32,061 nt of DNA. It comes from Pseudomonadota bacterium (GTDB lineage Bacteria > Pseudomonadota > Alphaproteobacteria > CACIAM-22H2). Each line of letters starts with the position of its first letter. Positions within the stretch are counted from its first letter, which is position 1. The position numbers and the translations under genes are program-made. The DNA lies in the NCBI GenBank assembly GCA_016201015.1, contig JACQDQ010000227.1:1-32061 (forward strand), read 5' to 3'. Shown here piece after piece: positions 1 through 32,061 of the stretch. The notes below the pieces were generated by a model, which searched no databases, was not told the DNA's origin, and saw only the letters and a list, made by a program, of their open reading frames with translations.

Positions 1-438
1 GTGCTGGTCGCCGTAGCGGCTGCCGGTGTCGTGGTCGTCGGCGCCCTGCTGATCGAGCCGTCGACGGCCAAGGCGACGCGGGCGACAATTTACAAGAATC
101 CGCAATGCGAGTGTTGCGAGGTGTACGCCGCCTATCTGCGGCGCCACGGATACGATGTGACAGTGATCCCGACGCACGACCTGCCGCTGATCAAGAGAGA
201 GCATGGCGTGCCGACGGAACTCGACGGCTGCCACACCACGCTCGTCGGCAACTACGTGATCGAAGGCCATGTGCCGGTCGCGACGGTGGACAAGCTTCTC
301 AACGAAAAGCCGGGCATCAAAGGCATCTCGCTGCCCGGTATGCCCGAAGGGTCTCCCGGCATGACAGGCAGCAAGCGCGAGCCGCTCACGATCTACGAGA
401 TCGGGGATCGTCCGGCACGCGTCTACGCGGTCGAATGA
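1..438 (+). CDS. DUF411 family periplasmic metal-associated protein (start uncertain, at window edge)
   Basis: The 145-residue product has a hydrophobic N-terminus (about residues 1-24) followed by the DUF411 pattern: a Cys cluster NPQCECCEVY near residue 33, a following GCHTTLVG segment with a conserved Cys, then YVIEGHVPV. DUF411 proteins are commonly encoded beside copper-resistance genes and are thought to be periplasmic metal-binding proteins; a detailed mechanism is not established. The Cys and His residues could bind Cu(I), which is inference. The GTG at base 1 is the first base of the window, so the real start may lie upstream and the signal sequence may be longer. The gene leads a + strand run that continues to ccdA. 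The family call is fairly secure, the function is not. Confidence 0.8.
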   Translation: MLVAVAAAGVVVVGALLIEPSTAKATRATIYKNPQCECCEVYAAYLRRHGYDVTVIPTHDLPLIKREHGVPTELDGCHTTLVGNYVIEGHVPVATVDKLLNEKPGIKGISLPGMPEGSPGMTGSKREPLTIYEIGDRPARVYAVE

Positions 439-498
439 GACGCCTTCGTCGACACTGAACCGAGATTGAGGGCACCGACGCGGGAATGAGGGACGCAC

Positions 499-651
499 AT
501 GATGGACAGCATGGGTATGATGTCGGGCGGCGGCATGATGATGTGGGGCATGGGCCTGATCGGTCTCCTCATTCTTGTCGTGCTGGTTCTCTCTGCTGCC
601 GCCCTGATCAAATATCTCTTCTTCACACGCCGGGGAGGCGATCGTGACTGA
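499..651 (+). CDS. Small Met-rich single-pass membrane protein, 50 aa
   Basis: This short frame starts ATGATGGAC (a second ATG lies at 502) and stops at TGA 649-651. The N-terminal third is rich in Met and Gly (MMDSMGMMSGGGMMMWGMG). A single hydrophobic helix follows (roughly residues 20-42), ending in a basic tail FFTRRGGDRD, so the tail probably faces the cytoplasm and the Met-rich end the periplasm. GAGGGACG lies just upstream as a ribosome-binding site. The stop overlaps the GTG start of the next gene, so the two are probably translationally coupled. Met-rich periplasmic segments can bind Cu(I) or Ag(I); a copper role here rests on that and on context only. I do not recognise a named family. 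Confidence 0.6.
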   Translation: MMDSMGMMSGGGMMMWGMGLIGLLILVVLVLSAAALIKYLFFTRRGGDRD

Positions 652-1240
652 GGTCGTCGCAACGAGAAGCGCCGTCGGCCGGCGGCTTGTCTATGTCGTG
701 CCGATCACGGTCTTTGCGCTCGTCACGGCCATGTTTGCGATCGGCTTGACCCTCACGCCGGGCGAGATCCCGTCGGCGCTGATCGATAAGCCGGTGCCCG
801 AATTCGCCTTGCCGCCGGTCAAGGGACGCACACTCGGCCTTTCCAGCGCCGATCTCCGTGGCGAGGTCTCGCTGGTCAACGTGTTCGCCTCCTGGTGCGT
901 TGCCTGCCGCGCCGAGCACCCGCTCCTCATGCGGCTCAAGGCCGAGGGCGACGTGCCGGTTCACGGCCTCAACTACAAGGACCAGCCGGATGATGCGGCG
1001 GAGTGGCTCGACACGCGGGGGGATCCGTATACGCGTACCGGCGTGGACCTCGACGGCCGTGTCGCCATCGACTGGGGCGTCTACGGCGTGCCCGAGACCT
1101 TCGTGATCGGGAAAGACGGGCGGATCGCCCACAAGCATATCGGTGCGCTGACGCAGAATGACCTCGACCGGACGATCCTGCCCCTGATCAGCCGACTGCG
1201 GGAGAACCGGCCAGGCCCAAACGCCACGAGCGTTCGTTAG
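644..1240 (+). CDS. DsbE/CcmG-type membrane-anchored thiol:disulfide oxidoreductase
   Basis: The 198-residue protein has one N-terminal membrane anchor (about residues 15-37) and a periplasmic thioredoxin fold. The active site is WCVAC at residues 84-88, with the usual DsbE lead-in (KPVPEFALP, then LVNVFASWC) and a cis-proline loop GVPET at 148-152. CcmG/DsbE proteins are reductants that receive electrons from CcdA or DsbD and reduce apocytochrome c or other periplasmic thiols. No ccm heme-handling genes are nearby, so in this context a target such as the SCO protein or other copper-site cysteines is as likely as cytochrome c; that is inference. The GTG start at 644 overlaps the stop of the preceding small gene. 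Length is normal for the family. Confidence 0.85.
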   Translation: MTEVVATRSAVGRRLVYVVPITVFALVTAMFAIGLTLTPGEIPSALIDKPVPEFALPPVKGRTLGLSSADLRGEVSLVNVFASWCVACRAEHPLLMRLKAEGDVPVHGLNYKDQPDDAAEWLDTRGDPYTRTGVDLDGRVAIDWGVYGVPETFVIGKDGRIAHKHIGALTQNDLDRTILPLISRLRENRPGPNATSVR

Positions 1241-1262
1241 CCCAGCACATGCGGAAAAGGCG

Positions 1263-2045
1263 ATGAATCAACATCAACATCAATATTTCCGAAGGATGCT
1301 CGTTGTCGGGACGGCAGCGGCCGTCGTGATCGCCGCCGCTTGGCTCATCGAGCACGCCGCAACGGCGTTGATCGCCAATCGTGCCAATCCGACAACCTCC
1401 GTTCCCGCCATATCCGATCTTGTGTCCGTGTCGGCGGGCACCTCCGGCGTCCCGTTACTTGACCATCCGCGCGCGGTCCCCGATATCCGTTTCGCCGACG
1501 GCGATGGCCGCGCCCGATCCCTCGCGGACTTCCGCAGCAAGGTCGTGCTGCTCAACGTGTGGGCTACGTGGTGCGGGCCGTGCCGCGAGGAGATGCCGAC
1601 GCTGGACCGCCTCCAGGCGACGCTCGGCGGCCCTCGCTTCGAGGTCGTCGCGCTCTCGATCGATCGCGCCGGTCCCGACGTCGTGCGGAAATTCTTCGGC
1701 GAGATCGGCGTCGAGAACCTCGCCCTCTACATCGACAGCACCGGCAAGGCGTCGCGCGATCTTGCCATCGTCGGCCTGCCGACAACGCTCCTGATCGACG
1801 CAGAAGGTCGCGAGATCGGCCGTCTCATCGGTCCGGCCAAATGGGACGCGCCGGAAATGGTGACATTCCTGCGGAGCCGCCTGCCCGGCGAAACCGGTTC
1901 ATTGACGCCCGGCTCTTCGAATGGGCGGCGCGACGGCGCGGCCGTCGCAACACGCCGCCACGGCGGCGGCCGACTCGCCGATCTTGACCATCCCGTTACT
2001 GGAAACACCACCTCCCCAATAAGCAAGGAAGGAGCTTCTTCATGA
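1263..2045 (+). CDS. TlpA-like thioredoxin-fold protein, membrane-anchored
   Basis: The 260-residue product has an N-terminal transmembrane anchor (about residues 11-37), a variable linker, and a TlpA/ResA-type thioredoxin domain from about residue 70 to 207. The active site is WCGPC at 103-107, followed by REEMPTL, and the cis-proline loop GLPTT lies at 171-175. TlpA-type proteins reduce periplasmic disulfides, classically those of copper chaperones for cytochrome oxidase. The last 50 or so residues (211-260) are a low-complexity Gly/Ser/Arg-rich tail not expected in the family. The stop codon overlaps the ATG of the next gene (ATGA at 2042-2045). This is the second thioredoxin-like protein in the run, with a more reducing-type motif than the WCVAC protein. 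Confidence 0.85.
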   Translation: MNQHQHQYFRRMLVVGTAAAVVIAAAWLIEHAATALIANRANPTTSVPAISDLVSVSAGTSGVPLLDHPRAVPDIRFADGDGRARSLADFRSKVVLLNVWATWCGPCREEMPTLDRLQATLGGPRFEVVALSIDRAGPDVVRKFFGEIGVENLALYIDSTGKASRDLAIVGLPTTLLIDAEGREIGRLIGPAKWDAPEMVTFLRSRLPGETGSLTPGSSNGRRDGAAVATRRHGGGRLADLDHPVTGNTTSPISKEGASS

Positions 2046-2482
2046 CCAACCCCGGACCATCCGAAACGGCTGACGCGTCGCTGACGCGCGACCTGATCTA
2101 TGCGGCCCGCTACTATCTCGGCGGCCGCCGCGGCCTCTTGATCCTGGCCGGCGCCGCGATTGTCGGCGGCCTCGCGTTCAACTGGACCTGGCTCGCCGCA
2201 GCCGGTATCGCGCCGCTCCTGATCGGCGTGCTTCCTTGCGTCGCCATGTGCGCGGTCGGTCTCTGCATGAACCGGATGAGCGGGCGGTCATGCTCGACGG
2301 AAGCGACGCCTGAGAGGAAGACCGAGCCCACGGCAGAAGGCGCGCCAGTCGATATGCGCACCGCGACCGCGGACATTCGTCCGGGCCGTTCCGGCGATGG
2401 TCTCGCCAGCGGCACATTCGCCGCCCCCGCTACCGCCTCCGAACTGGAACCTCTCAAGCATAAGGAGCAAGCCAATGCGTAA
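2042..2482 (+). CDS. Small membrane protein of copper-locus type, unnamed family
   Basis: The 146-residue protein has a short polar N-terminus, two closely spaced hydrophobic segments (about residues 32-50 and 52-75) containing LPCVAMCAVGLCMNRM, and a long polar C-terminal tail rich in Glu, Thr and Ala. The three Cys and two Met in and after the second helix could hold a metal or be redox-active. Proteins of similar build are familiar to me beside copper-resistance genes in rhizobia-like genomes, but I cannot assign a named family with certainty. It is coupled to the upstream TlpA-like gene (ATGA overlap), and its stop overlaps the next start by 8 bases (ATGCGTAA). A function in copper handling is inferred from context. 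Confidence 0.65.
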   Translation: MTNPGPSETADASLTRDLIYAARYYLGGRRGLLILAGAAIVGGLAFNWTWLAAAGIAPLLIGVLPCVAMCAVGLCMNRMSGRSCSTEATPERKTEPTAEGAPVDMRTATADIRPGRSGDGLASGTFAAPATASELEPLKHKEQANA

Positions 2483-2807
2483 TTCCCTCAACACCCGTGC
2501 AGTCATCTTCGCGCTCGTCGCGGGCCTTGCCATGGCACCCGCGCTCTACGCCGAAGACTCGCAAAGCCGCTCGACGATGGGTCCGGGTACGACGGGCCAG
2601 GGCGGCATGATGGGTCAGGGCGGGATAACGGGCCAAGGCGGAATGATGGGTCAGGGCGGGATGATGGGCCAGGGCGGGATGATGGGTCAGGGCGGGATGA
2701 TGGGCCAGGGTGGGATGATGGGCGGAGGTGGAATGATGGGCGGCTCGGGGAAGCCCAATGAACAGTGGCGCAAGGCCCCACCCGCGACGCCTGATAGGAA
2801 CGGCTGA
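2475..2807 (+). CDS. Exported Met/Gly-rich hexapeptide-repeat protein, putative copper binder
   Basis: The start ATG at 2475 follows a good ribosome-binding site (TAAGGAGCAAGCCA). The 110-residue product has a signal peptide ending near ALYAED (about residue 26), then eight consecutive six-residue units of the form GQGGMM (one is GQGGIT, the last GGGGMM), then a short basic and Pro-rich tail. The mature protein has no other obvious domain and no Cys. Met-rich repeats are typical of periplasmic copper- and silver-binding proteins, so this could be a Cu(I) sponge or chaperone. That fits the SCO gene next door but is inference. The unit count is likely to vary between strains because the DNA is a near-perfect 18-bp tandem array. 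Confidence 0.75.
   Translation: MRNSLNTRAVIFALVAGLAMAPALYAEDSQSRSTMGPGTTGQGGMMGQGGITGQGGMMGQGGMMGQGGMMGQGGMMGQGGMMGGGGMMGGSGKPNEQWRKAPPATPDRNG
2595..2738 (+). repeat. Eight tandem copies of an 18-bp coding repeat
   Basis: Units begin at 2595, 2613, 2631, 2649, 2667, 2685, 2703 and 2721. The consensus is GGYCAGGGCGGGATGATG. Alternation of GGT and GGC as first codon in successive units gives a 36-bp higher-order period, suggesting duplication of unit pairs. The array is in frame and encodes the hexapeptides of the Met/Gly-rich protein. Confidence 0.9.
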
Positions 2808-2829
2808 CGGCTGCAGCCTTGACGGGCTT

Positions 2830-2848
2830 GCCACCCAGTACCGGTGGC
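2830..2848. other. Short inverted repeat between the Met-rich gene and the SCO gene
   Basis: GCCACC (2830-2835) and GGTGGC (2843-2848) form a 6-bp stem with a 7-base loop in the 79-base gap. There is no T-run after it, so it is not a convincing intrinsic terminator. It could be a weak pause site, an operator or chance. Confidence 0.25.
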
Positions 2849-2886
2849 GGGCCGACATTTCTAGGTTCCGGAGTCAAGGTGTAACG

Positions 2887-3573
2887 ATGGCGCTTCTGCG
2901 TCTGGCCTTCGCATTGATTGTTGCCGCGATATTCGCCCCCGCGGCCTCGGCGCACTCGCTCAAGGATGTCGAGACCACGCTGGGGGACAAGGAGCAATTC
3001 TTTCAACCGATCGACAAAGAGGCACCAAGCTTCACGCTGCGCGACGCCGACGGCAACACGGTACGGGTCGCGGATTTGCGCGGCAAAGTCGTCGTCTTGC
3101 ATTTCATCTACGCCCGCTGTCCCGATGTCTGCCCGTTGCATGCCGACCGCATCGCCGAAATCCAGGCGATGGTGAACAAGACGCCGATGAAGGAGCAGGT
3201 GCAGTTCATCAGCGTTACCACCGACCCGGTCAACGACACCGCCGAGGTGCTGCGCGACTACGGACCCGCGCACGGCCTCGACAAAGTCAACTGGACGTTC
3301 CTGACCACCACGCCGGAGCAGCCGGAAGACACGACCCGTAAGCTCGCCGCAGCCTTCGGGCACAAATTCACCAAGACCGAGGACGGCTACCAAATGCATA
3401 GCGTGGTGACGCACGTGATCGACAGGGAGGGGCGCTGGCGCGCCAACTTCCACGGCCGGAAGTTCGAACCGGTCAATCTCGTGCTGTTCGTCAACGCCCT
3501 CGTCAACGACGTGCAAACCCCGCACGGCCATCGAGAGCGCAGCCTGTGGGAAAAGGTCAAAGCATGGTTCTAA
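2887..3573 (+). CDS. SCO1/SenC family copper chaperone
   Basis: The 228-residue protein has a signal peptide (residues 1-22, ending AASAHS) and a thioredoxin-like SCO domain. The copper-binding CPDVC motif has Cys at 78 and 82 in the context FIYARCPDVCP, and the conserved metal-ligand His is at about 171 (YQMHSVVTHVID). TTDP at 111-114 matches the SCO pattern. SCO proteins deliver Cu to the CuA site of cytochrome oxidase or act as copper-dependent thiol reductases. ATG 2887 is chosen because it yields a clean signal peptide. The downstream regulator gene begins inside the 3' end of this gene. The neighbouring thiol reductants could keep its CxxxC reduced for Cu(I) binding (inference). Confidence 0.9.
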   Translation: MALLRLAFALIVAAIFAPAASAHSLKDVETTLGDKEQFFQPIDKEAPSFTLRDADGNTVRVADLRGKVVVLHFIYARCPDVCPLHADRIAEIQAMVNKTPMKEQVQFISVTTDPVNDTAEVLRDYGPAHGLDKVNWTFLTTTPEQPEDTTRKLAAAFGHKFTKTEDGYQMHSVVTHVIDREGRWRANFHGRKFEPVNLVLFVNALVNDVQTPHGHRERSLWEKVKAWF

Positions 3574-4010
3574 AGATGCCCGGACCCACGGGTGCGCTAC
3601 GCAAGCCGCGACGGCGGACAAAACTGGGCTCGAATCGGGGAGCGGCTCGGACATTGAACGGATATCGCGTCTACGGCGACGCCGACGTCCAGACGCTGCG
3701 CTTCATCCGGCGCGCCCGCAGCCTCGGATTCACAGTGGAGGACGTATCCAACCTGCTTGCGCTGTGGAGCGATCGTCGGCGCACGAGCCCCGAGATCAAG
3801 GCGCTTGCAGCCAGGCGTATTTCAGACATCGAGCGCAAGATGCGGGAGCTCGAGAGCCTCAAGCGGGCGCTCCTCGATCTCGCGGAGCGCTGCCGCGGCG
3901 ATGACCGGCCCGACTGCCCGATCATCGACGAGCTGGCCGGCGCGGACGCCAACGACCCGGTGGCGACGCGAAAATGGCTCCGGCTCGGCCTGCGCGCCGC
4001 CAGGATCTGA
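3564..4010 (+). CDS. CueR-like MerR regulator with no recognisable DNA-binding N-terminus
   Basis: From NGYRVYGDADVQTLRFIRRARSLGF-type sequence (residue 32 of the 148-residue product) onward this is a normal MerR family protein: second half of the winged helix, long dimerisation helix, and the copper-sensing loop with Cys at 110 and 118 in CRGDDRPDCPI, as in CueR. Residues 1-31 are Arg/Pro-rich and lack the first helix-turn-helix and the RYYE-type segment found in MerR proteins. I checked all three forward frames over 3500-3660 and saw no clear displaced version. ATG 3564 is preceded by AAAAGG; GTG 3546 and ATG 3576 are alternatives. The gene overlaps the SCO gene. It may be a 5'-truncated remnant or a non-DNA-binding copper-binding protein. 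Confidence 0.7.
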   Translation: MVLKMPGPTGALRKPRRRTKLGSNRGAARTLNGYRVYGDADVQTLRFIRRARSLGFTVEDVSNLLALWSDRRRTSPEIKALAARRISDIERKMRELESLKRALLDLAERCRGDDRPDCPIIDELAGADANDPVATRKWLRLGLRAARI

Positions 4011-4023
4011 CAGGGGACTTTCG

Positions 4024-4821
4024 ATGGCCGATCGACGGAAGCTCCCGAGACAGCGCGTCGGATGGCTCCTCTTACCGTTACTTCTCGTTGGTGCGGCAGG
4101 CATCTGGTTCGCCACGGATCCCGGCTTCCGCGCAGCCCGAGATGCGCCTGACGCCGCGTCGAGCCGCCCGCAGGACGAGTTCGAGCGGCGCGTCCGCGCC
4201 TACCTTCTCGACAACCCGGAGGTCATCGTCGAGGCGATGCAGCGCCTGCAGGCGCGCCAACGCGCTGCCGAGCTGGATGAGACGCAGATGCTTCTCGAAG
4301 CGCACGCCGAAGAGGTGTTCCGCGATCCCGCGAGTCCCGTCGGCGGGAATCCGGAAGGCGACGTAACGCTCGTCGAGTTCTTTGACTACAACTGTCCCTA
4401 CTGCCGACGCGTCGCACCGGTAATGGCCGAGGTCGAAGCCGCCGACCCGCGGCTTCGCGTCGTCTACAAGGAGTTCCCCATTCTCGGCCCGAACTCCCTG
4501 TTCGCTGCCAAGGCAGCACTTGCCGCCGATGGGCAGGGCAAGTACGTCGCCTTCCACAGGGCGCTCATGCAGACGCAGGGCGCGGCTGCCGAACCCACGG
4601 TTCTCAAGCTCGCAGCCGAGATCGGACTGGATGTGGCGCGCCTCAGAAACGACATGGAGCGCCCGGAGATTCAGGCCTCGATCGAGCGCAACCTCGCGCT
4701 TGCGCAGGCGCTCCGCATCAACGGCACTCCCGGCTTTGTCATCGGCGACGGGATCATCCGCGGCGCAGCCGACCTTACTACGCTGCAGGCGCAAATCCGC
4801 GAGGCACGGAAACGGAAATAG
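4024..4821 (+). CDS. DsbA-family (BdbD/Com1-like) periplasmic thiol:disulfide oxidoreductase
   Basis: The 265-residue product has an N-terminal membrane anchor (residues 12-30), a helical charged linker with a DNPEVIVEAMQRLQ-type segment (residues about 50-95, typical of the Com1 subgroup), and a DsbA-like fold. The active site is CPYC at 124-127 after LVEFFDYN, with the cis-proline loop GTPGF at 234-238. Proteins of this class oxidise or isomerise periplasmic thiols. The ATG at 4024 follows AGGGGACTTTCG, and the gene lies 13 bases after the MerR-like stop. CcdA begins only 2 bases after its stop, so the pair probably works on the same thiol pool. Whether it oxidises or reduces in vivo cannot be read from the sequence. 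Confidence 0.87.
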   Translation: MADRRKLPRQRVGWLLLPLLLVGAAGIWFATDPGFRAARDAPDAASSRPQDEFERRVRAYLLDNPEVIVEAMQRLQARQRAAELDETQMLLEAHAEEVFRDPASPVGGNPEGDVTLVEFFDYNCPYCRRVAPVMAEVEAADPRLRVVYKEFPILGPNSLFAAKAALAADGQGKYVAFHRALMQTQGAAAEPTVLKLAAEIGLDVARLRNDMERPEIQASIERNLALAQALRINGTPGFVIGDGIIRGAADLTTLQAQIREARKRK

Positions 4822-4823
4822 GG

Positions 4824-5564
4824 ATGCCAGAAATCTCGAACATCGGTCTGCTGACCGCCTTCGCGGCGGGGGTTGTCTCGTTCCTGTCGCCATGTGTCCT
4901 GCCGCTGGTGCCGGGTTACGTTTCATACGTCGCCGGCCGATCCGTGGCGGAGCGGGCGGAGGGCGGTGCGACGGCGCTGCGGCTCCCGGCGGTTGGGCTC
5001 GGCGTCTGCTTTGTGTTGGGATTCTCGACTATCTTTGTAGTCCTCGGTGCAAGTGCGACGGCTCTCGGCCAACTCCTCCTTGCCTACCGCTACGAGCTCA
5101 ACATTGTCGGGGGCACAATTGTCATCGCCTTCGGGCTATTTATGCTCGGCCTGGTGCATCTCTCCTGGTTGCAGCGCGACATCCGCTTTCATGCGGCGAT
5201 TCCGGGAGGCCGCCCTGTCTCCGCCTACATCTTGGGCCTCGCCTTCGGCTTCGGCTGGTCGCCGTGTATCGGTCCGGTTCTGGGCGCCATCCTGACCGTA
5301 AGCGCCGCCTCCACCACGGTCGGCGGCGGCGTTGCGTTGCTGGGCGTCTACTCGCTCGGACTTGGCGTGCCGTTCCTGCTCGCGGCGCTGTTTACGAACG
5401 GCCTCGCGGCGCGCCTCAGAACGATCAGACTTCTCGGCCGAATCCTGCAGCTCGTCGCAGCGGGGATCATGATCCTCATGGGAATTGCCATGATTACCGG
5501 ACGTCTCTCGACGTTCACCTATTGGCTGCTCGACACCTTTCCAGCCCTAGGCAACATCGGTTAG
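4824..5564 (+). CDS. ccdA: CcdA, cytochrome c biogenesis / DsbD-type transmembrane electron carrier
   Basis: The 246-residue protein has about six transmembrane helices and the two hallmark Cys motifs: LSPCVLPLVPGY with Cys 24 in helix 1 and GWSPCIGPVLG with Cys 148 in helix 4. CcdA takes electrons from cytoplasmic thioredoxin and passes them to periplasmic thioredoxin-fold proteins. Its natural partners here are the WCVAC and WCGPC proteins at 644-2045 and possibly the CPYC protein that ends 2 bases upstream. Length is typical of stand-alone CcdA and there are no fused DsbD domains. It ends the + strand island; the next gene is convergent after 64 bases in which I see no convincing terminator. 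Confidence 0.93.
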   Translation: MPEISNIGLLTAFAAGVVSFLSPCVLPLVPGYVSYVAGRSVAERAEGGATALRLPAVGLGVCFVLGFSTIFVVLGASATALGQLLLAYRYELNIVGGTIVIAFGLFMLGLVHLSWLQRDIRFHAAIPGGRPVSAYILGLAFGFGWSPCIGPVLGAILTVSAASTTVGGGVALLGVYSLGLGVPFLLAALFTNGLAARLRTIRLLGRILQLVAAGIMILMGIAMITGRLSTFTYWLLDTFPALGNIG

Positions 5565-5628
5565 CCAGGCGAGGCTCGTTCACCAGCCGCCCGTCGTTAC
5601 ATCGCCGTGATGCGATCATGACCGCCCG

Positions 5629-6414
5629 TTAACCGCCGACTTGATCGCACAGCTCGGCGACAGTGCGCGTGAGCAGCGCGAGATCGGCTTCGCGCGACAG
5701 GCGGTGATCGCCGTCCTTGATCAGCGCAATTCGCACGTCAGCGCTGGCGAGCTTCTCGGCGAGCGCCAGCGAGCACTGCCACGGCACGTCGGGATCCTGC
5801 ATGCCATGCAGCAGCCGCACCGGCCGATCGACAGCAATCGGCCCGCGCAGCAGCAGGAGACGCCGCCCGTCCTCGATCAGGCGGCGGGTGATGGCGTAGG
5901 GCTGATCGCTATAGGCGGAAGGCTCGTAGATAACGCCGTCGCGCTCGAGCTGGCGGCGCTGCGCCGGTGCCAACCTCGCCCAGATCAGGTCTTCGGTGAA
6001 ATCGGCGGCGACGGCGATACCGACGAGGCCGGCGACGCGGTCCGGCCGCGCCCGCGCGACGAGCAGCGCGATCCAGCCGCCCATGCTCGAGCCGACGAGG
6101 ATCTGCGGCCCGTCGCTGGCGCGGTCGATGGCGGCGAGCGCATCTTCCGTCCAGTGGCCGATCGTGCAGTCTTCGAACCGGCCGGGCGATTGGCCGTGGG
6201 CGCGGTAATCGAAGCGGAGAAACGCCTGGCCGCGCGTCCGGCACGCAGCCTCGAGCGCCAGCGCCTTGGTGCCGGTCATATCCGATCGGAAGCCGCCGAG
6301 AAAGATCACGCCGGGGGACTTGCCGGCCGTTCTGTGATAGGCGATAGAGACGCCGGAGCCCGCATTGAGGAATGATGGCGCCGGCAGCGCGGCGCCCGCG
6401 GTGGCTACGTTCAT
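5629..6414 (-). CDS. Alpha/beta hydrolase, ABHD10-like serine esterase
   Basis: The 261-residue protein shows an alpha/beta-hydrolase core: GGFRSDMTGTKA oxyanion region near residue 40, RFDYRAHGQS near 68-76, the nucleophile elbow GSSMGG with Ser 110, an acid residue in LHGMQDPDVPW (Asp 207 or 209), and the catalytic His 237 in KDGDHRLS. The layout resembles ABHD10-type esterases and thioesterases rather than lipases. The substrate is unknown. No signal peptide is evident, so it is probably cytoplasmic. It is transcribed divergently from the glycosyltransferase gene with only 33 bases between start codons, so promoters must overlap the coding ends or lie within them. Confidence 0.85.
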   Translation of the reverse strand: MNVATAGAALPAPSFLNAGSGVSIAYHRTAGKSPGVIFLGGFRSDMTGTKALALEAACRTRGQAFLRFDYRAHGQSPGRFEDCTIGHWTEDALAAIDRASDGPQILVGSSMGGWIALLVARARPDRVAGLVGIAVAADFTEDLIWARLAPAQRRQLERDGVIYEPSAYSDQPYAITRRLIEDGRRLLLLRGPIAVDRPVRLLHGMQDPDVPWQCSLALAEKLASADVRIALIKDGDHRLSREADLALLTRTVAELCDQVGG

Positions 6415-6447
6415 GGACCGGCGCGTGCCAAGGATCGACGACCAATC

Positions 6448-7656
6448 ATGCGCGACGGCAGCGACTCTAGCATGCAGATTGCGACGCCGGAACCATCCTC
6501 ATCGGCGCATGCGCCGACGGTACTGCAGGTACTGCCGAGCCTGGTGACCGGCGGAGTCGAGCGCGGCACGGTCGACATTGCCGCCGCGCTGGTGCAGGCC
6601 GGCTGGCGCGCGGTCGTGGCCTCGGCCGGCGGATCGATGGTGCGCGAGGTGGAGCGCGTCGGCGCGAAGCATGTCGCGCTGCGCGTCGACTCGAAAAATC
6701 CCCTGGTGGTCCGCAAGAATGTCGGCCGGTTGCTCGACATCATCGCGCGCTTCGACATCGACATCGTGCACGCGCGCAGCCGCGCGCCGGCGTGGAGCGC
6801 CTATCGCGCCGCGCAGCGCGCCGGCAAACCCTTCATCACCACCTTTCACGGCACCTACAACGCCGGCAACCGCCTGAAGCGCTGGTACAACTCGGTGATG
6901 ACGCGCGGCACCCGCGTGATCGCGATCTCGGAATTCATCGGCGCCCATGTCGTCGCCGAATACGGGGTCGATCCCGCACGCGTGCGCGTGATTCCGCGCG
7001 GTATCGACTTGACGCGCTTCGATCCGCGGCGCGTGGCGGCGGAGCGCGTCATCCGCTTGGCCAAGGATTGGCGGCTGCCCGACGGCGCGCCGATCATCAT
7101 GCTGCCCGGGCGACTGACGCGCTGGAAGGGGCAGACCGTGCTGATCGAGGCGCTGGCGCGGCTCGGCCGTCGCGACATCTGCTGTCTGCTCATCGGCTCC
7201 GACCAGGGACGGGTAAGCTATCGCAAGGAGCTGCTGCGCCTGATCCGCGCGCGCGACCTCGAGGGCGTGGTGCGCGCGGTCGATCACTGTCGCGACATGC
7301 CGGCCGCGTTCATGCTCGCCGATGTCGTCGTCTCGGCCTCGACCGATCCCGAGGCCTTCGGCCGCATCGTCGCCGAGGCACAGGCGATGGGCCGTCCGGT
7401 CATCGCCCCCGATCACGGTGGGGCACGCGAGATCGTGGTGCCGGGCGAGACCGGCTGGCTGGTGCAGCCGGGCGACGTCGAGGCGCTCACGGCGGCGCTC
7501 GACGAGGCGCTGACGCTCGATCGCGCGCAGCGCGAGGTCCTGTTCGTGCGTGCGATCGAGCGTGTGCGCAGCCGCTTCAACCGCGAGGCGATGTGCGCGG
7601 CCACGCTCGATATCTATTCCGAGGTGCTGGCTGAGGCGGCGGGTCCGGGTCGTTGA
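6448..7656 (+). CDS. Glycosyltransferase family 4 (GT-B fold)
   Basis: The 402-residue product has a Rossmann-like N-domain beginning VLQVLPSLVTGGVERGTVD and a C-domain with GRLTRWKG (221-228) and the family EX7E motif (Glu 302 in PEAFGRIVAE, Glu 310), which binds the nucleotide-sugar donor. Such retaining enzymes add a sugar to LPS core, O-antigen or other glycans. The adjacent GT9 gene points to LPS or lipid-linked glycan assembly at the cytoplasmic face of the inner membrane (inference). ATG 6448 is used; ATG 6472 would remove eight residues and fits the conserved start about equally well. The TGA stop overlaps the TTG start of the next gene as TTGA. Confidence 0.9.
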   Translation: MRDGSDSSMQIATPEPSSSAHAPTVLQVLPSLVTGGVERGTVDIAAALVQAGWRAVVASAGGSMVREVERVGAKHVALRVDSKNPLVVRKNVGRLLDIIARFDIDIVHARSRAPAWSAYRAAQRAGKPFITTFHGTYNAGNRLKRWYNSVMTRGTRVIAISEFIGAHVVAEYGVDPARVRVIPRGIDLTRFDPRRVAAERVIRLAKDWRLPDGAPIIMLPGRLTRWKGQTVLIEALARLGRRDICCLLIGSDQGRVSYRKELLRLIRARDLEGVVRAVDHCRDMPAAFMLADVVVSASTDPEAFGRIVAEAQAMGRPVIAPDHGGAREIVVPGETGWLVQPGDVEALTAALDEALTLDRAQREVLFVRAIERVRSRFNREAMCAATLDIYSEVLAEAAGPGR

Positions 7657-8588
7657 GCACGCGCGTCTTGGTGATCAAGTTCGGTGCGCTCGGCGACGTC
7701 GTTCAAGCGCTGGGCCCGCTGGCGGCGATCCGGCATGCGCACCGGGAGGCGCGGATCACCGCGCTGACCGCGCCGCCCTTCGCCGACCTGCTTGCGGCCT
7801 CGCCCTATGTCGACGAGGTGTGGGCCGATACCCGCCCGCCCGTCTGGCGCGTCGACGCGCTGGTCGCGCTGCGCCGCCGGCTGCGCCGGGCACGATACGC
7901 GATGGTCTACGACCTGCAGACCTCGGCGCGGAGCGGCTGGTATTTCCACTTGCTGGGTCCGGGCGCGCGACCGCCTTGGTCGGGTATCGCGCGCGGCTGC
8001 TCGCATCCGCACGCCAATCCGGCACGTGACGGCATGCATACGCTCGACCGCCAGGCCGAGCAGCTCGGGATGGCCGGGATCGCCGTGACGCCGCCGCCGG
8101 ACGCGAGCTGGCTCACCGCCGATATCGGCCGCTTCGACTTGCGCCCGCCCTTTGCGCTGCTGGCGCCGGGCGGTTCGGCGGACCGACCGGCGAAGCGCTG
8201 GCCGGTCGAACGCTACGCGGCCCTGGCGCGCGGGCTCGCGGCGCGCGGCATCACGCCGGTTGTTCTTGGCACCGCGGCGGAGCGGCCGCTCGCGGCGGCA
8301 ATCGTTGCGGCCACGCCCGGCACGCGCGATCTCACCAGCCAGACGAGCCTCGGCGAGATCGCCGCACTCGCGCGCGCGGCCGTGGTGGCGGTCGGCAACG
8401 ACACCGGGCCGATGCATCTGATCGCCGTGGCCGGCGCCCCGTCGGTCGTTCTGTTCTCGGCCGAATCCGATCCCGCGCTCTGCGCGCCGCGCGGCCCCGC
8501 CGTGCGCGTGCTGCGCCGTCTCGCGCTCGCCGACCTGCCGGCGGCGGAGGTGGAGGCGACGCTGCGGTCCATCGCCGGCATGCGTTGA
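7653..8588 (+). CDS. Glycosyltransferase family 9 (ADP-heptose:LPS heptosyltransferase-like)
   Basis: The 311-residue protein begins MSTRVLVIKFGALGDVVQA, the typical GT9 N-terminus, and has the donor-binding segment VAVGNDTGPMHLIA near residue 245 followed by a conserved PSVVLFS strand. GT9 enzymes transfer heptose or related sugars to the inner core of LPS. The start codon is TTG at 7653, chosen because it gives the family N-terminus and sits in a TTGA overlap with the upstream stop, implying translational coupling. The specific acceptor cannot be inferred. thrS follows about 200 bases downstream. Confidence 0.9.
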   Translation: MSTRVLVIKFGALGDVVQALGPLAAIRHAHREARITALTAPPFADLLAASPYVDEVWADTRPPVWRVDALVALRRRLRRARYAMVYDLQTSARSGWYFHLLGPGARPPWSGIARGCSHPHANPARDGMHTLDRQAEQLGMAGIAVTPPPDASWLTADIGRFDLRPPFALLAPGGSADRPAKRWPVERYAALARGLAARGITPVVLGTAAERPLAAAIVAATPGTRDLTSQTSLGEIAALARAAVVAVGNDTGPMHLIAVAGAPSVVLFSAESDPALCAPRGPAVRVLRRLALADLPAAEVEATLRSIAGMR

Positions 8589-8695
8589 GCGCGATCGGGC
8601 ATCCTCCGTCGCGCGGCCGGCCGCGGCGGGGCACCGCGGGTCCCAAGGACCGCAACGCGGTCGTCGCATTTCTCAAGCGCCATCTCGCCGCGTAG
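8585..8695 (+). CDS. Possible coupled small protein, 36 aa
   Basis: A TTG at 8585 overlaps the GT9 stop in the same TTGA arrangement as the preceding gene junction and opens a 36-codon frame. The N-terminal half is Arg/Gly/Pro-rich, and the C-terminal half (PKDRNAVVAFLKRHLAA) would form an amphipathic helix. The codon pattern near the end is compatible with coding. There is no homology I recognise and GC-rich DNA yields such frames by chance, so this is tentative. Confidence 0.25.
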   Translation: MSAIGHPPSRGRPRRGTAGPKDRNAVVAFLKRHLAA

Positions 8696-8720
8696 CAACG
8701 ACCGACGCAGCCGCCGTGCC

Positions 8721-8748
8721 TTGACAGGCGGCGGATTCCTTCTAGATT
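8721..8748 (+). promoter_or_regulatory. Sigma-70-type promoter for thrS
   Basis: TTGACA (8721-8726, consensus) is separated by 16 bases from TAGATT (8743-8748, 4 of 6 to consensus). This puts transcription start near 8755, about 36 bases before the thrS ATG. The -35 box lies in the loop of a GCCGCC/GGCGGC inverted repeat (8710-8732), which could be a regulatory site. Confidence 0.6.
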
Positions 8749-8790
8749 GCGGCGAATTCACGTGATTTTCTCCCGTATCGGTAGGGTCAT

Positions 8791-10737
8791 ATGGTGGCGA
8801 TCCGGCTGCCCGACGGCAGCACGAAGAATTTTCCTGGCGCGGTGACGGGCGCCGAGGTCGCGGCGGCGATCGGCCCCGGGCTGGCGCGCGCCGCGCTTGC
8901 CATGAAGATCGACGGCGCGCTGGCCGATCTGAAGACGGTCATCGCGCGCGACGCCGCGGTGGAGATCGTCACCGCGAAATCGCCCGAGGCGCTCGGCCTC
9001 ATCCGCCACGACGCCGCGCATGTGCTCGCCCAGGCGGTGCAGGAGCTCTATCCCGGCACCCAGATCACCTTCGGCCCGGCGATCGAGGACGGATTTTATT
9101 ACGACTTTGCGCGCAACGACACCTTCACGCCCGAGGATTTTCCGAAGATCGAGGCGCGGATGCGCGAGATCGTCGACCGCAATCTCGACATCGCCCGCGA
9201 AGTGTGGTCGCGCGACGACGCGGCGCGCCATTTCGCGCAGATCGGCGAAAAGTACAAGGCCGAGTGGGTGCGTGAGATTCCCGACGGCGAGGACATCTCG
9301 ATTTACCGCCAGGGCGACTGGCTCGACCTCTGCACCGGCCCGCATCTGCCGTCCACCGGCAAGCTGCCGAAGGCCTTCAAGCTTACCAAGGTGTCGGGCG
9401 CCTATTGGCGCGGCGATGCGCGCAACGCGCAGCTGCAGCGCATCTACGGCACGGCATGGGCGAGCGAGGAGCAGCTCAAGGCCTATCTGACGCGGCTGGA
9501 AGAGGCGGAGCGGCGCGACCACCGGCGGCTTGGCCGCGAGATGAACCTGTTTCATTTGCAGGAGGAGGCGGCCGGCGCGGTGTTCTGGCATCCCAAGGGC
9601 TGGACGCTGTTCCGCACGCTCGAATCCTACGTGCGCATGCGCCTCGATCGCGACGGCTATGCCGAGGTGAAGACGCCGCAGATCGTCGATCGCAAGCTGT
9701 GGGAGGCCTCGGGCCACTGGGACAAGTTCAAGGACGCGATGTTCCTGGCGACGCCGCGCGCCGAGGGTGCCGCGGCCGAGGACGGCGGGCGTGTCTACGC
9801 CATCAAGCCGATGAACTGCCCGGGCGCGGTGCAGATTTTCAAGCAGGGCCTCAAGAGCTATCGCGACCTGCCGTTGCGGCTGGCGGAATTCGGCGCCTGC
9901 CACCGCTACGAACCGTCGGGCGCGTTGCATGGCATCATGCGCGTGCGCGCCTTCACCCAGGACGACGCGCATATCTTCTGCACCGAGGACCAGATCACCG
10001 CGGAGAGCATCCGCTTCTGCGATTTGCTGCGCTCGGTCTACGCGGATTTGGGCTTCACCGACGTGCATGTGAAGTTCTCCGACCGGCCGCCGGTGCGCGC
10101 CGGCACCGACGCGATCTGGGACAAGGCCGAACGCGCCCTCGAAGAGGCGTCCAAGGCGGCGGGGCTCGAGACCACGCGCAATCCGGGCGAGGGCGCCTTC
10201 TACGGACCCAAGCTCGAATTCGTGCTGCGCGACGCGATCGGCCGCGACTGGCAGTGCGGCACGCTGCAAGTCGACTTCGTGCTGCCCGAACGGCTCGACG
10301 CCACCTATATCGGCGAGGATGGGCAGAAGCATCGGCCGGTGATGCTCCATCGCGCCATGCTCGGCTCCTTCGAGCGGTTCATGGGCGTGCTGATCGAGCA
10401 CTTTGCGGGTCGCCTGCCGCTGTGGCTGGCGCCCGTCCAGGCGGTGGCCGCGACGATCGTTTCGGATGCCGATGCCTATGCACGCGAGGCGGTCGCGCAG
10501 ATGCAGGCCAACGGGCTGCGCGTCGAGCTCGACCTGCGCAACGAGAAGATCGGCTACAAGGTGCGCGAGCACACGCTCGCCAAGGTGCCGCTGCTCTTCG
10601 CCATCGGCCGCCGCGAGGCGGAGAAGCGCACCGTGGCGCTGCGGCGGCTCGGCTCCGAGGCGCAAGAAACCCTTGCGCTTGACGAGGCCATCGCTAAAGT
10701 CAGGAACGAGGCGCAGGTACCGCGCGCCGCGCGTTAA
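8791..10737 (+). CDS. thrS: Threonyl-tRNA synthetase
   Basis: The 648-residue protein is full length for ThrRS. It has an N-terminal TGS domain (about 1-62), the editing domain with [12 protein letters not shown] and YYDF (about 70-230), and a class II catalytic core. Zinc-ligand context is visible at [10 protein letters not shown], and motif 2 at [20 protein letters not shown]. The third zinc-ligand/motif 3 region reads [20 protein letters not shown], followed by the anticodon-binding domain starting PLWLAPVQ. It charges tRNA-Thr in the cytosol. ATG 8791 follows TAGGGTCAT. It opens the thrS-infC-rpmI-rplT-pheS-pheT cluster. I cannot see the tRNA-like operator hairpins used for autoregulation in E. 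coli. Confidence 0.98.
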
Positions 10738-10769
10738 CCGCGCCTTAATCATGTCGTAACCAAGCTGCT

Positions 10770-10798
10770 CTCGCCGGTGACAGGCCATCTGCGGCGAG
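10770..10798 (+). other. Hairpin in the thrS-infC intergenic region
   Basis: CTCGCCG (10770-10776) pairs with CGGCGAG (10792-10798) around a 15-base loop, ending 13 bases before the infC ribosome-binding site. There is no T-tract, so it is not an intrinsic terminator. It may be part of the infC leader or chance. Confidence 0.3.
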
Positions 10799-10810
10799 GC
10801 CGGCGTAAGA

Positions 10811-10828
10811 GAAGGAGAAGTCTCGATC
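10811..10828 (+). promoter_or_regulatory. Shine-Dalgarno that selects the AUC start of infC
   Basis: GAAGGAG at 10811-10817 is followed after 8 bases by ATC at 10826-10828, in frame with IF3. This is the only well-spaced ribosome-binding site upstream of infC. Confidence 0.65.
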
Positions 10829-11362
10829 GCTCGATACTCGATGGAGTCCGCGCCGGCCAAAGACGGCCCGCGCATCAACGACCAGATCGACACGCCAACG
10901 ATTCGGCTGGTCGATCAGACCGGGGGGATGGTGGGAGTGGTGACCCTGCACGAGGGTCTGCAAAAGGCCTACGAGGCCGGCCTCGATCTCGTCGAGGTTT
11001 CTCCCAATGCCGATCCGCCCGTCTGCAAGCTGCTCGATGTGGGCAAATACAAGTACGAGATCCAGAAAAAGAAGAACGAAGCCCGCAAAAAGCAGAAGGT
11101 CATCGAGATCAAGGAGATCAAGATGCGGCCGGGCATCGACGACCATGACTACGAGGTGAAGCGCCGCTCGATGGTTCGCTTCCTCGAAGAGGGCGACAAG
11201 GTCAAGGTGACCTTGCGCTTTCGCGGGCGCGAGATGGTGCACCAGGAGCTCGGCGCCAAGGTCCTCGATCGCGTCAAGGCCGATCTCGCGGAAATCGCCA
11301 AGATCGAACAGACGCCGAGAATGGAAGGCCGCCAGATCACCATGGTCATGGCGCCGAAATAG
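10826..11362 (+). CDS. infC: Translation initiation factor IF-3, probable AUC start
   Basis: The 178-residue reading contains both IF3 domains: the N-domain with [25 protein letters not shown] and [18 protein letters not shown], and the C-domain with [16 protein letters not shown] and [16 protein letters not shown]3 binds the 30S subunit and rejects non-AUG/GUG/UUG starts. The ATG at 10841 is 23 bases from the strong Shine-Dalgarno GAAGGAG (10811-10817), too far. An in-frame ATC at 10826 is 8 bases from it and gives a start [10 protein letters not shown]. No ATG, GTG or TTG occurs in frame between the preceding stop (10778) and 10841. Rare starts on infC are known as an autoregulation device (AUU in E. 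coli). The ATG-start alternative is 173 residues. Confidence 0.9.
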
Positions 11363-11538
11363 CGCGTTGGCGGAGCGCGCGGCCTTGCGCTTCACGACGG
11401 TCGACTTAGGCTCGGCTTGACCTATCTCAACGCCGGGTATCGCGCGGCGATATGGTCTGGCTTGCGAGCCCAGATGCTGGGCGCGGTGCGGTGGTTGTTG
11501 ACGGCCAGGATGTGCACGAGGGGGCCCACGCCGTGACG

Positions 11539-12360
11539 ATGAAGACGATCCTGGTGCACCTCGCCGATGACGCGGACTGCGCCGGACGCCTGCGCGCCGC
11601 TCTCGCCTTCGCCAGGCACTTCGGCGCGCATGTCAGCGGCGTCTACACCTCGCCGCGGCCCGAGCCGCCGCCAGTGCTGCTCGGCCGTGGCGCATCGCTC
11701 GGGTTCGTCGATGAGGCGGCGGCGCTTCTGCGCAAACACGCCGCTGCGAGCGAATCGATGTTTCGCAAGAGCTGCGACGCGGAGAACGTGCCGCATGATT
11801 GGCGTCACGAGTTGGGCGATCCCACCGATTCTCTGGCCCGCCGGCTGCACTATGCGGACGTCGCATTCGTCAGCCAGTCGGCGCCGAACGCCGTGAAGGC
11901 GGCGGCGCTGCTCTATCTGCCCGACCATCTGGCGATGATGGCCGATGGTCCGGTTGTCGTCATGCCGCACGGCGCGCCACCGCGCTCGCTGGGACATGTC
12001 GTGCTGATCGGTTGGAAGCCGTGTCGCGAAGCTGGCCGTGCGGTGCGCGATGCCCTGCCGGTTCTCGCGGCGGCCGATCGCGTCGCGATCCTCACGGTCG
12101 GCAAAGGCGAGGAGCTGCGGGAGTCCGGGGCGGCGCTCGCGGCGCGGCTCAATCGTCAGGGCATCGCCGCCGAGCCACATCACCGCGACGCAGCGGATAA
12201 CGAGGCCGCTGCCGCCCTCCTCGACGAGGCCGGCCGCATGGAAGCCGATCTCGTGGTCATGGGCGCCTATGGCCGCTCGCGGTTGAGCGAACTGGTGCTG
12301 GGCGGCGTCACGCGCCACACGCTCGCCGCGATGCGGGTGCCGGTCCTGATGTCGCATTAG
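11539..12360 (+). CDS. Universal stress protein, tandem UspA-type domains
   Basis: The 273-residue protein starts MKTILVHLADD and has two Usp folds. The first (about 1-140) is divergent. The second (about 150-273) ends with the nucleotide-binding pattern DLVVMGAYGRSRLSELVLGGVTRHTLAAMRVPVLMSH, close to the classical G-2x-G-9x-G-(S/T) motif with Thr in place. Usp proteins bind ATP or act as stress chaperones in the cytoplasm. GTG 11533 is an alternative start two codons upstream. It sits between infC and rpmI, which are adjacent in most bacteria. Upstream, TTGACC (11417-11422) and TATCGC (11438-11443) with a 15-base spacer form a weak promoter candidate. Confidence 0.88.
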   Translation: MKTILVHLADDADCAGRLRAALAFARHFGAHVSGVYTSPRPEPPPVLLGRGASLGFVDEAAALLRKHAAASESMFRKSCDAENVPHDWRHELGDPTDSLARRLHYADVAFVSQSAPNAVKAAALLYLPDHLAMMADGPVVVMPHGAPPRSLGHVVLIGWKPCREAGRAVRDALPVLAAADRVAILTVGKGEELRESGAALAARLNRQGIAAEPHHRDAADNEAAAALLDEAGRMEADLVVMGAYGRSRLSELVLGGVTRHTLAAMRVPVLMSH

Positions 12361-12426
12361 TCGCCCGTGAGGCCGGCCTTCCAAGGTTTCCAAAGGCTTA
12401 GCTTCAGGCGCGAGCGACGATAAGCC

Positions 12427-12455
12427 TTGCGTCGGCGGCGGCCGCCCGCTATAAA
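12427..12455 (+). promoter_or_regulatory. Promoter for the rpmI-rplT leader transcript
   Basis: TTGCGT (12427-12432) and TATAAA (12450-12455, 5 of 6 to consensus) are separated by exactly 17 bases. The expected start near 12462 lies immediately before the structured leader described next. Confidence 0.6.
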
Positions 12456-12461
12456 CGCGGC

Positions 12462-12567
12462 CTTGCGCGAGCGGCCACGGCCGGGCTCGATGAGCCCCTG
12501 CGGGCATGCCCAACCGCTCGCAATCAAGGGCCTTCGCGGCCCTTCACTTATGCGACGGAGGTACCAA
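12462..12567 (+). ncRNA. Structured 5' leader of rpmI-rplT, candidate ribosomal-protein autoregulatory RNA
   Basis: A closing stem GCGAGCGG (12467-12474) with CCGCTCGC (12514-12521) encloses two hairpins: GGGCTC (12483-12488) with GAGCCC (12492-12497) and GGG (12502-12504) with CCC (12509-12511). Together they form a three-way junction. A separate hairpin AAGGGCC (12526-12532) with GGCCCTT (12538-12544) follows. Then comes the rpmI Shine-Dalgarno GGAGGT at 12557-12562. L20 is known to repress its own operon through leader RNA in E. coli and Bacillus, so this RNA may bind L20. The match to a named leader family was not tested. Confidence 0.55.
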
Positions 12568-12765
12568 ATGCCCAAGCTCAGGACGAAGTCGAGCGCGAAG
12601 AAGCGCTTCGGCTTGACCGGACGCGGCAAGGTGAAGAGGGCGCACGCCTTCAAGCAGCACAATCTGCGCAAGCGCTCGAAGGATATGAAGCGCAAGGCGC
12701 GGGGCACGACTCTGCTTGCTCCTGGCGATGCCGCCAAGATCAAGCGCCATTTCCTGCACGTCTGA
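12568..12765 (+). CDS. rpmI: 50S ribosomal protein L35
   Basis: The 65-residue highly basic product begins MPKLRTKSSAKKRF and contains the L35 signature KRAHAFKQHNLRKRSKDMKR-type region, ending KRHFLHV. It binds 23S rRNA in the large subunit. The start is fixed by the strong GGAGGT ribosome-binding site 5 bases upstream. rplT follows after 15 bases with GAAGGGAG as its own site, so the two are one operon. The operon appears to have its own promoter and leader rather than depending on infC. Confidence 0.97.
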   Translation: MPKLRTKSSAKKRFGLTGRGKVKRAHAFKQHNLRKRSKDMKRKARGTTLLAPGDAAKIKRHFLHV

Positions 12766-12780
12766 GGAAGGGAGCGCGCC

Positions 12781-13146
12781 ATGGCACGCGTCAAACGGGG
12801 CGTTGCGGGACATGCCCGTCACAAGAAGGTGCTCGAGCTGGCCAAGGGCTATGTCGGCCGCTCGCACAATACATTTCGCCCGGCGCTCGAGAAGGTCGAG
12901 AAGGGGCTGCGCTATGCCTACCGCGACCGGCGCAACAAGAAGCGCGACTTCCGCCGCTTGTGGATTTTGCGCATCAACGCCGGCGCGCGCGCCGAGGGCC
13001 TCACCTATTCGCAATTCGTCGCCGGTTTGAAGCGCGCCGGCATCGCGCTCGACCGCAAGGCGCTCGCCGACATCGCGGTGACTGACCCGGCCGGCTTTAG
13101 CGGCTTAGTCGCCCAGGCCAAGGCCGCCCTGGGGTCCGCCGCCTAA
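12781..13146 (+). CDS. rplT: 50S ribosomal protein L20
   Basis: The 121-residue basic protein begins [19 protein letters not shown] and contains the L20 core [29 protein letters not shown] and [17 protein letters not shown]20 is needed for early 50S assembly, binds 23S rRNA, and in several bacteria represses its own operon through a leader RNA that mimics that site; the leader at 12462-12567 is the obvious candidate target here. The length is normal, and the C-terminal extension (from about residue 105) is common in this class. An intrinsic terminator follows 26 bases after the stop. Confidence 0.98.
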
Positions 13147-13166
13147 TCGACGGAGGACTCGACCGC

Positions 13167-13210
13167 AAAAAGGGGAGGCCTGGCTCCAGTCAGGCCTCCC
13201 TTTTCGTTTT
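13167..13210 (+). terminator. Intrinsic terminator between rplT and pheS
   Basis: GGGAGGCCTG (13173-13182) and CAGGCCTCCC (13191-13200) form a perfect 10-bp stem with an 8-base loop, preceded by a run of A and followed by TTTTCGTTTT. It is the strongest terminator in the window. It ends only about 10 bases before the pheS GTG, so it may act as an attenuator for pheST. Confidence 0.9.
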
Positions 13211-13219
13211 TGGGAAATT

Positions 13220-14311
13220 GTGAGCACGCACATGTTGGACGAAGTCGAAAAGATACGGCGCGTTATCGGCGGGGCGATCGCCGCCGCTGCTGCGCAAGCC
13301 GATCTCGAGGCGCTGCGCGTCGATGCGCTGGGCCGCAAGGGACGGCTGACCGAGCTGATGAAGGGTCTCGGCCGGTTGCCGCCCGAGCAGCGTCGCCAGG
13401 CCGGCGCAACGCTGAACGCGCTCAAGGACGAGCTCACCGCCGCGATCGAGGCGCGCGCCAAGGCGCTTGCCGCGTCCGAGCTGACGCGCCGGCTCGACGC
13501 CGAGCGCGTCGACGTGACGCTGCCGGTCCGGCCGCAGCCCGAGGGCCGCATCCATCCCATCTCGCAGACCATCGACGAAATGGTGGCGATCTTCGGCGAG
13601 ATGGGCTTCAAGGTCGCCGAGGGGCCGGACATCGAGGACGATTTCCACAACTTCACCGCTCTCAACATTCCGCCCGAGCATCCGGCGCGGCAGAGCCACG
13701 ATACGTTCTATCTGGCAGGCGATGGAGCGGCCGCCCCCAAGCTGCTGCGCACGCATACCTCGCCGGTGCAGATCCGCACGATGAAGGCGGAGAAGCCGCC
13801 GATCCGCATCATCGTGCCGGGCCGTACCTATCGCGTCGACTACGACGCGACGCACTCGCCGAACTTCCATCAGGTCGAGGGTCTGGTCGTCGACACGACG
13901 ACGCATATGGGCCATCTCAAGGGCTGCCTCGTCGAGTTCGTGCGCGCCTTCTTCGACGTCGCCGACTTGCCGGTGCGCTTCCGCCCGAGCTACTTCCCGT
14001 TCACCGAGCCATCGGCCGAGATGGACATCGGCTGCTCGCGCGCCGGCGGCGAGCTCAAGCTCGGCGCCGGCGGCGACTGGCTGGAGATCCTCGGCTGCGG
14101 CATGGTCCATCCCAAGGTTCTGGCCAATTGCGGCATCGATCCCGCCGAATATCAGGGCTTCGCCTTCGGCATGGGGATTGAGCGCGCGGCGATGCTCAAA
14201 TACGGCATTCCCGATCTACGCACCTTTTATGAGGCGGATTTGCGCTGGCTCAAGCACTACGGCTTCCTGCCGCTCGAGATGCCGAGCATGGTCGGGGGGC
14301 TGGCGCGATGA
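13220..14311 (+). CDS. pheS: Phenylalanyl-tRNA synthetase alpha subunit
   Basis: The 363-residue protein has an N-terminal coiled-coil (about 1-100) that contacts tRNA-Phe, followed by a class II catalytic core. Visible blocks are [54 protein letters not shown] (motif 2) and [19 protein letters not shown] (motif 3). It forms the alpha2beta2 enzyme with PheT. The start is GTG 13220 or ATG 13232; the first has GGGAA close upstream but only 3 bases away, the second is 15 bases from it. The start almost abuts the terminator at 13167-13210, leaving no space for a promoter between them. The stop overlaps pheT by 4 bases (ATGA). Confidence 0.97.
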
Positions 14312-16722
14312 AGTTCACCCTCGGCTGGCTCAAGACCCATCTCGAGACAAGCGCCTCGCTCGCGGAGATCACCGGCAAGTTGACGATGATCGGACTCGAG
14401 CTCGAGAGCGTCGAAGACCGCGCGGCTGGGTTCGCGCCCTTCATCGTCGGCCATGTCGTCGAGGCCAAGCGCCATCCCGATGCCGACCGCTTGAGCGTGT
14501 GCATCGTCGACACGGGCCGCGAGCGCGTGCAGGTGGTCTGCGGCGCGCCCAACGCCCGCACCGGCATGAAGGGCGTGTTCGCGGCGTCCGGCACGACGAT
14601 CCCCGGCACCGGGATGCAGCTCAAGGCAAGCACGATACGCGGCGTCGCCTCGCACGGCATGCTGTGCCCGGCGCGCGAGATGGGTTTGTCCGACGAGCAC
14701 GAAGGCATCATCGATCTGCCCGCGGATGCGCCGGTGGGGCAGCCCTTCGCCGCCGTGCTCGGGCTCGACGATCCGGTCATCGACATCGCGGTCACGCCCA
14801 ACCGCGCCGACTGCCTCGGCGTGCGCGGCATCGCTCGCGACCTTGCCGCCGCCGGCCTCGGCACGCTCAAGCCGCGCCTGGTCGAGCCGGTGGCCGGGCG
14901 GTTCAAGAGCCCGATCGGCGTCAGGTTCGATCTGGCGCCGGATATTGCCAATGCCTGCCCGCTCTTCGTCGGGCGGCTGATTCGCGGCGTGAAGAACGGC
15001 CCATCGCCCAAATGGCTGCAGGATCGCCTGGGCGCGATTGGCCTCCGGCCGATCTCGGCGCTGGTCGACATGACCAATTTCATGACGCTCGACGTCAACC
15101 GCCCGCTGCACGTCTTCGACGCGGATACGCTGGCGGGCGGCATCACTGTCCGCCTGGCGCGTGCCGGCGAGAAGGTGCAGGCGCTCAACGGCAAGGAATA
15201 TGTGCTCGACGGCTCCGAGACGGCGATCGCCGACGACGACGGCGCGCTCGGCCTGGGCGGTGTCATCGGCGGCGTATCCTCGGGCTGCACCGAAGGCACG
15301 ACCAACGTGTTCATCGAGGCGGCGCTGTTCGACCCCGTGCGCACCGCAGCCACCGGGCGGCGGCACCAGATCGTCTCCGACGCGCGTTACCGCTTCGAGC
15401 GCGGGCTCGATCTCGCGGCCGTTATCGAGGGCATGGAAGCGGCGACGCGCCTCGTCATGGAGCTGTGCGGCGGCGAGCCGAGCGAGCTCGTCGTCACCGG
15501 CAAGCCGCCGGACTGGCATCGCAGCTACGCGCTGCGGTTGGCGCGCATTCACGCGCTGGGCGGTGTCGATGTGCCGCGCGACGAGGCCGTGCGTATCCTT
15601 GCCGCGCTCGGCTTCGCCGTGGCAGTGGCGCAAGGAGGCGATGGCGTGCTCGCCGTGACGCCGCCCTCGTGGCGCGGCGACGTCCAGGGCGAGGCCGATC
15701 TCGTCGAGGAGATCGTCCGCATCCATGGCTATGAGCGCATTCCGGCGGTGCCGCTGCCCCGCGACACGGCGCTGCCGCTGCCGGCGCTCAACCCGCCGCA
15801 ACGCCGGGCGCGCGATGCGCGCCGCGCTCTGGCCGGACTCGGCCTCACCGAGGCGGTGACGTTCTCGTTCATGTCGTCCGGCCACGCTGCCTTATTCGGG
15901 GCCGGTAACGCGGCGCTGCGCCTGGCCAACCCGATCAGCGCCGAGCTCGACATGATGCGGCCGTCGATCCTGCCCAATCTGCTGCTGGCGGCGAAGCGCA
16001 ACGCCGATCGCGGGTTGACCGATGCCGGGTTGTTCGAGGTCGGCCCGCAATATTCCAACGACACCCCGTCCGGCCAGGCGCTGGTGGCGACGGCGTTGCG
16101 CAGCGGCGCCAGTTTCCCGCGCCATTGGGGTGCGCCGTCGCGCCCGATCGACGCCCTCGACGCCAAGGGCGATGCGCTCGGCCTCCTGGCGGCGCTCGGC
16201 CTTGCCATCGACAATGTGCAGGTGACGACCGACGCGCCCGGCTGGTACCACCCCGGCCGCTCGGGCGTGATGCGGCTGGGACCGAAGACGACGCTCGCTT
16301 ATTTCGGCGAAATTCATCCGGCGGTGCTGGCCAAGCTCGACGTCAAGGGGCCGGCGGTCGGCTGCGAGGTATTCCTCGGCGCGCTGCCGCCGCCCAAGGC
16401 CAAGGCGTCGAAGGCGCGGCCGCTGCTCAGGCTGTCGCCGTTCCAGCCGGTGGAGCGCGACTTCGCCTTCGTGCTCGATGCCGGCGTGGCGGCAGAGCAG
16501 GTGATCAAGGCGGCGAAGTCGGCCGACAAGGCGCTGATCGCGGCGGTGTCGGTGTTCGACCTCTATCAGGGCAAGGGCGTGCCGGACGGCAAGAAATCGC
16601 TGGCAATTTCGGTCAAGCTGCAGCCGACGACGCGCACCTTGACCGACGCCGAGATCGAAGCGGTCGGCCAGCGCGTCGTCGCCGCGGTGATCAAGGCGAC
16701 CGGCGCGACGCTCAGGGCTTGA
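14308..16722 (+). CDS. pheT: Phenylalanyl-tRNA synthetase beta subunit
   Basis: The 804-residue protein has the full beta-subunit architecture. In order: B1 with N-terminal [12 protein letters not shown]; an EMAP-type tRNA-binding OB fold with [15 protein letters not shown] and VVCGAPNAR (about 40-150); the B3/B4 editing domain with [21 protein letters not shown]5 (about 400-470, ending with [17 protein letters not shown]); a catalytic-like core; and the C-terminal ferredoxin-like anticodon-binding domain with [13 protein letters not shown] and [20 protein letters not shown]. It pairs with PheS and edits misacylated Tyr-tRNA. The ATGA overlap with pheS indicates coupled translation. It ends the translation cluster; a large inverted repeat follows. 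Confidence 0.98.
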
Positions 16723-16757
16723 TGCCGGCCAAAATTCATCGTGGAGGTCGCATAGCG

Positions 16758-16836
16758 CCGCGGAGAATTCTGGTGTAGGGGCGGGTTTCAAACCCGCCCC
16801 TAGGGTTGTTGCAACGCCGCTCCGCACTCTCCGCGG
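16758..16836. repeat. Nested palindromic repeat between pheT and the LysR gene
   Basis: The inner palindrome is 16776-16802: two perfect 13-base arms, TAGGGGCGGGTTT and AAACCCGCCCCTA, around one base. Outer arms CCGCGGAGA (16758-16766) and TCTCCGCGG (16828-16836) enclose it. The two flanking genes are convergent, so it could act as a bidirectional terminator, though T-runs are short. The inner arm resembles the arm of the element at 30880-30952, so it is probably a dispersed intergenic repeat. Confidence 0.7.
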
Positions 16837-16848
16837 TAAAATTCCACT

Positions 16849-17778
16849 TCACCGCGCGCCCTTGCCTTCCTTGAGGAAGGCACGCGCCTCGTCGAACAGC
16901 CAGTCGCGGAAGGCGGCGATCTTCGGCGTCGCGGCCGCGCTCTCTGGGCAGACGACGTAGTAGGCGTAGCGATCCGAGATGTTGAACGCGAAGGGGCGCA
17001 TCAGCCGACCGGCGGCGAGGTCGTCGGCGGCGAGCGTGCTCTTGCCGAGCGCCACGCCCTGGCCGGCAATCGCGGCGTCGATGACGAGGTTCGACCCGTC
17101 GAGCCGCAAGCCGCGCGTCGGGTCGACACCGCTGACTCCGGCGGCGCTCAGCCACACCTCCCAACGCGGCGGCGTGAGATCGTCGCCCGGAATCTCGTCG
17201 TGCAGCAGCGTGTGGTGGCGCAGGTCTTCCGGCCGGCGCAGCGGATGCGGCCCCTTGCGTAGCTTGGGGCTGCACACCGGAAAGATGTCGTTGCCGAGCA
17301 GCCGCTCGCTGCGGAGCCCGGGATAGCGGCCGCGCCCATAACGGATGGCCATGTCGACATCGTCGCGCGCGAAATCGACGAGGCGGATTGCCGAGGAGAT
17401 GCGGACATCGATGTCCGGCTGCCGTGCCTGGAAGCGATAGAGGCGCGGCACCAGCCATTTGGCGGTGAAGGACGGCGCCACGCTGACGGTCAGGATGCCG
17501 CGGCGGTCGCGCGCGCGCATCTGCTCGACCGCCGCCGCCAACCGGTCGAAGCCCTCGCTGAGCCGCGGCAAGAGGGCCTGTCCGGCATCGGTCAGTACGA
17601 CCGCGCGGCTCAAGCGCCGGAACAGCTTAGCCTGCAGCAGCTCCTCCAGCGCCTTGACCTGATGGCTGATGGCGGCCGGCGTGACGGCAAGCTCGTCCGC
17701 CGCCTTGGACAGGCTCAGATGGCGGCCGGCGGCCTCGAAGGCGCGCAGGGAATTGAGCGGCGGCAGGCGGCGGCCCAT
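16849..17778 (-). CDS. LysR family transcriptional regulator, GcvA-like
   Basis: The 309-residue protein has an N-terminal winged helix-turn-helix (about residues 5-64; LPPLNSLRAFEAAGRHLSLS then AADELAVTPAAISHQVKALE) and a periplasmic-binding-fold effector domain (about 90-300). The sequence LNSLRAFEAAGRHLSLSKAA is typical of the GcvA branch. The effector is unknown. It is divergent from the DUF1127/DUF4865 operon, with a TTAG-N5-CTAA site between them, so it probably regulates that operon and itself. LysR genes beside DUF4865 genes are familiar to me, which supports the pairing, but that is recall and not a search. Confidence 0.92.
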   Translation of the reverse strand: MGRRLPPLNSLRAFEAAGRHLSLSKAADELAVTPAAISHQVKALEELLQAKLFRRLSRAVVLTDAGQALLPRLSEGFDRLAAAVEQMRARDRRGILTVSVAPSFTAKWLVPRLYRFQARQPDIDVRISSAIRLVDFARDDVDMAIRYGRGRYPGLRSERLLGNDIFPVCSPKLRKGPHPLRRPEDLRHHTLLHDEIPGDDLTPPRWEVWLSAAGVSGVDPTRGLRLDGSNLVIDAAIAGQGVALGKSTLAADDLAAGRLMRPFAFNISDRYAYYVVCPESAAATPKIAAFRDWLFDEARAFLKEGKGAR

Positions 17779-17791
17779 GGCACCTTACAGA

Positions 17792-17804
17792 TTAGGTTTT
17801 CTAA
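17792..17804. promoter_or_regulatory. Candidate LysR operator, TTAG-N5-CTAA
   Basis: TTAG (17792-17795) and CTAA (17801-17804) are inverted half-sites separated by GTTTT, in an AT-rich patch just upstream of the LysR start. GcvA-type regulators recognise CTAAT-like half-sites. A weak promoter candidate for the + strand operon, TTGTCG (17828-17833) with a 17-base spacer to TAAATC (17851-17856), lies downstream. Confidence 0.5.
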
Positions 17805-17930
17805 CACATTATGTGATGAAAGATCGTTTGTCGCAAGCCCCCACGGCACATAAATCATAAGCCGAAGGCCACGGCATTTCGGCACATTCGCCCAGACCGA
17901 GCCATCTAGTGCTTAAGGAGAGCTAAAGCC

Positions 17931-18164
17931 ATGTGGAGCGCTGTCGAACCGCATACATTCGAAATCCTGTCGGACGCGCCCGCCGCGCGGCCGCACCGGT
18001 TGCGCACCAGGTTCAACGCCGTCCTCGCGCTCGTTGCCCTGTGGCATCAGCGCGCCCGCGAACGGCGCGACCTCGCGCGCATGACGGTATACGACCTCAA
18101 GGATATCGGGCTCACCGCGTCCGACGCCGAGTTTCTGGCTTCCAAGCCATTCTGGCGGCCGTAG
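17931..18164 (+). CDS. DUF1127 domain protein, 77 aa
   Basis: The C-terminal half carries the DUF1127 pattern: Arg-rich helix WHQRARERRDLARMT, then YDLKDIGLTASDAEFLASKPFWRP, where the LxDIGLxxxDA...PFWR core is diagnostic. DUF1127 (YjiS-like) proteins are small, Arg-rich, frequent in alphaproteobacteria and in some species bind RNA or influence phosphate and stress responses; no single role is established. It has a strong ribosome-binding site, AAGGAGAG at 17915-17922. The next small gene begins 29 bases after its stop. Confidence 0.88.
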   Translation: MWSAVEPHTFEILSDAPAARPHRLRTRFNAVLALVALWHQRARERRDLARMTVYDLKDIGLTASDAEFLASKPFWRP

Positions 18165-18193
18165 GTCGCCCGCTGAAGATAAGGAGTATCGCC

Positions 18194-18406
18194 ATGCATG
18201 ACGTGATCGGACGAAGCAGTTCACCGACGGCGAGCGCGGGCGAGCGGCGACGGATTACCGCCGCCGAGATGGATTACCACAAAGCGCGCGCGGAGCGCAT
18301 GCGGACCGAGGCGATCGGCGAGGCATTGCGTCGCCTGGGCGCTGCGCTGCGCCGGCTCGCCGCGCCGCATCTTGGGGCGCATCCCGGTGCGAGGGTATTG
18401 CGATGA
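18194..18406 (+). CDS. Small Arg/Ala-rich protein in DUF1127 operon, 70 aa
   Basis: The ATG at 18194 follows AAGGAGTATCGCC, a good ribosome-binding site. The product has a polar N-terminus and an amphipathic helix with repeated Arg/Ala/Leu (AERMRTEAIGEALRRLG), reminiscent of the small helical proteins often encoded next to DUF1127 genes. I do not assign a family. Its stop overlaps the ATG of the DUF4865 gene (ATGA at 18403-18406), so the two are translationally coupled and probably cofunction. Confidence 0.7.
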   Translation: MHDVIGRSSSPTASAGERRRITAAEMDYHKARAERMRTEAIGEALRRLGAALRRLAAPHLGAHPGARVLR

Positions 18407-19017
18407 TCGCGTTGCACTACGGGTTCCCGCTCGCCGACGGCTACGATATGGATCGCATCCGCGCGCGTGCCACCGAGAAGGGCCCGCTGTTTGACGGCTT
18501 GCCCGATCTTGCCTGGAAGGCCTTTCTTGGCCGCACGCGCGACGTGGACGGCAGCAACGAATACGCGACGTTCTATCTGTGGCGCGGCGCCGAGGCGGCA
18601 TGCGATTTTCTACTCGGTGACAAGTTCCGTGCCGTGGTTCAGGCCTTCGGCCGGCCGCCGGTGCAGTGGTGGAACGTCGCGCGCTACCTCGCCGTCGACA
18701 CCAGCATCTTGCCGCAGGCGGCGACGCTTGCCCGTCGCACTATTTCGCCGGGAGCCGATCCGGCAGCCGTGCTGGCCGACGAGGACGCACACGCCCGTGC
18801 CGGCCTTGGCCGTGACGGGCTGCATTCCTACATGATCGGCTTCGATCCCGCGCGGTGGGAGACCGTGCGCTTCACCCTATGGCACGGCGCCGCGGACATC
18901 TTCGAGCGGCCGCCGGGCAAGGCCTATGAGGTGCTCTACCTCGCGCGCGAGCATGGCGCTGCGCGCGAACGGGCGCACGTACGCAACCTTGCTGCTACTC
19001 CCCACCTGACGCTGTGA
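18403..19017 (+). CDS. DUF4865 family protein
   Basis: The 204-residue product begins MIALHYGFPLADGYDMDRIRA and contains the DUF4865 features: GPLFDGLPDLAWKAFL, a NEYATFYLWRGAEAACDFLL block, and PVQWWNVARYLAVDT. A second half ends with VRFTLWHGAADIF and YEVLYLAREH. The predicted fold is a tandem ferredoxin-like dimeric alpha/beta barrel similar to ABM or YdhR-type monooxygenases, but the activity is unknown. It is the last gene of the DUF1127 operon and is divergent from the LysR gene. No signal peptide or membrane segment is seen. Confidence 0.85.
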   Translation: MIALHYGFPLADGYDMDRIRARATEKGPLFDGLPDLAWKAFLGRTRDVDGSNEYATFYLWRGAEAACDFLLGDKFRAVVQAFGRPPVQWWNVARYLAVDTSILPQAATLARRTISPGADPAAVLADEDAHARAGLGRDGLHSYMIGFDPARWETVRFTLWHGAADIFERPPGKAYEVLYLAREHGAARERAHVRNLAATPHLTL

Positions 19018-19047
19018 GGCCAATTCGGCGAGGATCGAACCGCGGCG

Positions 19048-19092
19048 GTCGCGGAGAAGCGCAGCGGAATAGCGCCCTGCATCCTCCGCGAC
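19048..19092. other. Inverted repeat downstream of the DUF4865 gene
   Basis: GTCGCGGAG (19048-19056) and CTCCGCGAC (19084-19092) are perfect 9-base arms around a 27-base loop, between the convergent DUF4865 and PilZ genes. No T-run follows. It may be a terminator-like structure or a relative of the outer arms at 16758-16836, which share CGCGGAG. Confidence 0.45.
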
Positions 19093-19111
19093 AAGCCTTC
19101 TGGTGACGTGC

Positions 19112-19525
19112 CTACGCCCGCAATTCGAACAGCGGCGTGCGGAACTTGCGCTCGAAATAGCGATCGAGCTGCACCTTGCCGTCCGACAGGATGTGAAAGA
19201 ACTTTGCGGCCAGGCGATTCGCCTCGCGGCGCACGCCGATTGCCTCGCCCGCGACGACGAGCTCGACGCCGGCGTCGGCCACCGTCAGGATGAACGGAAA
19301 GAAAGAGCGCTCGCCGAGCTGGCCGTCATAGGGCTGGATGGCGATGCCCGAGGCGCTGATGTCGCGGATGGGATAGGTGCGGCCGGCGATGATGATCGTG
19401 CTGTCGCCGAGGCTCAGGCGCGGCGTGGCGCGGCGGTCGGCGGGCGAGGAAGGGGGCGAAGCCGTGTCGGGATTTGCGTTGGGGGAATTCGTCTTGGCGG
19501 TGGGGCGTGTGCGCTCGGCGGTCAT
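19112..19525 (-). CDS. PilZ domain protein, candidate c-di-GMP receptor
   Basis: The 137-residue protein has a disordered Pro/Ser/Thr-rich N-terminus (about 1-30), then RRATPRL, which supplies the RxxxR motif, and IRDISASGIAI, which supplies the (D/N)xSxxG motif. These are the c-di-GMP-binding signatures of PilZ. The rest is a short beta-barrel and an unusual C-terminal segment KVQLDRYFERKFRTPLFELRA. It would act as a cytoplasmic c-di-GMP effector; partner and output are unknown. No diguanylate cyclase or phosphodiesterase gene is in the window. Confidence 0.82.
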   Translation of the reverse strand: MTAERTRPTAKTNSPNANPDTASPPSSPADRRATPRLSLGDSTIIIAGRTYPIRDISASGIAIQPYDGQLGERSFFPFILTVADAGVELVVAGEAIGVRREANRLAAKFFHILSDGKVQLDRYFERKFRTPLFELRA

Positions 19526-19670
19526 GTTTGAAGGTCTCTTGCGCGTTGGTCGTGTTGTCGTCTGTGGCGAGTCGATAGTGCCCGAGCGACCGTAAAGGCG
19601 GGATTAAGGACGTCGAGGTCGCGACCGAAATTGCGGCGCAGCGTCGCGACAGAGAGGCCCGCGGTTCAGG

Positions 19671-19695
19671 CTGACGACGCCATGAGCGTCGTCAG
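19671..19695. other. Perfect 10-bp hairpin in the PilZ-SBP intergenic region
   Basis: CTGACGACGC (19671-19680) and GCGTCGTCAG (19686-19695) flank a CATGA loop. It lies about 100 bases beyond the 3' end of the - strand binding-protein gene and has no T-tract on either strand. The rest of the 267-base gap (19526-19792) shows no gene I can support. Confidence 0.5.
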
Positions 19696-19792
19696 GCCCG
19701 CCGCCGCGTTCCTTATCTTGTGAGTAGGAGTTGCGCGCGCCCTTCGATTCGCGGATTTCTTGACGAAGAGCCGCGTCACGATGTCGCGGCGC

Positions 19793-21376
19793 TTAGTTCA
19801 CCTTTACCCACTTGGCCAGATAGAAATTGTCGGCGCGATGCGTGATGTCGACGTTTCGTGCCATCGCCCAGGGAATCATCAGGTGATAGAGCGGAATATG
19901 GCCGAATTCGCCGTTGTGAATCGCGTGCGCCTCTTGGATGTACGCGGTCCGCTTCTCCGCATCGATCTCCCCCTGCACCTGCACGATGAGGTCGTCGACG
20001 CGGGGATTTGAGTAGCCCCCGGCGTTCCATGATCCGGCGCCGACCTTGCCGCGCGTCATGATGATGCCGCGCAACGTGTAAAGCGCGTCGAAGGTCGGCA
20101 CGCCCCAGGAAACAGCATAGAAGCTGGTCTCCTGCTTGGCGTAGCGCTGGAATGTGATCGCCGGCGGGTTCAGATTGACCCGCACATCGATGCCGATCTG
20201 CGCCAGCATCGGCGCGACCGCGACACAGGTCTGCTCGTAGGTGCCGGTCGGGCAGTCGAGCGTCACCTTGAAGCCGTTCGCATAGCCGGCCTCGGCCAAG
20301 AGACGTTTGGCGCGCTCGCGGTCGAGCGGCGGCCGGCGGTCGGTGTCCTTCGCCCAGCCGGTGACGTATTGCGTCCACATCGAGCCCGTGGGCACCGCCT
20401 GGCCGCGCATGCGGGCCTTGATCGCCTCGATGTCGATGGCAACCGCCACCGCCTCGCGCACCCGCGCGTCCTTGAACGGATTCTTGCCCTTGATGTCGGA
20501 ATTGGCCAACTCGTCGCTGTGCTGGTCCATGCCGAGGAACAGCGTGCGATTTTCCTGGCCGTCGATCACCTTGACGCGCGCGTCGCGGCGCAGGCGGTCG
20601 AGATCCTGGAACGGGACGAAATTGGTGAAGTCGATGTCGCCGGACAGCAGGGCCGAGACGCGGGTAGCGTCGTTGGCGATCGGCACTTGGATGAGCTGCT
20701 CGACATTCCCTTCGAACTCACCCCACCAGTTGGGGTTGCGCGCCATCACAGTGCGGGTGTCGGGCTCGCGCAGGCGCAAGACGAAGGGGCCGGTGCCCAC
20801 CGCCTGGCGGCTTGCCGTCGTCTCCTCCTTCGCCGCGAAATTCTGCGGCGCCTCGCTCTTGTTCGCCTCCGCCCACGCCTTGTTCATGATGTAGATGCGC
20901 GTGAGCTTGTCGACCAGCACGGCATCCGGCTGGCGGGTGACGATGTCGACCGTCAGGTCGTCGACCCGTGCGACGTCGGCAACCGAGTCGATATAGATCG
21001 TGTAGTTCGAGGTCGGCGCCATCGCCCGCTTGATCGAGAAAACGACATCATCGGCGGAGAACGCGGCGCCGTTGTGGAAGCGCACGCCGGCGCGAAGGTG
21101 GAAGCGCCAGCGCGTCGGCTCGACGCGCTCCCAGCGCGTCGCCAGCGCCGGCACCGGCTTCAGCTCCTTGTCGCGGGTGACCAGGCAATCGTAGATCTGC
21201 TCGAGCGTCAAATTGTTGAGAAAGGCGTTGTTGGAGTGCGGGTCGAGCGTGGTGAAGTCGTTGTTGAGCGCGACGCGCAACGTCTTTCCTTGCGCGGCAG
21301 CCGGCAGCGGCGCCAGCGAAAGGCTGAGGAGAATCGTCGCGGCCACGACACCGGCGGTCCCTATTGATTTGGCCAT
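19793..21376 (-). CDS. ABC transporter substrate-binding protein, peptide/nickel family (SBP_bac_5)
   Basis: The 527-residue protein has a Sec signal peptide (residues 1-28, ending AAAQG) and the family 5 solute-binding layout beginning TLRVALNNDFTTLDPHSNNAF. RWRFHLRAGVRFHNGAAFSADDVVFSIKRA follows as two adjoining blocks, and QAVGTGPFVLR is present. Such proteins capture di- or oligopeptides, nickel or opines in the periplasm for Dpp/Opp-type transporters. No permease or ATPase genes are adjacent, so it must work with a transporter encoded elsewhere. The ribosome-binding site is AAAGGAAATTTCA before the ATG. The ligand cannot be inferred. It is divergent from the sensor kinase gene. Confidence 0.92.
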   Translation of the reverse strand: MAKSIGTAGVVAATILLSLSLAPLPAAAQGKTLRVALNNDFTTLDPHSNNAFLNNLTLEQIYDCLVTRDKELKPVPALATRWERVEPTRWRFHLRAGVRFHNGAAFSADDVVFSIKRAMAPTSNYTIYIDSVADVARVDDLTVDIVTRQPDAVLVDKLTRIYIMNKAWAEANKSEAPQNFAAKEETTASRQAVGTGPFVLRLREPDTRTVMARNPNWWGEFEGNVEQLIQVPIANDATRVSALLSGDIDFTNFVPFQDLDRLRRDARVKVIDGQENRTLFLGMDQHSDELANSDIKGKNPFKDARVREAVAVAIDIEAIKARMRGQAVPTGSMWTQYVTGWAKDTDRRPPLDRERAKRLLAEAGYANGFKVTLDCPTGTYEQTCVAVAPMLAQIGIDVRVNLNPPAITFQRYAKQETSFYAVSWGVPTFDALYTLRGIIMTRGKVGAGSWNAGGYSNPRVDDLIVQVQGEIDAEKRTAYIQEAHAIHNGEFGHIPLYHLMIPWAMARNVDITHRADNFYLAKWVKVN

Positions 21377-21579
21377 TGAAATTTCCTTTCTTCAAAACCT
21401 GACCCAACACGCAAGTGTCCCGCAAGACTGGCCTGCAGCGCAAGGAGGCTGCGCGCCGACGGCGAGAACGTCGCCGGCGCGCCCGCCGCGACCGGCGTCC
21501 GGTCGCCGGGTTTGGCAAAAAATGTTCGCGCATGATCCATTTTAAACTTTTGTTCATCGGCGTCTTCGATAGTGGCTAC

Positions 21580-23148
21580 ATGTTGCGTGTGTATGCTTGC
21601 CTGACCCAGGAACACGATCTGGGCCTAGTCGTGCTTGCCGGGCTCATTTGCCTCTTTGCCTCGTTCGGGGCGACGAGCCTGATCTCCCGCTCCGCCAGCG
21701 CGAGCGGTCGCGCGCGCTATCTTTGGCTGGCCGCTACGGCCGTTGTCACCGGCAGCGGCATTTGGGCCACGCACTTCGTTGCCATGCTTGCCTTCCGGCC
21801 GAACCTGCCGATCGGCTACGACGTCGCATTGACCGTGCTGTCGGTGCTGATCGCCATCGGCGTTACCGGGCTCGGCTTTGCCATCGGCATGGTTGCAGAC
21901 CCCCGCCGATCGTGGGCGATGCCAGCCGGCGGGGCGATCATCGCCATCGGCATTTTCAGCATGCATTACACCGGCATGGCCGCGATGCACGTGCCCGCGC
22001 TGGTCGAATACGACATGGCGCTGGTCATCGCATCATTGGTCATCGGCGTCGTTTTCGGCATCGGCGCGCTGCGTGTGGGCCGGTATTCCGGCGAATGGGG
22101 TCGTCAACTCGCCGGCGCCGGCCTGCTCACACTGGCGATTTGCGGTCTCCATTTCACGGCGATGGGCGCGGTCAGCCTCATCCCGACCACGCTTGTGCCG
22201 CTGCCGCAGGAGGCCATGCCCTCCGAATGGTTGGGCGTCGGCGTCGCGCTGACCTCGCTGGTCATTCTCGCCGCCGGTCTGACCAGCTCGGTCATCGACC
22301 AGCGTTTCGCGGCACGGTCCGCGCGCGAGGCCGCGCGCCTGCGGTCGACGATCGCGGAGCTGGAGGAGACCCAAGGCCGGCTTGAGGCGACGACGGTGGA
22401 TCTCGAGAAGGCGCTTGAAGCCGCAGCCGCGAGCAGCCAGGCAAAGTCCCAATTTCTCGCGGCGATGAGCCACGAGTTAAGGACGCCGTTGAACGCCGTT
22501 ATCGGCTTCGCCGACGTGCTGAAGGACAGCTTCTACGGCCCGCTCAACGAAAAGCAGTCCGAGTGCATCGAGGACATTCGCAGCGCCGGGGCCCATCTCC
22601 TCGGACTGGTCAATGATGTGCTTGACCTTTCAAAGATGGATGCCGGACGGTTTGATCTCGACCGAGAAGAGCTTGATATTTCCGGCCTGATCACTGGCGC
22701 GCTTGCTATGGTTTCTCAGCGCGCGGCTGCCGCCGGCGTTGCGCTCGGCAAGGAATTCTCCGCCGACGTGCCGGGCGTCTACGCCGACCAGCGTCGCCTC
22801 CGCCAAGTGCTCCTCAATCTACTCTCCAATGCGATCAAGTTCACGCCGAGCGGCGGGCGGGTACGGGTGTCCGCCTTTCGCCGTGGCCCGTCGACCGCTA
22901 TTGCCGTCGCCGACACGGGCATCGGCATCGCGCCCGCGGACATACCGCGGGCGCTGGAGCGATTCCGACAGGTCGACGACGGGCTGGCGCGAAACTATGA
23001 AGGCACCGGGCTCGGCCTGCCGCTGTCGAAGCGCCTGATGGAGCTGCATGGCGGCACGCTCGAAATCGAAAGCGCCGTCGGCGTCGGCACGACGGTGACG
23101 ATCACCTTCCCGGCCGAACAATCCGCGGCCACCCGCCAGGCCGCCTGA
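21580..23148 (+). CDS. MHYT-domain sensor histidine kinase
   Basis: The start ATG 21580 is chosen because MLRVYACLTQEHDL matches the usual MHYT-domain beginning; an upstream ATG at 21532 would add 16 residues. Residues 1-245 form seven or so membrane helices with three MHYT-type motifs: THFVAM (His 65), MHYTGM (His 129) and LHFTAM (His 191), proposed to bind copper and sense a diatomic gas. A coiled coil (about 246-290) leads to the kinase: H-box MSHELRTPLNAVIGF (His 298), N-box NLLSNAIKF (Asn 417), DTGIGI (445-450) and GTGLGL (475-480). No response regulator gene is adjacent, so its partner is elsewhere. Confidence 0.92.
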   Translation: MLRVYACLTQEHDLGLVVLAGLICLFASFGATSLISRSASASGRARYLWLAATAVVTGSGIWATHFVAMLAFRPNLPIGYDVALTVLSVLIAIGVTGLGFAIGMVADPRRSWAMPAGGAIIAIGIFSMHYTGMAAMHVPALVEYDMALVIASLVIGVVFGIGALRVGRYSGEWGRQLAGAGLLTLAICGLHFTAMGAVSLIPTTLVPLPQEAMPSEWLGVGVALTSLVILAAGLTSSVIDQRFAARSAREAARLRSTIAELEETQGRLEATTVDLEKALEAAAASSQAKSQFLAAMSHELRTPLNAVIGFADVLKDSFYGPLNEKQSECIEDIRSAGAHLLGLVNDVLDLSKMDAGRFDLDREELDISGLITGALAMVSQRAAAAGVALGKEFSADVPGVYADQRRLRQVLLNLLSNAIKFTPSGGRVRVSAFRRGPSTAIAVADTGIGIAPADIPRALERFRQVDDGLARNYEGTGLGLPLSKRLMELHGGTLEIESAVGVGTTVTITFPAEQSAATRQAA

Positions 23149-23170
23149 TACTGCCGGCCTTCGGCCGCAT

Positions 23171-23545
23171 CTACCCCCCGAACAGCATCGCGTTGAGCCC
23201 GCGGCCGGTGGTCAGCATGGCGAAGGCGCCGGCGCCGACCAGGCCGGCGAAGGTGCCGACCATGAAGCCGCGATGCGCGCGGACATTGCCGCGGCGGATG
23301 AAGTAGATGGCCGCGGCGAGGCTGATCAGCGTCCATACCGACAGCAGATGGATCCAACTGAAGCCGTGTCCCTGTGTGATCTGCCGGATGCCGAACGAGC
23401 TCAGCGCCACCGCCGCCATCAGCGCCGCCCAAGTCCGGCCCATGAGCTTATGCCTGGACGTGCCCTTGCGCGCCAGCAGTACCGCCGTGCCCAGCGCCAG
23501 CGCGATGAGGGCGGCGGCGAGGTGGACGGCGATGACCGGCGACAT
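23171..23545 (-). CDS. DUF2306-like small membrane protein
   Basis: The 124-residue product has four hydrophobic segments (about residues 3-23, 38-52, 64-84 and 95-115). It contains HKLMGRTWAALMAAVALSSF and RRGNVRAHRGFMVGTFAG, the pair of basic His-containing loops seen in DUF2306 membrane proteins. The His residues could bind heme or metal, but no function is established for the family. It is convergent with the sensor kinase gene (22 bases between stops) and upstream of nothing obvious, so it is probably transcribed alone or as a read-through from the RND operon, whose pump gene ends 31 bases before its start. Confidence 0.75.
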   Translation of the reverse strand: MSPVIAVHLAAALIALALGTAVLLARKGTSRHKLMGRTWAALMAAVALSSFGIRQITQGHGFSWIHLLSVWTLISLAAAIYFIRRGNVRAHRGFMVGTFAGLVGAGAFAMLTTGRGLNAMLFGG

Positions 23546-23576
23546 GGCGTCGATGCGTGCCTGCCGCCCGCCGCAA

Positions 23577-26500
23577 TCACTCGGCCGGCTGGCCGTGCGG
23601 CGTCGCGGCGTCGGCCTCGCCCGCCGCCGCTTGGTCGGCGTGTCGGTGCGAGCGGGCGAGCAGCGTGTAGGCGGTCGGCACGATGAACAGCGTGAAGAAG
23701 GTGCCGACGAGCAGGCCGCCGACGATCACCCAGCCGATCTGCTGGCGGCTCTCGGCGCCGGCGCCGGCGGCGAGCGCCAGCGGCACCGAGCCGAGCACCA
23801 TGGCGCCGGTCGTCATCAGAATCGGACGCAGGCGCAGCACGGCGGACTCGATCACCGCCTCGAGCTTCGTCTTGCCCTGCTCCTGCAGCTGGTTGGCGAA
23901 CTCGACGATCAGAATGCCGTGCTTGGTGATGAGGCCGACCAGGGTCACCAGGCCGATCTGGCTGTAGACGTTGAGCGTGCCGCCGGTGAGGTGCAGCGCG
24001 AGCAGCGCGCCGGTGATCGAGAGCGGCACCGTCAGCATGATGATGAACGGATCGATGAAGCTCTCGAACTGCGCCGCGAGCACGAGATAGATGAAGGCGA
24101 GTGCCAGCAGGAACGTGATGTAAAGCCCGCCGGTCGACGTGCGGAATTCGCGGCTCTGCCCGGCGAGGTCGTTGACGATGTTGGGCGGCAGCTTTGCCGC
24201 CTGGGCCTGCAGAAAGGCGATCGCTTCGCCCAGCGTATAGCCCGGCGCCAAGGTCGCGGTGATGGTCGCCGAGCGCAGTTTGTTGAAGTGGTTGAGCTCC
24301 TTCGGCGCCACCGTCTCCGCGACCGAGACCAGGTTGGAAAGCGCCACCATCTCGCCGCCCTTGGCGCGCACATAGATCGACGAGATGTCGTTGGGATTGG
24401 TGCGGTCGACATCGGCCACCTGCACCACCACGTCGTACTGCTTGCCGTTCTGCTTGAAGCGCGTCACCTGGCGGCCGCCAAGCATGGTCTCCAGCGTGCG
24501 GCCGATGGTGTCGACTTCGATGCCGAGATCGGCCGCCTTGTCGCGGTTCACCTGGATGCGCAGCTCCGGCTTGTTGAGCTTGAGGTCGACATCGAGATTG
24601 GCGAGGCCGGGATTGGCCCGCGTCGCGGCGAGGAGGCGGTCGACCGCGCCCTGCAGCTCGGCATAGGGCGCCGAGGTCTGCAGCACGAACTGCACCGGCT
24701 TTTCGATCGGGCTCTGGCCGAGCGAGGGCGGATTGATCGGGAACGCGAGCACGCCGGGGATGAAGAACAGCTTCGGCCCGAGCTGGCCCACCACCTGCTG
24801 CTGACTGATCTGGCGCTCGCTCCAGTCGTTGAGGCGCACGAACGAGATCGCCTGCGTCACGACCGGGAAGCCGACCACCATGAAGAACTTCTCGACATTC
24901 TTCACGCCGGCGTAGATCTGCTCGATCGTCCGCGCGTAGCGGTCGGTGAAATCGATGGTCGAGCCCTCGGGCGCGATCGCGATGCCGACGATGGTCGCGC
25001 GGTCCTCGATCGGCGCCAGCTCGGAGCGCAGCGACGTATAGAGGAATCCGGCGGCGCCGGCGACCAGCAGCATGACCAGGATCACCGCCGCACGCACGGT
25101 GAGCGTCACCTTGAGCGCGGCGCGATAGCCGCGGTTGAGGGCTTGGAGCCCGCGATCCGAAATGCGGTAGAGCCAGCCGTGGCGCGCTTGATGTCTGAGA
25201 AAGAGCGAGCTCATCATCGGCGACAGCGACAGGGCGACGAAGCCGGAGACCAGCACCGCGCCGGCCAGCGTCAGCGCGAATTCGGTGAACAGCCGGCCGG
25301 TGCGGCCCTGCTGGAAGGCGACGGGCGCATAGACCGCCGCCAGCGTGATGGTCATCGCCAAGATGGCAAAGGCGATCTCCTTGGCGCCCTTGAGCGCCGC
25401 CTCGAACGGCGGCACGCCCCGCTCGACGTAGCGGCTGATGTTCTCGAGCATGACGATCGCGTCATCGACGACGAGGCCGATCGCCAGCACCATGGCGAGC
25501 AGCGTCAGCGTGTTGACGGAAAAGCCGGCGAGCAGCATCAGCGAGAAGGCGCCGACCAGCGACACTGGAATCGTCACGACCGGGATCAGCGTCGCGCGGA
25601 ACGAGCGCAGGAATAGGAAGATGACCAGCACGACCAGGGCGATCGCCTCGCCGATCGTGTGGAAGACGTTGTCGATCGAGCGGGCGATGAAGATCGAGGA
25701 GTCGTAGCCGACATCGACCTTCATCCCCTCGGGCAAGCCCTGCATGATGCGCGGCAGCGCGGCGTTCACCTCGCGCGAGACGTCGAGCGGGTTGGCAGTG
25801 GACTGCTTGACGACGCCGATGGCCACGGCGCTGTTGCCGTTGTAGCGGGCGATGACGCGGCTATCCTGGGCGTCGATCGCGGCCTTGCCCACGTCCTTGA
25901 GCCGCACCAGATAGCCGCCGGTCTCGCGGATGATGAGGTCGTTGAACTGGGCGGCCGTGCGCAGATCGGTCTCGGTCAGCACGGTGAACTCGCGCGACGT
26001 GCTCTCGATGCGGCCCGCCGGCACCTCGACGTTCTGGCGGCGCAGCGCGTTCTCCACGTCCTGCGGCGCGATGCCGTAGGCGGCAAGGCGCGTGCGGTCG
26101 AGCCAGATGCGCATGGCGTAGCGCCGCTCGCCGAAGATGCGGACATTGGCCACGCCGGCCAGATTCTGCAGCTGGTCCTTGACGAAACGGTCGGCGTAGT
26201 CCGTCACGTCGAGCGCGCTGTGGCGGTCGGAGGAGAAAGCGAGATAGATGATCGGCTGCGCGTCGGCCTCGACCTTGGCAATGACCGGCTCGTCGATGTC
26301 GTCGGGCAGTTGGCTGCGCACGCGCCCCACCCGGTCGCGGACGTCCGAGGCGGCGCCATCGGGATTGCGGTCGAGCCGGAAGCGGACGGTGATCTGGCTC
26401 TTCTCGGCGCGGCTGACGGAGGACAGCACGTCGATGCCCTCGATGCCGGCGAGCGAGTCCTCGAGCGGCTGGGTGACGCGGCTTTCCACCACTTCGGCCG

Positions 26501-26663
26501 AGGCGCCGCGATAGGTGGTCTCGACCGAGACCACGGGCTCGTCGATGTTGGGATATTCACGGACGGTCAGACGTTGATAGGAGATGAGGCCGATCAGCGT
26601 GACGGCGAGCGACAGCACCGTCGCGAAGACGGGCCGGCGAATCGACAGTTCGGAGAGCGTCAT
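23577..26663 (-). CDS. RND efflux pump inner-membrane transporter (HAE-1 type)
   Basis: The 1028-residue protein has normal RND length, 12 predicted membrane helices and two large periplasmic loops. The start MTLSELSIRRPVFATVLSLA is the typical N-terminus; a frame extends 45 codons further upstream but that part is the overlap with the adaptor gene and is Arg/Pro-rich noise. Proton-relay residues are visible: the Asp pair in IGLVVDDAIVMLENI (400-401) and the Lys in TLVGLITKHGILIVEFAN of helix 10. It exports drugs, solvents or lipophilic compounds by proton antiport as a trimer. It lies 7 bases after the adaptor stop. No outer-membrane channel gene is present, so a TolC-like protein must come from elsewhere. 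Confidence 0.95.
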   Translation of the reverse strand: MTLSELSIRRPVFATVLSLAVTLIGLISYQRLTVREYPNIDEPVVSVETTYRGASAEVVESRVTQPLEDSLAGIEGIDVLSSVSRAEKSQITVRFRLDRNPDGAASDVRDRVGRVRSQLPDDIDEPVIAKVEADAQPIIYLAFSSDRHSALDVTDYADRFVKDQLQNLAGVANVRIFGERRYAMRIWLDRTRLAAYGIAPQDVENALRRQNVEVPAGRIESTSREFTVLTETDLRTAAQFNDLIIRETGGYLVRLKDVGKAAIDAQDSRVIARYNGNSAVAIGVVKQSTANPLDVSREVNAALPRIMQGLPEGMKVDVGYDSSIFIARSIDNVFHTIGEAIALVVLVIFLFLRSFRATLIPVVTIPVSLVGAFSLMLLAGFSVNTLTLLAMVLAIGLVVDDAIVMLENISRYVERGVPPFEAALKGAKEIAFAILAMTITLAAVYAPVAFQQGRTGRLFTEFALTLAGAVLVSGFVALSLSPMMSSLFLRHQARHGWLYRISDRGLQALNRGYRAALKVTLTVRAAVILVMLLVAGAAGFLYTSLRSELAPIEDRATIVGIAIAPEGSTIDFTDRYARTIEQIYAGVKNVEKFFMVVGFPVVTQAISFVRLNDWSERQISQQQVVGQLGPKLFFIPGVLAFPINPPSLGQSPIEKPVQFVLQTSAPYAELQGAVDRLLAATRANPGLANLDVDLKLNKPELRIQVNRDKAADLGIEVDTIGRTLETMLGGRQVTRFKQNGKQYDVVVQVADVDRTNPNDISSIYVRAKGGEMVALSNLVSVAETVAPKELNHFNKLRSATITATLAPGYTLGEAIAFLQAQAAKLPPNIVNDLAGQSREFRTSTGGLYITFLLALAFIYLVLAAQFESFIDPFIIMLTVPLSITGALLALHLTGGTLNVYSQIGLVTLVGLITKHGILIVEFANQLQEQGKTKLEAVIESAVLRLRPILMTTGAMVLGSVPLALAAGAGAESRQQIGWVIVGGLLVGTFFTLFIVPTAYTLLARSHRHADQAAAGEADAATPHGQPAE

Positions 26664-26670
26664 CTTCAGC

Positions 26671-27807
26671 CTACCCGCGCTTGGCGTTCTCGGCGACGTT
26701 CGGCGTGCTGGTCTTGGCCGGCGGCGGCGGCGCGGCGGGCACGACCTGCACCGGCATGCCGTCGCGCACCTTGAGCAGACCGCCGGTGATGACGACATCG
26801 CCGGCTGCCAGGCCCTCGAGCACTTCCGCCTCGCCCTTGCGGCGGATGCCGAGCTTGACCTTCGTGAAGGCGGTCTTGCCGTCGACCACCTTGAATACGA
26901 ATTGCTGGTCGCCGATCGGCACCAGCGACTGCTCGGGCACGAACACCGCGTCCTGGCGCGCTTCCAGCGTGAGCCGCACGCGCGCGAACAGGCCGGGGCG
27001 CAGCATTGCGTCGGCGTTGGCGATGCGGGCGCGGATGACGATCGAGCGGCCGGCGGCGTCGATCAGCGGGTCGATGGCAAAGACCTCGCCGTCGAAACCG
27101 CGGTCGGGCAGTGCGTCGACATTGACTGTAATCTTCTGACCGGCGCGGATGGCCGGAAGGAAGATCTCCGGCACGCGGAAATCGACCTTTAGCGTATCGA
27201 TCTGCTCCAGATGCCCGATATCGGTGCCGGGGCTCACATACTCGCCGACACTGAGCCGGCGCAGGCCGATCACGCCGTCGAACGGCGCGGCGAGCGACAG
27301 CTTGGTCAGCTTCGCCTCGGCGAGCTTCACCGCCGCGTCGTCGTTCTGCAGCTTCCAGCGCGCCTCGTCGAGGGCGCGCGCGGTGCCGGCGCCGCGCTTG
27401 ACCAGCTCGTCGGCGCGTTCGTGATTGGCCTGCGCCAGGGCCAGCGATGCCTTGGCCTGGGCGAGCTCGGCCCGCTCCACCGACGAGTCGAGCTGCACCA
27501 GCACCTGGCCCTTCCGGATCGGCTGGCCCTCGGCGAAGTTGATCTGGGCGATGCGGCCCGCGACTTCCGGCCGCACGACGACGGATTCGTTGGAGCGCAA
27601 CGTGCCGATGGCGACGACCGAGCGCTCGCTCGGCGCGATGCGCACCTTCTCGGCCTCGACCGGCATGGCGAAGCCGGCCGGCGTCCCGCCGCGTCCCGCG
27701 CCCTGTGCCGCGGCAATCTGCTGCGGCCGGACCATCACATACCAGTAACTGCCGCCGATCGCGGTGGCGGCAACGATCACGACGAAGATGGCGACGACAG
27801 AGCGCAT
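26671..27807 (-). CDS. RND efflux periplasmic adaptor (HlyD/MFP family)
   Basis: The 378-residue product starts at MRSVVAIFVVIV with an N-terminal membrane anchor (residues 1-22), preceded by GGAAAG as ribosome-binding site. It then has the first lipoyl half (VRPEVAGRIAQINFAEGQPI), a coiled-coil hairpin (about 110-170), the second lipoyl half (LSLAAPFDGVIGLRRLSVGEYV), a beta-barrel domain and a membrane-proximal domain. The tail is Ala/Pro-rich. It bridges the pump at 23577-26663 to an outer-membrane channel. The two genes form an operon controlled by the divergent TetR regulator; a substrate cannot be deduced. Confidence 0.94.
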   Translation of the reverse strand: MRSVVAIFVVIVAATAIGGSYWYVMVRPQQIAAAQGAGRGGTPAGFAMPVEAEKVRIAPSERSVVAIGTLRSNESVVVRPEVAGRIAQINFAEGQPIRKGQVLVQLDSSVERAELAQAKASLALAQANHERADELVKRGAGTARALDEARWKLQNDDAAVKLAEAKLTKLSLAAPFDGVIGLRRLSVGEYVSPGTDIGHLEQIDTLKVDFRVPEIFLPAIRAGQKITVNVDALPDRGFDGEVFAIDPLIDAAGRSIVIRARIANADAMLRPGLFARVRLTLEARQDAVFVPEQSLVPIGDQQFVFKVVDGKTAFTKVKLGIRRKGEAEVLEGLAAGDVVITGGLLKVRDGMPVQVVPAAPPPPAKTSTPNVAENAKRG

Positions 27808-27848
27808 GACAGTCTTTCCAAAGCCTAGAGATGTCTGGTGTATTGCCC

Positions 27849-27893
27849 TTGACCGGGACAGCATAGCTGACTAAACTGAACCGTATAGTTTAG
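27849..27893. promoter_or_regulatory. TetR operator overlapping the tetR-side promoter
   Basis: A 21-bp imperfect palindrome occupies 27872-27892, with arms TAAACTGAAC and GTATAGTTTA around a central C (8 of 10 positions symmetric), extended by C and G at 27871 and 27893. TTGACC (27849-27854) with a 17-base spacer to TAAACT (27872-27877) is a plausible + strand promoter, so repressor binding would cover its -10 box. The - strand efflux promoter is not clear to me. Confidence 0.65.
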
Positions 27894-27943
27894 ATTACAT
27901 TGCGTCCATCGCGCCGCACAACAAGAATTTGAGCAAGGGTCCC

Positions 27944-28612
27944 ATGGCAATTCCGCTGGTCTCGCCCTCCGATCCGGCGGCCCCGGCCGGCCTGACGGAG
28001 CGTGGCCCGGCCAGTCAAGCCAAGCGCGACGCGATCGTCAATGCCGCGGCCGCGATCTTCCTCGAGCAGGGCTACTGGGCGGCGAGCATTGACGAGATCG
28101 CGCGCCGCGCCAACGTCTCCAAGGCGACGGTCTACAGCCATTTCGACAACAAACATGCGTTGTTCGGCGCCATCGTCGGGCAGCGTTGCCAGCGGACCTT
28201 GTCGTCCATATTGGCGGACATGTCCGACCGGCCGGTCGGGGAGGCGCTGACCGCGGTGGGACGGCAGTTTCTCGACGTGCTGATGATGCCGGGGTCGCTG
28301 CCGCTTTATCGCCTCGTGCTGGCGGAAGCACCGCGCTTTCCCGAGTTGGGCCGCATCTTTTACGAAGCCGGCCCCGATCGCGTGGCCAGCGCGCTGGCAC
28401 AATATCTCGAGCAGCTCCATAAACGCGGCGTGCTCGACGTGCCGGACCCGCGGCTGGCGGCCGAGCAGTTCTTCGGCGCGGTGCTCGGCCAGATCCACGT
28501 GCGCATGCTGCTGGGCGTGGCGAGCGAGCCTCCGCCGGCCGACGAGCGCGAGCGCGTCGTCGCCAACGTCGTGCGCCTGTTCACCTTGGGCGTCTCGCGG
28601 CGCAGCGCCTAG
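27944..28612 (+). CDS. TetR/AcrR family repressor of the RND operon
   Basis: The 222-residue protein has an N-terminal TetR helix-turn-helix (about residues 25-72): [26 protein letters not shown] read in two parts, then [20 protein letters not shown] helical ligand-binding domain follows. ATG 27944 is chosen; TTG 27929 would add five residues. It is divergent from the efflux operon 137 bases away, with an operator-like palindrome between them, so it most likely represses the pump genes until it binds a pump substrate. The inducer is unknown. Confidence 0.9.
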
Positions 28613-28732
28613 GGCTGGGTCGAAGATCGGTCCATCGGCGCCGCCAAACGCGGGTTGCGCGGCGCGACCACCACCCCTATGTTGCAGCCCGTCCAAACCC
28701 TTGCCAGCCCTGTGCCGGCGCCACGAGCCGCG

Positions 28733-30473
28733 ATGACCGACCTCGCCCATATCCGCAACTTCGCCATCATCGCCCATATCGACCATGGCAAGTCGACGCT
28801 GGCCGACCGCCTGATCCAGGCCTGCGGCGCGGTGGACGCGCGCGAGTTCCGCGACCAGATGCTGGATTCGATGGACATCGAGCGCGAGCGCGGCATCACC
28901 ATCAAGGCGCAGACCGTGCGCCTTTCCTACACCGCGCGCGACGGCGAGACCTATCAGCTCAACCTCATGGACACGCCGGGCCATGTCGATTTCGCCTACG
29001 AGGTAAGCCGCAGCCTCGCCGCCTGCGAGGGCTCGATCCTGGTGGTCGACGCCAGCCAAGGGGTCGAGGCGCAGACTTTGGCCAATGTCTATCAGGCGAT
29101 CGATGCCGGCCACGAGATCGTATCGGTGCTCAACAAGATCGACCTGCCGGCGGCGGAGCCGGAGCGCGTGCGCCAGCAGATCGAGGACGTGATCGGGCTC
29201 GATGCGTCGAACGCGATCGAGGTCTCGGCCAAGACCGGCCACAACATCGACGAGGTGCTGGAGGCGCTGGTCCACCGCCTGCCGCCGCCGCAGGGCGACG
29301 CGGCGGCGACGGTACGACGCCTATCTCGGCGTCGTCATCCTGGTGCGGGTCAAGGATGGGCGCCTGACCAAGGGCCTCAAGATCCGCATGATGGCCGCCG
29401 CCGCCACCTATGACGTCGAACGCGTCGGCGTGTTCACGCCCAAGCCCAAGGAGGCGGCCGAGCTCGGCCCCGGCGAGATCGGCTTCATCACCGCCGGCAT
29501 CCGCAGCGTCGCCGATTGCCGCGTCGGCGACACGCTGACCGAGGAGCGCCGCCTGGCCGCCGCGCCGCTGCCCGGCTTCAAGCCCAGCCTGCCGGTGGTC
29601 TTCTGCGGCCTGTTCCCGCTCGACACCGCCGAGTTCGAGCGGCTGCGCGAGAGCCTGGGCAAGCTCAGGCTCAACGACGCGAGCTTCGTCTACGAGCCCG
29701 AGAGCTCGGCCGCGCTCGGCTTCGGCTTTCGCTGCGGCTTCCTCGGCCTGCTGCATCTCGAGATCGTGCAAGAGCGGCTGAAGCGCGAGTTCAATCTCGA
29801 GCTCATCGCCACCGCGCCGTCGGTCATCTACAAGATCCATCTCACCAACGGCGAGGTGCTGGAGCTGCACAACCCGGCCGACATGCCGGACCCGGTGCGC
29901 GTCGACCATATCGACGAGCCGTGGATCAAGGCGACGATCCTGGTGCCCGACGAGCATCTCGGCGCCGTGCTCAAGCTGTGCCAGGACCGCCGCGGCATCC
30001 AGCAGACCCTGACCTATGCCGGCAACCGCGCGATGCTGATCTACCAGCTGCCGCTGTCCGAGGTGGTGTTCGATTTCTACGACCGCCTGAAATCGGTCAG
30101 CCGCGGCTATGCCAGCTTCGACTATCAGCTCGCCGACTATCGCGAGGGCGACGTCGTCGTGCTGTCGATCCTGGTCAACGGCGAGCCGGTGGACGCGCTC
30201 GCCATGATCGTCCATCGCAGCAACGCCGAGAGCCGCGGCCGCGCGCTGTGCGTCAAGCTCAAGGACCTCATCCCGCGGCATCTGTTCAAGATCGCGCTGC
30301 AAGCCGCGATCGGCGGGCGCATCGTCGCGCGCGAGACGATCAGCGCGCTGCGCAAGGACGTGACGGCGAAATGCTACGGCGGCGACATCACGCGGAAGCG
30401 CAAGCTGCTCGACAAGCAGAAAGAGGGCAAGACACGCACCCCCCTGTTCCGTTTCGTCCGTTTGGTCCGATAG
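28733..30473 (+). pseudogene. lepA: Elongation factor 4 (LepA), frameshifted and C-terminally altered
   Basis: The first part (28733 to about 29310) has intact GTPase motifs [22 protein letters not shown] and NKIDLPAAE. The second (from about 29313, another frame) continues [18 protein letters not shown] through domains II-V to [23 protein letters not shown]. Between GDAAAT and YDAYLG the family has roughly nine residues ending LLVDSW; here they are missing and the frame changes, so translation of the first part stops at 29411-29413. The last 20 or so family residues (GKVEIPQEAF-type) are replaced by [13 protein letters not shown]. The stop lies inside a repeat. ATG 28679 is an alternative start. 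A sequencing error could explain the frameshift but not both losses. Confidence 0.85.
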
Positions 30474-30571
30474 GAAATAGGGCTATTATTTCCGGCGTAT
30501 TCAGGCACTTGCGAGACGCCAATCGGACAACGCGGCGGCCGGGCCCGTTCCGATAGGAAATAGGGTTATTC
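30468..30571. repeat. Direct-repeat pair of small hairpins at the lepA 3' end
   Basis: Copies at 30468-30488 and 30551-30571 are identical at 20 of 21 bases (both contain CCGATAGGAAATAGGG). Each forms a hairpin: GGAAATA (30474-30480) with TATTTCC (30488-30494) in the first, and a shorter version with a compensating deletion in the second. The lepA stop codon is inside the first copy. Confidence 0.75.
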
Positions 30572-30573
30572 CG

Positions 30574-30879
30574 GTGCGCCGGCGGGAGGCGAGGGAGCCT
30601 TCGCGCGCCATCGTGAAATAGCGCGTCGTCCGGCCGCCACGGCCTTCGCAGCGGGACGTCCTCGCGAGCCAGATCAAGGAGATGGTTCACCAGCATCATG
30701 ACGAACGGTTTGAGTTCGATTTGGGCCTATTGTGCCCGTTTCGTTCTCGAAAGTCAAGCACTTTGTCCGCAGCAGGCCCTAGCGCCGCGCGTCTCACCAA
30801 TACGGATCCGTCATGCTCGGGCCGCCCGCAGGCTCGGCCGCTGGCGTTTTGCGAATGGCGGTTGTGAAACGCAGCCTTG
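30574..30879. other. Gene-free stretch with a partial intergenic repeat
   Basis: I see no supportable gene here. It contains 30809-30829, an exact 21-base match (beginning CGTCATGCTCGGGC) to the left arm of the repeat at 31467-31591, which is probably a truncated copy of the same element. Confidence 0.5.
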
Positions 30880-30952
30880 CGTAGGGGCGGGTCTTCCGAC
30901 CCGCCCACGGGCCGGCCCTCGGGTCAAGCCCAAGGGCAGACCGGCCCCTACG
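30880..30952. mobile_element. 73-bp palindromic MITE-like element
   Basis: The ends are inverted: the left 19 bases (starting CGTAGGGGCGGG) match the reverse complement of the right end (CGTAGGGGCCGG...) at 16 of 19 positions. Inside are a perfect hairpin GGGCGGGTC (30885-30893) with GACCCGCCC (30898-30906) and the palindrome GGGCCGGCCC. The arm TAGGGGCGGGT is shared with 16776-16802. No protein is encoded, so any mobility would need a transposase in trans. Confidence 0.6.
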
Positions 30953-31036
30953 TGCGCCTTCCATTGCACGCCGGCTGTCGGCGATTTACACCTGTCGCTG
31001 GCGCCACAGCGTTCACGATTGCTGAAGGAGGCCGGC

Positions 31037-31372
31037 ATGGCACGGACCCGCGACTATCCGGTGAAGGGCGAGCCGAGGCGCGCGCCGACACCGCCGGGCG
31101 AGATCCTTTAGGAGATGTATCTGAAGCCGAATGGCATCGGCATCGGACGTTTCGCCAAGGCAATCGGATACTCGCGCAAGCATGTCTCTGCGGTCATCAA
31201 CGGCCGCTCGCGCTTCGACGCCGAGTTCGCCGCACGTGTCGGCAAGGCTCTCGGCACGAGCACGGAGCTGTGGATCGGCTTGCAGGGCGCGACCGACGCC
31301 TACAAAGCCGACCGGGCGACGAGAAATTGGAAACCGGCAGAGCGATTTGCGCCGGCCGCCGCCCACGACTGA
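31037..31372 (+). pseudogene. higA: HigA-type XRE antitoxin gene with an in-frame TAG
   Basis: Read through, the frame gives MARTRDYPVKGEPRRAPT, then PPGEIL, a TAG stop (31109-31111), and EMYLKPNGIGIGRFAKAIG with helix-turn-helix YSRKHVSAVINGRSRF and LGTSTELWIGLQ. This is the HigA/VapI antitoxin pattern, in which PGEILLEEYL normally runs on uninterrupted; one base change (TTG or similar to TAG) explains the stop. An internal ATG at 31115 could restart an 85-residue protein containing the whole DNA-binding domain, with TAGGAG directly abutting it, which is poor spacing. GAAGGAGGCCGGC precedes the original ATG. I see no HigB toxin gene upstream; the preceding bases are the 30880-30952 element. 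Confidence 0.75.
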
Positions 31373-31466
31373 GGCTGACGCGCGCCTCGAGTTCCGAACG
31401 ACTGAAACGGGGCGGCGCGTTGCGCGAATTCCGCTGACCTGACTTTGGGCGCGCACCCTCCCCGCT

Positions 31467-31591
31467 CGTCATGCTCGGGCCGCCCGCTGCGGGCGTGACC
31501 CGAGCATCCACGTCTTACATTTATTGGCAGAGCCATGGATTGCCGGGTCTCGCCGCTCCTTTGCCCTGCTCAGGAGCGACGGCCCGGCAAT
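31467..31591. repeat. Composite palindromic intergenic repeat
   Basis: Two inverted-repeat modules lie side by side: ATGCTCGGG (31471-31479) with CCCGAGCAT (31499-31507), and ATTGCCGGG (31539-31547) with CCCGGCAAT (31583-31591). The second encloses CGCTCCT (31554-31560) with AGGAGCG (31572-31578). Repeats of the kind CGTCATGCTCGGG...CCCGAGCATCCA and GGATTGCCGGGTC...CCGGCAATGAC are familiar to me from alphaproteobacterial intergenic regions. The left arm recurs at 30809-30829. Confidence 0.65.
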
Positions 31592-31634
31592 GACGGTCCT
31601 ATAATGATGCCATCGCCAGGAGATCGCAAAATTA

Positions 31635-31840
31635 GGGACAGACCACTATTATGTCGTTGGCGCCGCGGTCGTCGGCCCGCGCGGGGTCGCCGCCGCGATC
31701 GGGCGGGCGCCGCCGCTGTTGCGGGTCGTCCCGGCTTGCCGCGCGTGACGAGGCATGATGGTAGGTCCACCGATCGCGAGGGCTGCCGCGCCAGTTCACG
31801 CCGGCTTGGCCGGCGATTCAACGTAATTGTGGTCTGTCCC
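31635..31840. mobile_element. Small non-coding element bounded by GGGACAGACCAC inverted repeats
   Basis: GGGACAGACCAC (31635-31646) is repeated inverted as GTGGTCTGTCCC (31829-31840), with similarity extending some bases on both sides (AAAT outside, ATTA inside), so the element is about 206 to 220 bp. The interior carries no complete reading frame with recognisable domains. GGGACAGACCAC-type ends are familiar to me around REP-associated tyrosine transposase genes. This may be a non-autonomous relative; that link is recall and inference. Confidence 0.55.
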
Positions 31841-32061
31841 CGATTTCCTCCAACCTTTACCGCCATCAATTGGACGAATCGCAGCGCGCCACGGCTGGCG
31901 GACCGAAGGGCTCGGGGATACAATTTCTCGTACTGGTCTCACGCTCATTGAGCGACGCGTGCGTTCGGCTCCGACAACGGAATCAGGCCGTACGTTCTTG
32001 CTTGAAGCTACCCTTGGCGCGAAGCTTCCGCGTCCGTTGTGGAGACGATGGCATGCTTGGG
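31841..32061. other. Right-edge intergenic sequence, possible start of a gene at 32049
   Basis: No supportable gene is seen up to 32048. ATGGCATGCTTGGG begins at 32049, preceded by GTGGAGACG, so a + strand gene may start here and run out of the window. Five codons are too few to judge. Confidence 0.2.

Follow-up and report, generated by a model that had tools for sequence, protein, structure and literature searches.

The 5′ end of the rpmI-rplT transcript is predicted to fold as an H-type pseudoknot in which a leader loop captures the start codon of rpmI. The most likely function is autogenous translational repression in which the pseudoknot is stabilized by ribosomal protein L20, and the probability of this interpretation is roughly 0.75. 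The locus is found in the window (the whole stretch of 32,061 nt that was analyzed), which comes from an assembly of 551 contigs. Judged from open reading frames, the window carries thrS, infC, a universal-stress-protein-like gene, rpmI, rplT and then apparent pheS and pheT genes, with a terminator-like hairpin at positions 13169–13204 between rplT and the apparent pheS. The closest rplT sequence is that of a Rhodospirillales MAG (75% identity), and the named relatives place the window in Alphaproteobacteria. The leader and the genes that it precedes have the following features.

12427–12455, plus strand: promoter-like site, TTGCGT (12427–12432), 17-nt spacer, TATAAA (12450–12455); read from the sequence, with a −10-like box in relatives.
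12467–12474, plus strand: 5′ strand of P1, GCGAGCGG; covariation in relatives.
12479–12481, plus strand: 5′ strand of P2, GGC, after internal loop CCAC (12475–12478); GGC/GCC is invariant and the flanking pair covaries class-wide.
12483–12497, plus strand: insert hairpin GGGCTC-GAT-GAGCCC in loop 1, variable and optional; loop 1 is 1–70 nt in relatives.
12502–12507, plus strand: GGGCAU in the apical loop, which forms the 5′ side of the pseudoknot stem; covaries with the first two rpmI codons.
12508–12510, plus strand: 3′ strand of P2, GCC, followed by CAA (12511–12513); from comparison of relatives.
12514–12521, plus strand: 3′ strand of P1, CCGCTCGC; covariation in relatives.
12526–12544, plus strand: linker hairpin AAGGGCC-TTCGC-GGCCCTT, 7 bp, lineage-specific, which shortens the linker; read from the sequence; in relatives, too, long linkers tend to fold.
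12557–12561, plus strand: Shine-Dalgarno GGAGG of rpmI, within the strand that closes the pseudoknot; read from the sequence.
12568–12573, plus strand: AUGCCC, the first two codons of rpmI (start codon and codon 2), forming the 3′ side of the pseudoknot stem; covaries with the apical loop.
12568–12765, plus strand: rpmI (ribosomal protein L35); open reading frame and relatives.
12781–13146, plus strand: rplT (ribosomal protein L20, the likely ligand); open reading frame and relatives.

The apical loop hexamer at 12502–12507 is the exact reverse complement of the first two rpmI codons at 12568–12573. The pairing spans 60 nt between the leader loop upstream and the start codon downstream. Stem 1 consists of P1 and P2 (12467–12481/12508–12521) with the internal loop CCAC/CAA, and stem 2 is the 6-bp helix 12502–12507/12568–12573, with an estimated energy of −8.6 kcal/mol. 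There are zero bases between the two stems on the strand they share. Loop 1 (12482–12501) carries a hairpin in the window and is between 1 and 70 nt long in relatives, where inserts of differing sequence are common at the same place. Loop 3 (12522–12567) contains the linker hairpin and the Shine-Dalgarno sequence; the linker is 18 to 109 nt long in relatives. The geometry of an H-type pseudoknot allows a loop 1 of one nucleotide together with a longer loop 3. The H-type assignment fits because loop 1 goes down to 1 nt, the stems are contiguous and the linker is at least 18 nt. Long linkers of relatives tend to fold (mean z −1.7, against composition shuffles only), which suggests that the role of the 7-bp hairpin in the window is to shorten the linker.

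For the comparative analysis, DNA upstream of rpmI was taken from 96 relatives, from a class-wide draw and from 80 named loci found via rplT. This gave 269 distinct upstream regions, of which about 260 were usable alphaproteobacterial sequences (258 in the occurrence count below). When whole leaders were aligned with MAFFT, the 5′ strand was misplaced owing to the length variation of loop 1 (1 to 70 nt), and this alignment was replaced by anchored blocks with loop and linker removed. A scan for structure alone, blind to the loop sequence, often chose the wrong GCC. Many relatives share a common hairpin. P1 has 5–9 bp of nearly free sequence and is followed by a short internal loop or one-base bulge; P2 is N-GGC/GCC-N′, and the GGGCAU apical loop lies immediately 5′ of the GCC. 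P1 has 8 bp in the window. Covariation among relatives shows that P1, P2 and the loop-start pairing, as deduced from the aligned sequences, exist. In 20 leaders of one offset class, the P1, P2 and pseudoknot pairs were formed in 96.8% of cells, a figure in which the P1 share is biased upward since rows were grouped by best P1 offset with loop and linker cut out; the diversity of pair types is unaffected by this. The same 20 leaders display 48 double changes against a shuffled mean of 14.5, and none of 500 shuffles reached 48. Sliding the partners by 1–3 columns lowered pairing to 34%–45%. Class-wide, the P2 flanking pair is found as CG, UA, GC, AU and GU, and within the CAA type, which includes the window, P1 covaries too. 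The CCAC internal loop and CAA are somewhat conserved in the window's family.

The structured rpmI-rplT leader that had been predicted is thus borne out, as one conserved in Alphaproteobacteria, by covariation, a check that was named beforehand. The 8-bp closing stem GCGAGCGG/CCGCTCGC of the original prediction is present and covaries strongly across the class, and the 7-bp hairpin placed ahead of the Shine-Dalgarno site is also there, though it is lineage-specific. The two hairpins said to be enclosed by the closing stem fared differently. The letters of both GGGCTC/GAGCCC and GGGCATGCCC are present, but the self-pairing of GGGCATGCCC is not the conserved one; the conserved, covarying partners of the bases at 12502–12511 are GGC at 12479–12481 and the rpmI start codon, not each other. 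The promoter and stems lie where they had been placed, but the conserved part of the element runs past its earlier end at 12567 and reaches 12573.

The pairing of the loop with the start codon was analyzed in 128 loci detected without reference to the start (N-G-N-[C/U]-A-U-G-C-C with GGC and P1). Loop base 1 and start base 6 are G-C in 110 loci, U-A in 4, C-G in 3 and A-U in 2; the Watson-Crick total of 119 compares with a permuted mean of 100.3 and a maximum of 109 in 20,000 permutations. Loop base 3 and start base 4 are G-C in 119 loci and A-U in 5, i.e. 124 Watson-Crick pairs against a permuted mean of 114.7 and a maximum of 121 in 20,000. Neither test corrects for relatedness, and the Roseomonas-type AUGUCC cases probably represent one event. 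Most of the remaining covarying cases come from separate families. Individual loci display the changes on both sides: AUGCCG with a CGGCAU loop (L007), AUGCCA with UGGCAU (L075, L167, L240), AUGCCU with AGGCAU (L066, L168), AUGUCC with GGACAU (L177) and, with one wobble, GUGGCC with GGCCAU (L006). In a short-loop form, GGGCU precedes GCC in 17 loci with AUGCCC, and CGGCU is found in 4 loci, where the start is AUGCCG in 4/4. A cross-table under a looser criterion gave the same loop/start diagonal. The outer pseudoknot pair is mismatched in some leaders (L078, L143, L172). The pseudoknot reading is supported by this tracking of codon changes by the complementary loop, at two independent positions and in unrelated lineages.

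Under stringent detection, 112 of the 258 alphaproteobacterial regions upstream of rpmI have the hairpin together with start complementarity; dinucleotide-shuffled sequences gave 0–3 and the opposite strand gave 4. An exact loop-linker-start pattern, which is strict and misses most true leaders including that of the window, was present in 5 of 299 Pseudomonadota genomes, all Alphaproteobacteria; the reversed control gave 0. The leader hairpin is absent from many of the sampled rpmI loci of SAR11 (Pelagibacteraceae: L247, L254, L256, L258, L260, L263, L265–L268, L270–L272), and this form of control was apparently lost or never present in that group. The same SAR11 loci have a promoter-like box directly before rpmI. 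Four betaproteobacterial loci (L246, L250, L255, L274) display a different conserved sequence about 140–40 nt before rpmI, which in L250 reads AAGUGGCUCGGGGCCAACAAG ... GGCGCCU..CGAGCACAAACC. This sequence has no Rfam match and may be another leader.

A well-spaced promoter had been predicted, and TTGCGT, the 17-nt spacer and TATAAA are in place. A strict sigma-70 scan of the window did not include this site among its calls. A TATAA-like box within 45 nt upstream of P1 is present in 96 of the 128 related leaders compared with 20 of 128 control windows, mostly at 12–16 nt from P1; therefore transcripts should begin just before P1. Transcription is expected to start at about 12462 in the window. 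The universal-stress-protein-like gene (11452–12360) splits the usual infC-rpmI-rplT order, and the end of infC is about 1.2 kb upstream of rpmI. A separate promoter for rpmI-rplT makes sense here, because another gene separates it from infC. A transcription attenuator was rejected, as a terminator-like site is absent between 12462 and 12567. An upstream open reading frame at the leader AUG was also rejected, since the AUG is lost in GGGCUGCC forms.

The element displays what is expected of an r-protein leader, i.e. a conserved, covarying 5′ UTR structure that overlaps the initiation site through the loop-start pairing. In the proposed mechanism, the 5′ end of the rpmI-rplT mRNA would fold into P1 and then P2, and the apical loop GGGCAU would pair with AUGCCC. 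The pseudoknot stem would stack directly on P2, with the Shine-Dalgarno sequence in the connecting strand. Free L20 in excess of its 23S rRNA sites would bind and stabilize the pseudoknot, which would then deny the start codon to 30S subunits, and rplT would be shut down together with rpmI through translational coupling. Uptake of L20 by rRNA would let the pseudoknot open and translation resume. L20 as the ligand is a reasonable assumption from the operon content and by analogy with E. coli. With respect to binding, a possible mimic of the L20 site in 23S helix 40/41 (two consecutive G-C pairs by an AA dimer, an arrangement common to known L20 sites) can be read in the window's family as GG/CC with CAA (GCGG...CAACCGC). 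It does not extend across the class, where A is at the second base after GCC in 46% of leaders and at the third in 32%. No direct copy of the 23S site was found: the window's genome gave no 23S match, and in two relatives the 23S genes are without the GGGCAUGCC motif at the L20 site.

The regulator of the same pseudoknot could instead be L35 (the product of the first gene) or another factor, or there may be no protein at all and the structure would set a low or temperature-dependent initiation rate. This is considerably less probable than control by L20. The comparative data speak to the RNA and not to the ligand, L35 is encoded on the same mRNA, and at about −8.6 kcal/mol the 6-bp stem could open unaided. 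On the other hand, L20 is known to autoregulate these genes in E. coli and B. subtilis (PMC10931766), and the conservation of CCAC and CAA in the window's family exceeds what a plain stem needs.

The original prediction described a three-way junction, in which P1 closes the GGGCTC/GAGCCC and GGG-CAUG-CCC hairpins, L20 recognizes the junction and a pseudoknot is absent. The conserved inner pairing is however P2 (NGGC/GCCN′) and not the GGGCAUGCCC hairpin, and an H-type pseudoknot takes the place of the junction, which is now very unlikely. The first hairpin is missing or different in relatives, and both the P2 flank and the loop-start pairs covary. Among 25 leaders that depart from consensus, loop base 1 is complementary to the start in 16 but to the following base of the leader itself in only 6, thus the palindromic hairpin is not what is conserved. 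The junction is the nested minimum-energy form of 12467–12521 by 2.4 kcal/mol (−29.3 versus −26.9 kcal/mol for the P2 form, with the −8.6 of the pseudoknot stem uncounted) and may be the open state. The folding energy of the window leader is unremarkable (z −1.2 and −1.9); the evidence for the leader is comparative, because minimum free energy alone proves nothing. Least probable of all is that GGGCAU is kept as a direct protein-binding sequence or as a leader AUG or upstream open reading frame, its match to the start being coincidental. AUGCCC and GGGCAU are each strongly conserved in most lineages, but the two co-vary at two positions, AUGUCC and GUGGCC starts included, and the leader AUG is missing in GGGCUGCC forms. 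Unless shared ancestry should prove to have produced the covariation as an artefact, this explanation can be regarded as refuted. As a separate observation, the P1 3′ strand CCGCUCGCA (12514–12522) can alternatively pair, at nearly equal energy, with UGCGACGG (12551–12558) beside the Shine-Dalgarno sequence. This pairing is possibly a second, Shine-Dalgarno-blocking state; it was not seen by eye in the near relative L004.

The pseudoknot with L20 as its probable ligand may be set against what has been catalogued. The comparison with Rfam L20 leader models that had been proposed gave no match, nor did any other family of Rfam 15 match on the leader: the window has no match at the gathering score and none around the leader up to an E-value of 10, and 20 relatives gave three weak matches, all off the leader hairpin. 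The 20 leaders that were published in 2020 (Eckert and Weinberg, PMC7247131) do not include this one; the alphaproteobacterial leaders described there are for L2 and L17, with none for L20 or L35, and its L20 leaders are a deltaproteobacterial candidate besides the established gammaproteobacterial and Firmicutes ones. A literature search, with subscription papers mostly beyond its reach, found no alphaproteobacterial rpmI leader. It is probable, if slightly less so than the function proposed above, that the element represents an uncatalogued class of r-protein leader found in much of Alphaproteobacteria, with a loop that captures the first two codons of rpmI and a pseudoknot locked by L20. If so, the third position of codon 2 is tied to the loop, as is even a Pro to Ser/Ala change or a GUG start. 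The co-evolution of the loop with codon 2 makes the mechanism accessible to simple compensatory mutations in alphaproteobacteria grown in the laboratory.

Control by L20 is a textbook example of r-protein autoregulation, established in Gammaproteobacteria and Firmicutes and a candidate in Deltaproteobacteria. The E. coli S15 (rpsO) operator is an r-protein-stabilized pseudoknot at the initiation region, but differs from the present leader in gene, ligand and sequence. The L20_leader of Firmicutes (the B. subtilis infC operon) is located before infC and acts by transcription termination (PMC10931766). It resembles the present element as a leader of L20-encoding genes with L20 as ligand (presumed here), whereas the alphaproteobacterial leader has no terminator and no Rfam match. 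The deltaproteobacterial L20 candidate also came from comparative analysis and has a conserved rRNA mimic made up of an AA dimer together with two G-C pairs, but belongs to another lineage and has another scaffold (Eckert and Weinberg 2020, PMC7247131). In E. coli, L20 binds a pseudoknot near the rpmI start and represses rpmI, with rplT repressed by coupling (PMC6962249, PMC10931766). That operator consists of a long-range pseudoknot and an irregular hairpin bound by L20, according to the work of Lesage (1990), Chiaruttini (1997) and Guillier (2002, 2005) as cited in PMC6962249 and PMC10931766. Both systems place a pseudoknot at the rpmI initiation region, and repression of rpmI would be coupled to rplT here also. 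Unlike the E. coli operator, the present leader is compact, has its own promoter and pairs with the start codon itself, and in the window a gene lies between infC and rpmI; the pairing seen here is not of the E. coli type, in which the end of infC pairs with bases shortly before the rpmI start. The function proposed for the alphaproteobacterial leader resembles that of the E. coli rpmI operator, with a different scaffold and target. Convergent use of pseudoknots at rpmI is suggested, and if the proposed function is correct, a pseudoknot operator was invented independently at the same gene as in E. coli.
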